A stretch of DNA of 64,000 nt from Streptomyces acidiscabies. Lineage in GTDB: Bacteria > Actinomycetota > Actinomycetes > Streptomycetales > Streptomycetaceae. A program made the translations under genes and the position numbers. The stretch is from contig NZ_JAGJBY010000001.1 of NCBI RefSeq assembly GCF_020010905.1, positions 806,001 to 870,000 on the forward strand. Direction: 5' to 3'. The number at the start of each line of letters is the position of its first letter. Position 1 is the stretch's first letter. The notes under the pieces were generated by a model. It was given only the letters and a program-made list of their open reading frames with translations. It was not told the origin of the DNA and ran no database searches. Positions 1 through 64,000 of this stretch are shown one piece after another.

Positions 1-164
1 GCAGCACCCAGATGTTCCGCGCGTTCGTCGACGAGGGCGCCCCCCAGGCGTCGTCCCCGGCGGCCACCCCCAGCACGTCCTCCGGCCCTCGCGTCGGCCT
101 GATCGCCGTCGTCGTGGCGGTGGTCGTGGTCGTGGCGGCGGTGGCGTGGCTGGCTTTCAACTAA
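1..164 (+). CDS. C-terminal end of a membrane-anchored protein (partial)
   Basis: An open frame enters from the left edge (codons in phase with base 3) and stops with TAA at 162-164. The readable 53 residues are a Ser/Pro/Ala-rich linker followed by one hydrophobic segment made almost entirely of Val, Ala and Ile, ending in WLAFN. This looks like a single C-terminal transmembrane anchor. The catalytic or binding part lies outside the window, so no function can be assigned. Confidence 0.65.
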   Translation, partial: STQMFRAFVDEGAPQASSPAATPSTSSGPRVGLIAVVVAVVVVVAAVAWLAFN

Positions 165-341
165 CCCCACGGGGGACCACCCCACCCTCGACCTCAGGCC
201 CGCGCTTCCCGAAACCCGAACGGGACGGCGCGGGCCTGGTCGTGTGGGGGGTACGCGGCTGAGGCGAACGCCGCCGCTGTGGTGAACGCCGCTCCTGTGC
301 GGTGAACGCCGCTCCGATCACGTCCTGAACCCCGCTCGGCA

Positions 342-719
342 TCACCCCCCTACCCGGCCCACCAACCTCATCCGCCCCGTCACCAGAACCTCGTGATTCG
401 CGAACAGCGCCCCAAGTTCGTACCGCCGCCCGACGACGGCGACCCACGCCGCACACGGCTGCTCCCCCGACGACACGACCCGAGCCCGGTACGCCTGCGT
501 GAGGATCCATCTCGCCTGATCCTGCCGGGAGTTACGCCCCCCGAGCTGCTCGGCCAGCTTCCACAACTCCTCGCCCTCACTCAACTCGTCGTGGAGGACG
601 GCGACCAGCCCGACGTCACCCAGCCCCCGGGTGTCGGAGGAGTGGGTGGTGTAGGCGACGGAGAGGGTTTCCAGAGGGAAGACGGTCACGCGGCTGGTGG
701 CGGTGAGGTGGGTGGGCAC
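342..719 (-). CDS. Hypothetical protein downstream of the Cys-tailed protein
   Basis: 125 codons from a GTG at 719. I chose this start because translation upstream of it becomes Pro/Arg-rich noise, whereas the part from MPTHLTATSRVTVFPLE onward looks like real protein. No clear ribosome site is visible, so the start is uncertain. It lies 74 bp after the 794-1228 gene on the same strand and may share its transcript. The protein is soluble and mixed alpha/beta in composition, with no motif I recognise. Confidence 0.5.
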   Translation of the reverse strand: MPTHLTATSRVTVFPLETLSVAYTTHSSDTRGLGDVGLVAVLHDELSEGEELWKLAEQLGGRNSRQDQARWILTQAYRARVVSSGEQPCAAWVAVVGRRYELGALFANHEVLVTGRMRLVGRVGG

Positions 720-793
720 GGTGGGGTGTCCGTTCGGGCAGGGGTGGGGGCGGCCCGGCGGGGGTGGCCGGGCCGCTGGGGTGGGGGTGGGGG

Positions 794-1228
794 TCAGCAG
801 CAGGGGCCGTCGCCGCAGCAGGCGGGCGGGTTGCAGTTGGCGGTGGTGTCCCAGAGGTGGTCGTCGACGGTGAATCCGGCGGTGCGCAGGCGGGTGGCGA
901 CGTCGTTCATGAGGGTGCGGGTGCGGGTCTTGCTGTTCGGTTCGTGGTGGAGGAAGTAGCCGAAGGTCCGCTGGCACCAGTCGGCGTACCAGGTGGTGTG
1001 CAGGACGAGGGTGTGCCAGCCGGGGTCGACCTGCTGGGAGGGGGCCATCTCGGCGCCGGCGCGGGTGGTGCCCATGACGTGGACGAGGGCGAGGGCCTGG
1101 TCGACGACCCGCTCCGCGAGGGGGCGGTCGAGGGTGTACTCGTCGGCGCAGAACGCGGCGAGCATCTCGAACTCGGCGTCGGTGACGAGGGAACGGCCGG
1201 TGCGGGTGGGGAGTGCGGTGGTGGTCAT
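794..1228 (-). CDS. Conserved protein with Cys-rich C-terminal tail (GDGPCC end)
   Basis: 144 codons from ATG at 1228, with a strong GAGGAGG ribosome site seven bases upstream. The body is rich in Trp, His and acidic residues (for example HTTWYADWCQRTFGYFLHHE). The last 14 residues contain five cysteines and end in GDGPCC. A similar plan (acidic body, then a short Cys tail) occurs in the gene at 7481-7939. I think these belong to a family of streptomycete proteins loosely called glycine-rich-domain-like, but that is from memory. The tail could bind metal or could be a modified peptide; neither is shown. It diverges from 1416-1673 across a palindrome at 1375-1388. Confidence 0.6.
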   Translation of the reverse strand: MTTTALPTRTGRSLVTDAEFEMLAAFCADEYTLDRPLAERVVDQALALVHVMGTTRAGAEMAPSQQVDPGWHTLVLHTTWYADWCQRTFGYFLHHEPNSKTRTRTLMNDVATRLRTAGFTVDDHLWDTTANCNPPACCGDGPCC

Positions 1229-1374
1229 GGGGTGCCTCCTCTGAGCCGGTGGGTTACGACGGTAGGGAGGCGGGGTGAGCGGGCGCCAGCGATGTGCATA
1301 GTTGTGCAGAGAGCCACTCTCGCGAGGGAACATGGCCGGTAATTAGCCTTGTGTGGAAGGCAGTTGGTCGAGAA

Positions 1375-1388
1375 TCTTGTGCACAAGA
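1375..1388. promoter_or_regulatory. 14-bp perfect palindrome, putative operator
   Basis: TCTTGTGCACAAGA is its own reverse complement and lies between the divergent genes starting at 1228 (-) and 1416 (+), 28 bp before the latter start. A related TTGTGCA half occurs near 1301-1307. The Scr1-type XRE regulator encoded at 2207-3067 is the obvious local candidate to bind it; this is inference. Confidence 0.45.
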
Positions 1389-1415
1389 ACGCACATCTCA
1401 GTGATGGAGGCGGAC

Positions 1416-1673
1416 ATGCCTTTGCTGTTCATCGGGATCGACCCGAACACCGGTGACCACGACAGTCCGACCCTCTGGGTCGACCAGGAGAAGCGGGAGA
1501 TCGTCGTACAGGGCTGGAAGCCCGACGAGGCGCTCGAAGCGGAGTGCGCCGCGTACGAGGTGCCGGGTCACGCGAAGGGGATTCCGGACCACGAGGGCGT
1601 AGTCCGTGTTCCGGCGAGCATGATCGACATGTTGAGGGAGGCGTGCGATGTCCTCGAACGCGGAGAAGTTTGA
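1416..1673 (+). CDS. Small hypothetical protein upstream of DUF6879
   Basis: 85 codons from ATG at 1416, chosen because GGAGG ends five bases upstream; the longer frame from 1353 lacks such a site. The product begins MPLLFIGIDPNTGDHDSPTLW and is acidic and soluble. Its end overlaps the next gene (start 1648) by 26 bp, so it is translationally coupled. This three-gene order (small acidic protein, DUF6879, XRE/Scr1) recurs in Streptomyces as I recall it, and the genes are presumed to work together. Confidence 0.7.
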   Translation: MPLLFIGIDPNTGDHDSPTLWVDQEKREIVVQGWKPDEALEAECAAYEVPGHAKGIPDHEGVVRVPASMIDMLREACDVLERGEV

Positions 1674-2181
1674 GAAGTATCTCCGGAGCGCACAGCATTC
1701 AGCCGTGCACCTGGAGATGAGGGACTCCTACAACGTCGACTACGAGAAGGGCCCCTTCGCGGACTGGAAGGCGGGCAACGGGCGTAACCCCGACGCCGAC
1801 CGGTCCACGTGGTGGCGTCCTTGGCTCGACCTCGTCCAGGGGACCGTGAACCGGGGCGTGGTCATGCGCAGGGCGCGGATCGTCTCGGAGCCGGTCAGCG
1901 AGTACACGCGGTTCCTCCACAGCGGCACGTTCACGAACGTGGCCGCCGGTGAGGTGGTGCGCTGGCTGCCCCGGCGCCAGGCGTCCGACATCGCGCTGCC
2001 CGGGAACGACTTCTGGGTGTTCGACGAGAAGGTCGTCTACTGGAACCACTTCTCGGGCGAAGGCGCCTCACTCGGCCCCGAGATCTGGGTGGACAACCCC
2101 GAGGCGGCGAAATTGTGCGTGGACGCCTTCGAGGCGGTATGGTCGCGCGCCATCCCCCACAGCGAGTACAAGATCCGCTGA
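1648..2181 (+). CDS. DUF6879 family protein
   Basis: 177 aa starting ATG at 1648 inside the end of the previous gene. It has the features I associate with the DUF6879 family: an aromatic N-terminal half with a DWKAG and STWWRPW region, a central RRARIVSEPVSEYTRF segment, and a C-terminal part with NDFWVFDEK. Members typically sit beside XRE/Scr1 regulators, as here (next gene 26 bp downstream). The molecular function is unknown; a regulatory or toxin-antitoxin-like partnership is suggested only by gene neighbourhood. Confidence 0.8.
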   Translation: MSSNAEKFEKYLRSAQHSAVHLEMRDSYNVDYEKGPFADWKAGNGRNPDADRSTWWRPWLDLVQGTVNRGVVMRRARIVSEPVSEYTRFLHSGTFTNVAAGEVVRWLPRRQASDIALPGNDFWVFDEKVVYWNHFSGEGASLGPEIWVDNPEAAKLCVDAFEAVWSRAIPHSEYKIR

Positions 2182-2206
2182 GGTTTCCGACCGTACAGGC
2201 CAGTTC

Positions 2207-3067
2207 ATGCCCTCCTCTCCGTCCTCTTCCGCCCAGGCCGCACGCGAGGCCGTCGCCCGACGGCTTCGTGGCCTTCGCAAAGAGGCGGGGCTGACGGTCG
2301 CTGAACTGGCCGCGCGGTGCGGCTGGCACCACGCGAAGACGTCCCGTATCGAGAACGCCCTGACTGCCCCGTCGCCCAAGGACATTCGTGCTTGGGCGAC
2401 CGCCTGTGAGGCGCAGGACCAGGCGGACGACCTGATAACCCAGTCCCTGCACGCGGAGTCGCTGTACACGGAGTGGCGTCACCAGATGCGCAGCGGGCTG
2501 AAGCAACTCCAGGGCAGCTCGGCCAAGTTGTTCCGGGAGAGCCGTCTCTTCCGCGTCTACTCGTCCACACTGGTGCCCGGTTTCCTTCAGACCGAGGGGT
2601 ACGCCGCCGCTGTGCTGCGCATCTCCGCGCGCTTCCACGAACTCCCGGTGGACGACAGCGAGGAAGCCGCCCGTGCCCGCATCGAACGCTCCCGAGTGCT
2701 CCATGAGCCGGGACGCCGGTTCGTGTTCGTGGTCGAGGAAGAGGTCCTGCGCCACCAGATCGGGGACGAGGACACTATGGCGGCGCAGTTGGGCTATCTG
2801 CTCACGGCGGGAACACTTCCCCAGGTCTCGCTGGGCATCATCCCGTTCACGGTCCGGGACCGGCTCCAATGGCCACGAGAAACGTTTCACGTCTACGACG
2901 ACAAACTCGTGTCCGTAGAGCTGATCTCCGCCCGCGTCCGCATCACCCAACCCGCCGAAACAACCCTCTACTTGAAGGCGTTCGAGCACCTCCGCAGCAT
3001 GGCCGTCTACGGCCCCGAGGCCCGCGCCCTCATCCTCCGCGCGATCGAGGCCCTCGACCAGGCCTGA
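2207..3067 (+). CDS. XRE regulator with Scr1-type (DUF5753) domain
   Basis: 286 aa from ATG at 2207. Residues about 10-75 form a Cro/C1-type helix-turn-helix (LRKEAGLTVAELAARCGW, then HAKTSRIEN). The rest matches the Scr1/DUF5753 domain, with the typical LVPGFLQTEGYA and the conserved TLPQVSLGIIPF region. Such proteins are annotated as antitoxin-like transcriptional regulators and usually pair with DUF397 or DUF6879 genes. Here DUF6879 lies immediately upstream and no DUF397 is present. It ends 12 bp before the hydrolase gene at 3080. Confidence 0.9.
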   Translation: MPSSPSSSAQAAREAVARRLRGLRKEAGLTVAELAARCGWHHAKTSRIENALTAPSPKDIRAWATACEAQDQADDLITQSLHAESLYTEWRHQMRSGLKQLQGSSAKLFRESRLFRVYSSTLVPGFLQTEGYAAAVLRISARFHELPVDDSEEAARARIERSRVLHEPGRRFVFVVEEEVLRHQIGDEDTMAAQLGYLLTAGTLPQVSLGIIPFTVRDRLQWPRETFHVYDDKLVSVELISARVRITQPAETTLYLKAFEHLRSMAVYGPEARALILRAIEALDQA

Positions 3068-3079
3068 GATCATCCCTGC

Positions 3080-3865
3080 ATGCAGCAACTCCACGACGCC
3101 CTAGGACACCTCGCCTACGACGTGACCGGCGACGGCCCACCCGTCGTGCTCGTGCACGCCGGTGTCGCCGATCACCGGATGTGGGACGCCGTCGTGCCCG
3201 CGCTCGCGGAGCGGTACGCCGTGGTGCGGTACGACCTTCGTGGGTTCGGGGAGTCCGCGCCCCCGACCGGTTCGTTCCGCGAAGTGGACGACCTGGCGCG
3301 GCTGTTGGACCACCTCGGATACGGCCGCGTACGCCTCGTAGGCGCGTCCTGGGGAGGCCGGGTGGCCCTGGACTTCACGTTGGCGTATCCGGACCGCGTA
3401 CAGGAACTGGCGATGCTGACGGCGCCCTGGCCGGGGTACGACTGGTCGGCGGAGATGATCGCGTACGACGCGGCGGAGACGGCGGCGCTGGAGGCGGGTG
3501 ACCTCGACGCGGCTGTGCAGCTCGACCTGGACATGTGGCTGCGGGGTCCCGCGCGGAGTTGGGACGAGGTCGGGGAGGGGCTGGCGGAGCAACTGCGGGG
3601 CCCTCTAAGGACGTTGCTGGCGAACCAGGAAGTCGTGGGCGAGCACTCCCAGGGCCCCGGCACCGGAGACCTCACCACCGTCTCCGTACCCACCCTGATG
3701 GCCCTCGGCAAGCTGGACGTCCCCGACTTCCAGGACATCGCGCGCAGGTACGCGGCCGAGATCCCCGGCGCCGAACTCGTGGAGTTCACGAACGCGGCAC
3801 ACCTCATCGCGATGGACGCGCCGGGTGAAGTCGGCGCGGTGCTGGGGGAGTTCCTCGGGAGGTAG
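3080..3865 (+). CDS. Alpha/beta-hydrolase fold protein
   Basis: 261 aa. Visible fold markers are the oxyanion-hole region VLVHAG (about 23-28), the DLRGFGES turn (52-59), the nucleophile elbow GASWGG with Ser90, a probable acid near LDVPDF, and the histidine in NAAHL near the C-terminus. The catalytic triad therefore looks complete. The substrate cannot be told. The gene starts 12 bp after the XRE gene with only a weak ribosome site, so it may be read through from it. Confidence 0.85.
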   Translation: MQQLHDALGHLAYDVTGDGPPVVLVHAGVADHRMWDAVVPALAERYAVVRYDLRGFGESAPPTGSFREVDDLARLLDHLGYGRVRLVGASWGGRVALDFTLAYPDRVQELAMLTAPWPGYDWSAEMIAYDAAETAALEAGDLDAAVQLDLDMWLRGPARSWDEVGEGLAEQLRGPLRTLLANQEVVGEHSQGPGTGDLTTVSVPTLMALGKLDVPDFQDIARRYAAEIPGAELVEFTNAAHLIAMDAPGEVGAVLGEFLGR

Positions 3866-3888
3866 CGGCGACGGCACCGTGGGACGTC

Positions 3889-4836
3889 TCAGTCGTACCG
3901 CTCGACGAGCGCGTGCCCGATCGCGGCCAACTGGTCCCGCACACCCGCAGGCCCGGTCACGTCGACCCACGCGACCAGCCCGGAGAGTTCCCCGGCGAGC
4001 GTGGACTCGTCGTAGCCACGGATCAGCACCTCGATGCGGCCGTCGGCCGTGGCGCCCCCCACCTGGAGCCGGTTGCCGAGCGCCAGCCGGAGCAGGCCGA
4101 TCCCGTGGGGCACGCAGACCGCCTGGATCTCGAGGGGCATCCGCCCACGGTCGACCGCGTCGGCGATCTCGCGCCAGCTCGCGGCGAGGTCGAAGTCCTC
4201 GGGCCGGCGCACGGGTTCGCCGGTCGGGTCGGCGGACGACACGCGGTCGATGCGGAAGGTCCGCCGCCCGGCCTCGGTGTCGGAGACGAGGTACCACGAC
4301 GGACCTTTGGCGACGATGCCCAGCGGGTGGACGGTCCTCTCGGTCTCGGCGCCCTTGCCGTCGACGTAGCCGAGCCGTACCTGGACGCCACGGATCACCG
4401 CGTCCTGGAGCGCGTCGAGGAAGCGGGGCGGCCGGTGCTCGACCCGGCTCGCCCCCCACCGCTGCGGGTCCACGACCAGCGCCGCCGCCGCTGCCTCGGC
4501 CTGCCCCCGGAAGGGCTCCGGCAGGGCTTGGACGAGCTTGCGCAGAGCCGCCTTCACGGCGGGCGTCGCGGCCGAGGCCGGACCGGCGACCAGGAACAGG
4601 GCGCGGGCCTCACCCGCGGTCAGCCCGGACAGATCGGTACGGGCGCCGCCCACGAGGCGCCAGCCGCCGCCCCGCCCCTGCACGGAGTACACCGGCACCC
4701 CGGCCATGGCCAGGGCGTCGAGGTCGCGGCGGGCGGTGCGCTCGGAGACCTCCAGTTCCCGGGCGACCTCCGCCGCCGTCACCTGCTCACGCCGTTGCAG
4801 CAGAAGGAGGACGGCCACCAGCCGGTCGGTTCGCAC
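3889..4836 (-). CDS. WYL-domain transcriptional regulator (YafY type)
   Basis: N-terminal winged helix (RTDRLVAVLLLLQRREQVTA then a LEVSERTARRDLDAL recognition helix) followed by a WYL ligand-sensing domain (PLGIVAKGPSWYLVSD). I place the start at GTG 4836 (reads VRTDRL, the usual family N-terminus), giving 315 aa. An ATG at 4866 is in frame but lies inside a near-perfect inverted repeat that looks like the operator. It is divergent from the epoxide hydrolase gene, so it probably controls that gene and itself. Confidence 0.88.
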   Translation of the reverse strand: MRTDRLVAVLLLLQRREQVTAAEVARELEVSERTARRDLDALAMAGVPVYSVQGRGGGWRLVGGARTDLSGLTAGEARALFLVAGPASAATPAVKAALRKLVQALPEPFRGQAEAAAAALVVDPQRWGASRVEHRPPRFLDALQDAVIRGVQVRLGYVDGKGAETERTVHPLGIVAKGPSWYLVSDTEAGRRTFRIDRVSSADPTGEPVRRPEDFDLAASWREIADAVDRGRMPLEIQAVCVPHGIGLLRLALGNRLQVGGATADGRIEVLIRGYDESTLAGELSGLVAWVDVTGPAGVRDQLAAIGHALVERYD

Positions 4837-4854
4837 GGAGGCAACATTTCCACG

Positions 4855-4881
4855 GAAACCGGTCATGGGGTGACCGGTTTC
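4855..4881. promoter_or_regulatory. Inverted-repeat operator between WYL regulator and epoxide hydrolase
   Basis: GAAACCGGTCA (4855-4865) and TGACCGGTTTC (4871-4881) form an exact 11-bp inverted repeat around TGGGG. It lies between the two divergent starts, 18 bp from the hydrolase ATG at 4900. Its position and symmetry fit a dimeric regulator binding site, most simply that of the adjacent WYL protein. Confidence 0.65.
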
Positions 4882-4899
4882 GGTCGCCAGGATGACGGC

Positions 4900-5856
4900 A
4901 TGACTTCATCGACGTTCGATCCAGCAGACTTTCCCGAGCCCACCCTCGTCCCGGTCAACGGCGTGGAACTCGAAGTGTTCGAAGCGGGCCGGCAGAACGC
5001 GGGAAAGCCCGTCGTCCTGTGCCACGGCTGGCCGGAGCACGCCTTCTCCTGGCGCTACCAGGTGCCCGCCCTGGTCGCGGCGGGCTACCACGTCATCGTC
5101 CCGAACCAGCGGGGGTACGGGAATTCGTCCCGTCCGGCCGACGTGGCGGCGTACGACATCGAGCACCTGTCCGGTGATCTCGTCGGACTTCTCGATCACT
5201 ACGGATACGACGACGCCACCTTCGTCGGCCACGACTGGGGTGCCATGGTCGTCTGGGGGCTGGCCCTGCTGCACCCGGACCGTGTGAACAGAGTGATCAA
5301 CCTGAGCCTGCCCTACCAGGAACGTGGCGAGAAGCCCTGGATCGATTCCATGGAAGAGATGTTCGGCGGCGACTTCTACTTCGTCCACTTCAACCGGCGA
5401 CCAGGCGTCGCGGACGCCGTGTTCGACGAGAACCCCCACCGGTTCCTCCGCAACCTGTACCGAAAGAACGAGCCCCCCAGGGAACCCCGGCCGGGCATGG
5501 CGCTGATCGATCTCGCCAGAGCGGAGACACCGCTCGGTGAGCCCGTGATGAGCGACGGCGAACTGGCCTTCTTCGTCTCCGCGTTCGCATCGTCAGGGTT
5601 CACGGGCGGCGTGAACTGGTACCGGAACCTCGACCGCAACTGGCACGTGCTGGCGGACGTGGATCCGGTGGTCCGGCAGCCCGCGCTGATGATCTACGGC
5701 GCCCGGGATGTGATCCAACGGTCGGAGAAACTGGCGGAGTTCGTGCCCCGGGTGGACGTGGTCAGCCTGGACTGCGGTCACTGGATCCAACAGGAGAAGC
5801 CGGAAGAGACGAACCGGGCGATCACGGAATGGCTGGCGCGGCAGGACGCCGTTTAG
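4900..5856 (+). CDS. Epoxide hydrolase (alpha/beta fold)
   Basis: 318 aa. It has the family hallmarks: HGWPE oxyanion motif (42-46), nucleophile elbow GHDWGA with Asp112 in place of Ser, the cap-domain region FTGGVNWYRNLDRNW that carries a substrate-activating Tyr, and the base histidine in DCGHW near the C-terminus. Soluble epoxide hydrolases open epoxides to diols by forming an ester on the Asp. The start is ATG 4900, because the ATG at 4892 hits a stop after three codons. Divergent from the WYL regulator with an operator between, so expression is probably inducible. Confidence 0.9.
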   Translation: MTSSTFDPADFPEPTLVPVNGVELEVFEAGRQNAGKPVVLCHGWPEHAFSWRYQVPALVAAGYHVIVPNQRGYGNSSRPADVAAYDIEHLSGDLVGLLDHYGYDDATFVGHDWGAMVVWGLALLHPDRVNRVINLSLPYQERGEKPWIDSMEEMFGGDFYFVHFNRRPGVADAVFDENPHRFLRNLYRKNEPPREPRPGMALIDLARAETPLGEPVMSDGELAFFVSAFASSGFTGGVNWYRNLDRNWHVLADVDPVVRQPALMIYGARDVIQRSEKLAEFVPRVDVVSLDCGHWIQQEKPEETNRAITEWLARQDAV

Positions 5857-6075
5857 CCGGAAACGTCGCGCTGTCGTTGCCGCCCGGCAGGACGGTCAGG
5901 TCGGTACGGTCACGCTGCTGCGCGTACGGGTCGGGGACCCCGGGCGGGATGCTCTGTACGGCCTGCCCCGGGCCGAGGCTCGAACGGGAAGGACCACGTA
6001 CGGCCTGCTGCGGTCGTCCGGACGCGGGTACCGTTCCGGCAGAGGCTCGACTCCACGGAATCGGACGGTTCGGTC

Positions 6076-7284
6076 ATGGCGTATGAGTTGGAGGAGCAGG
6101 AGGCCATCGGCCTGCGGATCAAACGGCGTCGCCTCGGTCTGGGGATGCCGCAGGCCGATCTCGCGGTGGCGGTGGGAAAGACGCAGGGATGGGTGTCCCG
6201 GGTCGAGAAGGGGCGGATCGAACTTGACCGGGCCGGACTCGTCAACTCCATCGCGGCGGCCCTGCACTGCCACCCCAATGATCTGATCTCCCGTCCCTAC
6301 CTGGGGAGTTCGTCCGACGAGCGGTGGCAGCCGGCCGCCGCGTCGATCCTGCGGGAACTGCGCCGCTACGACCTCACCCCGGTGTTCGACGGCACCCCGC
6401 GTACGTCGGCGGAGCTGTGGGCGGACATGACCCGCCTGCACCGGCTCCGGGACGCCGCCGCGAACATCGCCGTCCTGCGGAGCCTGCCGGACTTCTTCCG
6501 GGAGGCGCATGCGCTGGCCGACAGGTCGCGGGGACACGAGCGGGAAGAGGCGTTCGGGATCTACGCGGTGTGCTGCAAGTTCGCGCACACCGCCGCGCAC
6601 TCCCTCGGCCACCCGGAGCTGATCGCGGCGACGTGCGAGCGGGCGGCATGGGCGTCCCGTCTGTCCGGAGACCCCGTACTGCCCGCTGTGGCCGACTGGA
6701 TGCGCGTGTGGGACATGTGGGCGACGGCCGACTGGTCCGACGCGATCGCCTTGGCGGACAAGGCGCTACGGGGGATCGAGGCGGAGTACGAGGCGGGCCG
6801 CCCTCTCGCCGTCCGCGCCTGGGGGAGCCTCCAACTGCGCGCGGCCGTCTCGGCGGCACGGGCGAACAACCGCCCCGAGGCCGAGCACCGGATAGCGCTG
6901 GCGAGGCAGGCCGCCGACCGCACGGACCAGGAACCCGCTCCGGTGGCGGACCGGCACTCCCTGACCTTCTCGTCCGGGAACGTGACCGTCCACAGCATCA
7001 ACGTGGCGCTGGAGATGAGCGACCAGCGCCAGGCGCTGCGCCTGAACCGCGACGCCGACCCCGGCCGGCTCGAAGCACTGCCGAACTCCCGGCGCGGCCA
7101 TCACCGCATGGACCTCGCGCGAGCGCACCTATGGGACGGCAACCGGCGTCAGGCGCTCACCGAACTCCGTGAGGCCGAGCGGATCGCTCCTCAGCTCGTA
7201 CGGAACCACCCCATCGCCAGGGCCACCCTCCGGAAGATCGTGTACGCCGAACGAGCCTCCACGCGCCAGCAGTTGCGCTCCTAG
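6076..7284 (+). CDS. XRE regulator with TPR-like C-terminal domain
   Basis: 402 aa. Residues about 10-70 are a Cro/C1 helix-turn-helix (RIKRRRLGLGMPQADLAVAVG, QGWVSRVEKG). The remainder is alpha-helical, with repeated Ala/Leu/Arg patterns typical of tetratricopeptide-like repeats (DWSDAIALADKAL, RQALTELREAERIAP). This layout resembles peptide-sensing XRE-TPR regulators of Gram-positive bacteria. The next gene encodes a small Cys-tailed protein, so a regulator/peptide relationship is possible but not shown. Confidence 0.82.
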   Translation: MAYELEEQEAIGLRIKRRRLGLGMPQADLAVAVGKTQGWVSRVEKGRIELDRAGLVNSIAAALHCHPNDLISRPYLGSSSDERWQPAAASILRELRRYDLTPVFDGTPRTSAELWADMTRLHRLRDAAANIAVLRSLPDFFREAHALADRSRGHEREEAFGIYAVCCKFAHTAAHSLGHPELIAATCERAAWASRLSGDPVLPAVADWMRVWDMWATADWSDAIALADKALRGIEAEYEAGRPLAVRAWGSLQLRAAVSAARANNRPEAEHRIALARQAADRTDQEPAPVADRHSLTFSSGNVTVHSINVALEMSDQRQALRLNRDADPGRLEALPNSRRGHHRMDLARAHLWDGNRRQALTELREAERIAPQLVRNHPIARATLRKIVYAERASTRQQLRS

Positions 7285-7480
7285 CTTTCGAAGCATGACG
7301 GCAGGAAGCACCAGCCCTGTCCCCGGCCCGCGCCGGAAGCCCCGGCGCGGGGATCTCGCGTACGACACCGGAAGCGAGCGCACCGGTGTCGTGACGGCGT
7401 TGCCCGAGGACGGCGGCCACGGCTGGACCGCCCTCGGGAGCAGGCTGGCACTCGTCGAGCCCGATCGGGAGGAGCACGCC

Positions 7481-7939
7481 ATGACATTGACCGCGCCCGA
7501 GCCGACGGCTACCGCCGTCGAACCACGAGACCCCAGGCAGTACGTCGCCCCGGAGGTCTGGGACCGTGAGATCCAACTCCTCATGCGGGACCACCCGTTC
7601 GACGAGGTGATGGCCACCCGGCTGTTCGGCGCCGCGATCTCCTATCTGATCACCGCGATCGAGAAGTGGGGTCAGGGGTTAGAGATGTGCTGCGGCCGGA
7701 TCGTGGACATCGCCGTGCACGTGTTCATCCTCGACACCCGCAACTACCGGGAGTTCTGCGCCAGGGACTTCGACGGCCGCTTCCTGGAGCACATCCCGGA
7801 GATCGCCTTCAAGTACGACGGCTCCGTGGAGCGCACCGCCCGGATCATCGCGGACAACGGCTTCGCCGTGGACTGGAAGTTGTGGGAGGCGGACTACGCC
7901 AAGTGCGGTCCGTGCCGTCCCGGGGAGGAGTGCCACTGA
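7481..7939 (+). CDS. Cys-tailed small protein with a TTA codon
   Basis: 152 aa from ATG 7481, chosen because GGGAGGAG lies six bases upstream. The frame stays open further upstream to an ATG at 7295 that has no ribosome site; that stretch contains GDLAYDTGSERTGVV, which recalls the protein at 10410, so a longer product is possible. The tail CGPCRPGEECH carries three of the cysteines; CC also occurs mid-protein. Codon 7679-7681 is TTA, the bldA-dependent leucine codon of Streptomyces, so translation may be tied to development. It sits between an XRE-TPR regulator and a methyltransferase. Confidence 0.7.
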   Translation: MTLTAPEPTATAVEPRDPRQYVAPEVWDREIQLLMRDHPFDEVMATRLFGAAISYLITAIEKWGQGLEMCCGRIVDIAVHVFILDTRNYREFCARDFDGRFLEHIPEIAFKYDGSVERTARIIADNGFAVDWKLWEADYAKCGPCRPGEECH

Positions 7940-8099
7940 AAGGCAGGCCGGTCGGATTCCCCCACGCCTGGAGGCGCACACCGCGTCTCCGGGCACCTTT
8001 TTGCCCGGCTACGAGCGGATAGCGGTATTCGCTCCCACAGCGGAGGTCACGGGAGTAACTTGGCGCTCCACCAAGCCACATGACTCCCGGAGGCATCCC

Positions 8100-8762
8100 G
8101 TGTCCGGCTCAGCTCCCACCACCCCGCCCGAGTACTGGGACAGGTACCGTCCAGCTCTCCAGGAACCCCCTGCGGCGCAGCGCTTCGACTGGACCGGATC
8201 GGACGACGGCGGTCCCGGCGCGGAACTTCTCAACTCCCCTGCGACGGCGCTGGACCTGGGTCCGGCGGAGGGGGAGAACGCCGCGTATCTCGCGAGCGGC
8301 GGTACGGAAGTCGTCGCCGTGGACTTTTCCGGAGTCCAGGTCGACAGGGCTCGTCGGTTCTGGTCCCACGTTGCGGAGTTGACGTTCATCCATGCGGAGG
8401 CGTGCGCGTATCTCGCCGACGGGACAAGGCAGTTCGACGCGATCTACTCGACGTGGGGTGCGGTGTGGTTTGTCGACCCCGACGAGTTGTTCCCTCTCGT
8501 ACGTCAACGCCTGGCTCCCGCCGGTACGTTCGCGTTCTCCCACCGGGAGCCCGTCGCCGGTCAGTACGGCGCGCAGCGGATGGGTGGGAGGTGGCTGGAG
8601 GGTCGGGAGCGCGAACTGACCGTGTGCCGTTGGCAGTACAGCGCGGAGCAGTGGACGGACATCCTGAAGCGGCACGGGTTCACTGGCGTGAGGGCGCGGG
8701 TGTGGCCGAACCGGGAGGAGGGGGCCTTGGGGACGCTGATCGTCACCGCCCGGCCGTCCTGA
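8100..8762 (+). CDS. Class I SAM-dependent methyltransferase
   Basis: 220 aa from GTG 8100 with GGAGG six bases upstream. SAM-binding motif I is seen as ALDLGPAEGENAAYLA, followed by EVVAVDFSGVQVDRAR (motif II acidic loop), the FDAIYSTWGAVWFV strand and a post-motif RLAPAGTFAFSHRE. The substrate is unknown. It is 160 bp downstream of the Cys-tailed protein on the same strand; it could modify that protein or a small molecule. Confidence 0.85.
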   Translation: MSGSAPTTPPEYWDRYRPALQEPPAAQRFDWTGSDDGGPGAELLNSPATALDLGPAEGENAAYLASGGTEVVAVDFSGVQVDRARRFWSHVAELTFIHAEACAYLADGTRQFDAIYSTWGAVWFVDPDELFPLVRQRLAPAGTFAFSHREPVAGQYGAQRMGGRWLEGRERELTVCRWQYSAEQWTDILKRHGFTGVRARVWPNREEGALGTLIVTARPS

Positions 8763-8764
8763 CC

Positions 8765-9151
8765 TCACCGCAGCCGCAGTACGCCGGGTGCGTGGTCCTC
8801 GAAGATGGTCAGGAGCCAGTCGTACACGGTCTCGCCCCGGCCCTCTCTGGCCGCCGTGAGGTCCGCGAGGACTGAGGGGCGGTTCGTGGGGTGGCAGCGG
8901 GCGAGGCGGAGTTCCAGCTGGCGGGCCGTTTCCCGGTGGCCGAGGTGTTCGCGGGATACGTCGTGGTGGTGCCACTCGATGACGTAGTCGCCGTCGTCGG
9001 GCGTACCGAAGCCGCCGCGCAGGCAGTCGACGAGGGCGTCGAGGTTGCGGCCGAAGTAGCCGCCGGGGCCGTTGATGGCGGAGCCGAGGGTGTGCCAGAA
9101 GTCGTCGAGGGTGTGGATCTGGGTGCCGTCGAGGACGTAGGTCCGGGTCAC
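8765..9151 (-). CDS. Barstar-family ribonuclease inhibitor
   Basis: 128 aa from GTG 9151. The sequence has the barstar signature: a YVLDGTQIHTLDDFW strand-helix start, then GYFGRNLDALVDCLRGG. Barstars bind and neutralise barnase-type RNases in the cytoplasm. The start overlaps the DUF397 stop by four bases (GTGA), so it is coupled to the XRE-DUF397 pair. No barnase is encoded nearby. Confidence 0.88.
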   Translation of the reverse strand: MTRTYVLDGTQIHTLDDFWHTLGSAINGPGGYFGRNLDALVDCLRGGFGTPDDGDYVIEWHHHDVSREHLGHRETARQLELRLARCHPTNRPSVLADLTAAREGRGETVYDWLLTIFEDHAPGVLRLR

Positions 9152-9417
9152 TTGACCGAGTCGACGAAGGTGTTCCAGGAGGCGGCGGTGAAGAGGAGGG
9201 CGCCGAGGGTGGGGGCTTTGCTGTCGCGGACGGGGACGAGGGAGGGGAGGTTGGGGGCGAATTCGAGGCAGTCGCCGCCAGTTGAGTTGCTGTAGCTGCT
9301 CTTGTGCCAGTCGGCCATGTTCAGCAGGTCGGCGGAGACTTCGAGGCAGTTGCCGCCGGTGGAGTTGCTGTAACTGCTCTTGCGCCACGAGAGGTTGGTC
9401 AGGTCGACGGATCGCAC
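9148..9417 (-). CDS. Tandem DUF397 protein
   Basis: 89 aa from GTG 9417, starting 19 bp inside the end of the XRE gene. It contains two copies of the DUF397 signature (W-x-KSSYSNSTGG-x-CLE), at about residues 10-22 and 37-49. The C-terminal copy continues with the usual VRDSKAP. Most DUF397 proteins have one unit. DUF397 and Scr1-type XRE proteins form a very common actinobacterial pair proposed to act like a toxin-antitoxin or regulatory couple; the mechanism is not settled. Confidence 0.9.
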   Translation of the reverse strand: MRSVDLTNLSWRKSSYSNSTGGNCLEVSADLLNMADWHKSSYSNSTGGDCLEFAPNLPSLVPVRDSKAPTLGALLFTAASWNTFVDSVK

Positions 9418-10241
9418 GGTACTTCCTCCAACAGCCGCAAGATGAACGCGCGCGACTCGGCAGGCGTTTGTGCCAGGTCGCACACGGCATCATATGCACG
9501 GAAGAGGTACTCGGCCTCGCTGGTTTTCTCGACCACATCGCCGTCTAGGTCGTTCTCCACGTAGGCCACGGTCCTCCCGTCCAGGAGCCGCAGGAGCATC
9601 ACGTCGGTGGTGTCCAGACCGTGCAGTCCGACGCCGAACGGCAGCACCCGGATGGTGACGTTCGGGAGTTCGGACACCTCCAGCAAACTCTCCAACTGCT
9701 CGCGCCACGCGGCTGGATCACGCAGCGAATTCCGGAGGGACGCCTCGGAGAGGACCGTGCGGAACACGGGTGGATCCTCCGACTCGAGGATGGCCTGGCG
9801 ACCTATGCGAGCTTCGACCTGCTGCTCCAACTCCTCCCCCTCGAAGCCACCCGCTGAGAGCGCCTCCCGTGCGTACGCCTCCGTCTGAAGCAACCCCGGC
9901 AGCCTGGTCGGCGAGAACTGCGACAGGGCGACCGCCTTCGCCTCGTGCTCCATGTACGGCCGGTACTGCGGCCTGAACTGTTGCTTGTCCGCAGCCGCCA
10001 GCTCCCACAACGTCAAGATGAGCGGCGTCGTCCCGTAGAACGTGTCGAGCCCGATGGCGACTTGAGGACTCCCGATCGTCGCCCCGCTCTCCAGCCTGCT
10101 CAGCAGCGACTGATCCCACCCCAGCCTCTTCGCCAACTCCCTGAAGCTCAGCTTGCGCTTCTCCCGGTGCTCCTTGATCACCTGCCGGAACCGCTCCCGA
10201 GGTTCCTGGCTCATCCCCGTGACCGGACGCCTCCGCGCCAT
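9399..10241 (-). CDS. XRE regulator with Scr1-type domain
   Basis: 280 aa from ATG 10241 with GGAGGGG upstream. Helix-turn-helix at about 20-70 (KLSFRELAKRLGWDQSLLSRLESG), then the Scr1/DUF5753 part with LPGLLQTEAYARE and ELPNVTIRVLPF. It is the first gene of a tightly packed operon: XRE, tandem DUF397, barstar (overlaps of 19 and 4 bp). It is divergent from the gene at 10410 across 168 bp that holds a short inverted repeat, AATAC-gcaga-GTATT, at 10348-10362. Confidence 0.9.
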   Translation of the reverse strand: MARRRPVTGMSQEPRERFRQVIKEHREKRKLSFRELAKRLGWDQSLLSRLESGATIGSPQVAIGLDTFYGTTPLILTLWELAAADKQQFRPQYRPYMEHEAKAVALSQFSPTRLPGLLQTEAYAREALSAGGFEGEELEQQVEARIGRQAILESEDPPVFRTVLSEASLRNSLRDPAAWREQLESLLEVSELPNVTIRVLPFGVGLHGLDTTDVMLLRLLDGRTVAYVENDLDGDVVEKTSEAEYLFRAYDAVCDLAQTPAESRAFILRLLEEVPCDPST

Positions 10242-10409
10242 CCCTGTCCCCTCCGTCCTAAGTGGTGCACGAACCCAAGAAGCGGTGCACCAGACCCGAT
10301 TCGACCCGTACGGCCATCTCCCGTGGGCCATCCTCGTACTACCCAGGAATACGCAGAGTATTACAACTGCCGCATTCCGTATAGAACTTGGGCGAAAGGA
10401 CAGAAACCC

Positions 10410-10799
10410 ATGGAACCCGGAACCCTCCTCTACGACCCCGCCCTCGACAAGGTCGGCGAATACCAGGCCCTCCTCGGCAAGTACGCCATGCTCCGCCCCG
10501 TCGGCGGCGGCACCGAGTGGCAGGCCGACCCCAAGACCCTGCGCCCGGCGACGGACAAGGAGCGCCTGAGCGCCGGCGTGAAGGCCGCGAACCACCTCAC
10601 CCGCAACGACCCCGCGAAGAACCCCCCGTTGGAGCCGGCGATCGACCTCAGCGCACCCCCGCGCCCGTACCCCGACTGCCCCACCTGCGACGAACTCGCC
10701 ACCCTCCGCAGGACGGCCCACAAGTCCAAGGACTACAGCGCGGCCACAGACGCGAACGTCCTCCTCCGCCGCCACCACACGCAGGCGCACCCCAAGTGA
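10410..10799 (+). CDS. Hypothetical protein with GTLLYDPALDKVGEYQ / RPVGGGTEW motif
   Basis: 129 aa from ATG 10410. The first half carries LLYD...VGEYQALLGKYAMLRPVGGGTEWQADPKTLRPAT, a pattern I recall from small Streptomyces proteins next to XRE regulators (a SH3-like barrel seems likely). The second half has a CPTCDEL motif and a His-rich end. The stop overlaps the next start by four bases. Divergent from the XRE/DUF397/barstar operon and probably controlled with it. Confidence 0.75.
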   Translation: MEPGTLLYDPALDKVGEYQALLGKYAMLRPVGGGTEWQADPKTLRPATDKERLSAGVKAANHLTRNDPAKNPPLEPAIDLSAPPRPYPDCPTCDELATLRRTAHKSKDYSAATDANVLLRRHHTQAHPK

Positions 10800-10993
10800 C
10801 CTACCGCCCCCACCCCAGCCAGATCACCCAGGTCCCCCCGACCTACGCAACACCCCCACCCCGCATCGCACCCCCACCCCACACCCCCCAACCCCCGCTC
10901 CCCACCCCCAAGTTCGCCCCCACCCTGTGGACGATCCTCCTCACGGCCACCAGCGTCATCAGCCTCGTAGCCGCGACGATCACCAGAGCCTAG
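10796..10993 (+). CDS. Small proline-rich membrane protein
   Basis: 65 aa from GTG 10796, overlapping the previous stop (GTGA). The first 40 residues are Pro/Thr-rich and the end is one hydrophobic segment (LWTILLTATSVISLVAATI). It is therefore a probable single-pass protein co-translated with the 10410 gene. No family recognised. Confidence 0.65.
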   Translation: MTYRPHPSQITQVPPTYATPPPRIAPPPHTPQPPLPTPKFAPTLWTILLTATSVISLVAATITRA

Positions 10994-11004
10994 AAAAACA
11001 GCAA

Positions 11005-11030
11005 GGCCGCCGAAGAACCCCTCGGCGGCC
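11005..11030. terminator. Bidirectional terminator between convergent genes
   Basis: GGCCGCCGA and TCGGCGGCC form a perfect 9-bp stem with an 8-nt loop, between the end of 10796-10993 (+) and the end of sigN (-). A runs on the left and right flank it. Confidence 0.8.
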
Positions 11031-11050
11031 AACTGCCCTGCAAAAAACCG

Positions 11051-11968
11051 TCAGTCAGAGATGAGCCCATCCCGCAGCTGAGCCAACGTCCGCGTGAGCA
11101 ACCGCGAAACGTGCATCTGCGAGATCCCGACCTCTTCCCCGATCTGCGACTGAGTCATGTTCGCGAAGAAGCGAAGCATGATGATCCGGCGCTCACGAGG
11201 CGGCAGCTTCGCAAGCAGCGGCTTCAGGGACTCCCGGTACTCGACGCCCTCAAGCGCCGTGTCCTCGTACCCAAGCCGATCCGCCAACGACCCTTCGCCA
11301 CCGTCGTCTTCGGGAGCGGGCGAGTCCAAAGACGACGCCGTGTACGCGTTCCCGACGGCAAGCCCATCGACGACGTCTTCCTCGGACACCCCGAGAACGG
11401 CGGCGAGTTCAGGCACGGTAGGAGACCGATCGAGCCGCTGAGACAGCTCGTCACTGGCCTTGGTCAGAGCAAGTCGCAGCTCCTGAAGCCGCCGAGGCAC
11501 ACGGACCGACCAGGACGTGTCCCGGAAGAACCGCTTGATCTCGCCGACGACGGTAGGCATGGCGAAGGTCGGAAACTCAACCCCACGCTCACAGTCGAAC
11601 CGGTCGATCGCCTTGATCAGCCCGATCGTGCCGACCTGGACGATGTCCTCCATCGGCTCGTTGCGCGACCGGAAGCGAGCAGCCGCGTACCGCACGAGCG
11701 GCAGGTTGAGTTCGATGAGCGTGTCACGGACGTACGGACGCTCAGGGCTGTCCTCGTCGAGCGCGGCGAGCCGCAGGAACAGGGAGCGGGACAGGGTCCG
11801 GGTGTCGATCGCCTCCGTGGGGGCGGGAAGCGCCGGAGCCGGTCCGGCGGTGAGTGCCGGGACGTCGGCCGTGACGTCGTCGAGCGGGTCCGGCTCGGCG
11901 GGCACGGCGGGCGCGGACGCGCTCTTCTCGAGCGTGAGCACCTTCGAGCTGCCCTGGTCTGCGGACAT
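11051..11968 (-). CDS. sigN: SigB/SigF-family RNA polymerase sigma factor
   Basis: 305 aa from ATG 11968, with AAAGGGGGTGG upstream. Region 2 ([38 protein letters not shown]), region 3 and region 4 ([23 protein letters not shown]) are all present, with a roughly 80-residue acidic, Ala/Pro-rich N-terminal extension. These group 3 sigma factors act in stress and development and are held by anti-sigma factors. Assignment as sigN rests on gene order: it neighbours a second sigma factor on the side away from tadA, as sigN does beside sigF in S. coelicolor from memory. Confidence 0.82.
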
Positions 11969-12077
11969 GCCACCCCCTTTGGGTCGCGGGACGGTCGGGG
12001 CTGGCGCTCCGGGTGGAACGTCGGCCTTCACCTGAATACCGGAGCCGAAGCCTCGGCAAACGCGCTTCCGGCAGAAT

Positions 12078-12121
12078 GTCACATGTCGGCAACACGCTGT
12101 AGTGACATGTCGACATGTGAC
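12078..12121. promoter_or_regulatory. Interleaved palindromes upstream of sigN
   Basis: GTCACATGTCG at 12078-12088 is repeated inverted as CGACATGTGAC at 12111-12121. The right part forms a perfect 14-bp palindrome ACATGTCGACATGT (12105-12118). The group lies 110-153 bp upstream of the sigN start in an otherwise gene-free 285 bp. Such stacked sites suggest cooperative binding of a dimeric regulator. Confidence 0.5.
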
Positions 12122-12253
12122 TGACGAAACACCCCTGCACAGACGGTGTATGACGAGGTCTCAGCCCGAATCGGCCCCAAAAGGGCCGTCGGGACGATTC
12201 GCTCGTGACGGTGACGTATCGATCCTGCTTACGATTCCCAGAACCGGGAGGAT

Positions 12254-13102
12254 CTACGCCTCGATCCGGTTGGCGGACCGCAGCCGCTGGAAGGACCGGG
12301 CGAGCAGCCGGGACACGTGCATCTGCGAGACCCCCAGCTCGGCGCTGATCTGCGACTGGGTGAGATTGCTGTAGTAACGGAGCAACAGGATCCGCTGCTC
12401 CCGCTCCGGCAGCTGCACGAGCAGGTGCCGTACGAGGTCGCGGTGCTCGACGCCGTCCAGCGCGGGATCCTCGTACCCGATCCGATCGAGCAGCCCAGGC
12501 AGCCCGTCGCCCTCCTGCGCGGCCTCCAGGGAGGTCGCGTGGTACGAGCGGCCGGCTTCGATGCAGGACAGCACCTCGTCCTCCCCGATCCGCAGCCGCT
12601 CGGCGATCTCGGCGGTGGTGGGGGTACGGCCGTACGCGGTGGTCAGATCCTCCGTCGCGCCGTTGACTTGCACCCACAGCTCGTGGAGGCGGCGGGGTAC
12701 GTGGACGGTGCGCACGTTGTCGCGGAAGTACCGCTTGATCTCGCCGACGACCGTCGGCATCGCGAACGTCGGGAACTGGACGCCCCGGTCGGGGTCGAAG
12801 CGGTCGATCGCGTTGATCAGACCGATCGTCCCGACCTGGACGACGTCCTCCATCGGTTCGTTGCGGGAGCGGAACCGTGCGGCGGCGTAGCGCACGAGCG
12901 GGAGATTCGCCTCGATGAGCGCCGTACGCACCCGGCGGTGCTCCGGCGTACCCGGCGGCAACTCCTTGAGCTGGCCGAAGAGGACGGTCGTCAGGGCCCG
13001 GGTGTCCGCACCCCGGCGCTGTCTCTCGGAGAGCTCCGGGGCTTCGGGGGCCTCGGGAACCGTTTCCTCATCCGCTTGGGGTGGCGCAGTACTGGCCGAC
13101 AC
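12254..13102 (-). CDS. sigF: SigF-type RNA polymerase sigma factor
   Basis: 282 aa from GTG 13102 (GAGGTGG eight bases upstream); a GTG at 13114 in frame is an alternative with poorer spacing. Sigma regions 2, 3 and 4 are intact ([23 protein letters not shown]-like [31 protein letters not shown]). In Streptomyces, SigF is a late sporulation factor acting in the spore compartment. The name rests on sequence type and on its position between sigN and the Dabb/tadA genes. Confidence 0.82.
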
Positions 13103-13218
13103 GGGCAACGCCACCTCTTCATCCGCCGTTCATCCGTCAAAAGCGGTCATAGCATCACAAGACATCACCACTGTGTGCAAGCACCGCATAACGCCGTGTT
13201 GAGGGATGAATGGCACTT

Positions 13219-13512
13219 TCAGAAGGTGTAGTCGGCGACGACCCACGTCGCGAACTCACGCCACAGCGCCACCCCGGCCTGGTGCGCGGGGTGCTCGGCG
13301 TACCGCTTCAGCGCCTCCGCGTCCGCGAACGACGAGTTGATCGCGAAGTCGTACGCGATCGGCCGGTCGGAGAGGTTCCAGCCGAGCTCCCAGAACTCGA
13401 CGTCCTCGATCTGCCCCGGCAGCGCCCGGAACGCGGCCTCCCCGGCCACCACGCGCTCGTCCTCGCGCGTGACACCGTCGTTGAGCTTGAACAGGACCAG
13501 GTGGCGGATCAT
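13219..13512 (-). CDS. Dabb (stress-responsive alpha/beta barrel) protein
   Basis: 97 aa from ATG 13512, beginning MIRHLVLFKLNDGV, the standard start of the dimeric alpha/beta-barrel Dabb family. A central WELGWNLS strand and HPAHQAGVALWREF follow as in relatives. The biochemical role is generally unknown. It ends 117 bp before sigF and may share a transcript. Confidence 0.85.
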   Translation of the reverse strand: MIRHLVLFKLNDGVTREDERVVAGEAAFRALPGQIEDVEFWELGWNLSDRPIAYDFAINSSFADAEALKRYAEHPAHQAGVALWREFATWVVADYTF

Positions 13513-13538
13513 CGGACGCTCCCAAGAAGGCAGAGCGG

Positions 13539-13715
13539 CTACTTGGCCCCGTCGGCGAGCCACGTGAAGAAGTCCCCGATGGCCTTCGCCGCGTTGGATA
13601 TGCCCTCGAACCCTAGCTGGACGTAGTCCGCCGCCCTGGCCGGGTCCGTGATGATCACGTACAGCACGAACACGACGAGCACGTAGACGGCGATCTTCTT
13701 GGCCTGCACCGCCAC
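13539..13715 (-). CDS. Small conserved membrane protein
   Basis: 58 aa from GTG 13715 (GGGAGG four bases upstream; a second GTG at 13709 is possible). One hydrophobic segment near the N-terminus (IAVYVLVVFVLYVIIT) is followed by an amphipathic part (ADYVQLGFEGISNAAKAIGDF). I recall near-identical small proteins at this place in other Streptomyces. Function unknown. Confidence 0.75.
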   Translation of the reverse strand: MAVQAKKIAVYVLVVFVLYVIITDPARAADYVQLGFEGISNAAKAIGDFFTWLADGAK

Positions 13716-13842
13716 CGCGCCTCCCCTGCGACTTGGATCCCCCTGGCTACCGGCCGCGAGTGTAGCTTTCGCGCCAAGCATTTCATCGTATTGATCGTAC
13801 GGATCAGGGGAATTGACCGAGTTTTCAACAGGTCCGGCACGG

Positions 13843-14280
13843 TCAGACGCGTGGCGTCGTGGCGTCGTTCCAAGGATTCACCAGCGTGACACCAGTGCCC
13901 TCGAAGTCCTTGATGTTCCTGGTCGCCAGCGTCGCCTTGCGTCGGGCGCAGATCGCCGCGATCTGTGCGTCAGCGGTGGCGATCGGGCGACCGAGCCTCT
14001 CTCGGGCCAGGACGATGTCCGCGTACCGAGTGGCCGCAGCCGAGTCGAACACTTCGATGCGTCCGCCGAGGTCCTCGAACAGCATCGCATCGATGCCTGC
14101 GACAAGCTCCGCCTTGCGCTTGCCGTCCGGCAGTCGACGTACGCCGTACCAAAGCTCTGCAGCAGTCACCGCAGTCGTCGTGACCTCATCAGGTACAAGG
14201 CTGTCGAGCCAGTCGATGACCCGCTGCTCCGGAACCGGCTTCACCAGCTCCGACAGGATGTTGGTGTCGAGGATGATCAT
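13843..14280 (-). CDS. VapC-type PIN-domain toxin
   Basis: 145 aa. The PIN fold acidic residues are present: Asp5 (MIILDTN), Glu42 (AAELWYG), Asp104 (ATADAQIA) and Asp125 (NIKDFEG). The enzyme is therefore a probable Mg-dependent RNase that cuts tRNA or other RNA when free. Its ATG overlaps the stop of the antitoxin gene by four bases (ATGA), the classic toxin-antitoxin arrangement. Confidence 0.9.
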   Translation of the reverse strand: MIILDTNILSELVKPVPEQRVIDWLDSLVPDEVTTTAVTAAELWYGVRRLPDGKRKAELVAGIDAMLFEDLGGRIEVFDSAAATRYADIVLARERLGRPIATADAQIAAICARRKATLATRNIKDFEGTGVTLVNPWNDATTPRV

Positions 14281-14519
14281 TCGAAGACCGCCGAGCGCGG
14301 CGCATCCTGCCGAGTAGGCAGTTCCAGCTCCTCTCCGCCCAGCCCGGTGAATCGCTCACGGATGCGAGATCCCAGTGGGCGGGAGGAGCTGTCGGGCGCG
14401 AGCTGCTCGCTGAGAATCGCACGCACCTCAGCCTCCATCGACCGGCCGTGCCGCGCGGCCTGCATGCGCAGCCGCGCGTGGGTTGTGTCGTCCAGTCCCC
14501 GGATCGTCAGATTCGCCAT
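14277..14519 (-). CDS. VapB/FitA-type ribbon-helix-helix antitoxin
   Basis: 80 aa from ATG 14519 with GAGGGGAG upstream. The N-terminus MANLTIRGLDDTTHARLRMQAARHGRS (read in two parts) is the FitA-like ribbon-helix-helix. The C-terminus, rich in acidic and aromatic residues, would bind and block the toxin. It precedes and overlaps vapC. A longer in-frame reading to 14819 is not supported by codon usage or a ribosome site. Confidence 0.88.
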   Translation of the reverse strand: MANLTIRGLDDTTHARLRMQAARHGRSMEAEVRAILSEQLAPDSSSRPLGSRIRERFTGLGGEELELPTRQDAPRSAVFE

Positions 14520-15480
14520 GATTACTCCCCTCGGGTTGCTTTCAATGCTAGCAGTGCTGTCGGATGCGAGTGGCGCGATATCCGGGGCCAAGGTGCGCCG
14601 CCTCCGCGCGCCGCACAGGCTCGCCAAGGAGTCCGGCGGACTCATCTGGAAGCGGGACAGGGCGAACCCGGCGGCCTGACCAGCGATTCTTCTTGCTGTA
14701 CCGGGCTGTAACGTATTTTTGGCGTCACGTAATTGGTTCGTCGAAATGATCGGCGTGAAGTTCCATCGAACGACTTTGGATGGCTTCCGCGAATCGTATT
14801 CACGAACCACAGCGTTCAAATGCTGGCTACCAAACTGGTAGCGTTCGCCAAGACGGCCAGACCTCGCCCCCCCGCAGGTTGCCTCCTGCGGACTACGAGG
14901 GCGAGGCTTTGGTGGCGTTGTGAGCCCTGGCTGATCACTCAGTCGGGGCTCACGTGTTCTAAGACCACAGTCCGCGCTCGTAGAGCCACGCGATTACGAG
15001 GAAGACCTCGCAGGTCGCGCTCACACGCTCCGAGGAGACATGCGGGCGTACATGGTCTCGCCACCGATCCTTCAGCCACTGAAGCAGCTTCAAGATCGGC
15101 CTCCTTCTTGGCCTTGTGAGGCCGGGAAGCGGGGAATTACCCCCGCACTACTGGGGGCGCGTCCGCGCCCCCAGCTGGAAGGTGCGGCCGTTGTCCCCGG
15201 AAGGAGTAACCAGGACGATACAGCGGGCTGTGGGGAATTCCGCAATTCATCTGCCGCGCACGTACTTTGACGTCGCTCAAGAATCAACTCTGTGCAGGTC
15301 AGCGGTTGTTACGTACGTGGTCGGCGAGACACCGGCTCGTCGACCCCTACCTGTGGGTGATTCCACGCCTTGGTTGCATCGTGGACCTCTTCGCAGGGGA
15401 GGGTGTGGCCGGCGTGAGTCTGAGGGGGCCCAGTTGGCACAGTCGCTTTGGCTGTCAGGGCGAACTGAGACGGAACGCGA
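14520..15480. other. Gene-free stretch between vapB and tRNA-Ser
   Basis: About 960 bases without a credible gene. It holds several hairpins: CCGCAGG/CCTGCGG near 14876, TGAGCCC/GGGCTCA around 14920-14952, and an 11-bp perfect hairpin CTGGGGGCGCG-tc-CGCGCCCCCAG at 15151-15174. Lower GC patches (near 14700-14830) suggest decayed acquired DNA. With vapBC and the adjacent tRNA this could be the remnant of an old insertion. Confidence 0.4.
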
Positions 15481-15514
15481 TGAGGGGTTGGCTCCAGTTG
15501 GAGCCAACCCCTCA
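15481..15514 (-). terminator. Terminator of tRNA-Ser(CGA)
   Basis: A perfect 16-bp inverted repeat, TGAGGGGTTGGCTCCA and its complement around GT, lies directly 3' of the tRNA gene on the minus strand. There is no long T run, as is usual in Streptomyces. Confidence 0.75.
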
Positions 15515-15522
15515 TTCACCTG

Positions 15523-15607
15523 CGGTAGCGGAGGGATTTGAACCCTCGGTGACTTGCGCCACACTCGCTTTCGAGGCGAGCTCCTTCGGCCGCTCGGACA
15601 CGCTACC
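15523..15607 (-). tRNA. tRNA-Ser (anticodon CGA)
   Basis: 85 nt with a paired acceptor stem GGTAGCG/CGCTACC, a D-arm, an anticodon arm CTCGC-CTCGAAA-GCGAG giving CGA, a long class II variable arm typical of Ser, and a T-arm GAGGGTTCAAATCCCTC. CCA is not fully encoded. Confidence 0.95.
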
Positions 15608-15662
15608 GAGAACAACTTTACAGCACCCCGTGACGTGCTCGGTACCAGGTATTAGCGGCCTG

Positions 15663-16088
15663 TCAGTTGCTACGAAAGAAGCTGGTCAGGAGGGTCGCAC
15701 AGGCATCTGCCAGCACCTCGCCGATCACCTCGGGACGATGGTTGAGACGCCGGTCCCGTACGACGTCCCAGACCGAACCGGCGGCACCGGCCTTGTCGTC
15801 CCGCGCGCCGTAGACCACCCGGTCGACACGCGACTGCACCAGCGCCCCGGCACACATCACGCACGGTTCGAGGGTCACGACGAGCGTGCAGTCGACGAGC
15901 CGCCACGCACCCAGCGCCGACGCCGCCCGGCGCAGCGCCAGCACCTCCGCGTGCGCGGTCGGATCGCCGGTCGCCTCACGCTCGTTGTGCGCGGCGGCCA
16001 GCACCGTCGTACCGTCCGGACCGAGGACGACCGCCCCGACGGGTACGTCCGGACCGGCTCGCTCCGCCTCGGCGAGGGCGAGCCGCAT
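15663..16088 (-). CDS. tadA: tRNA adenosine(34) deaminase
   Basis: 141 aa counted from ATG 16088. The zinc and catalytic motifs are complete: HAE (His46, Glu48) and PCVMC (Cys76, Cys79). The enzyme makes inosine at the wobble base of tRNA-Arg(ACG). The coding frame continues upstream through LTPDPVRDPWHP to a CTG at 16127 that overlaps the preceding stop as CTGA. Relatives typically start with MT..PDPVRDPW, so the real start may be this CTG; the ATG used here has no ribosome site. Confidence 0.9.
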   Translation of the reverse strand: MRLALAEAERAGPDVPVGAVVLGPDGTTVLAAAHNEREATGDPTAHAEVLALRRAASALGAWRLVDCTLVVTLEPCVMCAGALVQSRVDRVVYGARDDKAGAAGSVWDVVRDRRLNHRPEVIGEVLADACATLLTSFFRSN

Positions 16089-16123
16089 CGCGGGGTGCCA
16101 GGGGTCGCGTACGGGGTCGGGGG

Positions 16124-16636
16124 TCAGCGGACGGCTTCCAGCATCTCCGTCGCGCCGAGCGCGTCCGCGATCTCGCCGAGCGCGTCGCGGTCGAGGGACT
16201 GGAGCTGCTTCTCCGAGATACCGAGGTCGTCGAGGAGGCGCGGGTCGCCGACCGGGCCGTGCGGTACGGCCTCGCCGGCCGGCTCCTCGTCGGCGTCCGA
16301 GTCCTGTTCGCCGTCCTCGGTGCCGTCCAGGTCCAGCGCGTCCAGGTCGTCCCCGGAATCCTTGGCGAGCAGGTCGGCGAGCAGGACCTCGCCGTACGAA
16401 CTGCGGGCGGCCACCGAGGCGTCCGAGACGTAGACGCGGGGGTCGTCCTCGCCGTCCACACGGACGACGCTGAACCAGGCGTCCTCCTGCTCGATCAGGA
16501 CCAGGACCGTGTCGTCGTCGACGGACGACTCGCGGGCCAGGTCGGCCAGATCCGACAGGGTTTCCACGTCGTCGAGCTCTGTGTCGCTCGCTTCCCACCC
16601 GTCTTCGGTGCGCGCGAGCAGTGCGGCGAAGTACAC
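16124..16636 (-). CDS. tRNA adenosine deaminase-associated protein
   Basis: 170 aa from GTG 16636 with GGGAGAG upstream. Very acidic, beginning MYFAALLARTEDGWEASD, with a central run of Asp/Glu (about residues 95-120) and a helical C-terminus ending EMLEAVR. This protein is regularly found directly upstream of tadA in actinobacteria and is named for that. Its role is unknown. The stop probably couples to tadA translation. Confidence 0.88.
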   Translation of the reverse strand: MYFAALLARTEDGWEASDTELDDVETLSDLADLARESSVDDDTVLVLIEQEDAWFSVVRVDGEDDPRVYVSDASVAARSSYGEVLLADLLAKDSGDDLDALDLDGTEDGEQDSDADEEPAGEAVPHGPVGDPRLLDDLGISEKQLQSLDRDALGEIADALGATEMLEAVR

Positions 16637-16972
16637 CGTGACTCTCCCAGCTGGTCAAAGGTGTGCCGGTTGGGGGTCCCCCCGGCGGAGGTCTTCAGGT
16701 GGTCCAGAGGCGTCGGCCCCGAGCCCCACCCACTCGGAATCGTGGCAGAAACAAGGGCTCCAGGGGACGTCTTCGGCACCCTGTGTCCGGCATTTTGATC
16801 GCGGATCCCCACGACCCCACCAGCGCACTCGCTTCCGCCAACAGCGGATCGTACGCGGCTTTGCCATCTGGCAGAGCATGGGCGGGGCTTGAGGACGGAG
16901 AGACGGCGGTGATCTTTACCTCAGGCACGCGAAGGGGGGTATGGAAGGGGGTACGAAGGGGGCGCGGGGGTG
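16637..16972. other. Intergenic region upstream of the tadA-associated gene
   Basis: 336 bases with no gene I can support. Reading frames here are shadows without ribosome sites. It presumably carries the promoter for the tadA pair. Confidence 0.5.
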
Positions 16973-17155
16973 TCACCAACGGAACGTCCGCATGCGCATC
17001 GCGTGACGCAGCCGCGCCGCCTTCGCCCTCCTCGGCTGGACCCGGTCCCGCAGCTCCCGCGCCTCCGCCAGCTCCCTGAGGAAGCGGGCCCGGCGCCGAC
17101 GTCGGTCGGCCGCGCTCTCCGTACGTTCTTCGTTTGGTTCTTCGCGTTCCGGCAC
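16973..17155 (-). CDS. Small basic conserved protein (ends MRMRTFRW)
   Basis: 60 aa from GTG 17155. An acidic N-terminus (PEREEPNEE) is followed by a strongly basic helix (ADRRRRRARFLRELAEAREL) and the end RHAMRMRTFRW. I recall this short protein, with its conserved last residues, at this place in other Streptomyces. It may bind nucleic acid, but that is only from its charge. Confidence 0.65.
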   Translation of the reverse strand: MPEREEPNEERTESAADRRRRRARFLRELAEARELRDRVQPRRAKAARLRHAMRMRTFRW

Positions 17156-17255
17156 AGTTCACACCACCCCGGTCCAAGTCGGTCATCCCACTGTCCCTCT
17201 GTTCGGGGGTCCGACGCCAGAGCGACCCGGGTGCGTGCCCGGTTAATCTGGACGT

Positions 17256-17891
17256 ATGCGTCTCCACGTCGTCGACCACCCTCTGGTCGCTCACAAGCTC
17301 ACCACGCTCCGCGACCAGCGCACGGACTCCGCGACCTTCCGCCGCCTCGCCGACGAACTGGTCACCCTCCTCGCCTACGAGGCGACCCGGGACGTCCGTA
17401 CGGAACAGGTCGACATCGTCACCCCGGTCACCGAGACGACCGGCGTGAAGCTGTCCTACCCCCGCCCCCTCGTCGTACCGATCCTCCGCGCGGGCCTCGG
17501 CATGCTCGACGGCATGGTCCGCCTCCTGCCCACGGCGGAGGTCGGCTTCCTCGGCATGATCCGCAACGAGGAGACCCTGGAGGCGTCCACGTACGCCACC
17601 CGGATGCCGGAGGACCTCTCGGGCCGCCAGGTGTACGTCCTGGACCCGATGCTGGCGACGGGTGGCACGCTGGTGGCGGCGATCCGCGAACTGATCCGCC
17701 GAGGCGCGGACGACGTGACGGCGGTGGTCCTGCTCGCGGCGCCCGAGGGGGTCGAGGTCATGGAACGCGAACTGGCGGGCTCGCCGGTGACGGTGGTGAC
17801 GGCGGCGGTGGACGACCACTTGAACGAGCAGGGGTACATCGTGCCGGGTCTGGGAGACGCGGGGGACCGCCTGTACGGCGCGGCGGAGTAG
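17256..17891 (+). CDS. upp: Uracil phosphoribosyltransferase
   Basis: 211 aa, the normal length. The PRPP-binding loop DPMLATGGT spans residues 130-138, the uracil-binding end has [13 protein letters not shown], and PILRAGLGM is intact. It converts uracil and PRPP to UMP in pyrimidine salvage. Monocistronic by layout, followed by a dispersed repeat. Confidence 0.97.
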
Positions 17892-17905
17892 CGGTTCCTT
17901 CTGAA

Positions 17906-17970
17906 GTGCGGGTGGTGGAGTTTCTTTAGGGGCGCGGGGAACTGCGCGACCAGCCCCCCACTACCCGCAC
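17906..17970. repeat. Dispersed Streptomyces palindromic repeat, copy 1
   Basis: Core TTTAGGGGCGCGGGGAACTG followed by CGCGACCAGCCCC. Here it is enclosed by an outer imperfect inverted repeat (GTGCGGGTGGTGG / CCACTACCCGCAC), so the whole could fold into a long hairpin. It sits between upp and the convergent LytR_C gene and may act as a terminator. Other copies: 21310, 51962, 52061, 54651. Confidence 0.75.
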
Positions 17971-17974
17971 CCGC

Positions 17975-18616
17975 TCAACAACCCTTCTTGGCACCCCCGT
18001 TGGCGGCCTTAGGCACACTCAACGCGGTCAGAGCTTTAGCGGCATCGGCAGGCGCAGCCAGCGCCTTGTACCCATTCCCGATGACGAGGTCGACGGACGC
18101 ATCCTTCCGAGCCGCATCCATCCGCCGCTGAGCACCCGGCAGTTGAACCCCGAGCACGGACAACGACGTACCGGACGCGGTGGGCAACCCCACCAACACC
18201 CCGGTCCCGACAACCTTCTTGTCGAACTGCGCAGGCGCATTCCCCACCTGCCCCACCTTGAACCCCCGCCTCTTCAACTCATCAGCGGTGGTCTTGGCGA
18301 GCCCACTACGGGTGGTCGCGTTGAAAACGTTCACGGTGATCTGCGCAGGCTTGGGAAGCACCACAGCGGCCGTAGTGGGAACCGCCTTCTTGACCGCACA
18401 GTCGCCGGAGACGGACGCCGCGGAAGCGGTCCCACCCCCACCGGTGAAGACATCCACGAGCTGCATGGTTCCCCACCCCGCAACCCCGAGCACGGCCCCG
18501 CACGCGACGACGCCCACAACGAGCCGCCCTCGCCGCCGAGATCGCCGCATACGCGGGTACTTGTCGCCTGTGATGCGGTACTTGCCGCCCATGCCGGGGG
18601 GAGTCAGCATGCTCAT
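17975..18616 (-). CDS. LytR C-terminal-domain membrane protein
   Basis: 213 aa from ATG 18616 (in-frame ATG at 18610 also possible). A basic cytoplasmic start (YPRMRRSRRRGR) precedes one transmembrane helix (LVVGVVACGAVLGVAGWGTM). A linker follows, then a LytR_C domain (ITVNVFNATTRSGLAKTTADELKRRGFKV). This extracytoplasmic domain is common in cell-envelope proteins; no LCP catalytic domain is present. It ends in AKKGC. Confidence 0.85.
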   Translation of the reverse strand: MSMLTPPGMGGKYRITGDKYPRMRRSRRRGRLVVGVVACGAVLGVAGWGTMQLVDVFTGGGGTASAASVSGDCAVKKAVPTTAAVVLPKPAQITVNVFNATTRSGLAKTTADELKRRGFKVGQVGNAPAQFDKKVVGTGVLVGLPTASGTSLSVLGVQLPGAQRRMDAARKDASVDLVIGNGYKALAAPADAAKALTALSVPKAANGGAKKGC

Positions 18617-18727
18617 GGGCGCAGCGTAGTGCTCCAGCGCGCCCATGACGAATAAACGATCATCCGACACCGCCCGGTCACACGGATTGCACCCGAAAGG
18701 GGCAACGAGGCCACCCAAGGGTGGACG

Positions 18728-19024
18728 TCACTCCAGTTCGAGCACCCGCGCATGCAGCACCTGCCGCTGCTGAAGCGCGGCCCGCACCGCCCGGTGCAGC
18801 CCGTCCTCCAGATACAGATCGCCCTGCCACTTCACGACGTGCGCGAAGAGGTCGCCGTAGAACGTCGAGTCCTCCGCGAGCAGGGTCTCCAGATCGAGCT
18901 GCTGCTTCGTGGTCACGAGCTGATCGAGGCGGACCGGGCGCGGTGCGACGTCCGCCCACTGCCGGGTGCTCTCCCGGCCGTGGTCGGGGTACGGCCGGCC
19001 GTTTCCGATGCGCTTGAAGATCAC
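18728..19024 (-). CDS. Conserved actinobacterial protein, ParB/Srx-like end
   Basis: 98 aa beginning MIFKRIGNGRPYPDHGRES. The C-terminal WQGDLYLEDGLHRAVRAALQ resembles the DGHHR helix of ParB/sulfiredoxin-like folds. Databases often label this very conserved protein as VapB-like; I would not trust that name. Function unknown. Confidence 0.8.
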   Translation of the reverse strand: MIFKRIGNGRPYPDHGRESTRQWADVAPRPVRLDQLVTTKQQLDLETLLAEDSTFYGDLFAHVVKWQGDLYLEDGLHRAVRAALQQRQVLHARVLELE

Positions 19025-19130
19025 ACGGAAAGCCTACCGGCCCAGACCTTCCGGGCGCAGCCACGGCGACGGAGTGCGACGCTGCAAATAACGTCATGTA
19101 CCGAGGCAAACCGGGAACGAGGGGCAGGCG

Positions 19131-20672
19131 ATGAGTACGCAGCCGCAGCCGACGGGCGCGAACGGGCCGACGCCGGCCGAGGTCACGGAGATCGCGGCCG
19201 GGTACGCCTTCACGGGCCCCGCGCTCGACCTCGGCGCCCTCCTCTGGGAGAACACGCCCCACCCCGAGGCCCCCGTCCGTATCCCGCTGCCCGTCCTCAA
19301 CCGCCACGGCCTGGTCGCGGGCGCGACGGGCACCGGCAAGACGAAGACGCTCCAGCTGATCGCGGAACAGCTCTCGGCGCAGGGGGTCCCGGTCTTCCTC
19401 GCGGATGTGAAGGGCGACCTGTCGGGGGTGTCGGCACCCGGCGAGGCGGGCGAGAAGGTGCGGGCCAGAGCGGCGGAAGTGGGCCAGAGCTGGACTCCCG
19501 CCGGATTCCCCGCGGACTTCTACGCCCTCGGCGGCATCGGCCACGGCATCCCCGTACGCGCCACCATCACCAGCTTCGGCCCGGTCCTGCTCTCCAAGGT
19601 CCTCCAGCTGAACCCGACGCAGGAGCAGTCCCTCGGCCTGATCTTCCACTACGCCGACACGAAGGGCCTCGAACTCCTCGACCTCAAGGACCTCCGCGCG
19701 GTGGTCGCTTTCCTCACGTCCGACGAGGGAAAGGCGGAACTGACAACGATCGGCGGCCTTTCTACGGCGACGGCGGGCGTGATCCTGCGTTCCCTGACCG
19801 CCTTCGAGGCACAGGGCATGTCCGACTTCTTCGGCGAACCCGAATTCGACACGGCCGATTTCCTACGGCTGTCCCCCGACGGCCGGGGAATCGTGTCGGT
19901 CCTCGAACTCCCGGCGATCCAGGACAAACCGCAACTCTTCTCCACCTTCCTGATGTGGCTGCTGGCCGACCTCTTCCACGACCTCCCGGAGATCGGCGAC
20001 GCGGAGAAACCCAAACTCGTCTTCTTCTTCGACGAGGCGCACCTCCTCTTCAACGGTGCCTCGAAGGCGTTCCTCGACTCCATCACCCAGACCGTCCGCC
20101 TCATCCGCTCCAAAGGGGTCGGCGTCTTCTTCGTCACGCAGACGCCGAAGGACGTCCCCGCCGACGTCCTCGCCCAGCTCGGCAACCGCGTCCAGCACGC
20201 ATTGCGCGCATTCACCCCGGACGACCAGAAAGCGCTGAAAGCGACCGTCAAGACGTTCCCGAATTCCGCGTACGACCTTGAGGAACTCCTGACGTCGCTG
20301 GGAACGGGGGAGGCGGTCGTGACCGTCCTGAGCGAGAAGGGGGCGCCGACGCCCGTTGCGGCGACGCGACTTCGGGCGCCGGAGTCGCTGATGGGGCCGA
20401 TCGACGCGGGCGTCCTGGACCGGGCGGTGGCGTCGTCCCCGCTCCACGAACGTTATGCACAGGCTGTGGACAGAGAATCGGCGTACGAGAAACTCCAGCG
20501 GCGTCCGGCGGAGAAGGCGGAGGTTCCTCGTGAGCGGGAGGAGCGCCAGTCGTCGATGGTGGAACAGGTCGTGGGCAGCGGCATGTTCAAATCCCTGGCG
20601 CGGTCGATCGGTACGCAACTGGGCCGGGAAATCACGCGGTCCCTTTTCGGTACGGCGAAAAGGAGGCGGTGA
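19131..20672 (+). CDS. HerA-like ATPase (DUF853)
   Basis: 513 aa. Walker A GATGTGKT at 64-71, Walker B VFFFDEAHLLF near 300, and a QTPKDVPADVLAQLGNR sensor region as in HerA/FtsK-type bipartite DNA helicase relatives. The C-terminal 80 residues are charged and end in a conserved GSGMFKSLARSIGTQLGREI. The family (DUF853) is proposed to move DNA or to act in DNA processing; the precise role is unknown. Confidence 0.9.
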   Translation: MSTQPQPTGANGPTPAEVTEIAAGYAFTGPALDLGALLWENTPHPEAPVRIPLPVLNRHGLVAGATGTGKTKTLQLIAEQLSAQGVPVFLADVKGDLSGVSAPGEAGEKVRARAAEVGQSWTPAGFPADFYALGGIGHGIPVRATITSFGPVLLSKVLQLNPTQEQSLGLIFHYADTKGLELLDLKDLRAVVAFLTSDEGKAELTTIGGLSTATAGVILRSLTAFEAQGMSDFFGEPEFDTADFLRLSPDGRGIVSVLELPAIQDKPQLFSTFLMWLLADLFHDLPEIGDAEKPKLVFFFDEAHLLFNGASKAFLDSITQTVRLIRSKGVGVFFVTQTPKDVPADVLAQLGNRVQHALRAFTPDDQKALKATVKTFPNSAYDLEELLTSLGTGEAVVTVLSEKGAPTPVAATRLRAPESLMGPIDAGVLDRAVASSPLHERYAQAVDRESAYEKLQRRPAEKAEVPREREERQSSMVEQVVGSGMFKSLARSIGTQLGREITRSLFGTAKRRR

Positions 20673-20705
20673 GGTGGCGGACCGGTTCCTTTCGGTCCGC
20701 CACCT
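20672..20705. terminator. Terminator after the HerA-like gene
   Basis: AGGTGGCGGACCG and CGGTCCGCCACCT form a perfect 13-bp stem with an 8-nt loop, followed by TTT. The stem starts at the stop codon. Confidence 0.88.
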
Positions 20706-20711
20706 TTTCAG

Positions 20712-20837
20712 CTAGCGGCTCTGCTCAGCCTGCGCCTGGGGCTGCTGCTCGTTTTCCGTCCGCTTCTCCGTGGGCGCCGCACGCCGGGCTTCCGCGCGCA
20801 ACAGAGCACGCAGGACCGCATAAGGATCTGTGGGCAT
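20712..20837 (-). CDS. Very small conserved protein (41 aa)
   Basis: ATG 20837 to TAG at 20712, preceded by a GAGCTAGGA-type ribosome site. Reads MPTDPYAVLRALLRAEARRA followed by a Gln/Glu-rich tail (QQPQAQAEQSR). High third-position GC supports coding. I recall similar 40-residue proteins in other Streptomyces. No function known. Confidence 0.6.
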   Translation of the reverse strand: MPTDPYAVLRALLRAEARRAAPTEKRTENEQQPQAQAEQSR

Positions 20838-20894
20838 GGCCGGGTTTCCTAGCTCTGAGTGAAGGATGAGGGGGGTTTCTTCACACCGCTCTCA

Positions 20895-21209
20895 TCAGCA
20901 CCGCAGAACCACACAACGCACGGAGGAAATCCCGAAGGGGACGGGAGGCGTCGGGAATTCGCGAGGCACCCTCCCGACCGCCTCGACGCCCACGCGAGAA
21001 ATGAACGCGGGCCGCAACACCTTCTCGCCCCGCGCGACAGGCGCGGCGGTCGGCCGGAGTCCGCTGTCGACAACGTCGTACTCGACACTCTCGACAGCCA
21101 TGGCCACGCAGGGAACCGTGCAGACTTCCCCGGGCACCAGCAACGCGAGCACCACGACCAACGCCCGCAGCCAGAGCCGCGATCGAGAAAGAAGCGGTGC
21201 ACCACTCAC
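20895..21209 (-). CDS. Small exported or membrane protein
   Basis: 104 aa from GTG 21209 (no clear ribosome site). Strong third-position GC supports coding on this strand. A basic start and hydrophobic core (RALVVVLALLVPGEVC) look like a signal peptide or anchor; four cysteines remain, two in the end VRCVVLRC. Not recognised. Confidence 0.55.
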   Translation of the reverse strand: MSGAPLLSRSRLWLRALVVVLALLVPGEVCTVPCVAMAVESVEYDVVDSGLRPTAAPVARGEKVLRPAFISRVGVEAVGRVPREFPTPPVPFGISSVRCVVLRC

Positions 21210-21309
21210 ACAGGGGGGATGCCCAAGGCGCGCGGGGGTCGAGTCACGGGGGTGAGTGAATCAACCCATTCGGAGCAGCGCATTCGAAGCGCCGGGTAGC
21301 TTCGGTGTT

Positions 21310-21356
21310 TTTAGGGGCGCGGGGAACTGCGCGACCAGCCCAATGCGACCCGCACT
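21310..21356. repeat. Dispersed Streptomyces palindromic repeat, copy 2
   Basis: TTTAGGGGCGCGGGGAACTG followed by CGCGACCAGCCC and a CGACCCGCAC tail, matching the copies at 17906 and 54651. It lies in the gap just downstream of the HhH-GPD gene stop. Confidence 0.75.
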
Positions 21357-21363
21357 CTGACAC

Positions 21364-21942
21364 TCAACCCTCTTTGGCAGCCCGCTTCTTTTCCTGCTTA
21401 TATGCCCGAACTCTGGCCAAAGAGTCCTCGCCAGTAATATCCGCAACGGACCTGAAAACCTTGGCCTCCCCATAACTCCCCGCAGCCTCCCGCCACCCCT
21501 CCGGCCGAACCCTCACCTGCTTACCCAACAACGCCAAGAAAATCTGAGCCTTCTGCTTCCCAAACCCCGGCAACCCCTCCAACCTCTTCAACAACTCACC
21601 CCCACTACCAACCCCGTCCCACACCCCCTCCGCGTCCCCGTCATAGTGCTCGACAAGAAACTGACAGAGCTGCTGAACCCGCTTCGCCATAGACCCGGGA
21701 TACCGATGCACCGCAGGCTTCTCGGAAAGCAGCGCAGCAAACCGCTCAGGATCCATCCCGGCGATCTCCCGCGCATCGAGATCATCCACCCCCAACCGAT
21801 CAGCGATGGTCCGAGGCCCCTTGAAGGCCCACTCCATAGGAACTTGCTGATCCAGCAGCATCCCCACCAACGCCGCCAGGGCCGACCGCCCGAGCAACTC
21901 ATCGGCCTCGGAATCCTGCGCAAGATGCAGAGTGACGTCCAT
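21364..21942 (-). CDS. HhH-GPD base-excision repair protein
   Basis: 192 aa. N-terminal MLLDQQVPMEWAF is the usual start of the DNA-glycosylase helical domain. The helix-hairpin-helix is seen as LEGLPGFGKQKAQIFLAL. No iron-sulfur cysteine cluster is present. Expected to remove damaged bases; substrate range unknown. It lies 24 bp after the siderophore-interacting gene on the same strand. Confidence 0.88.
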   Translation of the reverse strand: MDVTLHLAQDSEADELLGRSALAALVGMLLDQQVPMEWAFKGPRTIADRLGVDDLDAREIAGMDPERFAALLSEKPAVHRYPGSMAKRVQQLCQFLVEHYDGDAEGVWDGVGSGGELLKRLEGLPGFGKQKAQIFLALLGKQVRVRPEGWREAAGSYGEAKVFRSVADITGEDSLARVRAYKQEKKRAAKEG

Positions 21943-21966
21943 ACCCAGATGATCCCGCCGAAGAGG

Positions 21967-22662
21967 TCACCCCGCGCGCCAGTACCCAAGCGCATGGACC
22001 CGCTCTTTGGGAACGCCGAGTTCCTTACGGACGTACGCGGAGAGCACCCGAGTAGTACGCGTATCGCAAGCGATCCACACGTACGGCGCCTCCGCCCCGT
22101 CCAGCACCTCCGGCAACTCCAGCCGAACCCGCTCGACCAACTCCCCACGAGGCACCCGCCGTACCCCATGCCGGAACGGCAACTCACCTTCCCCACCCTC
22201 GAACCACACGGTGGCCGGCACGGAACTCATCGAGTCCAGCAGGGAGTTGATCGCGGGCAGCGACGCGGGATCGCCGATCGCGAGGACGTGGGTGGGCGAG
22301 GGCACGGGACTCTCGAACCCGGTCCCCTGGACGGTCGCCTCGATCGTGCCGCCGACCTCGACCCCACGAGCCCAGTCGCTGGCGGCGCCCTCATGCAACG
22401 CGAACTCCAACGCGAACGTACCGCTCTCCGGGTCGGGATCGACCAGTGTGTACGCCCGCTGATGGGGCCGCCCGGCGTTCTGGAACCACAGCCGCACCCA
22501 CATGGTCGGATGCACGGGATTCGCGTCGAGCAGCCCGCCGTCCGTGACCCTGATCCGCCGGTACTCGGCGCTGACCTGCTCGTTCGCCGTCACGGTGAGG
22601 GTGAAGTCCCGGGCCCGCATGAGCTTCAGAACAGCACCTTCCCAGCCCCGCCCCTGCGCCAT
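21967..22662 (-). CDS. Siderophore-interacting (ferric reductase-like) protein
   Basis: 231 aa from ATG 22662 with GGTGGAGG upstream; a GTG at 22680 is less likely. The FAD-binding motif HQRAYTLVDPD and the NAD(P)-binding half VLAIGDPASLPAINSLL and WIACDTRTTR fit the SIP family (ViuB type), which releases iron from siderophores in the cytoplasm. It is divergent from the acylase operon across an iron box, so it should be repressed by iron. Confidence 0.9.
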   Translation of the reverse strand: MAQGRGWEGAVLKLMRARDFTLTVTANEQVSAEYRRIRVTDGGLLDANPVHPTMWVRLWFQNAGRPHQRAYTLVDPDPESGTFALEFALHEGAASDWARGVEVGGTIEATVQGTGFESPVPSPTHVLAIGDPASLPAINSLLDSMSSVPATVWFEGGEGELPFRHGVRRVPRGELVERVRLELPEVLDGAEAPYVWIACDTRTTRVLSAYVRKELGVPKERVHALGYWRAG

Positions 22663-22694
22663 ACTGCCTCCACCTCTCACGTACGCTGCTTAAC

Positions 22695-22713
22695 TTAGGC
22701 AAGGCTAACCTAA
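22695..22713. promoter_or_regulatory. Iron box (DmdR/IdeR-type operator)
   Basis: TTAGGCAAGGCTAACCTAA matches the actinobacterial iron-box consensus TTAGGTTAGGCTCACCTAA at 16 of 19 positions. It lies 19 bp from the acylase ATG and 32 bp from the siderophore-interacting start, so one Fe(II)-bound repressor could control both directions. Confidence 0.9.
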
Positions 22714-22732
22714 AATAAAGGACCCGCACAGA

Positions 22733-25138
22733 ATGACCACGTACCGCGACGCGTTCGGCGTCCCCCACCTCCGCGAAACCACGGCAACGGCGCTGGCCCG
22801 CGCGCAGGGCTTGATGACGGCCCGGGACCGCGCATGGCAACTGGAGGTGGAACGCCACAGGGCGGAGGGGACATCGGCGGCGTTCTTGGGCGCGGAGGCG
22901 CTGGCGTGGGACACGTTCGCGCGACGCGCGAGGCTGACGGACACGGCCCGAAGATGCTTCGAGGGGTTGGAGGGGAGGGATCCGGAGACGGCGGGGTGGG
23001 TGCGGGCGTATGTGGAGGGGGTCAATGAGGGGTTGGGGGTTGGGGGTGCGGAGGCGGGCGGCGTTGAGGGTGTGGGCTCGCGTCGGACTGGCGGGCGGGG
23101 TGGCGTTGGCCGGGACCGCATTGGTGGGGGCGGCGCTGGGCGGGGTGGCGTTGGCGGAGACCGCGTGGGGCGGGACGACTTCGGCTGGGATCACGTCGGG
23201 CGGGGCGGCGTTAGCTGGGGCGGTGTCGGGCGGGACAGTGTTGGCCGGGACGACTTCGGTCGGGACCGCGTCGGTCGAGGCGGCGATGAGCAGGGCGGAG
23301 AGGGCCGGACCGGCGAAGGGCGAGGCGGTTCGGCTGGTGAGGCGGTGCCCGGCGGCCCCTTCGCCGTACCGGCTCCCTCGGCTCCCGACCCAGCCTCGCC
23401 CGCTGCCCAACCCCCCTACCCCACCCCCGAGTTCGAACGCGTCGGCCTCGCCCCCGGCCCTTGGTCCCCCTGGACTCCCCTCGCCATCTGGCTCTCCGTC
23501 CACATCCTGTTCGCCGGCTTCCCCGCCAAACTCTGGCGCGAGGAAGCGATACGCCACCTCGGCCCCGACGCCGTCCCCCTGTTCGCCACCGACGGCCCGG
23601 CCACCTCGGGGAGCAACGGGTGGCTGCTGGACGGGAGTCGGACGGTCAGCGGCAGTGCGCTGATCGCCGGTGATCCGCACCGCTTCATCGAGGAACCCGG
23701 CATCTACCAGCAAGTCCGCCTGGCCTGCGACGAGTTCGACGTCGTCGGGCTCGCGGTCCCCGGCGTTCCAGGGATCGCGCACTTCGGGCACACCGGGACC
23801 GTCGCCTGGGCGATCACGAACGCCATGGCCGATTACCAGGACCTGTACCAGGAGCGGCTACGGCGGACCGGCGCCGGCGTGGAGGCGCTGGACCCGGACG
23901 GGGTGTGGCGCCGGGTCCACCGGCACACGGAACTGATCGAGGTCGCGGGCGAACCCCCCGTAGAGATCGAGGTGTTGGAGACCCCCCGGGGCCCGGTGAT
24001 CGCCGGTGGCCCCGAAGGGCTGGACGACGCGACCCCGTTGGCACTGAGCCTGCGCTACCCGCCGCGCGTGACGCGGGAGTTGGGATTCAGCACGCTCCTC
24101 AAACTGCTGAGGGCCCGCGATGTGGGCGATGTGGACGCCGCCCTCGACACCTGGTGCGAACCCGTGAACGTCGTCCAGGCCGCCGACACCGCCGGAGGCA
24201 CCCTGCACAGGGTCGCGGGCCGGGTCCCGATCCGCGCGCAGGCGAACCGCGTCCGCCTGGTCCCGGCCTGGGAACCGGGCCACGAGTGGACGGGCTGGCA
24301 GGAGATGCCGCGAGCCGAACTGACCGACGGCATCGCGGTGATGGCCAACCAACGAGGCCCGGCAAGGGAGTTGGGTGTCGAGTTCGCCCCTGCGCACAGA
24401 GCGGACCGCATCAGGAACCTCCTCCAGGAACGCGAGAAGTGGACGCCCGAGGAGATCGGCACGATCCACATGGACACCCAACTCGCCTCAGCAGGACCCC
24501 TGTTGGACAGAGTGGCGGCGCTGAAGAACCTCACCCCAGAAGCGGAAACCCTCAGGAACCGCCTGCTGCGCTGGAACCGCCACATGGACGCGACCAGTAC
24601 GGACGCCGCGTCGTACGCATCCCTCCGCAGCGAAGTCGTCCGCACCCTCGCCGCCCACCCCGCCTTCGCCGCCCTCACGACCCCGCCCGCCTACCCCGAC
24701 GTACTCCTCCCCTGGCTAGCCCTCACCCCCCGGATCGGCTTCGCCCTCGAACACCTGCTGCGCGCCGAGGAGTTGTACGGAATCGACCGCGACGCGGCCG
24801 TACGGGAGGCCCTGGAGACCGTGGCCACGCGCCCGCCCGCGCAGTGGGGCGACACCCACCGCCTCACCCCCTGGCGCGCGCTGCCGGACGACACGTACGA
24901 CCCGCCCCCGCTCTCCGGCGACCACGACTGCGTGCTGTGCACCACCGCGATCCCCGGCGTCACGGACCGCGCGGCGCGGGGCCCGGTGGCGCGGTACGTG
25001 TGGGACCTCGCCGACCGGCGCCGCAGCCGGTGGATCGTCCCGCACGGCACCCAACTCCCCTTGTGGCTCAAGGGAGATCTGGCCCCCGTGGAAACCGACT
25101 GGAACCGCTTGCACAAGGAGCACGATGTACGTCCATGA
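22733..25138 (+). CDS. Penicillin-acylase-family Ntn hydrolase
   Basis: 801 aa from ATG 22733. It starts with the alpha-subunit region TYRDAFGVPHLRETTATALARAQG. The autocleavage site is G-Ser294-Asn-Gly-Trp, with Ser294 becoming the beta-chain N-terminal nucleophile. VPGIAHFGHTGTVAWAIT and the Asn/His-rich beta core follow. No signal peptide is visible, although many relatives are exported. Residues about 103-203 are a Gly/Arg/Asp-rich repetitive insertion. It directly follows an iron box and is followed by a GNAT gene, so it may trim an acyl group from a siderophore, as PvdQ does in Pseudomonas; this is inference. Confidence 0.88.
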   Translation: MTTYRDAFGVPHLRETTATALARAQGLMTARDRAWQLEVERHRAEGTSAAFLGAEALAWDTFARRARLTDTARRCFEGLEGRDPETAGWVRAYVEGVNEGLGVGGAEAGGVEGVGSRRTGGRGGVGRDRIGGGGAGRGGVGGDRVGRDDFGWDHVGRGGVSWGGVGRDSVGRDDFGRDRVGRGGDEQGGEGRTGEGRGGSAGEAVPGGPFAVPAPSAPDPASPAAQPPYPTPEFERVGLAPGPWSPWTPLAIWLSVHILFAGFPAKLWREEAIRHLGPDAVPLFATDGPATSGSNGWLLDGSRTVSGSALIAGDPHRFIEEPGIYQQVRLACDEFDVVGLAVPGVPGIAHFGHTGTVAWAITNAMADYQDLYQERLRRTGAGVEALDPDGVWRRVHRHTELIEVAGEPPVEIEVLETPRGPVIAGGPEGLDDATPLALSLRYPPRVTRELGFSTLLKLLRARDVGDVDAALDTWCEPVNVVQAADTAGGTLHRVAGRVPIRAQANRVRLVPAWEPGHEWTGWQEMPRAELTDGIAVMANQRGPARELGVEFAPAHRADRIRNLLQEREKWTPEEIGTIHMDTQLASAGPLLDRVAALKNLTPEAETLRNRLLRWNRHMDATSTDAASYASLRSEVVRTLAAHPAFAALTTPPAYPDVLLPWLALTPRIGFALEHLLRAEELYGIDRDAAVREALETVATRPPAQWGDTHRLTPWRALPDDTYDPPPLSGDHDCVLCTTAIPGVTDRAARGPVARYVWDLADRRRSRWIVPHGTQLPLWLKGDLAPVETDWNRLHKEHDVRP
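23085..23290. repeat. Degenerate repeat inside the acylase gene
   Basis: Imperfect units based on GGGACGACTTCGG and CGGGACCGCGTCGG recur about every 15-45 bp and code for VGRDDFG, VGRDRVG and GRGG-type runs. They fall in the alpha/spacer part before the catalytic Ser and keep the frame open, so they look like an in-frame expansion. Confidence 0.65.
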
Positions 25139-25700
25139 ACAGCCCGTCCCCGGCTTCGGCACCGTCCGGATCCGCCCCCTCGACCCCGAGGCGGACGCCC
25201 GCACGATCCATCCCTGGGTCACCGCTCAACGCGCCGAGTTCTGGGGCATGAACGGCCTCACCGAACCCCAAGTCACCGAGATCTACGCCCACATGGCGAC
25301 CCTGACCACCCACCACGCCTTCCTCGCCGAGCTGGACGGCACCCCGGTGGCACTCCTCCAGCTGTACGACCCGGCGGCGGACCGGGTCGGCGAGGGCTAC
25401 GACGTCGAGCCGGGGGACGCGGGCGTCCACGTCCTGCTGGCACCCGGCGAACGCCAACCGGGCTGGTCGGCGGCCCTGTTGGGGACGTACGCGGCGTACG
25501 TCTTCCTCACCCTCGGCCACCGCCGCGTCGTCGTCGACCCCGACCTCCGCAACGAGAAGGCCGTCGCCCGCTTCCTCCGCCAGGGCTTCACCCCGGGCCC
25601 GGTCGTCACGCTCCCCGAAGTCGATCTCCCGGACGTGTACTTGCCCGCGAAGAAGGCCCAATTGGCCTTCCTCACCCGGGAGGTAGCGTTCCCCGGGTGA
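25125..25700 (+). CDS. GNAT acyltransferase of the siderophore (IucB/MbtK-like) type
   Basis: 191 aa; the ATG lies 14 bp inside the end of the acylase gene. VRIRPLDPEADARTIHPWV at the start and the GERQPGWSAALLGTYAAYVFLTLGHRRVVVDPDLRNEKAV core match the acyltransferases that acylate hydroxylamine groups in siderophore synthesis (IucB, RhbD, MbtK). With the upstream iron box this supports a role in making or tailoring a siderophore. Confidence 0.85.
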   Translation: MYVHEQPVPGFGTVRIRPLDPEADARTIHPWVTAQRAEFWGMNGLTEPQVTEIYAHMATLTTHHAFLAELDGTPVALLQLYDPAADRVGEGYDVEPGDAGVHVLLAPGERQPGWSAALLGTYAAYVFLTLGHRRVVVDPDLRNEKAVARFLRQGFTPGPVVTLPEVDLPDVYLPAKKAQLAFLTREVAFPG

Positions 25701-26164
25701 CTCCGGACGAGCTGATCTCCCACTACTCCCTGCAACCGATCCCCCGCGAGGGCGGCCTCTTCCACCGCACCTGGACCGGCCCGCCGACACCGGACGGCCG
25801 CCCCTCCGGCACCGCCATCGTCGTACTCCTGAAGACCGGCGACTACTCGGCCCTCCACCGCCTCCCCCACGACGAGACCTGGCACCACTACCTCGGCGCG
25901 CCCCTGGAGATGCTGCTCCTCGCCGAGGACGGCTCGGCGTGTACGGCGGTGCTGGGGCCCGACCTCCTCGGCGGGCAGGCCGTCCAGCTCACCGTGCCCG
26001 CGCGCACGTGGATGGGCGCGCGGCCGGTCGGCGGGTGGACGTTCTTCGGGTGCACGATGGCGCCGGGATTCACCTATGAGGAGTACGAGCACGGGGAACT
26101 CGGGCCGCTCACGGAGCGTTACCCATCTCAAGCGGAGCGTATTGCGGGGTTGTGCAGGAGGTAA
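25697..26164 (+). CDS. Cupin protein (DUF985 type)
   Basis: 155 aa from GTG 25697, overlapping the GNAT stop by four bases. It begins TPDELISHYSLQPIPREGGLFHRTW and has the cupin pattern LHRLPHDETWHHYLG...LTVPARTWMGA and ends with an FGCTMAPGFTYEEYE segment, typical of the DUF985 family. Third gene of the iron-box operon; metal and substrate unknown. Confidence 0.87.
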   Translation: MTPDELISHYSLQPIPREGGLFHRTWTGPPTPDGRPSGTAIVVLLKTGDYSALHRLPHDETWHHYLGAPLEMLLLAEDGSACTAVLGPDLLGGQAVQLTVPARTWMGARPVGGWTFFGCTMAPGFTYEEYEHGELGPLTERYPSQAERIAGLCRR

Positions 26165-26262
26165 GGGGGGATTGCCGGTGGGGCAAGAGGTGAGCGCGGC
26201 CGGGGCCGGGGCCGTACGTAAAGGGAGGTATGGACCCAAGGGGCGGCCGGTACGGAGGCGGA

Positions 26263-28419
26263 GTGAACGACGTGGGTGAGAAACGGCGGGCCGCGGTGCG
26301 GCGCGGGGCGGTGCTGCTCGGCACGATGCTGGTCCTGCTCCTGTTCGGCGGAGCCGGTACGGCGTCGGCGCACGCGGCGCTGGCCGGCACCGACCCGGCC
26401 GACGGGAGCGTCGTCCGGACCGTCCCCGGCGAGGTCACCCTCAGATTCACCGAGTCCGTGGGGCTCCTCGACGACTCGATCCGCGTCCTCAGCCCCGAGA
26501 ACAAGCGGGTGAAGACCGGCAAGGCGAGCCATGTGCCGGGCCGTTCGGACGCCGTACGCGTCACGATGCCGGACGACGCGGGCACGGGCACGTTCACCGT
26601 CGCCTGGCGCGTCGTCTCCGCCGACAGCCACCCCGTCTCCGGCGCCTTCACGTTCTCCATAGGCAAGCCGTCCCCGACGCTGGCGCCGCTCTCGGCGGGC
26701 CCGGTGGAGAACCCGACCACCAACAGCCTCTACACGCTGACTCGTTACGCCGCGTACGTCGCCGCCGCGCTGCTCATCGGGACGGCCGTCTTCATCGCCG
26801 TCTGCCGCCCGCCGGACACGCGCGCGCTGCGCCGACCGCTGCGGGTGGGGGGCTGGACGCTCGCCGGGGCGACCGTCGTCCTCTTCTTCCTGCGCGGCCC
26901 CTACGAGACCGGGGCCGGGATCGCCGAGATCCTCGACCCGTCCTCGCTGTCCCGGACCGCGACCTCCCGCCCCGGGCTCGCGCTGCTGGCCCGGCTGCTG
27001 CTCCTCGGCGTCCTCGCGCTGCTCATGTGGCAGAAGTGGTGGTCCAAGAGGGCGACGCTCGCCGCGGGCGCCGTCACCATCCTCGGCCTCGCGCTGACCT
27101 GGGCCGCCGCCGAGCACGCCTCCGCGGGCATCCAGGTGCCGCTCGCGATGACCTCCACGGTGCTTCATCTCCTGTCCATGGCCGTATGGTTGGGGGGTCT
27201 CACCTCCCTGTTCTCCGTGCTGAACCGGAGTTCTGTTCCGGTGCCCGCGCGGGTGATCGTTGCCTTCTCCCGTACCGCCGCGACCTGTGTGGTCGTCCTC
27301 GTGGTCACGGGTGTCTACCAGTCCTGGCGAGGCCTCGGCTCGCTCACCGCGCTCACCGAGTCCTCCTACGGACGCATCCTGCTCGCGAAGCTGGCGGCCG
27401 TTCTGGTGCTGCTGGCGGTCGGGGCGTGGTCACGCGGGGTCGTGAGGCGGTTGAAGTCGGCCGAGAGCGTCAGCGAGACGAGGGGAAGCGCGTTGAGCAG
27501 TGCGGTGAGTTCCGCGGTGCGGGAGCGGGTGGTGGAGACGGTGGGGGCCGGGGGTTCCGGGGGTGGGGTTGGTCTGGTCGAGGCGGATACGGAGGTTGCT
27601 GGGGCGGGTACGGCGGAGGGGGTGTCACAGACGGGCGAGCGGCTGACGTCGGACGGGGCACTGGAGGCGGGCGAGGCGTCGGCGTCGGACGGGGCACTGG
27701 AGGCGGGCGAGGCGTCGGCGTCGGTCGGGACGCTGGGGGCGCGTGAGGCGTCAGGGTCGGTCGGTACGTTGGAGCCGGGCGAGGCGTCGGGGTCGGCCGG
27801 GGCGCCGGGTGAGGCGTCCGGTTCGGAGTCCGGTGGGGCGTCGCAGGGGCCGAGGCCGCCGCAGTCGCCGCTCTCGCTGAAGTCCCGCCTCGACACGGAG
27901 GAGTTGACCCCGGCGGAGGACGCGCAACGCCGTGCGCTGCGGCGTTCGGTGCTCCTGGAGGTCGTCGTCTCGGTGATCGTCCTGGTCATCACGACCGTTC
28001 TCACGGGCACTCTGCCCGGCCGCGCGGAAGCGGAGGCGGCGACGTCGTCCAGCCAGGAGGTCGGCGTTCTCACGACCTCGGTGACCCGCGTGCCCTTCGG
28101 TATCTCCTCCCCCGGCGTCAAGGCGCAGGGCACCGTCCAGATCACTCTCGACCCCGGCCGGGTGGGACCCAACTCCCTCGAAGCGGTCGTCTACGCGGCC
28201 GACGGCGGCTTCGCCACGGTTCCCGAACTCCGCGTCTCCTTCAGCCTGCCGAGCCAGGACATCGGTCCTCTCGAAGCGAAGCTCGTCAACCGGGGCGGTT
28301 ACTGGGCGGCCGACGCGCTCAGCCTTCCGATCGCGGGGGACTGGACGATGCGGGTGACCGTGAGGGTGTCGGACATCGACCAGGTGAGCGTGGAGGAGAA
28401 GGTGCGGATCGAGAGGTGA
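26263..28419 (+). CDS. CopC-CopD copper transport fusion protein
   Basis: 718 aa from GTG 26263 (GGAGG four bases upstream; an ATG at 26230 has GGAGG only one base away). A signal peptide ends at TASAHA. The new N-terminal His starts a CopC domain (HAALAGTDPADGSVV ... ADSHPVSGAFTF). About eight hydrophobic helices of CopD follow, then a cytoplasmic Ala/Ser/Glu/Gly-rich repeat loop, one more helix and a C-terminal extracellular domain. Fused CopC/CopD proteins (YcnJ type) import or handle copper at the membrane. The repeats (DGALEAGEASA units) are unusual. Confidence 0.87.
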   Translation: MNDVGEKRRAAVRRGAVLLGTMLVLLLFGGAGTASAHAALAGTDPADGSVVRTVPGEVTLRFTESVGLLDDSIRVLSPENKRVKTGKASHVPGRSDAVRVTMPDDAGTGTFTVAWRVVSADSHPVSGAFTFSIGKPSPTLAPLSAGPVENPTTNSLYTLTRYAAYVAAALLIGTAVFIAVCRPPDTRALRRPLRVGGWTLAGATVVLFFLRGPYETGAGIAEILDPSSLSRTATSRPGLALLARLLLLGVLALLMWQKWWSKRATLAAGAVTILGLALTWAAAEHASAGIQVPLAMTSTVLHLLSMAVWLGGLTSLFSVLNRSSVPVPARVIVAFSRTAATCVVVLVVTGVYQSWRGLGSLTALTESSYGRILLAKLAAVLVLLAVGAWSRGVVRRLKSAESVSETRGSALSSAVSSAVRERVVETVGAGGSGGGVGLVEADTEVAGAGTAEGVSQTGERLTSDGALEAGEASASDGALEAGEASASVGTLGAREASGSVGTLEPGEASGSAGAPGEASGSESGGASQGPRPPQSPLSLKSRLDTEELTPAEDAQRRALRRSVLLEVVVSVIVLVITTVLTGTLPGRAEAEAATSSSQEVGVLTTSVTRVPFGISSPGVKAQGTVQITLDPGRVGPNSLEAVVYAADGGFATVPELRVSFSLPSQDIGPLEAKLVNRGGYWAADALSLPIAGDWTMRVTVRVSDIDQVSVEEKVRIER

Positions 28420-28425
28420 GGGGAG

Positions 28426-28486
28426 GGCGGCGGCAGTTGGGGAACGGTTCGCTTGTCGAGCGACCTTTACTCCAACTGCCGCCGCC
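28426..28486. terminator. Long hairpin after the copper gene
   Basis: GGCGGCGGCAGTTGG and CCAACTGCCGCCGCC are exact 15-bp inverted copies separated by 31 nt, starting 7 bp after the stop. The remaining bases to 28765 contain no gene I can support. Confidence 0.7.
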
Positions 28487-28765
28487 TGACGCAGGGTTCG
28501 TGGGTCGGGGGGGCTGTTGGGTTGCTGGGCGGTCGTCGTGGGGTGACCGCGAGGGTCGGTGGGGTGTGGCGCGGCTGGCTGTAGCTGCGGCACGTGGATG
28601 AGGCGGCTGCCCTCAGTTGGTGTGCGGGGAGCGTCCCGCAGGCTCGGCTGCCGTGCGGCTTGGTCCGACAGGGCCCGCGCCCCCGCCGCACGGCAATTTC
28701 CGGGGCGACCCTGTCGTACGGTTCGGGCTTCTTGACGTACCGGTTCGGCGCGAGCCTCTCCCTCC

Positions 28766-29632
28766 TCAAGCCGCCGTTCGGAACACCTGCTTGATGTGCC
28801 ACTTCCGGTGGGGCGGGGCGATGGGGTGGGCGTCGGGGAGCCGGAGGGGTTGGTCGGCCAGGGCGGTGACCTGGGTGTGGGAGGCGGGAGCTGTGCCGGT
28901 GTAGAGGGGGGAGACCAGGATGTGGTGGGTGGGGGAGATGCCCAGGACGCCCTTGTCGAACAGCTTGTGGTGCAGGGCGCAGACGCACAGGGCGTTGTCC
29001 AACGTGTCGGGCCCCGCGTACGACCACCAGCGCACGTGAGCCGCCTCCAGGCCCACGGGGCGGGAGTCGAGGAGGCCGTCGTAGCCGCAGAAGGCGCATT
29101 GATGGTCGTAGGCCCTGAGGACCAACTCCCGTATGCGGGGGTCTCGTTGCTGGCGTTTCGTGAGGGAGTACGCGTACAGCGGGTCCAGGTCCAGTCCCAC
29201 CGCCTCGCACAACTCCGCGTGCAGAGAGGGCGGGAAGTGCTGCTCCAGGATCAACCGGGCCAGCTTCCAGAGGAGTTCGGGCTGGCGCCGCAGATCGGAG
29301 CGGAGTTCGGGGACCAGCCGCCCGGTCGCGCCGGATTCCCTCAACTGCCGTACTCCGCTACCGGGACTGCCGTCACCGAGGTCGGTACGGACCTCCCACA
29401 GCCCGTCGCTGGTGAGGTGATGGAAGGGGTACGAGGGCGAAGTCGGCCGGGTGGGCCCGTACTCGGCGAGGAGCTGCTTCAACTCCCCTTCCACGGCTGT
29501 GTACTTGAGCCCTTCCCCAGCATCCTGCTGGAACCGCCCCAACGCGTACAGCAGAAGAAGCGGTTTATGCGGCGCCCGCACCCCATGCCGAGTCCACTGC
29601 CGAAGATCCGCCACCCGTCCGAGCCAGTCCAT
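28766..29632 (-). CDS. Phosphorothioate-DNA-type (McrA-like) HNH restriction endonuclease
   Basis: 288 aa. The N-terminal half (TRHGVRAPHKPLLLLYALGRF ... SYPFHHLTSDGLWEV) matches the sulfur-binding domain seen in ScoMcrA-type enzymes. The C-terminal half is a HNH nuclease with CAFCGYDG, EAAHVRWW and DNALCVCALHHKLFDKG. Such type IV enzymes cut DNA carrying phosphorothioate (and sometimes 5-methylcytosine) marks. No dnd genes are in the window, as expected for an enzyme that excludes marked DNA. Confidence 0.85.
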   Translation of the reverse strand: MDWLGRVADLRQWTRHGVRAPHKPLLLLYALGRFQQDAGEGLKYTAVEGELKQLLAEYGPTRPTSPSYPFHHLTSDGLWEVRTDLGDGSPGSGVRQLRESGATGRLVPELRSDLRRQPELLWKLARLILEQHFPPSLHAELCEAVGLDLDPLYAYSLTKRQQRDPRIRELVLRAYDHQCAFCGYDGLLDSRPVGLEAAHVRWWSYAGPDTLDNALCVCALHHKLFDKGVLGISPTHHILVSPLYTGTAPASHTQVTALADQPLRLPDAHPIAPPHRKWHIKQVFRTAA

Positions 29633-29782
29633 GAGGGCGAGGCTATGACAGGGCGGGGCTGTTAGGGGGCGGGGCTGTGACGGGGGGAGGTTGTGAGGGG
29701 GCGGGGCTATAACAGAGCGGGGTTATGACGTGGCGAGATTGTGACAGGGCGGGCCTGAGACCACGCGGGGCCGAGGCCAAGC

Positions 29783-29918
29783 GAGGCCCCCCACCCGGAG
29801 GCCCCCCACCCGGAGGCCCCCCACCCGGAGGCCCCCCACCCGGAGGCCCCCCACCCGGAGGCCCCCCACCCGGAGGCCCCCCACCCGGAGGCCCCCCACG
29901 CGGAGGCCCCCCCACCCG
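29783..29918. repeat. 15-bp minisatellite, nine units
   Basis: Nine head-to-tail copies of GAGGCCCCCCACCCG. The eighth has a C-to-G change and the ninth an extra C. Because 15 is a multiple of three, every frame stays open (GGPPP in one frame, GWGAS on the other strand), which creates false coding signals. No ribosome site or start supports a gene. Confidence 0.95.
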
Positions 29919-30053
29919 GAAGCTTGGCCCTGCCCAGCAGTTCAGCCTCGCCCGCCCCCACTCGACAAGCCCACTCCACCCGGCATCACGACAGCCCAGC
30001 CCCGCCCGGCACCGCCGACAGCACCGGCACCTGCGGCCGACTCTGCCCATTAC

Positions 30054-30756
30054 CTTCCTCGTAGAGCCCGGTTCGGGCTCGTGGCCGTGCTGGCCCTGCT
30101 GCAGACCTTCGGCTCCCCGGCCGAACGGGCCCAGTCCGGCACCGAGCAGATCGCGCAGGTCATGCTCTAGGCGGCGCCGCGGATGCGCGGTGCCCACCCC
30201 CTGGCCGAGCAGATCACCACCGCGCTGGCCGAGCAGACCGTCACGGTTCCCGGCACGGCCTCGGCAGGAGAGATCGTCTCCGGCCTGGCCGAGGCCCTCG
30301 CAGTCCTCCTCAAGCGCCGGGCCGTCCTGGAGACGAGGGCCGCCGCCCTGCCGGCGGCCCACCCTCTCGCGAAGGTCCTCACCCTCCATGCCCGGGGTCG
30401 CGGTCAGGACCGGTGCCCGCATCCTGGCCGAGGCCGGCGACGCCGGCGCGTTCCCCACCGCCGCCCACCTGGCCTCCTACGCGGGACTGACCCCCACCAC
30501 CCGTCGTTCCGGGACCTCCATCCGAGGCGAAGGACCGCCCCGCGGAGGCAACAAGATGCTCAAACGGGCCCTGTTCCTGGCCTCGTTCGCCTCGCTCAGC
30601 AGCCCCGAATCGCGGGCCTACTACGACAGGAAGCGCACGGAGAACAAGCGCCACAACGCCGCCCTCATCTGCCTCACCCGCCGCCGCGTCGACGTCCTAC
30701 ACGCCATGCTCAAGCACCGCGCTCTCTACCAGCCCGGACACGAACAAACAGCCTGA
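30054..30756 (+). pseudogene. IS110-family transposase remnant
   Basis: The C-terminal transposase half is clear (MPGVAVRTGARILAEAGDAG, AHLASYAGLTPTTRRSGTSI, YYDRKRTENKRHNAALICL), up to a TGA at 30756. The middle part reads in another frame with an in-frame TAG at 30168-30170, and a frameshift lies just before 30388. The N-terminal DEDD/RuvC catalytic domain is missing. It is therefore inactive. A 17-bp sequence, CCACCCGGCATCACGAC, flanks it at 29977 and about 30840. Confidence 0.85.
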
Positions 30757-30849
30757 CCAAGCCCACAGCCCTTGACCGAACAGATAGAAGCACCCCCGCC
30801 GCCCCCCCCGCGAAGACGACCAGCCGCAGCACCAGAAACCCACCCGGCA

Positions 30850-31410
30850 TCACGACGGCGCCGGCAGCCCGCCCCCATCCGGCAGCCCGCCCTCACTCGG
30901 TATCACGACAGCGCCGACAACGCAGCCCCGCCCGACAGCCCACCCCCACCTGCCACTCCCGACAACACCGGCAACCCCGACCGCCCCCCCACGCCCGCCG
31001 CGCCCCGCGAAGACGAACCACCGCAGCACCAGAAACCGCCCCATCCCGGCGAAGCCGGAGGCGCCGAGGTACACAATCTGCTCGGTCACCAGACTCGGCG
31101 CCACCATCACCGCATGCAACCCCACCACCGCCCCACTGGTCACGACGTACGCCACACCCGCCGCCCCCGCCGACTGCCAGTGCTCCCGAACCCCCGCCCC
31201 CCGCCCCGTACCGAACGTGAACCGCGCATGCACCTCAGTGCACAGCACCGTCGACACGACGGTGACGACCGCGTTCGCGACCACCCACGGCACCGACATC
31301 GCGACCAGCGGCACAGCGAGGCTGGACAACACCCCGATGCCACCCCCGCAGAGCACGAAGCGGAGGAAGGAGGCGACGGGGCCGGTGGCGGGGACAGGGT
31401 TCCGTTCCAT
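30850..31410 (-). CDS. GtrA-family membrane protein
   Basis: 186 aa from ATG 31410 with GAGGAGCG upstream. Four hydrophobic segments in the GtrA pattern (SFLRFVLCGGGIGVLSSLAVPLV; VVANAVVTVVSTVLCTEVHARFTF; a third; a fourth before a Gly-rich end). GtrA proteins help to move lipid-linked sugars across the membrane. The tail after about residue 140 is Gly/Val-rich and probably altered by repeat expansion next to the IS remnant. Confidence 0.78.
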   Translation of the reverse strand: MERNPVPATGPVASFLRFVLCGGGIGVLSSLAVPLVAMSVPWVVANAVVTVVSTVLCTEVHARFTFGTGRGAGVREHWQSAGAAGVAYVVTSGAVVGLHAVMVAPSLVTEQIVYLGASGFAGMGRFLVLRWFVFAGRGGRGGAVGVAGVVGSGRWGWAVGRGCVVGAVVIPSEGGLPDGGGLPAPS

Positions 31411-31433
31411 GACTGCGCTCCTCAGGCTCGTAC

Positions 31434-31474
31434 GAAGGGCGAAGGGCGAAGGGCGAAGGGCGAAGGGCGAGGGC
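31434..31474. repeat. 7-bp tandem repeat
   Basis: Five copies of GAAGGGC followed by a shortened GAGGGC, in the 115-bp gap between the GtrA and MFS genes. Confidence 0.9.
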
Positions 31475-31525
31475 GTACCGAAGGACGTACCGAAGCCCAA
31501 CCGCCCCCGAACCCCCGCACGGGCG

Positions 31526-32995
31526 CTACACCGCAGCCCCCTCCGCCTCCGCCTCCACCGCCCCCTCCCCGGCAGCCCCCGCCCCCCGCCCCTTCGGGAT
31601 AAACATCGCCAGCAGGAAAGCAACAAGCGCCGCCCCCGCCCCAATCACCATGACCACCTTGAACCCGCCCTCGGACGGCAGCGCCCGCCCCCCGAAATCC
31701 GTGGTCATCTGCGCGAGAACAACCCCCGCGATGGCGCTGGCGAACGACGTCCCCAGCGACCGCATCAACGTGTTGAGACTGTTCGCCGCCCCCGTCTGGG
31801 ACGGATCGACCGCGCCCATGATCAGCGCAGGCAGCGCACCGTACGTGAACCCGACCCCCGCGCCGATGACGCAGGAGACGAGCACCAGATGCCAGACCTC
31901 GGACATCAGCGCGATGTTGAGCGCGTACCCCCCGGACACGATCAGCGCCCCGATCATCAGCGTGACCTTGGGCCCCTTGGCCTTCGTGACCTTCGCGGAC
32001 AGCGCGGACATCACCATCATCACGAACCCCTGCGGCGCGAGCACCAGCCCGACGGTCATCATCGACTCGCCGAGCCCGTACCCGGTCTGCTCCGGCAGCT
32101 GGAGCAGCTGCGGCAGCACCAGGGACATCGCGAACATCGAGAAACCGAGCGCGATCGAGGCGAGGTTGGTGAACAGGACCTGCGTCTTCGCGGTGGTCCG
32201 CAGATCGACGAGCGGCTGCGCGGCCCGCAGCTCCCACCAGCCCCAGGCGAGCAGGACGACGACGGCGACGGCACCCAGCGTCAGCGTCGTACCGGAGGTC
32301 CACCCCCAGTCGGCGCCCTTCGACACGGCGAGCAGCAACGAGACGAGCCCGGCGGAAAGCCCCAGCGAGCCGACGAGGTCGAACCGCCCCCCGGCGCGGT
32401 TCGTCGACTCCGGTACGAACGCCATGACCAGCAGGAACGAGACGACACCCAGCGCGGCGGACGTCCAGAACAGGATGTGCCAGTCCCAGTTCTCCGCGAT
32501 GAACGCGGCGATCGGCAGCCCGAGCGCCCCACCGACACCGAGCGAGGCGCTCATGACGGCGGTCGACCCCGCGAGCTTCTCCGCGGACACGGTGTCCCGC
32601 AGGATACTGATCCCGAGCGGTACGACGGCGGCGGACAGCCCCTGGAGCCCGCGCCCGATGATCATCGGTACGAGGGAGTCGGCGAGCGCGCACACCACCG
32701 AGCCGCCGACCAGCAGGACGATGCTGACGAGCAGCATCCGGCGCTTGCCGAACATGTCCCCGAGCCGCCCGACGACCGGCGTCGCGACGGCGGCGGCGAG
32801 CAGCGTCGCGGTGACCGCCCACGCGGTGTCGGACGCGGGCGCGTCCAGCAGTTTCGGCAGCTCCGGGACGATCGGGATGACCAGGGTCTGCATCAGCGAG
32901 ACGACGATCCCGGCCAGCGCCAGCACCGCCACCACGGCGTTCGGCTGCGGCGGGGCGGTTCCCGCGGAGGCGGGTCGGGGGAGTGCGGTGGACAT
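31526..32995 (-). CDS. MFS drug exporter (DHA2, 14-helix type)
   Basis: 489 aa from ATG 32995 with GGAGG upstream; an earlier in-frame ATG at 33067 lies inside an operator. Motif A (GRLGDMFGKRRML) between helices 2 and 3 and the antiporter motif region (GRGLQGLSAAVVPLGISIL) are clear, and about 14 hydrophobic segments can be counted. It should export drugs or metabolites by proton antiport. The tail is Ala/Glu-rich. Confidence 0.9.
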   Translation of the reverse strand: MSTALPRPASAGTAPPQPNAVVAVLALAGIVVSLMQTLVIPIVPELPKLLDAPASDTAWAVTATLLAAAVATPVVGRLGDMFGKRRMLLVSIVLLVGGSVVCALADSLVPMIIGRGLQGLSAAVVPLGISILRDTVSAEKLAGSTAVMSASLGVGGALGLPIAAFIAENWDWHILFWTSAALGVVSFLLVMAFVPESTNRAGGRFDLVGSLGLSAGLVSLLLAVSKGADWGWTSGTTLTLGAVAVVVLLAWGWWELRAAQPLVDLRTTAKTQVLFTNLASIALGFSMFAMSLVLPQLLQLPEQTGYGLGESMMTVGLVLAPQGFVMMVMSALSAKVTKAKGPKVTLMIGALIVSGGYALNIALMSEVWHLVLVSCVIGAGVGFTYGALPALIMGAVDPSQTGAANSLNTLMRSLGTSFASAIAGVVLAQMTTDFGGRALPSEGGFKVVMVIGAGAALVAFLLAMFIPKGRGAGAAGEGAVEAEAEGAAV

Positions 32996-33050
32996 GGCGG
33001 GGCCTCCGGGGGAGGGAAGGGGGGAGAGAGGTGCGTCCGACATCAAGAGA

Positions 33051-33096
33051 TTGCTTGACTTACGCAATCATAAACAGGGTTGCTTGAGTCACGCAA
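33051..33096. promoter_or_regulatory. Two near-identical 17-bp operators upstream of the MFS gene
   Basis: TTGCTTGACTTACGCAA (33051-33067) and TTGCTTGAGTCACGCAA (33080-33096) differ at two positions and each has inverted TTGC/GCAA ends. Their centres are 29 bp apart. They look like tandem MarR- or TetR-type sites; no such regulator gene is adjacent. Confidence 0.7.
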
Positions 33097-33514
33097 GCTA
33101 ATTCTTCGCGTGCGGTGGGACTCGTGCGGCACTGCCGGCCCCGTGATGTGACGCCGGACCCGGCGCGGAAAAGGGGGGTATTTCCGCCGCCGGGCCCGGC
33201 ACTCGCGCCGCTCCCCGTCCCCACGGGACACGACACGCTCCGGAACCGCGCTCCGCTGGGCGTGGCTCCGGGGTACTAGGACCTACGGGGTACGGGACGA
33301 CGCCGTAGGTATCAGCCGCTCGCCAGACTACTTGCACTTTCAAGGTCTCGTACGGCTGTAGGGGTACCCGGTTAATACCTGAGAGGGAGTCACCCTGTGA
33401 ACACCCGCACCGCCCAGCCGTGAACCCCCACCCCTTTTCGGCCATCTCTAGGAGGGGACCCCTGTCGTACGGGTACGACGCGGGTCGAGAGGGCCGAGAA
33501 GGAAGAGACGACAC
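33097..33514. other. Upstream region of the membrane glycosyltransferase
   Basis: About 420 bases without a normal gene. It includes GC-rich inverted repeats near 33147-33200 (CGGACCCGGCG... / CCGGGCCCGGC). It also holds a possible 8-codon open frame, GTG at 33397 to TGA at 33423 (MNTRTAQP), preceded by GGGAG seven bases upstream, which could be a leader peptide. Confidence 0.4.
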
Positions 33515-34684
33515 GTGCCGGTCATCGGTCAGCGGACGCACCTCGTGCTGCTCGCCGCCTGGACACTCCTGTGGTTCGCCGTCGTCGAACCGCACGGCGG
33601 GTTCTCCTGGCACTACCTGCGCACCGGCGGCGAGCTGATCTACGGCGGCGCGGGCGGCGGCCTCAACCTCTACGCCCACCACCCCGAGCTCCAGATGGGC
33701 CCGGTCAGCTTCCTCGTCGCGGGCCTCTTCGACCCGTTCCCCGAACGCACGGGACAGTTCCTCGCCGCCGCGCTCATGTCGCTGCTAGGCCTCGCGATCC
33801 TCGTCCTGGTCGGCCGCAGCGCCGCCTGGCACCTCCTCGGCACCGGCACCAACCACCAGCGCCTGCGCCTGCGCGTCCTAGTCGCCGGGCTCGCGTTCAT
33901 CCCGATGTGGATCGAGGTCTCGGTCAGGTTCGGGCACCTGGACGACGTACTGGCCCTCTTCTTCACGACCCTCGCGGTCCGCTCCCTCACACGCGGCAAC
34001 GCGGCGATGACCGGCGCGTTCCTGGCCCTGGCCCTCGACTCCAAACCCACGGCGCTGGCCTTCCTCCCCCTCCTCCTCGCCCTCCCTCGCCGCGACTGGC
34101 TCCGAGCGTTCCTCTGGTGCGCGGCCCTGGTGGCGGCGGCGTGGCTCCCCTTCTTCATCGGCGCCCCTCACTCGTACGCGGCGGCGCAATTCACGATCCC
34201 GGTCCAGCCGGCATCCCCCTTGCGCTGGCTGGGCGTAGGAGCCCCCGACACACCCCCCTGGGGCCGCCCCGCCCAAGCGGCCCTAGGCCTCACCCTCGGC
34301 TGCCTCGCCGTAGCCCGAGGCCGCTGGCCCGCGGTAGTCCTCCTGGGCGCGAACGCCCGCATAGCCCTCGACCCCAGCGTCTACACGTACTACACGGCCT
34401 CGGTCCTCCTGGGCACCCTCCTCTGGGACACCATCGGCCAACGCCGCCTGATCCCTTGGTGGACCTGGATCGGCCTCCTCACCCTCTACGTACCGGTCCT
34501 GACGACCATGAACGACCCGACGCGGGGCCTGCTGCGGCTGGGGTTCGTGGTGGTGTCGACGGCGTACGTACTGTTCCGCCCGGTACGGGACCGGCGCCGC
34601 AGACGAGGAAAACAGACCCCGGACACGACAGGAGGAACGTTTCCCGAAGCGGGGTCAGTACAGGGGGCGCCGGGAGGGTGGTGA
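33515..34684 (+). CDS. Integral-membrane glycosyltransferase-like protein (GT87/GT-C type)
   Basis: 389 aa from GTG 33515. Around ten hydrophobic segments, with the loop motif VSVRFGHLDDVLALFF (His/Asp-Asp between helices) and LALDSKPTALAFLPLLLAL typical of GT-C polyprenyl-phosphate-sugar transferases. The C-terminus is cytosolic and basic (RPVRDRRRRRGK). Donor and acceptor are unknown. Confidence 0.75.
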   Translation: MPVIGQRTHLVLLAAWTLLWFAVVEPHGGFSWHYLRTGGELIYGGAGGGLNLYAHHPELQMGPVSFLVAGLFDPFPERTGQFLAAALMSLLGLAILVLVGRSAAWHLLGTGTNHQRLRLRVLVAGLAFIPMWIEVSVRFGHLDDVLALFFTTLAVRSLTRGNAAMTGAFLALALDSKPTALAFLPLLLALPRRDWLRAFLWCAALVAAAWLPFFIGAPHSYAAAQFTIPVQPASPLRWLGVGAPDTPPWGRPAQAALGLTLGCLAVARGRWPAVVLLGANARIALDPSVYTYYTASVLLGTLLWDTIGQRRLIPWWTWIGLLTLYVPVLTTMNDPTRGLLRLGFVVVSTAYVLFRPVRDRRRRRGKQTPDTTGGTFPEAGSVQGAPGGW

Positions 34685-34707
34685 CCGGCGGGGCGCTCGG
34701 TTCCCGC

Positions 34708-36129
34708 TCACACCCTGCGCCAAGCGCTGAGCAGTTCCTCGGGGCCGTACGCCGCCTGAAGGCCGGAACAGCCGACCCCGCCTCGGGAGACCGCCACCAG
34801 CGGTACCGGCTCGTCGGTGATCGCTGCCCGGTGCTTCTGCAATGCGGCCAGGTCGTGGCTGTCGAACGCGGAGTTCTCCAGCCATTTGACCGAGCCGAGG
34901 AAGAGCAACTGCTGGGCCACCGGTTGCCGGTCGGCGCCCACCAGGTCGATCTCGACGTCGTTGCTGCGGGTCCAGTACCCGCCGATCGCCGGGGCGGCGG
35001 GCAGGGAGCCGTCCGGCAGGAGACGGGCGAGGGATTCCCGCACCAAGGGCTCGATGGCGCGGCCCCGCCAGCTCGTCCACCGCTCCCGGATACGGCTCAG
35101 CGTGAGATCCCCCCGCATCCGTTCGATCTCCGCCATGTGCGGACCCAGGAACGCGAGCCAGAACCGCAGGTAGGGGTCCGCCACCCGGTAGCGGCGTTCC
35201 TTCGACGGCCTCAGGGAGAGGGGGAGTTCGGCGGCCACGACCCGTTTCTCGGTCAGTACGTCCGTGGCTCGGGTGAGCGTGGTGTGGGCGATACCGCCGG
35301 CCGCGCGCGCGATGTTGGTGAAGGTCCGCTCCCCGGACCCGATGGCACGCAGCACCTCCCTGCTCATCGCCTGCGGCGGGAACTCCGCGGCCAGTGAGCG
35401 TTCGGCGGAGACCAGCAGGGCCGAGATGGGGTTGTCCAGCGAGTCGCGGAGGAACTCCCGGACGTCGGCCCCGGCCCGCCATTCCGCGCAGATCAAGGGG
35501 AGACCCCCCGTGACCAGCGCGGCGTCGAACGCCGCTGCCGGGGACAGGTCGAGCATCTCGCCGATGTCGGCGGGGTTCAGCGGCCCGACGATCATCTCCC
35601 GCCCCCGCTGGTGAAAGGGACGGTCGTAGCTGTTCAGCGCCTCCATCATCGACAGATCGGACCCGACCAGGAGCAGCAGTACCGGCTTCCGGCTGAGCAG
35701 CCGGTCCCATGCCCGCTGGAGCATGCCCTCGAAGGCGTCGATGCGGTCCATGAGATACGGGACCTCGTCGATGACCACCACGCTCGGGCTGTCGTCGGGA
35801 AGCAACTCGGCGAGCAGCCTCAGGGCCGCGTTCCACTGTGCCGGGGTCTCCTCGGAGAACAGTTCCCGCTCCGGCAGGCTGGATCGGGCGACGGCGTCGA
35901 GCAGCTCCGTCAGCTCGTCCTCCGCGGTGCCGCCCGCGGCGGTGAAGAAGAGGCACGGCGCCCCGGTACGCCGGAGGAACTCCTCGACGAGGCTGGACTT
36001 GCCGACCCGCCGCCTCCCCCGCATGAGGACACACTGCCCCGGCTTCGCCGACCCGACGGCATCGTGAACCGCCCGCAAGGCGCTGCCGAGCACGTTCAGC
36101 TCGTGTTCCCGCCCGATGAAACGACGCAC
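34708..36129 (-). CDS. AAA+ ATPase of the archaeal-ATPase/DUF234 type
   Basis: 473 aa from GTG 36129 with GGGAGG upstream. Walker A RGRRRVGKSSL, Walker B SVVVIDEVPYL, a winged-helix part (FTNIARAAGGIAHTTLTRATDVLTEKRVV) and a C-terminal DUF234 nuclease-like part (DVEIDLVGADR...LFLGSVKWLEN). This architecture is common in archaea and scattered in bacteria; the role is unknown, though the end resembles a PD-(D/E)XK core (E-x-D...K-W). An almost perfect palindrome lies at its start. Confidence 0.85.
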   Translation of the reverse strand: MRRFIGREHELNVLGSALRAVHDAVGSAKPGQCVLMRGRRRVGKSSLVEEFLRRTGAPCLFFTAAGGTAEDELTELLDAVARSSLPERELFSEETPAQWNAALRLLAELLPDDSPSVVVIDEVPYLMDRIDAFEGMLQRAWDRLLSRKPVLLLLVGSDLSMMEALNSYDRPFHQRGREMIVGPLNPADIGEMLDLSPAAAFDAALVTGGLPLICAEWRAGADVREFLRDSLDNPISALLVSAERSLAAEFPPQAMSREVLRAIGSGERTFTNIARAAGGIAHTTLTRATDVLTEKRVVAAELPLSLRPSKERRYRVADPYLRFWLAFLGPHMAEIERMRGDLTLSRIRERWTSWRGRAIEPLVRESLARLLPDGSLPAAPAIGGYWTRSNDVEIDLVGADRQPVAQQLLFLGSVKWLENSAFDSHDLAALQKHRAAITDEPVPLVAVSRGGVGCSGLQAAYGPEELLSAWRRV

Positions 36130-36141
36130 GACAAGCCTCCC

Positions 36142-36177
36142 GGGAGAGATGGTATCGCCAGAGATACTATCTCTCCC
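36142..36177. promoter_or_regulatory. Near-perfect 36-bp palindrome at the start of the ATPase gene
   Basis: GGGAGAGATGGTATC (36142-36156) and GATACTATCTCTCCC (36163-36177) match at 14 of 15 positions around six bases. A third GATAC copy follows at 36178-36183. It overlaps the ribosome site region of the ATPase gene, so binding would block its expression; autoregulation is possible. Confidence 0.6.
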
Positions 36178-36227
36178 GATACCATTCCGAGGCAGCTGCC
36201 CCGGCACGCTCTCCGCCCGGCGCGCTT

Positions 36228-36344
36228 CAACGACGAAGGGCCCCACCGCGAACGGTGGGGCCCTTCGACATCGTGCCCGGTGAGGCACTGGCGGAGGATA
36301 CGAGATTCGAACTCGTGAGGGGTTGCCCCCAACACGCTTTCCAA
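36228..36344. repeat. Left attachment-site repeat of the tRNA-Ser island
   Basis: 117 bases identical to 45345-45461. The repeat contains a terminator-like hairpin (GGGCCCCACCG / CGGTGGGGCCC) and bases 36292-36344, which are the 3' half of tRNA-Ser(GGA) from the anticodon loop onward. After 36344 the sequence departs from tRNA, so this is a tRNA fragment. Confidence 0.93.
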
Positions 36345-36453
36345 CTGGGGTGGTGGGATGTGTACAGGGGCGTTCACCTGCGTTCATAGGCGGTTGGCCA
36401 TTGAGCGAGTGCGGAGCTCTGGACTCATCTGAAGGTTGGTGAACCCGGGTGAA

Positions 36454-36473
36454 TGAGACGGAAACTGAGACGG
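36454..36473. repeat. 20-bp repeat shared by both island ends, left copy
   Basis: TGAGACGGAAACTGAGACGG occurs here and at 45324-45343, just inside each attachment repeat. The right end has further ACTGAGAC/GCTGAGAC units (45314-45340). They look like arm sites for an integrase or excisionase. Confidence 0.65.
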
Positions 36474-36495
36474 TAGACCCAGGATCCTGGCGTCG

Positions 36496-37341
36496 TCAGC
36501 GCAGGAACGGTAGCCGTCGGCGCCGGGTGCCTTCTGCTGGCCGGTCGGGCAGCCGCGCGTAGCGGATCAGGGATGTTGGGCTGCCGGTACGGATCCACAC
36601 TGGGGCTCCGACGATGATGCGTTGCGCTCCAAGCATGTTGCCCGAAAGGCGCCAGCGGCTCTCGGTGAGTAGGACGTCGGTGTAGACCTGAGCGAACCAC
36701 TCGCTGTCATCTGCGTGGGCGAGCGTGTATCCACGTGTCCAAGGGCGGGCTTCGTGCTCTTCTTCTGTGCCGATGGAGCCTTGGTGCAGTGCAATGTTCA
36801 GAGCTTCCACCGACAGTTGTTCGGGATCATCCCATTGAGACGTGTTCCTGGTGCCTCGGCTCTCCAGCAGTTCGGCGATGGCGCGCCAGGCCGATGAGAA
36901 CCACCCGGCTTCGGGGGCGTCTGCTGGGCGCAGAATCCGTCCGGGGAAGTTGTCCATGCTGCCGAAGAGCACAAGATCGATCTGCTGGCCTGCACTGCTG
37001 GTCGTCCTGATGTGGAACATCGCCCCCTTGTCTCGCTCCGGCCCACCAATGAATCTGGCGATGTGGATCCGGCCGGCCCCCTTGGCGAAGCGAGCAGGAG
37101 GTGGCTTGTCGAGGGCGGAGGCCGCCTTGGCACCGATGTACTTTTCGATCTTGTCGGCCTTTTCGCGGCGGGTCAGGTCACCTCGGTTTCCGTTGCCGAA
37201 CTCGACCCCGATGCCTTGCAAGGCGGCCTTGAGAGTCCAGTTCGGCCGACTGTCCAGCTTGATGCCGTTGTCAGATGCGATCTCGGCAACGCGGCGCTCC
37301 GACCAGTACAAGTAGCTGCCCGCGTGGCCTCTTGGCACCAT
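36496..37341 (-). CDS. Island hypothetical protein (possibly SAVMC3_10250/DUF7019-like)
   Basis: 281 aa from ATG 37341, with GGAG seven bases upstream. It starts VPRGHAGSYLYWSERRVAEIASDNGI and has a central GAGRIHIARFIGG and a GQQIDLVLFGSMDNFPGR beta-rich part. These remind me of the SAVMC3_10250 family found in Streptomyces, but the match is from memory. No catalytic motif is obvious. Last gene in the leftward run of island cargo, 301 bp after its upstream neighbour; that gap holds nothing I can identify. Confidence 0.6.
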   Translation of the reverse strand: MVPRGHAGSYLYWSERRVAEIASDNGIKLDSRPNWTLKAALQGIGVEFGNGNRGDLTRREKADKIEKYIGAKAASALDKPPPARFAKGAGRIHIARFIGGPERDKGAMFHIRTTSSAGQQIDLVLFGSMDNFPGRILRPADAPEAGWFSSAWRAIAELLESRGTRNTSQWDDPEQLSVEALNIALHQGSIGTEEEHEARPWTRGYTLAHADDSEWFAQVYTDVLLTESRWRLSGNMLGAQRIIVGAPVWIRTGSPTSLIRYARLPDRPAEGTRRRRLPFLR

Positions 37342-37642
37342 CAGTTCTCCGCCCCACACTGCCCTGGTCCGCAGCGTATGCCTCCGTCGACCTCGGCACG
37401 GTGAACTTGCGCTCTTGTCTCCTGCAAGCGGTGAGGCTGCACGGCGAGAGCGGGCAGAAGACCTGAGCTTGGGAAGCTTGGGTTTTCCACGATCGACCGT
37501 TGGGCTGACCTGCGGTGGAGCGGCGCCTACGACTGGTGGGCGGCCGAGTGGTTCCCTGGTACTCCCCGTGGTTCCCCGCAGGATCTGGCACGTGTATGGC
37601 ACGCCGCAGCTCAGCCAAAGGCAGAGTTGCGGCGCACCGTGC

Positions 37643-38029
37643 TCAGGCGTTGACGATCTTCTGGACCTCGCGCAGCTTCTCATCCGCAGTCAGTGACGAG
37701 TGGTCGCCGCTCACCAATCCGTCCAAGGCGCTTCGTACGTTGTATGACTGGGGGCGCAGAATGGCATCCAGGACACGGGCACGCTCGCCCCCATCCCGCG
37801 TGTACACCCACAACTGCTGGTCCTTACGCGGCTCCGTGTTACACCGAGGATCCAAGACGGCGAGCGGGAAGTACCCGAGGCCAACGGATTCAAGCTCACG
37901 AGCAATTGAGCTGAGAACATGCTTGCCGAGTCTGTCGAAGCCCAATGAGGTCCGCAGACGCCCCAAGTTGTCTTGCATCAATCCGCCCTCGTCCTCGCAT
38001 GCCCCAGCCGTCTCCTGAAGATCAGCCAC
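37643..38029 (-). CDS. Island hypothetical protein, 128 aa
   Basis: GTG 38029 with GGGAGGGCGAA upstream. It begins with an acidic helix (MADLQETAGACEDEGG), then LGFDRLGKHVLSSIARELESVGLGYFP and a C-terminal DEKLREVQKIVNA. No family recognised. It follows the nucleotidyltransferase gene by 35 bp and is probably co-transcribed. Confidence 0.65.
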   Translation of the reverse strand: MADLQETAGACEDEGGLMQDNLGRLRTSLGFDRLGKHVLSSIARELESVGLGYFPLAVLDPRCNTEPRKDQQLWVYTRDGGERARVLDAILRPQSYNVRSALDGLVSGDHSSLTADEKLREVQKIVNA

Positions 38030-38064
38030 TTCGCCCTCCCCTGAAGTCGTCGACGCGTGCCGCT

Positions 38065-38376
38065 CTAATTAGCCGCGTCTTCTGATGGCCAAAAGCGCTT
38101 CGCATTTACACCTTCAATGAAATTGGTCTCTCTTTCTTCTTCTAGGCTAAGCGCCAGGATGTCAATCGGCGGATAGGTGACAAGGCTCCTTATTCTGTCG
38201 CAGATGTCATGCGCCAGGCTCAGATTTCCTTCTCTGTATACCAATAGAATATCGACATCCTTGGGTTGGCGATTGTCAGGCTTTATGGCGGAGCCGAATA
38301 CGTGTAGCTGCACCTCGGTGAGATTTACTGAACAACAGGTAAGGACCTGATCGAGGATTTGTTCGACGTATGGCAA
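38065..38376 (-). CDS. Minimal nucleotidyltransferase (MNT-like)
   Basis: 103 aa from ATG 38376. The polymerase-beta-type signature is complete: GS at 28-29, KDVDILL with Asp40 and Asp42, and the third acid Asp72 (PPIDILAL). It lacks any C-terminal sensor domain. Such short enzymes transfer AMP or similar groups, for example in MNT-HEPN antitoxin systems; no HEPN partner is next to it. GC content and codon use are clearly lower than in the flanking chromosome. It follows the 216-aa gene by 10 bp. Confidence 0.82.
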   Translation of the reverse strand: MPYVEQILDQVLTCCSVNLTEVQLHVFGSAIKPDNRQPKDVDILLVYREGNLSLAHDICDRIRSLVTYPPIDILALSLEEERETNFIEGVNAKRFWPSEDAAN

Positions 38377-38386
38377 GGTGGCTCGG

Positions 38387-39037
38387 TTACGGATTTTTTA
38401 GCGCTCCCATAAGGGAGCTCAGGTTCAATAGGCGAACGCCGGCGTGTTTGGCGTGCTCGAGTGCTGCCGCTGTCATCCTTCCATTGGGATTGGAGTTCAA
38501 CACGACGTCCATCCCTGGGTGGCGATCCAATGCCTTCACTAGAGCCTCCTCGCCGAACTCATATCCATATTCAACGGATACTGTGACGTCGGACATTCCC
38601 CCCGCTCGGGCAATCCGCATAGAAGACTCACAAATCATCTCGACTTGATGGGCCTGTGAGTGCTGACGCAAGATTCTTCTGGTAACGGTCACGTCGTTCG
38701 ACAAGAACCCCTGTGGGTCCTCCTCGGTCATCGACCAAAATACTTCGCTCATTGTCTGCACATCTGAACCCAGCTCGGTGGCGCGCTCGCGGGCAGACCA
38801 CAGGTAGTGCGAAGCTTTAGGGACCAGACAGATAATCGTCGGTATGTCATCCTGAAGAATCTGTTCCACCAGATCCGCGGACAAGATCTCCACCTGAACC
38901 GGCGCGATCGTTAGAGCAACACCATCCCTTCGAAGTACACCAAGACGGTTGGCGGAAAGGCGCTTCGATGACTTAACTGCGCTATGCTGCGCGATTTTGG
39001 GGATGAACCAATCGGTGAGATAGAGGATCTCAGTCAT
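38387..39037 (-). CDS. Unknown 216-aa protein coupled to the HNH gene
   Basis: ATG 39037 overlaps the HNH stop (ATGA). It looks like an alternating alpha/beta fold: IPTIICLVPKASHYL, DVTVSVEYGYEFGEEALVKAL, then DVVLNSNPNGRMTAAALEHA and GVRLLNLSSLMGAL. The final pattern faintly recalls the last strand-helix of Mrr-type restriction domains, but no clear E-x-K active site is seen. Low GC for the window. I do not recognise the family. Confidence 0.75.
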   Translation of the reverse strand: MTEILYLTDWFIPKIAQHSAVKSSKRLSANRLGVLRRDGVALTIAPVQVEILSADLVEQILQDDIPTIICLVPKASHYLWSARERATELGSDVQTMSEVFWSMTEEDPQGFLSNDVTVTRRILRQHSQAHQVEMICESSMRIARAGGMSDVTVSVEYGYEFGEEALVKALDRHPGMDVVLNSNPNGRMTAAALEHAKHAGVRLLNLSSLMGALKNP

Positions 39038-39741
39038 TTGTTCGCCTCGCTGAAGAGAGCTTCTGCCCGCTTCGGGAAGCGAGGCGCCGGCCCGAGGAGG
39101 GTTTCTCCTCTGTGTTTACTTTCTAGGGCGTTAGTATGTTGTCTAAGTAGTTCTGCCGTTTCCATCTCTCCAGCAGTGGCCAAATCCTCATTCACCTCGA
39201 CCAGTGCCACCAGGAGCCGATTGGTCGGCACGATTTCATTCAGGACACAATCGGACCAGATTGCAGCCTGCTCGCGTGAGTAGATTGCACCTGTCTCGGG
39301 GTTGGGCCCCTTCGTCTTGAACGACGTCATGTTGCGCAACAAAAGGCGTCTCGCTGCTTTCTGGGCAGCTCTACGATTGGCGAAGGTTGGTGTTCCGCCG
39401 ATGTAAGCAATGGCCCGCTGTCGGTCCTTCTTTGCTTTGAGTAGAGACTCGACAGGATAACTCTCGGGCGCTTTGTCAATTTTGGTGTGACAATTTGGGC
39501 ATAGGAGAACGATATTTGCCGGGTCATCCCGGAACTCTTGTGATAAATCAGCATTCGCACGTGGGCCGTCGTCGCTGTATGCGACAATGTGAGCCCGTTC
39601 GGCGATGGAGATAGACCTCTTGCGTGCGGGGTCGCTTGGAAAAAGAGTGGTATTGCACAGAAGGCAAGTTCCCGCCGATTCGGCAAACAGGGCACGATCG
39701 ACGTCTTGGCTCAGGCTCGGACGCCCCGAGACGCACGCCAT
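39034..39741 (-). CDS. HNH endonuclease of the island cargo operon
   Basis: 235 aa from ATG 39741 (MACVSGRPSLSQDVD); an in-frame GTG/ATG region up to 39777 is possible. Zinc pairs C26-x-x-C29 and C81-x-x-C84 frame an intact HNH core: His51 (ERAHIVAYSDDGPR), Asn76 and His85. The C-terminal 140 residues are helical (ANRRAAQKAARRLLL, LLVALVEVNEDLATAGEMETAELLRQH) and may be a partner-binding part. It heads the operon HNH, 216-aa protein, nucleotidyltransferase, 128-aa protein. Nuclease plus nucleotidyltransferase in an island suggests a defence module. Confidence 0.85.
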   Translation of the reverse strand: MACVSGRPSLSQDVDRALFAESAGTCLLCNTTLFPSDPARKRSISIAERAHIVAYSDDGPRANADLSQEFRDDPANIVLLCPNCHTKIDKAPESYPVESLLKAKKDRQRAIAYIGGTPTFANRRAAQKAARRLLLRNMTSFKTKGPNPETGAIYSREQAAIWSDCVLNEIVPTNRLLVALVEVNEDLATAGEMETAELLRQHTNALESKHRGETLLGPAPRFPKRAEALFSEANK

Positions 39742-39982
39742 CCAGCACTCCCCTTGTGAAGATAGTGTGTATCCCAAAGATCATGCCAGAGCCCACAACC
39801 TCCTGGCCACCGATTCGCCGATAAAGACCCGACGAGCGCGGAGCCGACCGCCCCAGCCACGACGTACCCCTTCTCTGGCATCAAGCGGCTGATTGCTATG
39901 CGCGCGGCGCGGGCGCCGGACGGGCTGGAGCGGGGCGGAGACAGGAGCGCAGGCCCGGCCGGGGGCTGGGCCTGCGCGCGGT

Positions 39983-40027
39983 GAGCGGAGCGAGCCGCCT
40001 TGAACCAGTAGAGAAAGTTGTAACTCA
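39983..40027. repeat. Island-internal repeat, copy 1
   Basis: GAGCGGAGCGAGCCG (39983-39997) and GAGAAAGTTGTAACTCA (40011-40027) occur here separated by 13 bases. At 44558-44588 the same two blocks are fused. The 40059-39742 gap otherwise holds no gene I can support. Confidence 0.7.
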
Positions 40028-40059
40028 CTGGGTTGGCAGGTCGTGATCACCGGGCTGCG

Positions 40060-40959
40060 TCAGAAGGGCGGCGGTTCGCTGTAGCCCTCGCTTGTGTCGG
40101 TGGACCACGTGCTGCTGCGCGTTGGGGCGTCATTGTCACAGAACAGGAAGGGGTTCCGCTGGCCTTCCAGGCCTGTGGAGTCCTCGCCCCATGTGTCGAG
40201 GGCGTCGATGGCTTGCTCTCTGTGTTGCCATCGTTCGCTGGTTCCCAGGATCTGCCGGATCGCGGGTATCAGTGATGTGCGGTGGTGCAATAGACGGGGA
40301 TCGTCCAGAAGTGGAATGCACGCTGTGATCGCCGCCTCAGCTACCTGCCGGTTGGCGTCATCGACGTATGCCACGGCTGCTGAGTGCAGCGACGGTCGAA
40401 TCGTTCGGATGCCGACGGCTGGCGGGTAGTCGTCCAGGGGGAATCCCTGTCGTCGGCTGAAGGCGTCGGCCTCGTCTGTGACTGCGTCAGCCACCGAGGC
40501 GATCCAGAGGAGTAGCTCGGCGCGCATGCATAGGGGGGACGAGTAGTGGCTGTTGGCCACAGTGCGGGTGGTTCGTGGATTCGGAAGGATCGAGGCCACG
40601 CACAGTGCTGCGGGCACCGTCGCCTCGTAGAGAGTGTTTTGGTGGTGCAGGGTGTGGTGCAGGTAGTTGAGCGCTTTGGTCCTGACGCTCTGTTCCTGGG
40701 CGAGGAGTTCTGCCAGCCTCCTGGGTGCTTCAGCGGCCGGCCCATAGGCGTGCCCGAGGGTGGCCCAGTTGGCTCCCGTCACTAGGACTCTGTACGCCTC
40801 TACCTCGTCCAGGGTGGCAATTGTCCTGGGTAGATCTGCACCGACACTGTGCGCGGTGCCGTTGCTGCCGTTCAAAGGGTGATCGTTGCTGTCGGTGCTC
40901 ACAGGGCTGAGCATGCCCGATACCTGGCCCAGCGAGGAGATCAGATGCGAGTTGAGCAT
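40060..40959 (-). CDS. Island protein with helical-repeat character
   Basis: About 299 aa from ATG 40959; a GTG at 40974 is also possible and neither has a strong ribosome site. The protein is largely helical with Ala/Leu/Arg repeats (HSAAVAYVDDANRQVAEAAITACIPLL, SERWQHREQAIDALDTW) that resemble HEAT-type helices. Its start lies 41 bp left of an IS insertion at 41001. Before that insertion it directly followed the HTH gene 41892-42242. Function unknown. Confidence 0.65.
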   Translation of the reverse strand: MLNSHLISSLGQVSGMLSPVSTDSNDHPLNGSNGTAHSVGADLPRTIATLDEVEAYRVLVTGANWATLGHAYGPAAEAPRRLAELLAQEQSVRTKALNYLHHTLHHQNTLYEATVPAALCVASILPNPRTTRTVANSHYSSPLCMRAELLLWIASVADAVTDEADAFSRRQGFPLDDYPPAVGIRTIRPSLHSAAVAYVDDANRQVAEAAITACIPLLDDPRLLHHRTSLIPAIRQILGTSERWQHREQAIDALDTWGEDSTGLEGQRNPFLFCDNDAPTRSSTWSTDTSEGYSEPPPF

Positions 40960-41000
40960 CTGGGCCAGGCGCACAGCATCAATCGGACCCGTGCGACTTA

Positions 41001-41891
41001 CAACGGCTAACACAATGAGGTGGATCGACACTGATCGCCGTGTCCGAAGTGGGAGTTGAGCGTTCGGTCGGGTGTGGGGAGATCGCCGTGGATCGTGTCG
41101 GACGACCTGTGGGACCGCTTGGAGCCGTTGCTGCCGCAGCGTGAACGACGCTTTCGGTATCCGGGCTGTAAGCCGTTGCCGGACCGGGAGGTGCTGTGCG
41201 GAATCCTCTACGTGCTGCACACCGGCATCCAGTGGGAGTACCTGCCCCAGGAGCTGGGCTTCGGCTCGGGCATGACCTGCTGGCGTCGGCTTCGGGACTG
41301 GAACGAGGCCGGCGTATGGCAACGGCTGCACGAGGTCCTGCTCGCCGAGCTGACCGCGGCCTCGCGGCTGGACTGGTCCCGCTGCGTGGTCGACTCTTCT
41401 CACGTCCGGGCCCTAAAAGGGGGAGCCACACCGGCCCCTCGCCGGTCGACCGGGGCCGGGCCGGCTCGAAGCATCATCTGATCACCGACGGGCACGGCAC
41501 CCCGCTCGCCGTCCTGCTGACCGGCGGTAACCGCAACGACGTCACCCAGCTCCTGCCCTTGCCCGACGCGATCCCGCCTGTCTGCGGCCGCGTCGGCCGT
41601 CCCCGCCGCAAGCCCGACTCGCTCTTCGCCGACCGCGGCTACGACCACGACATCTACCGCGACCAGGTCCGCGAATGCGGCATCGTTGCCGCCATCGCCC
41701 GCCGTGGAACCCGGCATGGCACCGGACTGGGCACCTACCGGTGGGTGGTCGAGCGGAGCTTCGCGTGGCTGCACGGCTTCCGACGCCTGCGCATCCGCTG
41801 GGAACGGCGGGCCGACATGCACGAAGCGTTCCTCAAGATGGCCTGCTGCCTGATCACCCACCGACAACTCAGCTCATTGTGTTAGCCGTTG
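41001..41891 (+). mobile_element. IS5-family (IS427-type) insertion sequence
   Basis: 891 bp with exact 19-bp terminal inverted repeats CAACGGCTAACACAATGAG and a TTA target duplication on both sides (40998-41000, 41892-41894). The right TTA supplies the TAA stop of the neighbouring gene, so the insertion did not break it. Transposase in two overlapping frames. Confidence 0.95.
41056..41885 (+). CDS. IS5-type transposase made by -1 frameshift
   Basis: The first frame runs from about 41056 (TTG) or 41074 (GTG) to 41481, the second to TAG at 41885. They switch at CTAAAAGGGGG near 41413, where a -1 slip on AAAA joins VVDSSHVRALK to RGSHTGPSPVDRG. Together they give the N-terminal helix-turn-helix (DDLWDRLEPLLPQ) and the DDE triad: Asp in CVVDSS, Asp in FADRGYD, Glu in WVVERSFAWL. 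Programmed frameshifting is usual in the IS427 group, so it may be active. Confidence 0.88.
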
Positions 41892-42242
41892 TTAGTCATC
41901 CTCTGGGTAGTCGTAATCCCAGTAAGACGAATCTCGCTGATGCGTTTTTCTTGCGGCTGCAGCCTTGGCTAGTCGCTGGCGGACTGCTTGACGAGATATT
42001 CCACAGCTACGTCCAATCTCCGCCTGAGATACCTTAAATTCGCAGGCATAATAAGTCGCAGTAAGAATGTTGGTTTCCAGCCCTGCGGAGAAGTCGGCCA
42101 GGGTGGCGAGTAGCGCCAAGTGCTCTGCACTTGTCACCGGGCCGGACGTACTGTGAGGTGGCCCTGGGAGTCGCTCCATAGCCTTCCCCCAGGCGATGCC
42201 GTATAGGTGCAGGGTGATGGGGTCGTCCGTCGGCAGAGGCAT
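41892..42242 (-). CDS. Small helix-turn-helix protein of the island
   Basis: 116 aa from ATG 42242. A clear helix-turn-helix lies near the C-terminus (VSQAEIGRSCGISRQAVRQRLAKAAAARK), similar to sigma region 4 or RNA polymerase-type recognition helices, with an acidic tail WDYDYPEDD. Its TAA is part of the IS5 target duplication. Probably a regulator of the downstream island gene, now separated from it by the IS. Confidence 0.75.
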   Translation of the reverse strand: MPLPTDDPITLHLYGIAWGKAMERLPGPPHSTSGPVTSAEHLALLATLADFSAGLETNILTATYYACEFKVSQAEIGRSCGISRQAVRQRLAKAAAARKTHQRDSSYWDYDYPEDD

Positions 42243-42332
42243 GGCGACAAGCGTAGTTGTCGCACGGCGGGGGCTCCTGTGCCTGAGGGTAGGCGCAAGC
42301 AACACTCGTGACCTGCTGTGCTTGGTTCGCCG

Positions 42333-42361
42333 TTGACACCTGATGGCAGTTGTCGCATAGT
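42333..42361 (+). promoter_or_regulatory. Consensus promoter in the island
   Basis: TTGACA at 42333-42338, 17-bp spacer, CATAGT at 42356-42361. It is unusually close to the vegetative consensus for this genome. Transcription would start near 42368 and run rightward into the terminator at 42425. Confidence 0.6.
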
Positions 42362-42367
42362 GAGGGG

Positions 42368-42451
42368 CGTCCCCGGCATGCCCGGAGGCTGAAGACGGAG
42401 AGTTGACTCTCTTTCTTTTTTGTTGCCCGAACCTAAAGTTCGGGCTTTTTT
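42368..42451 (+). ncRNA. Candidate small RNA or attenuator leader (about 84 nt)
   Basis: Lies between a consensus promoter and a classic intrinsic terminator with no gene inside. It contains a small hairpin (GAGAG-ttga-CTCTC near 42399-42412) and a U-rich tract before the terminator. It could be an independent sRNA, or a leader that attenuates the 42541 gene. Candidate only. Confidence 0.4.
42425..42451 (+). terminator. Intrinsic terminator with T6 run
   Basis: GCCCGAAC-ctaaa-GTTCGGGC followed by TTTTTT. This is the most canonical rho-independent terminator in the window. T-rich sequence on its left also makes it usable in reverse. Confidence 0.9.
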
Positions 42452-42540
42452 GTTGCCATTTTTCCCCAGTGGGACTGGCGACTCAACGGGCTCGTTCGGC
42501 GACTGGCTGGCCGGGCCGTTTCTCACCCCAGGAGACCCAG

Positions 42541-42747
42541 GTGCAAATCCTTGGTGAACTGGCGTCATTGGGATCTCTTCCCGGAGTGGCATGGGTGCTG
42601 CGATGCATCATTCGCGACATCCTCGACCACAGGAGTAAGCGGGCAGACCTCGAGCTGAAGCAGCAGATGCTTCAGCGGATCCCTGACGACCAGGTGGCCT
42701 CGATATTCCGTGAGCTTGGCGCCGAACCGGGCGCTACGCAGGAATAG
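42541..42747 (+). CDS. Small island protein, 68 aa
   Basis: GTG 42541 with AGGAG seven bases upstream. It begins VQILGELASLGSLPGVAWVL, then a charged helix (DILDHRSKRADLELKQQMLQRIPDDQVASIFREL). The hydrophobic start may touch the membrane. Not recognised. Confidence 0.55.
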   Translation: MQILGELASLGSLPGVAWVLRCIIRDILDHRSKRADLELKQQMLQRIPDDQVASIFRELGAEPGATQE

Positions 42748-42857
42748 CCAACACGGCCATTTGAAACCAACGATTTCCTGGGTGAGGGTGGTGTAGCTTG
42801 AAGCGCAGCTTTAAAACTGCGAGGGAGGGGTGTGTGAACGAGCGAAGTGTGACGCTA

Positions 42858-44014
42858 GAGATCTTTAATGGCTGAGGTTACGGCGGTTGGGGGTCGAGGC
42901 CGGTCTTGGCGATGAGGCCGTCGATGAGACCGGGTCGGTACTGCATCTGTTTGAGTCGGCTCTTCACCAGCGTGGTGAGCTGTTCGAGGCTGTGTCTGGT
43001 GAGGTTGGCCAGGGACCTCTTCAGGTGCGACCACACGCCTTCGACCGGGTTGAACTCCGGGGCATAGGGCGGCAGCTGGTAGACGGTCAGCCATGACCGT
43101 GCGGCGATGAGTCGTCGCATGGTGTGGCTGACGTGCGTGTTCAAATTGTCCCAGACCAAGACGATGGGGCCGCCGAGCTGCTGGTGCGCGGCATCCAGCA
43201 GCCGGGCGTAGTCGGTCTCGGTGAAGCCCTTGCGCCGGCCTTTGGCAGGGCCGTGGTCCAGGTGGATGCGGTAGATCAGCCGTGGCCGACGGCCGTCTTT
43301 GGTGCAGATCAGCGCCGCGATCGAGACCCGTTTGGTGCCCGCGGCGGTGACCTTCACGACCGGGGTGCGGCCTCGACGGCCCCATGTGCGGCCTTTGGGC
43401 GGCCTCAGGCCCTGTCCTGCCTCGTCCTCGAAACAGAGCCAGGCGCCCAGGTCCGCCGCCTTCTTTTTATGACGGGCCACTGCTCGTCCTTCCAGGCGGC
43501 GATCCTCGGTTCGTCCCGCTCGGCGGCTCTGCGGGCCGGGATCTGCACGCTCCAGCCGATCCGGTGCAGCAGCAGGTCGAGCCCGGCCAGGGTGTACTCG
43601 GCACCGAACCGGCGGCGCACGATCTCGGCGATCCTCGCCAGCGTCCAGCACTGGTCACTCCAGCCGTACGCGGCCGGACCGGCTTCCAGCACCGTCTCCA
43701 GGGCCCGTAACTGACCGGTATCCAGCTTGCAGCGGGCACCACCCGGCCCCTTGGAGACCAGGGCCTGGCGACCGCCCGCGGCCAGTGCCCGCCGCCAGCG
43801 GTTCGCCGACATCCGCGTCACCCTGAACCGTCGGGCCACCTCCCCGTCACCAGCTCCCGCCTCGATCAGATCGGCTGCCGCGAGCCGGACTTGCTCGCGT
43901 CGAGCCCGCTCCTCGGCCGTCAGCCCACCGCCATCGGAATACCTCATCCCTCCGGCATAGCGCAGCCCACGGCAGACGTCACGACCCGACGTAACCCCCA
44001 CCATTAAAGATCTC
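42858..44014 (-). mobile_element. IS630-family insertion sequence
   Basis: 1157 bp with 14-bp perfect ends GAGATCTTTAATGG and TA target duplication (42856-42857, 44015-44016), as for the IS630/Tc1 group. Transposase on the minus strand in two frames. Confidence 0.95.
42878..43947 (-). CDS. IS630-type transposase made by frameshift
   Basis: The first frame begins near ATG 43947 ([18 protein letters not shown]) and holds two helix-turn-helix units ([37 protein letters not shown]). At AAAAAG near 43469 the reading passes to the second frame with the DDE catalytic part ([35 protein letters not shown]), ending at 42878. All three acidic residues are present, so it may be active. Confidence 0.88.
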
Positions 44015-44527
44015 TAGCCGTCCACCATGAGTCGCTGCTGGAGGCCCTGGTTGAAGCCGAGGAGGTCCCGGCAGGGCGGCTGTTCGGCTTGCCGGAGCTG
44101 CCCGATGGCGATGTTTGGGTTGATACCGCTGGAGCTGCTGCACTTGCGCGGGTGAGCCCGAAAACGATCACTAGCTGGTTGGCGCGTAAGGGGCCAAAGA
44201 GGGGACCGTTCCCGTCACCACACCGAATCTTGTACCGCCTGTATTGGAGGCGCAGCGAGATCGAGGGATGGCTTGGAGGTGAAGGTGCAAGTACTCATGC
44301 CTCGGGATGAGAAAGCGAGAACTTGCTGCTCTGCCTCGCCTGCGACTCGCTCAGCTCCCATCCCGGTTGCTCAGCTCTGCCTGGGGCGACGGTGGACGGG
44401 ATGGGATCTCCCTCGCGCACCCCTACGGGTCGGCAGTCGGCGATGGCGCCCCTCCATCCCGATGTCGGCCGATTCCCTGCCAGAGGCATTTGCTCTGACC
44501 TTGACTGCTCACTGCGGAGTATCCGTC

Positions 44528-44980
44528 TCACGGGTCTCGGTCCATCCGCTGTGCGGGGAGCGGAGCGAGCCGAGAAAGTTGTAACTCAGTCGGTTGTTCG
44601 GGGCGTGTGAGGATTGAAGTTGTATGCGCATGTGGGGAGTTCTGCGTGGTCTGTTGGTGTGCCAGTGGCAGGAAGGCCACTGGGCCTATGGTCCAGCTGA
44701 TGAGTGTGTGGGCATGGGTGACGGGCACCGGCCAAGGCATGCGGCGCAACAGGGCTCGGCGGGTGTTTATGCGCTGGGTGTAGAGCTGTTCCCATGCCTC
44801 CTGGGAGGCGTCGGAGTCGAGTTCCGGTGAGATGGTGCGCAGGATCGTGGGACCCAGTTGTTCGCCTCGGTCTCTGTGCGGGCGTCGTGGGGGCCGAAGA
44901 GTCTTGACGGCCGGCCGTCGTCCAGGTGCCGGGTCCAACATTCGCATCAGGAACCTGGGGGTAGCCATCGTGCTCAGCAT
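44528..44980 (-). CDS. Hypothetical island protein
   Basis: About 150 aa from ATG 44980 (GGGAAGG five bases upstream): MLSTMATPRFLMRMLDPAPG, then PTILRTISPELDSDASQEAWEQLYTQRINTRRALLRRMPWP. Codon use is plausible. The end runs through the repeat at 44558-44588, and one codon there is TTA. It is opposite to and partly overlaps the region just before the integrase remnant. Real but decayed, or spurious. Confidence 0.4.
   Translation of the reverse strand: MLSTMATPRFLMRMLDPAPGRRPAVKTLRPPRRPHRDRGEQLGPTILRTISPELDSDASQEAWEQLYTQRINTRRALLRRMPWPVPVTHAHTLISWTIGPVAFLPLAHQQTTQNSPHAHTTSILTRPEQPTELQLSRLAPLPAQRMDRDP
44558..44588. repeat. Island-internal repeat, copy 2
   Basis: GAGCGGAGCGAGCCG joined to GAGAAAGTTGTAACTCA; see 39983-40027 for the copy with a 13-base spacer. 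Confidence 0.7.
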
Positions 44981-45123
44981 GGGGGCCTTCCCGTCGTACG
45001 TCCGTGAAGAGTTCTGCCGTGACCGTGTGACCGTCGTCGCTGTCGTGGACCACGACCCGGTGCGCAAGCGTGCTGATCATGCTCAGCCCCCGTCCTGTGC
45101 TCTGTACGGAACGGCCGTCTCCA

Positions 45124-45296
45124 TGACTTGCCACACCGCCGTGACCGTCCTCCTGATCCTTGGCGTCCCGGACGTCGCAATCGACTCGATCATGGGTTGG
45201 GAGCCTGGGGGAGCGGCTCGGATGCGCGCCCGGTACATGCACGTGACGGGGACCATGCTCCGGAAAGTCGCGCAACAAGTCGGCGACGCGCTCTGA
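45124..45296 (+). pseudogene. C-terminal remnant of a tyrosine integrase
   Basis: Reads TCHTAVTVLLILGVPDVAID, then IMGWEPGGAARMRARYMHVTG and MLRKVAQQVGDAL, the end of an actinobacterial tyrosine recombinase with the nucleophile Tyr in ARYMHVT. The preceding box normally reads L-R-H-T-A; here the Arg is replaced by Cys (TGC, one C-to-T change from CGC). No start, N-terminal or core-binding domain can be found upstream. It lies 49 bp before the right attachment repeat, where int belongs. Confidence 0.8.
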
Positions 45297-45344
45297 GAGT
45301 TCCCGGAAACGGACTGAGACAGCTGAGACGGAAACTGAGACGGA

Positions 45345-45461
45345 CAACGACGAAGGGCCCCACCGCGAACGGTGGGGCCCTTCGACATCGTGCCCGGTGA
45401 GGCACTGGCGGAGGATACGAGATTCGAACTCGTGAGGGGTTGCCCCCAACACGCTTTCCAA
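45345..45461. repeat. Right attachment-site repeat of the tRNA-Ser island
   Basis: 117 bases identical to 36228-36344, running from 60 bp beyond the tRNA 3' end to the start of its anticodon loop. Includes a terminator-like hairpin (45353-45383). Confidence 0.93.
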
Positions 45462-45493
45462 GCGTGCGCCCTAGGCCACTAGGCGAATCCTCC
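45406..45493 (-). tRNA. tRNA-Ser (anticodon GGA), integration target
   Basis: Acceptor GGAGGAT/ATCCTCC with G73 and encoded CCA, anticodon arm CACGC-TTGGAAA-GCGTG, long variable arm and a canonical T-arm. The 3' half is inside the direct repeat, so the gene stays intact after integration. Confidence 0.96.
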
Positions 45494-45582
45494 GGTCGGA
45501 ACATTACATGACGTCGGAGGGTGGTTGCGAACCCGTTCGGGGGAGGCGGGAGAGGGGGGAAGGAGGGGGTGGGGGATCGGGT

Positions 45583-45683
45583 AGGCTGGGGTCAGCCCCT
45601 CACGCGGCGCTATCTGACTGAACTCCCCCAGGGCCGGAAGGCAGCAAGGGTAGGTCGGCTCTGGCGGGTGCGTGGGGGGTCTT
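45583..45683 (+). ncRNA. ffs: Bacterial small SRP RNA (4.5S RNA)
   Basis: Contains the conserved Ffh-binding loop GGCCGGAAGGCAGCAAGGG at about 45632-45650 in a long hairpin whose outer arms are CCCCTCACGC and GCGTGGGGGG. It lies directly upstream of dnaX, its usual place in Streptomyces. Ends are approximate. Confidence 0.9.
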
Positions 45684-45778
45684 CGCGTTGGCGTACGGCC
45701 GGCGTACGGACCCCTCCGCGAGCGGTCGTCCCCACCACGCGGCCCGGTTTGTCAGTGGGCGCCTATAACCTCGTAGGC

Positions 45779-48019
45779 GTGTCGTCTCTCGCGCTGTACC
45801 GCCGTTATCGCCCGGAGTCGTTCGCCGAGGTCATCGGGCAGGAGCATGTGACAGATCCGTTGCAGCAGGCGCTGCGCAACAACCGGGTCAATCACGCGTA
45901 CCTGTTCAGTGGTCCCCGCGGCTGCGGGAAGACGACGAGCGCGCGGATCCTGGCGCGGTGCCTGAACTGCGAGGAGGGGCCGACGCCGACCCCGTGCGGG
46001 GAGTGCGAGTCGTGCAAGGACCTCGCGCGCAACGGCCCGGGCTCGATCGACGTCATCGAGATCGACGCCGCGTCGCACGGAGGCGTGGACGACGCCCGTG
46101 ACCTGCGCGAGAAGGCGTTCTTCGGCCCCGCGCGCAGCCGCTACAAGATCTACATCATCGACGAGGCCCACATGGTCACGTCGGCGGGGTTCAACGCGCT
46201 GCTGAAGGTCGTCGAGGAGCCCCCGGAGCACCTCAAGTTCATCTTCGCGACGACGGAGCCCGAGAAGGTCATCGGCACGATCCGCTCGCGCACGCACCAC
46301 TACCCCTTCCGCCTCGTCCCGCCGAGCACGCTGCGCGACTACCTCGGGCAGGTGTGCAGGCAGGAGGACATCCCGGTCGAGGACGGCGTCCTGCCGCTCG
46401 TCGTGCGCGCGGGCGCGGGCTCCGTACGTGACTCGATGTCCGTCATGGACCAGCTCCTCGCGGGCGCGACGGCCGAGGGCGTGACGTACGGCATGGCGAC
46501 GTCCCTCCTGGGGTACACGGACGGCTCGCTGCTCGACTCGGTCGTCGAGTCCTTCGCCACGGGCGACGGCGCGGCGGCCTTCGAGGTCGTCGACCACGTC
46601 ATCGAGGGCGGCAACGACCCGCGCCGCTTCGTCGCCGACCTCCTGGAGCGCCTGCGCGACCTCGTCATCCTCGCGGCCGTGCCGGACGCGGCGGAGAAGG
46701 GCCTCATCGACGCCCCCGCCGACGTCGTCGAACGCATGCAGGCCCAGGCCGGCGTCTTCGGCGCGGCCGAGCTCAGCCGCGCGGCCGACCTGGTCAACGA
46801 GGGCTTGACGGAGATGCGCGGCGCGACGTCCCCGCGCCTCCAGCTGGAACTGATCTGCGCGCGCGTACTCCTCCCCGCCGCGTACAGCGACGAACGCTCC
46901 CTCCTGGCCCGCCTGGACCGCATCGAACGCGGCACAAGCTTCGTGACGGGCGCGCCGCCCGCGGGAATCCCGACCGGCTACGAGCCGACGTCCGACGCGC
47001 ACATGCCGGTCGCGCCGGGGGGCGGCGTGGCTGCGGCAAGGGCGGCGGTACGGGGAGGAGCGCCGACGGGTACGCCGCAACAGACGCAGCCCGCGTACGC
47101 CGCACCTGCGCAACCCCAGCCCCCGGCCGCGTACGCCCCTCCGGCCCAGGCCCCCGCCGCGCAGCCCCAGCCTCCGGCCGCTCCCGCCGCTGCCGCGCAG
47201 GCCCCCGCCGGGTACGCCGCCCCCGCGCAACCCCAGCCCCCAGCCCCGTACGCCCCACCCGCCGAACCCCCCACCACCGCACCCCCCGAGCAAGCCCCCC
47301 CCGGCGCCTGGCCCACCCCCGCCCCCACCGGCGCGGGCCGCAAACCCGGCGGCTGGCCCACGGCCGCGAACCCCGGCAGCGCAGCCCGCCCCACGCAGGC
47401 ACCGGCCCCCGCGCACACTCCGGCAGCGGCACCCCCCGGCGCACAGAGCGGCCCCGGCTACACCCCCCCGACCGGCGGCATGGACCCCCGCATGCTCTGG
47501 CCCAACATCCTCGAAGCCGTCAAGAACCGCCGCCGCTTCGCCTGGATCCTCCTCAGCCAGAACGCCCAGGTCGCGGGCTTCGACGGCACGACCCTGCAAC
47601 TCGGCTTCGTCAACGCGGGCGCGCGCGACAAGTTCGCGAGCAGCGGCAGCGAGGAGGCGCTGAAGCAGGCGCTGGCGGAACAGTTCAACGTGCAGTGGAA
47701 GATCGACGCGGTGGTGGACACGAGCGGAGGCGCCGGCGCGCCCTCGCAGGTCTACGCGGCTCAGCCCGCACCGGCGTACCAGCCCCCGGCCCCCCAGCAG
47801 ACCTACCAGGCCCCGCCCCCGCCGCCGGAGCACCAACCCCCGTCGGCTCCCCAACCCCCGGCACCCACGCCCCAGCCCCCGGTCCACGAGGTAGTGGCTC
47901 CCGAGGACGACGTCCCGGAGGACGACGACCCGGACCTGAACGAGTCGGCCCTGTCGGGCCACGAACTGATCGTGCGGGAACTGGGAGCGACGGTGGTGGA
48001 GGAGATCACGAACGAGTAG
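45779..48019 (+). CDS. dnaX: DNA polymerase III subunits gamma and tau
   Basis: 746 aa from GTG 45779 (reads SSLALYRRYRPESF, the usual start). Walker A GPRGCGKTTS, four zinc cysteines in CLNCEEGPTPTPCGECESC, Walker B YIIDEAH, and the SRC-type RTHHYPFR. The tau part has a long Pro/Ala/Gln-rich linker (about residues 410-570, 655-720). It is the clamp-loader motor that ties polymerase cores to the helicase. TATAAC lies 9 bp before the start, so a leaderless mRNA is possible. Confidence 0.96.
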   Translation: MSSLALYRRYRPESFAEVIGQEHVTDPLQQALRNNRVNHAYLFSGPRGCGKTTSARILARCLNCEEGPTPTPCGECESCKDLARNGPGSIDVIEIDAASHGGVDDARDLREKAFFGPARSRYKIYIIDEAHMVTSAGFNALLKVVEEPPEHLKFIFATTEPEKVIGTIRSRTHHYPFRLVPPSTLRDYLGQVCRQEDIPVEDGVLPLVVRAGAGSVRDSMSVMDQLLAGATAEGVTYGMATSLLGYTDGSLLDSVVESFATGDGAAAFEVVDHVIEGGNDPRRFVADLLERLRDLVILAAVPDAAEKGLIDAPADVVERMQAQAGVFGAAELSRAADLVNEGLTEMRGATSPRLQLELICARVLLPAAYSDERSLLARLDRIERGTSFVTGAPPAGIPTGYEPTSDAHMPVAPGGGVAAARAAVRGGAPTGTPQQTQPAYAAPAQPQPPAAYAPPAQAPAAQPQPPAAPAAAAQAPAGYAAPAQPQPPAPYAPPAEPPTTAPPEQAPPGAWPTPAPTGAGRKPGGWPTAANPGSAARPTQAPAPAHTPAAAPPGAQSGPGYTPPTGGMDPRMLWPNILEAVKNRRRFAWILLSQNAQVAGFDGTTLQLGFVNAGARDKFASSGSEEALKQALAEQFNVQWKIDAVVDTSGGAGAPSQVYAAQPAPAYQPPAPQQTYQAPPPPPEHQPPSAPQPPAPTPQPPVHEVVAPEDDVPEDDDPDLNESALSGHELIVRELGATVVEEITNE

Positions 48020-48038
48020 GGGGGACCGTCACCCCAAT

Positions 48039-48081
48039 GCCGGGGGCCTTGGAGGAACGCACAGCCCCATCGGCCCCCGGC
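48039..48081. terminator. Terminator after dnaX
   Basis: GCCGGGGGCC and GGCCCCCGGC form a perfect 10-bp stem with a 23-nt loop, just after the stop. Confidence 0.7.
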
Positions 48082-48103
48082 GTTCAGCGGTTACGCTGAC
48101 CCC

Positions 48104-49357
48104 GTGAACGTCCTAGTCATCGGCACCGGCGCCCGCGAACACGCCCTGTGCCGCTCCCTGTCCCTCGACCCCGCCGTCACGCACCTGGCCTGCGCCCCCG
48201 GCAACGCCGGCATCGCGGAGGTGGCCGAGCTGCACCAGGTCGACCCCCTGGACGGCGACGCGGTGACGGCGCTGGCGAAGAAGCTGGACGCGCACTTGGT
48301 CGTCGTAGGCCCCGAGGCCCCCCTCGTCGCCGGCGTCGCCGACGCCGTACGCGCCGCCGGCATCCCCGTGTTCGGCCCCTCGAAGGAGGCGGCCCAGCTG
48401 GAGGGCTCGAAGGCGTTTGCGAAGGAGATCATGGCGGGCGCGGGCGTCCCGACGGCACGCTCCTACGTGTGCACGACCCCGGAGGAGGCCGCCCGGGCGC
48501 TGGACGCGTTCGGCGCTCCGTACGTCGTGAAGGACGACGGCCTCGCGGCGGGCAAGGGCGTCGTCGTCACCAGCGACCTGGACGAGGCGAAGGAGCACGC
48601 GGCGGCCTGCGACCGCGTCGTGATCGAGGAGTTCCTGGACGGCCCGGAGGTCTCCCTCTTCGCGATCACGGACGGCGAGACGGTCGTCCCCCTCCAGCCC
48701 GCGCAGGACTTCAAGCGCGCCCTGGACGGCGACGAGGGTCCGAACACGGGCGGCATGGGCGCGTACTCCCCGCTGCCGTGGGCGGACCCGAAACTCGTCC
48801 AAGAGGTCCTCGACACCGTCCTCCAGCCGACGGTGGACGAGCTGCGCCGCCGCGGCACCCCCTTCTCGGGCCTCCTGTACGCGGGCCTCGCGATCACCAG
48901 CAGGGGCGTACGGGTCATCGAGTTCAACGCCCGTTTCGGCGACCCGGAGACCCAGGTCGTCCTGGCCCGCCTGAAGACCCCGCTGGCCGGCGTCCTGCTC
49001 GCCGCCGCGAACGGCACCCTCGCCGACCTGCCCGCCCTGCGCTGGAGCGAGGACGCGGCGGTCACGGTGGTGATCGCCTCCCACAACTACCCCGGCACCC
49101 CCCGCACGGGCGACCCGATCACTGGCCTCGAAGAGGTCACCGCCGAGGACGCCCCGCACGCGTACGTCCTTCACGCGGGCACCCGGCGTGAAGGCACCGA
49201 CATCCTCAGCGCCGGCGGCCGGGTCCTCTCCGTCACCGCCACCGGCGACACCCTCACTGGCGCCCGCGACCGCGCGTACCGGGCGATCGCCCGCATCACC
49301 CTGGACGGCTCCCAGCACCGCACGGACATCGCGGCGAAGGCGGCGGCCCAGTCCTGA
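48104..49357 (+). CDS. purD: Phosphoribosylamine-glycine ligase (GAR synthetase)
   Basis: 417 aa from GTG 48104. N-terminal [14 protein letters not shown], the ATP-grasp core with [17 protein letters not shown] and the signature [11 protein letters not shown] are all present. It makes GAR from phosphoribosylamine, glycine and ATP, the second step of purine synthesis. Followed by a strong hairpin, so it is expressed apart from purC here. Confidence 0.96.
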
Positions 49358-49374
49358 GCACCGACTGAACCCGA

Positions 49375-49408
49375 AGGGCCCCGTATCCGTCTGTGGATAC
49401 GGGGCCCT
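49375..49408. terminator. Terminator after purD
   Basis: AGGGCCCCGTATCC and GGATACGGGGCCCT are exact 14-bp inverted copies with a 6-nt loop. The rest of the gap to 49676 has no gene. Confidence 0.85.
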
Positions 49409-49676
49409 GTCGCTGTCCGCGCCCCCGGGAATCCGTCAGCCGACCTCGTGATCACGTCAGCCACCTCTCCCCAAAGCCATTCCATCGAGTGACCGTCGGT
49501 CCATCCGGCTGACGGGGGTGCCCGCCCCAACTAGGGTGCGGGCCATGTGTTCAGGCGCCTGCCGAGGTTCCGGCACTTGGCCCACCGGCATTGCGATGTC
49601 AGTGGTGGGTGCCACAGTGGGGGAGTGAGCAGAGGCAGGCGGAAGCGAGCGAGCCGGGAGGGGGAGTGATGCGGGC

Positions 49677-51743
49677 ATGAGCGGCGGTTCGGTCGGTGTG
49701 GAGGCGGGTGTGCGGGCCGCGCGTGCCCGGGCCCTCGCGGTCCTGCGGATGCGCGGGCGCGCGCTGGGCGTGGCCCTGCTGCCGGCGGCTGCGGCGGTGA
49801 TCCTGCTGGCCGGGGGAGGTACGGGGCACCTGGTCGGCCCCGGCTGGGACCTGGCCCGCCGACTCGTCTCGGTCGTCGCCGTCGTCGTCCTCCTGGCCGC
49901 CGCCGGGATCGCGCTCCTCGTCGCCCGCGCCCGCCCGGCGCTCAGCCCGACGGTCCCGATCCCCGAGTCCGCCGCGCCCGACCTCTACCGCCTGGTCCGC
50001 GACCTCGCCGACCGGCTCGACGTCCCCGCGCCCTCCGCGATAGCCCTGACGCCGGACTGCGACAGCTGGCTGGAGGACCGCACGCACCGCGCGCACGGCA
50101 CACTCCAGCCCGTCCGGCGCGACGAGGTCGCCGACCCCGGCGCCTCCCACCGGCGTACGGCCGTGGCGCCGGTCCTCGTCATCGGCTCCCCCTTCCTGTG
50201 GTGGATGCGCGTCGGCGAACTCCGCGCGGTCCTCGCGCCGGTCGTCGCCGGTACGGGCCCCTCCGCGCACCCCGACATAGCCGCCGCCCGCCGCTTCGTG
50301 CGCGGGCTGGACGCGGCGGTCGCGGTGACCGCGAGCCGCTCCCCGCGCGTGTTGTTCGCGGGCGTCGGGTACGTCGTACGGCTCCTGCTGCGCGGCTGCC
50401 GGGTGCACGCGGCGGAGATGGAACGGGGCGTCGCCGCAGCCGCCGCCGAGCGCGCGCAGGCCGTCGACTACGGGCTGCGGATCGTCGCGCAGGAACAGGT
50501 CGGCCTCGCGTACGCGGGCTGGGACCGCCTGCTGACGCGGGTCGCGCTCCCCGCGTGGCGCATGGGCCGCTGGCCGTCCCGCCTGGACGCGGGCGTGGTG
50601 GCCGCCCTGACAGAACTCTCCCGCCGGGACCGCCTCGCCGAAGGCTTCACCTCCCGCCTCGGCGAACGCCCCGCCTGCGACCTCCTCGAAGAACCCGGCA
50701 CGATCGACGAGGCCACGTCCCTCCTCGCCGCCCGCCTCTTCCACGGCGGCCCCACGGAGGCGGGCCCCGACTGGTCCCCGGTGAGCTGGCAGGACTACCC
50801 GGACGAGGTGGTGGACCGAAAGTGGCGCACGGACGCGGCCCGGTTGCACCGCACGCTGGACGCGATGGGGGTACGACGGACGCCGGGGGCGCAGGCGCCG
50901 ACGTTGGCGCGGGTGCTGGAGCATTTGACGGAGGGCGAGGTGGGGGTGGGTGAGCGAGGCGCTGACGCGCAAGAAACGGACGCCGACCAGCCCTCTCGTA
51001 GGGCTGCCCCGGAGAGTGAGCTGGAGCCGGAGAGTGAGCTGGAGTCGGAGCCGAGGCCGGAGTCGGAGTCGGAGGGGGAGTTGAAGCCGGGGCCGGAGTC
51101 GGAGTCGGAGCAGAGGCTGGAGTCGAGGCTGGAGCCGGAGTCGGAGGGGGAGTTGAAGCCGAGGCCGGAGTCGGAGTCGGAGAGGGAGTTGAAGCTGGGG
51201 GCGGAGCTGGAACTGGCGCCGGAGGTCGACCCGGACACCCCCGCCTCCCACACCCCCGCCTCCCACACCCCCGCCCTCCACACCGACGACGACCTCCCCT
51301 ACCTCGACGAATCCGACCTCTACCCCGAAGACCCCCCCGCCCTCTCCCCCCGTACCTCCGCCCTGGCCGCCCGCCTCAGCGCAGAGCTGGCCCGCGACGA
51401 AGCCGCCGCCCCCCGCCCCGCACCCGACGCCACCCCCGGCCCCGACACGGCCCTCTGGGACGACGCGGCGCTCCCCCTCTTCCCCCTCCAACCCCCGCGC
51501 ACGGAGCGGGAGTTGCTGGCAGACCACGTCACCGCGATGGTCTGCTGCGCGGCGATGGACACGGCGGGCGCGACGCCGGGCCTGGACTGGCTGGACGGCC
51601 CGGTCCTCCTGATCGCAGGCGAACGAGCCCCCGACCTGACCCCCCGGGTCCTGAGCCTGGTGGAGGACGGCGACCCGGACCCCCTCCGAGTCTGGCTGGT
51701 CGAACTCGGCATACGCCCGGAAAAACCCCTCCGCCTGGTCTGA
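49677..51743 (+). CDS. Large membrane-anchored protein with acidic repeat region
   Basis: 688 aa from ATG 49677. Two hydrophobic segments near the N-terminus (LGVALLPAAAAVILLAG; LVSVVAVVVLLAAAGIALLVA) are followed by a globular part resembling M48-type peptidase scaffolds (IPESAAPDLYRLVRDLADRLDVPAPSAI), but no HExxH zinc site is seen. About residues 445-515 are Glu/Ser/Pro/Leu repeats, then a helical end. It keeps the place between purD and purC where Streptomyces encode such a protein; function unknown. Confidence 0.75.
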   Translation: MSGGSVGVEAGVRAARARALAVLRMRGRALGVALLPAAAAVILLAGGGTGHLVGPGWDLARRLVSVVAVVVLLAAAGIALLVARARPALSPTVPIPESAAPDLYRLVRDLADRLDVPAPSAIALTPDCDSWLEDRTHRAHGTLQPVRRDEVADPGASHRRTAVAPVLVIGSPFLWWMRVGELRAVLAPVVAGTGPSAHPDIAAARRFVRGLDAAVAVTASRSPRVLFAGVGYVVRLLLRGCRVHAAEMERGVAAAAAERAQAVDYGLRIVAQEQVGLAYAGWDRLLTRVALPAWRMGRWPSRLDAGVVAALTELSRRDRLAEGFTSRLGERPACDLLEEPGTIDEATSLLAARLFHGGPTEAGPDWSPVSWQDYPDEVVDRKWRTDAARLHRTLDAMGVRRTPGAQAPTLARVLEHLTEGEVGVGERGADAQETDADQPSRRAAPESELEPESELESEPRPESESEGELKPGPESESEQRLESRLEPESEGELKPRPESESERELKLGAELELAPEVDPDTPASHTPASHTPALHTDDDLPYLDESDLYPEDPPALSPRTSALAARLSAELARDEAAAPRPAPDATPGPDTALWDDAALPLFPLQPPRTERELLADHVTAMVCCAAMDTAGATPGLDWLDGPVLLIAGERAPDLTPRVLSLVEDGDPDPLRVWLVELGIRPEKPLRLV
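51012..51217. repeat. Glu-rich repeat region in the 49677 gene
   Basis: About 200 bp of imperfect short units (GGAGTCGGAG, GGAGCCGGAG, GGGGGAGTTGAAGCCG). A block coding for ESEGELKP.PESESE occurs twice, about 75 bp apart, so it arose by tandem duplication. All changes preserve the frame. Confidence 0.8.
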
Positions 51744-51919
51744 ACCACACCCCACCCGTTCCGGAGCTGTGGATTCCTCTTCAAACCAATTAGCAACGAA
51801 TAGTGACTAACTAAGCGCGTTATGTGATGTGCTGGAACAGATCGCCCCTGGAGGCAAGGTCCAGCGACATAGGCCAAACGCACAGCATGACAACGGGGGC
51901 AGGCGGGAGGGGAGCAACG

Positions 51920-53608
51920 ATGGGCAGAGCACCCGAAGAACCACCGGAACCACCCAGGGTCTTTAGGGGCGCGGGGCTGCATCAATTTGCGGCTCCGCCG
52001 CGGGGCGCGAGCAACCACAACGAACCCGCACCCGAACAAGCACCGCAACCACCCACGCACCTAAGGGGCGCGGGGAACTGCGCGACAAGCCACGACGAAC
52101 CCGCACCCGACGAACTCCCGGAACCCCCCCCACCCGGCACCCCAACCCCCCGCTGGCAATCCGGCGCCCTGGCCCACGCCGTCTCCGACCCCTTCGCCCT
52201 GGGCCCCCTCCCCTGGCTACGAGGCAGCGAGACCTACTTCGAAGACGGCCGCATCATCCCCTGGTATGCAGACCCCCACACCCCCCGAGTCCCCCCACCG
52301 AGAGACAAGACGTTCCCCACCGGCGCCCCCCGCTCGGCAGACGACGTACACCGCCAGATCAAGGGCTTCACATCCCCCAGCGCGGTAACCCCGGGCGAGG
52401 CCCTCGACTTCCACATCACGGTCGACCCTCCCCAACAATTCACCGTGGACGTCTACAGAATCGGCCACTACAACGGCGAGGGCGCAGCAAAAATCACCAC
52501 AAGCCCCCGCCTCTCAGGCATCGTCCAACCCCCACCCCTGACAGCGGACCGCACAGTCTCCTGCCACCACTGGTGGCTCAGCTGGCGCCTACAGATCCCG
52601 ACCCACTGGAACGTAGGGGCATACGTAGCGGTCCTCACAACACTGGACGGCTACCGCTCCCACATCCCCTTCACGGTGAGGGACAACCGCCCCGCAGACC
52701 TCCTCCTCCTGCTCCCGGACATCACCTGGCAGGCGTACAACCTGTACCCGGAGGACGGCAGCACAGGCGCGAGCCTGTACCACGCGTGGGACGACAAGGG
52801 CCGCCTCCTGGGCGAGGCGGACGCCGCGACGACGGTCTCGTTCGACCGCCCGTACGCAGGCGCAGGCTTACCCCTGCACGTAGGCCACGCGTACGACGTC
52901 ATCCGCTGGGCGGAGCGCTACGGCTACGACCTGGCATACGCCGACGCGAGGGACCTGCACGCGGGACGAGTGGACCCCACCCGCTACCGGGGCCTGATCT
53001 TCCCGGGCCACGACGAGTACTGGACGGCGAACATGCGCCGTACGACGGAACTGGCAAGGGACGCCGGCACCTCCCTCGTCTTCCTCTCCGCGAACACCAT
53101 GTACTGGCAGGTGGAACTGGGCCCGTCCCCCTCGGGCGCCCCCGCCCGCCTCCTGACGTGCAGGAAGAGAAAGGGCCCCGGCAAGTCGCTGCTGTGGCGG
53201 GAGATCGACCGCCCGGAGCAACAGCTCCTCGGCATCCAGTACGCGGGCCGCGTCCCCACCCCCCGCCCGATGATCGTCCGCAATGCCCACCACTGGCTGT
53301 GGGAGGCGACGGGCGCGCACGAGGGCGACGAGATCGAGCACCTGGTCGCGGGCGAGGCGGACCGCTACTTCCCGCGTACGGCGCTCCCGGAGCACGAGGA
53401 ACGGGTCCTGCTGGCGCACTCCCCGTACGAAACCGGCGGCATCCGGCGCCACCAGGAGACGTCCCTGTACCGCGCCCCCTCCGGCGCCCTGGTCTTCGCT
53501 TCGGGCACCTTCGCCTGGTCCCCGGCGCTGGACCGCCCCGGCCACGTGGACGCCCGTATCCAGCGGGCGACGGCGAACCTCCTGGACCGGATCTGCAAGC
53601 GGGACTGA
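51920..53608 (+). CDS. N,N-dimethylformamidase beta-subunit-like protein
   Basis: 562 aa from ATG 51920, chosen for GGGAGGGGAG six bases upstream. From about residue 110 the sequence (DFHITVDPPQQFTVDVYRIGHY, LLLLPDITWQAYNLYPEDG, GLIFPGHDEYWTANM) fits the DMFase large-subunit-like C-terminal domain, here without its small subunit. Substrate unknown. The first 65 codons consist largely of two copies of a dispersed palindromic repeat read as protein (LRGAGNCATSHDEPAPDE). The family domain itself is complete. Confidence 0.8.
   Translation: MGRAPEEPPEPPRVFRGAGLHQFAAPPRGASNHNEPAPEQAPQPPTHLRGAGNCATSHDEPAPDELPEPPPPGTPTPRWQSGALAHAVSDPFALGPLPWLRGSETYFEDGRIIPWYADPHTPRVPPPRDKTFPTGAPRSADDVHRQIKGFTSPSAVTPGEALDFHITVDPPQQFTVDVYRIGHYNGEGAAKITTSPRLSGIVQPPPLTADRTVSCHHWWLSWRLQIPTHWNVGAYVAVLTTLDGYRSHIPFTVRDNRPADLLLLLPDITWQAYNLYPEDGSTGASLYHAWDDKGRLLGEADAATTVSFDRPYAGAGLPLHVGHAYDVIRWAERYGYDLAYADARDLHAGRVDPTRYRGLIFPGHDEYWTANMRRTTELARDAGTSLVFLSANTMYWQVELGPSPSGAPARLLTCRKRKGPGKSLLWREIDRPEQQLLGIQYAGRVPTPRPMIVRNAHHWLWEATGAHEGDEIEHLVAGEADRYFPRTALPEHEERVLLAHSPYETGGIRRHQETSLYRAPSGALVFASGTFAWSPALDRPGHVDARIQRATANLLDRICKRD
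51962..52110. repeat. Dispersed Streptomyces repeats, copies 3 and 4, inside a reading frame
   Basis: Copy 3 (51962-52034) is the variant with GGGGCTGCATCAATTTGCGG and a CCGCCGCGGGGCGCG hairpin arm. Copy 4 (52061-52110) matches the 17906/54651 type (CTAAGGGGCGCGGGGAACTG). Both end in CGAACCCGCACCCGA. They stay open in the 51920 frame. Confidence 0.75.
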
Positions 53609-53677
53609 CCCGCCGACCGGGCCGGGGACCGTATACGGGAGAATCGACGCACCTGTACAGATCCACGGGGAGGAACC

Positions 53678-54580
53678 GTGCCCGGATTCGTAGTAAAGCC
53701 CGAACCCGTCGAGGTGCCGGGCCTGGTCCACCTGCACACCGGAAAGGTGCGTGAGCTGTACCAGAACGAGGCGGGCGACCTCGTGATGGTCGCCAGCGAC
53801 CGCCTCTCGGCGTACGACTGGGTCCTGCCCAGCGAGATCCCCGACAAGGGCCGCGTCCTCACGCGGCTCTCGCTGTGGTGGTTCGACCAGCTCGCCGACC
53901 TGGTCCCCAACCACGTGATCAGCACGGACGTCCCCGAGGGCGCCCCCGCGGACTGGCAGGGCCGCACCCTGATCTGCAAGTCCCTCACGATGCTCCCGGT
54001 CGAGTGCGTGGCCCGCGGCTACCTCACGGGCTCCGGCCTGGTTGAGTACAACGCGACCCGCACGGTCTGCGGCCTGGCCCTCCCCGAGGGCCTGGTCGAC
54101 GGCAGCGAACTCCCGGCCCCGATCTTCACCCCGGCGACGAAGGCGGCGGTGGGCGACCACGACGAGAACGTCTCGTACGAGGAGGTGGCCCGCGAGGTAG
54201 GCGCGGACACAGCGGCCGAACTCCGCCAGGCAACGCTGTCGGTCTACAGCCGAGCCCGAGACATCGCCAGAGCCCGAGGCATCATCCTGGCGGACACAAA
54301 GTTCGAGTTCGGCCACGACAAGAACGGCACCCTACTGATCGCGGACGAGGTCCTAACCCCAGACTCCTCCCGCTTCTGGCCGGCCGCAGACTGGCACCCA
54401 GGCCGCCCCCAACACCCGTACGACAAACAATTCGTACGAGACTGGCTGACGTCCCCGGAAGCGTCCTGGAACAAGAACGGCACCCAGCCCCCACCTCCCC
54501 TCCCGCCCGAGATCATCGAGGCAACGAGGTCGAAGTACGTAGAGGCGTACGAACGCTTGACGGGCCAGACCTGGTCATAG
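53678..54580 (+). CDS. purC: SAICAR synthetase
   Basis: 300 aa from GTG 53678 with GGGGAGG upstream. HTGKVRELYQ, the ASDRLSAYDWVLPSEIPDKG nucleotide site, ECVARGYLTGSG and the ADTKFEFG motif are all intact. It joins aspartate to CAIR in purine synthesis. Followed by a strong terminator. Confidence 0.96.
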   Translation: MPGFVVKPEPVEVPGLVHLHTGKVRELYQNEAGDLVMVASDRLSAYDWVLPSEIPDKGRVLTRLSLWWFDQLADLVPNHVISTDVPEGAPADWQGRTLICKSLTMLPVECVARGYLTGSGLVEYNATRTVCGLALPEGLVDGSELPAPIFTPATKAAVGDHDENVSYEEVAREVGADTAAELRQATLSVYSRARDIARARGIILADTKFEFGHDKNGTLLIADEVLTPDSSRFWPAADWHPGRPQHPYDKQFVRDWLTSPEASWNKNGTQPPPPLPPEIIEATRSKYVEAYERLTGQTWS

Positions 54581-54590
54581 ACGGCAAGAG

Positions 54591-54627
54591 AAGCTCCCCC
54601 GGGACGCAAGGGAACCCGGGGGAGCTT
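54591..54627 (+). terminator. Terminator after purC
   Basis: AAGCTCCCCCGGG and CCCGGGGGAGCTT, 13-bp perfect stem, 11-nt loop, then TT. Confidence 0.88.
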
Positions 54628-54650
54628 TTGCATGCCGGGCCAGTGCTCGT

Positions 54651-54701
54651 TCTTTAGGGGCGCGGGGAACTGCGCGACCAGCCCCCACCGACCCGCACCC
54701 G
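54651..54701. repeat. Dispersed Streptomyces palindromic repeat, copy 5
   Basis: TCTTTAGGGGCGCGGGGAAC, then TGCGCGACCAGCCCCCACCG and ACCCGCACCCG, nearly identical to copy 1. Lies between the purC terminator and the tRNA-Gly terminator. Confidence 0.8.
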
Positions 54702-54713
54702 AAACACAACGCA

Positions 54714-54745
54714 GAAACCCCGACCCAAAACCGGGCCGGGGTTTC
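54714..54745 (-). terminator. Terminator of tRNA-Gly
   Basis: GAAACCCCG and CGGGGTTTC pair, with a further short CCC/GGG pairing inside, directly 3' of the tRNA gene on the minus strand. Confidence 0.75.
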
Positions 54746-54751
54746 AACTGA

Positions 54752-54824
54752 AGCGGACGACGAGGCTCGAACTCGCGACCTCAACCTTGGCAAGGTTGCG
54801 CTCTACCAACTGAGCTACGTCCGC
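54752..54824 (-). tRNA. tRNA-Gly (anticodon GCC)
   Basis: 73 nt with acceptor GCGGACG/CGTCCGC, anticodon arm CAACC-TTGCCAA-GGTTG and a canonical T-arm CGAGTTCGAGCCTCG. Identical to the copy at 58523-58595. Confidence 0.96.
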
Positions 54825-54849
54825 ACACACACCGAAGCGCGCCCCCCAA

Positions 54850-55458
54850 CTATACCCACCCCCGCTCCCGAGCGATCCGCACAGCAGCATGCCGATTCTC
54901 CACCCCCAACTTGGACACGGCGGAAGACAGATAGTTCCGCACGGTCCCCTGGGACAGAGAGGCCCGCTCAGCGATCTCGGCAACAGGAGCCCCATCGGCG
55001 GCCAGCTCCAACACTTCCGCCTCTCGAGAGGTCAACGGCGAATCCCCGGAGGAGATCGCATCGGCGGCCAACTCCGGGTCCACGTACCGATTCCCCGCAT
55101 GCACGGTCCGAATAATCTCGGCAAGCCGCTGCGCACTGACGGTCTTGGGCACAAACCCCCGCACCCCCGCAGCAAGCGCCCGCTTGAGATGCCCCGGCCG
55201 CCCGTGACTGGTCACGATCAGCACCCGGCAGGACGGCAACTCCGTACGGAGAGATGTGGCGACCTTCACACCGTCCGCCCCCGGCATCTGAAGATCGAGC
55301 ACGGCGACGTCGGGCTCATGGGCCCGAGCCATGGCGAACGCCTCCGGCCCACTCGCGGCCTCGGCGACGATGACGAGGTCGTCCTCAAGGGAGAGCAGCG
55401 CGGCGAGCGCCCCCCGGATCAGATGCTCGTCGTCCGCGAGCAGCACCCGCACAGTCAT
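54850..55458 (-). CDS. NarL/FixJ-type response regulator
   Basis: 202 aa. Receiver domain with acidic pocket Asp9-Asp10, phosphorylation site Asp55 (VAVLDLQMPG) and Lys105; C-terminal LuxR-type helix-turn-helix (LTSREAEVLELAADGAPVAEIAERASLSQGTVRNYL, read in parts). The start overlaps the kinase stop by four bases. With the DesK-like kinase it should control the adjacent ABC exporter genes. Confidence 0.94.
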   Translation of the reverse strand: MTVRVLLADDEHLIRGALAALLSLEDDLVIVAEAASGPEAFAMARAHEPDVAVLDLQMPGADGVKVATSLRTELPSCRVLIVTSHGRPGHLKRALAAGVRGFVPKTVSAQRLAEIIRTVHAGNRYVDPELAADAISSGDSPLTSREAEVLELAADGAPVAEIAERASLSQGTVRNYLSSAVSKLGVENRHAAVRIARERGWV

Positions 55459-56657
55459 GACGTGACCTCATTCACAGAAACCGGCACGGTAGCCACCAAG
55501 CGAAACACCCCACTCTTCACGAGCCCGGCCTCCAGCGTCCCCTCGACGGACGCGAGCCGCTCCCGGAGCCCGGCGAGCCCGGACCCACCCTCGCCGACGC
55601 CGTCAGAGGCCCCGTCGTTCTCGACGGTCAGCACAACCTGCTCACCGCTCACGACGAGCCGTACGGAACACCGCTGAGCGTCCCCGTGCCGCAGCACGTT
55701 AGTGGTGGCCTCCCGCACGACCCACCCCAGCACGGACTGCACCTCCCCGGCCAGCTCCCCGACCTCCCCACGCACCTCGCAAGAGATCCCGGCGGCGCTC
55801 AACACCCCCCGCGCACCGAGGAGTTCGACCCCGAGGTCGACCTCGCGATACCCCCGTACGACTTCCCGCACCTCGCGCTGCGACTCCTGAGCGATCCGCT
55901 GCACCTCGACCATCTGCTCGACGGCCTCCGCCCGCCCGCGCCGGGCGAGTTGGACGGCGAGTTCGCTCTTGAGGGCGATGACGGCGAGGTTGCGGCCCAT
56001 GACGTCGTGGAGGTCACGCCCGAACCGGAGGCGTTCCTCGGCGACGGCGAGCCGGGCCTGTGCCTCGCGGGCGTCGTCGAGTTCGTACACGGCGTTGGTG
56101 ATCCAGATGGAGAAGACGCCGATGACGGCGCAGAGGGAGGAGGACAGGAGCACGACCACGGCGACGACCAGCGCGGCGGGCCAGGGCTGGCCGAACGCGA
56201 GCATCGCCGGCACCGTACCGACGCTGAAGCCGCCGACGACCGCGTACATCCGGCGGCGTTCCCGCAGGCCGAAGCAGAGGACGCCGGGACCGAAGACCAT
56301 GATGATGCCGTAGATGCCGCCGGTGACGTTGTCGACTCTGCCGCCGTCAGGGCCGTACTCGCCGATCGCGAGGGCCGTGAGGCCGATGCCGGCGGTGAGT
56401 GCGCCGAACCCGTACAGCAGCCGTACGGGCTGGTCGCGGGTCCCGCGATGCCAGTCCATGGCCCGCGAGACGACCACCACCATGGCCGCCCCGTGCAGCA
56501 CGACCAGCGTCACCACCACCCCGCCGAACCCCGGCCCCAGCGGCCCGAGCGACGGCACGACCGCCCCCACCTCGATCAGCCCGAACGACCCGAACGACCA
56601 CCGCGTGTACGTGTCGAACTTCTCCGGCGTACTCTTCCGCCCCCACCAGCCCCGCAT
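55455..56657 (-). CDS. DesK-like sensor histidine kinase
   Basis: 400 aa. Six or so hydrophobic helices fill residues 20-190, then a HisKA_3 dimerisation domain with phosphorylated His217 (FGRDLHDVMGRNL) and an ATPase domain with VVREATTNVLRHGDA and GSGLAGLRERL. No large outside loop, so it probably senses a membrane signal. It is 13 bp after the ABC permease gene and overlaps the regulator gene, forming one four-gene operon. Confidence 0.93.
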   Translation of the reverse strand: MRGWWGRKSTPEKFDTYTRWSFGSFGLIEVGAVVPSLGPLGPGFGGVVVTLVVLHGAAMVVVVSRAMDWHRGTRDQPVRLLYGFGALTAGIGLTALAIGEYGPDGGRVDNVTGGIYGIIMVFGPGVLCFGLRERRRMYAVVGGFSVGTVPAMLAFGQPWPAALVVAVVVLLSSSLCAVIGVFSIWITNAVYELDDAREAQARLAVAEERLRFGRDLHDVMGRNLAVIALKSELAVQLARRGRAEAVEQMVEVQRIAQESQREVREVVRGYREVDLGVELLGARGVLSAAGISCEVRGEVGELAGEVQSVLGWVVREATTNVLRHGDAQRCSVRLVVSGEQVVLTVENDGASDGVGEGGSGLAGLRERLASVEGTLEAGLVKSGVFRLVATVPVSVNEVTS

Positions 56658-56670
56658 GACGTCCCGTTCC

Positions 56671-57450
56671 TCAGCGCCGCGGTTCCCACTTGAACCACCG
56701 CTTCACAGCAAACACGGCGAGCACGATCCAGGCCAGCCCCGTCAGCACGGCCCCCAGCGCGTCGTACGCGGACAACTCCCCGGTCCAGGCCCCCCGGATC
56801 AGCGTGATCGCGGGCGACAGCGGCAGCAACTCCATCACGGACGCGGCGCGGTCGGGGAACACCTCCAGCGGTACGGCGACCCCGGAGCAGATCATCGAGA
56901 GGAACAGGAACGGCATCGGCGTGACCTGCGCGCTCTCCGCCGACCTCGTCACCCCGGAGGTCACCGCGGCGAGCGCCGCGCACACCGCGATCCCGAGCAC
57001 CACTCCCAGCACGGCGAGCAGGGGCGCGGAGGGTGCGTCCATGTCGAGCAGGACCGTGCACCCCGCGACGAGGACGAGGCTCTGCACGATCCCCGTCGCG
57101 ACCATCGGCAGCGCGGACCCGACGAGGATCTCCCCGTCCCGCAGCTCCCCGGTGCGCAGCCGCTTCAGGACGAGTTCCTCGCGCCGCACCGTGAAGGTCC
57201 CGGCCAGCACCGAGTACACCCCGAAGAGCAGCGAGAACCCGATCCCAGCCGGCAGCAGCACCTGCCCGATGTCGAGGCCGGTCTCCTTCAGCATCTCGTC
57301 GTCGGTGAACGCCTTGAGGCTGAACGGCAGCATGAGCGGCACCAGCACGGCCGTCACGAGCGTGCTCCTGCTGCGCCCCAGCAACGTGAACTCGGCCCGC
57401 GCGAGCGCCTTCATCCGCCCGCCCGGCGTCGTGGTCGCGACCCCGCTCAT
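56671..57450 (-). CDS. ABC-2 type exporter permease
   Basis: 259 aa from ATG 57450, overlapping the ATPase stop (ATGA). About six hydrophobic helices in the ABC-2 pattern (SRSTLVTAVLVPLMLPFSL; GIGFSLLFGVYSVLAGTF; the PMPFLFLSMICSGVAVPLEVFP motif before the fifth helix). Forms the membrane part of an exporter, probably of a drug, antibiotic or lipid. Confidence 0.9.
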   Translation of the reverse strand: MSGVATTTPGGRMKALARAEFTLLGRSRSTLVTAVLVPLMLPFSLKAFTDDEMLKETGLDIGQVLLPAGIGFSLLFGVYSVLAGTFTVRREELVLKRLRTGELRDGEILVGSALPMVATGIVQSLVLVAGCTVLLDMDAPSAPLLAVLGVVLGIAVCAALAAVTSGVTRSAESAQVTPMPFLFLSMICSGVAVPLEVFPDRAASVMELLPLSPAITLIRGAWTGELSAYDALGAVLTGLAWIVLAVFAVKRWFKWEPRR

Positions 57451-58394
57451 ACCGCCACCTCTTCCTTCTGCTCCGAGGCGATCCCGAGGAACGCCTCCTC
57501 CAACGAGGCCGACCGCACGTCCAGCCGCCCCAGCTCGACCCCGGCGTCCCGCGCCCACACCAGCACTCCGGTCGCCGTGCGCTGGAGATCGTGCGTACGC
57601 AGCCGTACGACGCTCCCCTCGACGGCGTGCTCGCTCACCCCGAGTTCCCCGAGCGGCGGCAGATCGCCGACGAACCAGCCGGACGGCAGCTCGAAGGAGA
57701 TCCGGGACGGCTGCGAGGCGGTCACCTCGGCCGGCGTACCCGACACGGCGATGCTCCCGGCGTGCATGATCGCGAGCCGGTCGGCGAGGCCCTCGGCCTC
57801 CTCCAGGTAGTGCGTCGTGAGCAGCACGGTCGTTCCGGAGTCCCGCAGCGCCCGCACCAACTCCCAGGTGTCGCGCCGCCCTTCGGCGTCGAGCCCGGTC
57901 GTCGGCTCGTCGAGGAACAGCACCTCCGGACGGCCGAGCAGGGCGAGCGCGAGATCGAGCCGCCGCCGCTCCCCGCCGGACAACTGCTTGACCCGTACGC
58001 GGTGTTTACTCCCGAGCCCCACCAACTCCAGTGCCTCACCGATCGGTCGGGCCCCGCTGACGCACCCGGCCCACATCTTCGCGGTCTCGACGACGGTCAA
58101 CTCCGAGGGAAATCCGCCCTCTTGGAGCATGACCCCGGTCCGGGGCCGGACGGCGGCCCGTTCGGCGTACGGATCGTGCCCGAGCACGCGCACCCGCCCC
58201 CCGCTCGGCTGCGCGAGCCCTTCCAGCAGTTCGACGGTGGAGGTCTTGCCCGCCCCGTTGGTGCCGAGCAGCGCGAAGACCTCGCCCCGGTCGACGTGGA
58301 AGGTCACTCCACGGACCGCCTCGAACCCGCCCCCGTACACACGCCGGAGGCCTTCGGCCTCGATCACGTGTTCTTTCGTCCCCTGAGCGTTCAT
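57447..58394 (-). CDS. ABC exporter ATP-binding protein
   Basis: 315 aa from ATG 58394. Walker A GTNGAGKTS (44-52), Q-loop GVMLQEGGFP, signature LSGGERRRLDLAL, Walker B VLFLDEPTTGLD and switch His in TTHYLEEAE. The C-terminal 90 residues are the extension common in DrrA-type drug exporters. First gene of the operon ATPase, permease, kinase, regulator. Confidence 0.94.
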   Translation of the reverse strand: MNAQGTKEHVIEAEGLRRVYGGGFEAVRGVTFHVDRGEVFALLGTNGAGKTSTVELLEGLAQPSGGRVRVLGHDPYAERAAVRPRTGVMLQEGGFPSELTVVETAKMWAGCVSGARPIGEALELVGLGSKHRVRVKQLSGGERRRLDLALALLGRPEVLFLDEPTTGLDAEGRRDTWELVRALRDSGTTVLLTTHYLEEAEGLADRLAIMHAGSIAVSGTPAEVTASQPSRISFELPSGWFVGDLPPLGELGVSEHAVEGSVVRLRTHDLQRTATGVLVWARDAGVELGRLDVRSASLEEAFLGIASEQKEEVAV

Positions 58395-58485
58395 GCATTC
58401 AGCGTCCCGCGTGGGGAGAGGGGGGAGCAGTGCGCGATGTCACCGGCCGGCATGACAAATGTCAGATGCCTGAACAGGGCACGAA

Positions 58486-58515
58486 AAAGGCCCGGTTCCG
58501 AAGAACCGGGCCTTT
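58486..58515 (-). terminator. Terminator of the second tRNA-Gly
   Basis: AAAGGCCCGGTTC-cgaa-GAACCGGGCCTTT, 13-bp perfect stem with a stable tetraloop, 3' of the tRNA on the minus strand. Confidence 0.88.
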
Positions 58516-58522
58516 GACCCTG

Positions 58523-58595
58523 AGCGGACGACGAGGCTCGAACTCGCGACCTCAACCTTGGCAAGGTTGCGCTCTACCAACTGAGCTACGTCCGC
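58523..58595 (-). tRNA. tRNA-Gly (anticodon GCC), second copy
   Basis: Same 73-nt sequence as 54752-54824, including discriminator U. The two copies are 3.7 kb apart in the same orientation. Confidence 0.96.
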
Positions 58596-58675
58596 AATGC
58601 ATCCGAACGGCTCCCACCGATCGGCGCAAGCACCACCCTACCTGATCCACAACAGTGGCCGGTACGACGATGCAG

Positions 58676-58747
58676 AGCGGGTGACAGGAATTGCACACTG
58701 CGCCTTCCCCCTGGAAGGGGGATGTTCTGCTACTGAACTACACCCGC
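58676..58747 (-). tRNA. tRNA-Gly-like gene (anticodon TCC) with aberrant elbow
   Basis: 72 nt with a perfect acceptor GCGGGTG/CACCCGC and a good anticodon arm TCCCC-CTTCCAG-GGGGA. The D-loop AGTAGCA lacks the GG pair. The T-arm reads GCAG-TGTGCAATTC-CTGT, so only four pairs and no TTC-A-x-C loop. The D-loop/T-loop contact of normal tRNAs therefore cannot form. It may be a special-purpose tRNA or a decayed one. Confidence 0.8.
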
Positions 58748-58830
58748 ACAACCTGCCTGGCCTGGGTTTTTCTCCCGTGCCCGGCGGCGTGCTCCAGACA
58801 TTAGCCGATCAGCAGGGGGGTAACGCAAGT

Positions 58831-58871
58831 CGGCTGCCCCCAGGCCCTCCTGAGGGGCCCGGCGGCAGCCG
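58831..58871 (-). terminator. Terminator of lsr2
   Basis: CGGCTGCC and GGCAGCCG close a longer GC-rich hairpin (inner AGGCCCTCCTGAGGGGCC) directly after the lsr2 stop. Confidence 0.7.
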
Positions 58872-58880
58872 ACGGCCGGG

Positions 58881-59198
58881 CTACTGCGCCTCGGCGAACG
58901 CCTCGTACACCTTCTTGGGGATCCGGCCGCGGGCCGGTACGTCGAACTTGTTCGCCAGGGCCCAGGCCCGGACGGCGGACGGGTCGGGGGCGACCTCCGT
59001 CTGCTTGTACGCCTTGCCGGAACGCGACCGCTTGCGGCCGGCCTCCACGTACGGCGCGAGCGCGGTACGCAGTTTCTCGGCATTGGCTTCATTCAGGTCG
59101 ATCTCGTACGACCTTCCGTCGAGCCCGAACGCGATCGTTTCCGCCGCTTCCGAGCCGTCGATGTCGTCAAAGAGAGTGACCACGACCTTCTGCGCCAC
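58881..59198 (-). CDS. lsr2: Lsr2 nucleoid-associated protein
   Basis: 105 aa from GTG 59198, normal length. N-terminal dimerisation part MAQKVVVTLFDDIDGSEA and FGLDGRSYEIDLNEANAEKLR; C-terminal AT-hook-like DNA-binding part with VPARGRIPKKVYEAF, containing the RGR minor-groove motif. Lsr2 silences AT-rich, often foreign, genes such as the island cargo here. The 292-bp gap to purS presumably carries both promoters; it is AT-rich around 59220-59280. Confidence 0.94.
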   Translation of the reverse strand: MAQKVVVTLFDDIDGSEAAETIAFGLDGRSYEIDLNEANAEKLRTALAPYVEAGRKRSRSGKAYKQTEVAPDPSAVRAWALANKFDVPARGRIPKKVYEAFAEAQ

Positions 59199-59490
59199 GA
59201 ATATCGGTCCCTTCGGCTGAAAATGCCAATTTTTATGTACGGTACAGCGCCAAGTAATAAAAAGTGAAGCCGACTAAATCTCCCCGCGTGTCAGGTACGC
59301 AATACCTGCCGGGGGTCGATCAGAGATCTTTCCCGTAACTTTTCCCGAACACCCCTCTCCGATACCGGATCGTGATCGCGCTCACGTAGCTTCCTACAAC
59401 TCTACCCGCGTAGAAATTTCGTACGGGTAGTCTGAAGCCACCTGCCGGAACAGCCGCAGGAACCCAAGCACCACACCACCGGGAGTGCCC

Positions 59491-59754
59491 GTGGCACGCG
59501 TCGTAGTCGACGTCATGCTCAAGCCGGAGATCCTCGACCCCCAGGGCCAGGCGGTGCAGCGCGCACTGCCGCGGCTGGGTTTCGACGGGATCGCGGATGT
59601 CCGTCAGGGAAAGCGATTCGAACTGGAAGTTGACGGCCCCGTGGACGAGGCCGCGCTCGCGCGGATCCACGATCTCGCGGAATCCTTCCTCGCCAACACC
59701 GTGATCGAGGACTTCACGGTCAAGGTCGAAGAAGTCGCGGAGGCGGCCAAGTGA
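59491..59754 (+). CDS. purS: FGAM synthase subunit PurS
   Basis: 87 aa from GTG 59491 (GGGAG seven bases upstream; a GTG at 59485 is less likely). [21 protein letters not shown] and [16 protein letters not shown] are standard. Small subunit that holds PurQ and PurL together. Stop overlaps the purQ start by four bases. Confidence 0.95.
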
Positions 59755-60431
59755 CCGCTCGTATTGGCGTCGTCACTTTCCCCGGCAGTCTCGACGACCG
59801 TGACACCCAGCGCGCGATCCGTCTCGCCGGCGCCGAACCGGTCGCGCTCTGGCACAAGGACAAGGATCTCCACCAGGTCGACGCGGTCGTCCTTCCCGGC
59901 GGTTTCTCGTACGGCGACTATCTCCGGGCCGGCGCGATCTCGCGTTTCTCCCCGGTGATGGAGACGGTCATCGAGCAGGCGAAGTCCGGTATGCCGGTCC
60001 TCGGCATCTGCAACGGCTTCCAGATCCTCACCGAGGCGCATCTCCTGCCCGGCGCGATGCTCGGTAACAACCACCTGCACTTCATCTGCCGGGACCAGAA
60101 ACTCCGGGTGGACAACGCGGAAACGGCCTGGACTAGCGACTACGCGCAGGGCCAGGAGATCCACATCCCGCTGAAGAACATGGACGGCCGGTACGTCGCG
60201 GACGAGTACACGCTCGACCAGTTGGAGGCCGAGGGCCGGGTCGTGTTCCGCTACCTGGACCTGAACCCGAACGGCTCGCTGCGCGACATCGCGGGTGTCA
60301 CGAACGAGGCCGGCAACGTCGTAGGCCTCATGCCGCACCCCGAACACGCGGTCGAGCCCCTCGTCGGCACCGGCCGCACCGACGGCCTCCCCTTCTTCAC
60401 CTCGATCCTCAAGAAGCTGGTCAACGCATGA
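59751..60431 (+). CDS. purQ: FGAM synthase glutaminase subunit PurQ
   Basis: 226 aa. Class I glutamine amidotransferase with nucleophile Cys87 (LGICNGFQ) and the His/Glu pair in MPHPEHAVE. Gives ammonia from glutamine to PurL. Overlaps both neighbours by four bases, so the three subunits are made together. Confidence 0.96.
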
Positions 60432-62686
60432 GCCGCACGCCTCTGGACACGGTCGAGCATGCGACCGCGACCCCCGACGTCGAGCTGCCCTGGGCCGAAC
60501 TCGGCCTGAAGAAGGACGAGTACGAGCGCGTCGTCGAGATCCTCGGCCGCCGCCCGACCGGCGCCGAACTCGCCATGTACTCCGTCATGTGGTCCGAGCA
60601 CTGCTCGTACAAGTCGTCGAAGGTCCACCTCCGCCAGTTCGGCGAGAAGGCCCCCCAGTCCGATGCGCTGCTCGTGGGCATCGGCGAGAACGCGGGCGTC
60701 GTCGACGTCGGCCAGGGGTACGCGGTCACCTTCAAGGTCGAGTCCCACAACCACCCGTCGTACGTCGAGCCCTACCAGGGCGCGGCCACCGGTGTCGGCG
60801 GCATCGTCCGCGACATCATCGCGATGGGCGCGCGCCCGGTCGCGGTCGTCGACCCGCTGCGGTTCGGCGCGGCCGACCACCCCGACACGAAGCGCGTCCT
60901 GCCGGGTGTCGTCGCGGGCATCGGCGGGTACGGCAACTGCCTCGGCCTGCCGAACATCGGCGGCGAGGTCGTCTTCGACGCCTGCTACCAGGGGAACCCG
61001 CTGGTCAACGCCGGTGCCATCGGCGTCATGCGGCACGAGGACATCCACCTCGCGAAGGCGTCCGGCGCGGGCAACAAGGTCATCCTGTACGGGGCTCGCA
61101 CCGGCGGCGACGGCATCGGCGGGGCGTCGATCCTCGCGTCCGAGACGTTCGACGACGCCAAGCCCTCGAAGCGGCCCGCCGTCCAGGTCGGTGACCCCTT
61201 CCAGGAGAAGCTGCTCATCGAGTGCACGCTCGAAGCGTTCGCCGAGAAGCTCGTCGTCGGCATCCAGGACCTCGGCGCGGCCGGACTCTCCTGCGCCACC
61301 AGCGAGTTGGCGTCCAACGGCTCCGGCGGTATGCGGGTCGTCCTGGACGACGTCCCGCTCCGTGACTCCACGCTCTCGCCCGAGGAAATCCTCATGAGCG
61401 AGTCGCAGGAACGCATGTGCGCGGTCGTGGAGCCCGCCAAGGTCGACCGCTTCCTTGCGATCTGCGAGAAGTGGGACGTCATCGCCACCGTCATCGGTGA
61501 GGTCACCGACGGCGACCGGCTGGAGATCTTCTGGCACGGCGGCAAGATCGTGGACGTCGACCCGCGCACGGTCGCGCACGACGGGCCGGTGTACGAGCGG
61601 CCCTACGCCCGCCCCTCGTGGCAGGACGCGCTTCAGGCGGACGGCGCGGAGAAGCTGTCACGCCCGTCTTCCGGTGATGAACTCCGCGCCCAGGTGCTCC
61701 AGTTGGTGTCCTCTCCCAACCAGGCGTCCAAGAGCTGGATCACCTCCCAGTACGACCACTTCGTGCAGGGCAACACGGTGCTGGCGCAGCCCGAGGACTC
61801 CGGGATGATCCGCATCGACGAGGAGACCGGCCTCGGCGTGGCCATCGCCACGGACGGCAACGGGCGTTTCGCGAAGCTGGACCCTTACGCCGGTGCGCAG
61901 TTGGCGCTGGCGGAGGCGTACCGGAACGTCGCGACGACCGGTGCGAAGCCGCTCGCTGTGTCGGACTGCCTCAACTTCGGTTCGCCCGAAGACCCCGCTG
62001 TCATGTGGCAGTTCGCCGAGGCCGTGCGCGGACTCGCCGACGCCTGCCAGCAGTTGGGGACGCCGGTCACCGGTGGCAACGTCTCCCTGTACAACCAGAC
62101 GGGCGAGGCGGCGATCCATCCGACGCCGGTCGTCGCGGTGTTGGGCGTCATCGACGACGTGGCTCGCCGCACGCCGGTCGCCTTCCAGGAAGAGGGCCAG
62201 CTCCTTTACCTCCTCGGCGACACGCGTGAGGAGTTCAGCGGGTCGGCGTGGAGCCAGGTCGTCCACGACCACCTCGGCGGGCTGCCGCCCAAGGTCGACC
62301 TGGAGCGTGAGCGGCTGCTGGGCGAGATCCTGATCTCGGCTTCCCGTGACGGCATGATCGACGCCGCGCACGACCTGTCGGACGGTGGCCTCATCCAAGC
62401 GGTCGTGGAATCGGCCCTGTTGGGCGGTGTCGGCGCGCGCCTGGTCGTCCCCGATGGCCTGGACGCGTTCACGTTCCTGTTCTCGGAGTCCGCGGGCCGC
62501 GCTGTGGTCTCCGTCCCCCGCTCCGAGGAACTGCGCTTCAACGACATGTGCGGCGCGAGGGGCCTGCCGGTGACGCGGATCGGCGTCGTCGACGGCGAAT
62601 CGGTGGAACTCCAGGGCGAGTTCACGCTTCCGCTGACTGAGCTGCGCGAGGCGCACGAGGCTACGATCCCGGCGCTGCTGGCGTAG
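60428..62686 (+). CDS. purL: FGAM synthase catalytic subunit PurL (small type)
   Basis: 752 aa from ATG 60428. [32 protein letters not shown] and two PurM-like ATP-binding halves ([13 protein letters not shown] ... HDLSDGGL) are present. The length fits the three-subunit Gram-positive enzyme. It makes FGAM from FGAR, the fourth step of purine synthesis. Confidence 0.97.
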
Positions 62687-62751
62687 CTGTCTCGGTACGA
62701 CGCTGAGGTCCCGTCCGGTTTCCGGGCGGGACCTCGTCGCGTATCCCAGCC

Positions 62752-63255
62752 TCACCCGCTGAGACCGGCGTCGGCCCATCGGCGCAGGTCCGCGCAGGTC
62801 GGGTCGGGGGCCGACGTACGTGTTGTGATCGTGTGCAGCGCGCGTGGCACGTGCTGGGCCAGGGCGAAGAGTTGGAGCGACGGCCCGGCGCCGGAGTGGA
62901 TGCACAGCCGGATCGTGAGGACCGCCTTCTCCTCGGCCTCGTCCGTGAAGGCGGTCGGCACGCCCGCGAGGAACATCCAGTCGGGGCGGTCGTTCACCGC
63001 GTCGGAGACGGTCCGCAGGGACACCGCGTCGAGGGTCTCGACGGAACAGGGCGCACCCTTCGCGACGGCGTCCCGCAACACCGCGTGAAAAACCATCCCG
63101 GCGAACACCCCGAACACGTACTCCCCCCACTCCACGCCGATCCCCTTCGCCCGGAAGGCCTCCCACCGACTCTCCGTCCGCCACCGCTCCACATCCACCA
63201 GTGGCAGAAGGCACCGCCCCAGCCGCAGACACTCCCCCCAGACCTCCGCACCCAT
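62752..63255 (-). CDS. Hypothetical protein downstream of purL
   Basis: 167 aa from ATG 63255 (longer GTG-type reading to 63366 is Gly-rich and less likely). Begins MGAEVWGECLRLGRCLLPLVDVERW and contains RPDWMFLAGVPTAFTDEAEEKAVLTIRLCIHSG. Soluble, not recognised. Convergent with purL. Confidence 0.65.
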   Translation of the reverse strand: MGAEVWGECLRLGRCLLPLVDVERWRTESRWEAFRAKGIGVEWGEYVFGVFAGMVFHAVLRDAVAKGAPCSVETLDAVSLRTVSDAVNDRPDWMFLAGVPTAFTDEAEEKAVLTIRLCIHSGAGPSLQLFALAQHVPRALHTITTRTSAPDPTCADLRRWADAGLSG

Positions 63256-63400
63256 CAACTCGCCCCCTCTCCGGGCCCATTGTCCGACCGGCGGAGCCAA
63301 TTCCCGCCCGGTTGCAAGGACTTGCCCCCCAGCAGACCCCACCCCCACACCCCCGGCCACCTCCATTCCCGCCCTCCCCCCAACCCCCTAGCGTCCCCCC

Positions 63401-64000
63401 ATGACCAGAACCACCACCCGCCTCCTCCACACCCTCCTGCTCCTCCTCGCCTTATCCGCAACGGCGTTCACCACACCCCCGTCCACCCAACTCCAACTCC
63501 CGTCCCCCACAGGCCCGTACGCGATCGGCCGCGACACCCTCCACCTGGTCGACCCCACCCGCCAGGACCCGTGGGTGCCGGAGGCGGGCGTGCGGGAGCT
63601 GATGGTGTCGCTGTACTACCCCGCCCGGCGGGGAACGGGCACCCGGGCGCCGTACATGACCACACCGGAAGCCGAACGGCTCCTGAAAGACCGGGGATAC
63701 GACAGCCTCGTACCCGCCGAAACACTCAGCGCGACCCGCACGAACACGACCGAGCACGCCCAACCGTCCCCCGGCCGCTTCCCGTTGGTCCTCCTCTCCC
63801 CGGGATTCACCCTGCCGCGCACGACGTTGACCCTCCTCTCGGAGGAACTGGCGAGCCGGGGGTACGTAGTTGCTGCGGTCGACCACGCGTACGAGTCCGT
63901 CGCGACGACCTTCCCCGGCGGGCGGCTGCTGCCGTGTGTGGCGTGCGAGAAGTCCAAGGAGACGGGGATGGCGGCGGTCGCGGAGGGCCGGGCCCGGGAC
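63401..64000 (+). CDS. Secreted alpha/beta-hydrolase (PAF-acetylhydrolase-like), partial
   Basis: 200 codons from ATG 63401, running off the right edge. Signal peptide TRLLHTLLLLLALSATAF, then IGRDTLHLVDP, ELMVSLYYPARRG, and the FPLVLLSPGFTLPRTTLTLLSEELASRGYVVAAVDHAYES block that leads to the nucleophile elbow in this family (not reached). Codon 18 (63452-63454) is TTA, the bldA-dependent codon, inside the signal peptide, so expression may be tied to development. Confidence 0.82.
   Translation, partial: MTRTTTRLLHTLLLLLALSATAFTTPPSTQLQLPSPTGPYAIGRDTLHLVDPTRQDPWVPEAGVRELMVSLYYPARRGTGTRAPYMTTPEAERLLKDRGYDSLVPAETLSATRTNTTEHAQPSPGRFPLVLLSPGFTLPRTTLTLLSEELASRGYVVAAVDHAYESVATTFPGGRLLPCVACEKSKETGMAAVAEGRARD

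Follow-up and report, generated by a model that had tools for sequence, protein, structure and literature searches.

What is the function of a compact operon that joins an HNH nuclease and a minimal nucleotidyltransferase to a protein of no recognised family, and does it belong to a defence system already described? The operon lies in a 64,000-nt window (the whole stretch of DNA that was analysed) of an 11.0-Mb genome, which the homologues of P216 (below) assign to Streptomyces. The initial annotation, made from sequence alone, read it as a four-gene candidate defence module.

A three-gene unit within an integrated element

Four open reading frames lie on the minus strand: an HNH endonuclease (235 aa, 39034-39741), a 216-aa protein termed here P216 (38387-39037), a minimal nucleotidyltransferase (103 aa, 38065-38376) and a 128-aa ORF (37643-38029). 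The first three, hereafter the triad, span 38065-39741, some 1.7 kb. The HNH and P216 genes overlap by 4 bp and are followed by gaps of 10 and 35 bp, exactly as annotated. The low GC content that had been noted is also evident: the triad has 0.538, its flanks 0.689 (6-36 kb) and 0.707 (46-60 kb). The proposed four-gene operon stands in part: the first three genes recur together at every locus counted, and the 128-aa gene does not recur. Scans of the latter against Pfam, PADLOC, NCBIfam and PHROGs returned no family at E <= 1. A four-gene module was rejected because tblastn found no relative of the 128-aa gene in the other fetched loci (best E = 3.5). The module comprises three genes and the 128-aa ORF is a passenger outside it.

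The triad had been placed inside an integrative element, and the surrounding sequence bears this out. Two identical att-like direct repeats of 117 bp (36228-36344 and 45345-45461) bound a segment of ~9.1 kb, and the right copy overlaps the 3' part of a tRNA-Ser(GGA) gene (45406-45493, minus strand), the probable integration target. Flank spacing was compared in one relative of 40 (G009), where 724 bp separate the matched flanks (at 4302451 and 4301726), as opposed to ~9.2 kb in the window; some 0.6 kb there is unexplained, and the site falls short of a fully clean empty one. The 9.2 kb between the flanks in the window is therefore mostly extra DNA which, together with the repeats, indicates that the triad sits in an integrated element of ~9.1 kb.

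The integrase of this element is not clearly preserved. PHROGs gave no match for 44832-45296, which by eye we take to resemble the C-terminus of a recombinase. Two further ORFs within the element (41056-41885, plus strand; 42878-44004, minus strand), presumably related to IS5- and IS630-type transposases, are probably later insertions. A second, imperfect pair of direct repeats (82-95%), one just upstream of the triad (39978-40035) and one near the right end (44553-44596), is a possible trace of an inner element. By the left repeat, a 395-aa ORF (36496-37683, minus strand) has a weak match to NCBIfam SAVMC3_10250 (2.1e-8, under the cut-off), and its annotated start overlaps the 128-aa ORF.

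The order HNH, P216-like protein, nucleotidyltransferase was found in 19/19 loci counted (the window, L002, L005, L027, L029-L033, L038-L044, L048, L050 and L059), which come from Streptomyces, another actinomycete, E. coli, Vibrio, Rhizobium, Ensifer, Phaeobacter, Polymorphobacter and viral contigs. Seven were reached through the HNH protein, leaving the other two genes as independent observations, and ten through P216, leaving the HNH and third genes independent; L039 (E. coli strain I4, triad at 9989-11615) was reached with whole-triad DNA and is not independent, and the window was the given starting point. In L038 a contig end cuts the HNH gene, residues 45-230 of which still match. Outside the count are the HNH-only loci L008-L026, the partial viral loci L034-L037 and L052-L054, and the near-duplicate plasmid matches H4, H5, H7 and H8. 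One candidate (G127/L003, E 4e-4 over 56 residues) had been dropped beforehand, as the P216 motif is absent from its translation and the match seems to be in the wrong frame. The 4-bp overlap of HNH and P216 genes is present at 11 of the 18 complete junctions, the remainder ranging from -14 to +4; the P216-nucleotidyltransferase junction ranges from -152 to +10, with uncertain start codons. Since gene order is the same in all loci, the grouping exceeds chance. The neighbourhood survey that the initial annotation had proposed thus shows the three genes travelling together in the loci counted. The outcome named there as contrary to a module, an HNH gene found mostly alone, was not seen among them: both partners are present in 18/18 loci with a full HNH-P216 junction.

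P216 is rare in sampled actinomycete genomes. It was found in three of 200 genomes of the family sample (the window and one rejected match included). Besides the window, one of 392 genomes in the genus sample and one of 296 in the phylum sample have it, and none of the 394 in the class sample does. A search of ~5.8 billion proteins returned 18 matches to P216, the window's own among them, and the 12 with an organism name are all from Streptomyces or Kitasatospora. The HNH protein has 76 protein matches, listed without gene context, and the nucleotidyltransferase has four. With the HNH protein, 19 of the 394 class genomes pass 1e-15, yet the window's match alone spans the protein and the other 18 fall within residues 2-123. 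Searches of plasmids, phages and viral contigs with the Streptomyces P216 were empty; an HNH alignment, a wider P216 alignment and P216 from L029, L030 and L032 led to the distant relatives. HNH-led searches of viral contigs yielded seven with a full-length HNH relative, next to which stand a second gene (133 or 214-224 codons) and a third, small one. The P216 proteins of three viral contigs led in turn to plasmid copies in Ensifer, Rhizobium, Phaeobacter, Polymorphobacter and Vibrio. No published description of the triad was recognised among the matches listed for it or its parts in open-licence papers.

A Cap5-type nuclease domain with unfamiliar partners

The HNH protein has both zinc pairs (C26/C29 and C81/C84) and the residues H51, N76 and H85 that had been read from it. 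H51, N76, C81, C84 and H85 are present in 18/18 loci, C26 and C29 in 17/18, the sole exception being L043, a short annotated gene model. The protein matches Pfam HNH_2 and HNH, as well as HNH families in PHROGs. Its match to the PADLOC model of the CBASS SAVED_HNH effector (3.5e-26) covers residues 8-115 only, which is the HNH part, and that to PDC-M68A (3e-23) only residues 9-111; Pfam and PADLOC scans found no SAVED domain in it. The best matches of the predicted structure are Cap5 structures. The model places the HNH domain at ~9-118 and a C-terminal helical bundle at ~123-228; structure comparison gives a weak lead to HEPN proteins for the latter, with no recognised HEPN family. Sequence and model together assign the HNH domain to the Cap5 type, closest to CBASS Cap5, and predict that it cuts DNA.

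In Cap5, as described in part of PMC12804361, the SAVED domain binds a cyclic nucleotide and tetramer formation leads to degradation of double-stranded DNA. The triad shares the nuclease domain of this effector but has neither a recognised SAVED sensor on it nor a CD-NTase cyclase; in their place are the helical C-terminus, the separate P216 and the 103-aa enzyme. The PADLOC candidates PDC-M68A and PDC-S09 are partial matches only, to the HNH domain and to 30 nucleotidyltransferase residues respectively, and within the triad it is the HNH domain alone that matches PDC-M68A.

P216 remains, as first described, unrecognised: no family passes the cut-off in Pfam, NCBIfam, PADLOC or PHROGs. The last three gave nothing at E <= 1, and the sole Pfam row is Epimerase at E 0.085, below the cut-off. 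PADLOC has no model that matches the P216 of the window, L029, L030, L031 or L033, and for L032 only E2 at 0.042. With the P216 model, Foldseek returned no row at E <= 0.001, and a P216 profile against solved structures gave four rows (E 0.44 to 2), none convincing. The best VIA-align Z is 9.2, slightly over the 7-8 that models lacking a clear match usually reach. A metabolic enzyme was rejected on the sub-threshold Epimerase row and the lack of support among fold rows. The housekeeping metabolic family that would have spoken against a defence role was thus not found in any of the four collections.

The predicted structure does place the C half of P216 in the restriction-endonuclease-like fold, and P216 as a whole is internally duplicated, a predicted tandem pair of such folds without the catalytic motif. 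D/E-x-K occurs in none of 19 loci in the C-half columns 136-164, and in 3/18 in the N-half columns 28-52 (L033 has no N half), which does not amount to a family-wide motif. An active nuclease was rejected because the conserved D...(D/E)XK active site is missing across the 19 loci. What is conserved lies elsewhere: Y159 and A192 are present in 19/19 loci, Q125 in 18/19, N183 and P184 in 17/19, N185 and G186 in 16/19 (the NPNG of 183-186). Identity of P216 between distant groups is only 13-26%. Restriction-endonuclease-like folds without catalysis have precedents in Tk-TIP26 and RPB5, from which P216 differs by its tandem duplication and genomic setting, and no solved structure is convincingly related to P216 in sequence. 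The middle protein of L033 (10680-11081) is a single 133-aa domain, assigned by position and a weak alignment, and may be an unduplicated form of P216.

These features bear on two alternatives. The triad could be a miniature analogue of CBASS, in which the nucleotidyltransferase of an infected cell would make a nucleotide, diffusible or tethered, for P216 to sense, and the HNH protein would cut DNA. This would suit the Cap5-like domain and the duplicated, two-lobed protein beside the nuclease, SAVED being likewise duplicated and two-lobed. It is nonetheless improbable, given that Pfam and PADLOC show no SAVED match and that no PADLOC cyclase model reaches E <= 1 with the window's 103-aa enzyme; among five other third genes scanned, only that of L033 matched (E 0.023, to models 261 and 310 long). 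Alternatively, P216 could be a DNA-binding dead nuclease that recruits the HNH protein to foreign DNA for direct restriction, under regulation by the nucleotidyltransferase. Pfam, PADLOC and NCBIfam recognise no modification-binding domain, and the conserved third gene has no role in plain restriction. Nor, in an unsystematic look at the neighbours, is a methyltransferase constant among them: that of L029, ~1.9 kb downstream of the triad, and that of L048, ~4 kb upstream and presumably Dam-like, are prophage genes. We regard this reading, too, as having little chance of being correct.

The nucleotidyltransferase carries the annotated residues G28-S29, D40, D42 and D72. F27-G28-S29, D40, D42 and E80 are conserved in 19/19 loci. 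At the position of the third catalytic acid, nine loci have D, nine have H and one has E; His there may signify altered or lost transfer activity. The spacing from GS to DxD is 10 in three loci including the window (FGS-X10-DVD), and 7-9 in the other 16. Family matches are faint: Pfam Polbeta (1.4e-4) and NTP_transf_2 (0.002) are both below the curated cut-off, NCBIfam MntA_antitoxin (0.029) is far below it, and PADLOC PDC-S09 (9e-5) extends over 30 residues. According to PMC7641770, MntA is a small MNT (MNTs being under 150 aa) that modifies a tyrosine in its partner with AMP and has D39, D41 and D71 at its ATP/Mg site. The window's enzyme is also small and has the GSX10DXD motif, with D40, D42 and D72 as the counterparts of these acids. 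The triad differs from HepT/MntA in its HNH nuclease (with no recognised HEPN family), in P216 as a third component, in the His found in 9/19 loci and in the weakness of the MntA_antitoxin match. Gene order differs as well, since MNT antitoxin genes are almost always first in the operon (PMC3710099, in part) whereas here the nucleotidyltransferase is third in 19/19 loci. The triad is thus a member of neither CBASS nor type VII toxin-antitoxin systems, in agreement with the original view that neither layout fits: SAVED and cyclase are missing, the MNT gene is last, and P216 is an added component.

Prophage, plasmid and island settings

The carriers of the triad differ, and include P2-like prophages, other viral contigs, conjugative plasmids and the actinomycete island. 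In L048 a P2-type gpA gene (phrog_91, 1.2e-289) is followed by the triad and then by portal and terminase genes, which places the triad between gpA and gpQ; in L050 it adjoins gpQ (portal). According to PMC9122126, the gpA-gpQ interval of P2 is a hotspot of anti-phage genes, and P2 itself has old and tin there. Elsewhere the triad lies near tail-fibre and baseplate genes (L038). Integrases are close to it in L005, L031 and L032, and by annotation in L041, L042 and L044. That of L005 (10920-12479, minus strand, in S. lavendofoliae) is split in two ORFs and may be broken.

In five loci the triad has genes of Shedu, Lamassu-type, HamA, dGTPase and QatA-like kinds no more than ~4 kb away. PADLOC matched 8/10 neighbours in six loci, the neighbours having been picked by eye and without a background control. 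The matches are dGTPase (L027), SduA (L040), LmuA and LmuB (L041), a QatA-like N-terminus (L042), HamA (L043), and PDC-M36A and an HNH model (L039); a phospholipase D (L041) and a helix-turn-helix protein (L043) had no PADLOC match.

Two further readings turn on these settings. A plain toxin-antitoxin addiction module would serve to stabilise plasmids and prophages, and any phage defence would be incidental. A small operon of nuclease and MNT on just such elements, and the precedent of MntA (PMC7641770, in part), agree with this. We consider it unlikely, as the putative antitoxin is the last of three genes, the triad occurs in or beside an anti-phage hotspot in two P2-like prophages, and the genes are kept together despite the divergence of P216. 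The triad might instead be a mobile cassette conserved for some other function, for example in DNA repair or in the recombination of its carrier. HNH proteins also serve phage DNA metabolism, as the PHROGs matches illustrate, and integrases are near several copies. The position in a defence hotspot argues against such a role, and the variety of carriers implies that no single element needs the triad; this reading is very improbable.

A nuclease possibly held in check by nucleotide transfer

The triad is, from the analysis as a whole, likely to be a so far unrecognised anti-phage module. We propose, with a probability of roughly 45%, that it is a mobile three-gene anti-phage cassette in which a predicted HNH DNase would be checked by nucleotide transfer onto its partner. 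In this simplest account P216 would be an adaptor or the acceptor of the nucleotide, and would bind the HNH protein, taking the place of Cap5's SAVED sensor. In the uninfected cell the nucleotidyltransferase would add AMP (or another NMP) to P216 or to the HNH protein, and the first candidate acceptor on P216 would be the invariant Y159. Infection would remove or block the nucleotide mark, whereupon the HNH domains would pair up and DNA breakdown would kill either the phage or its host cell.

The evidence that favours this proposal can be summarised as (i) the fixed gene order and frequent 4-bp overlap of HNH and P216 genes; (ii) the Cap5-like HNH model; (iii) the invariance of Y159, the absence of a nuclease motif in P216 and the MntA-like acids of the nucleotidyltransferase; (iv) the P2-hotspot setting in L048 and L050, the defence-gene neighbours and the mobile carriers. 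Against it stand the last position of the nucleotidyltransferase gene, MNT antitoxins being mostly first (PMC3710099, in part), the His third acid and varied GS-DxD spacing, and for P216 the lack of a significant Foldseek match and a best Z near background. A more specific version, which would make the triad a new kind of immune switch, is speculative and on balance doubtful: that the DNA-cutting domain of Cap5 has been rewired from cyclic-nucleotide control to covalent nucleotidylation, with the dead, duplicated P216, modified at Tyr159, as the sensor that gates the nuclease when phage infects.

If the proposal is correct, a widely spread anti-phage module exists of which PADLOC 2.0 sees little beyond a stray CBASS-like HNH domain, and some HNH genes now called orphan CBASS effectors may belong to the triad. 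The same DNase domain would be under cyclic-nucleotide control in one system and that of another partner in a second, and dead nuclease folds could act as immune regulators. The triad is short, and the triad DNA of L032 matches one E. coli genome of 5426, which puts the question within reach of tests in a standard laboratory strain.
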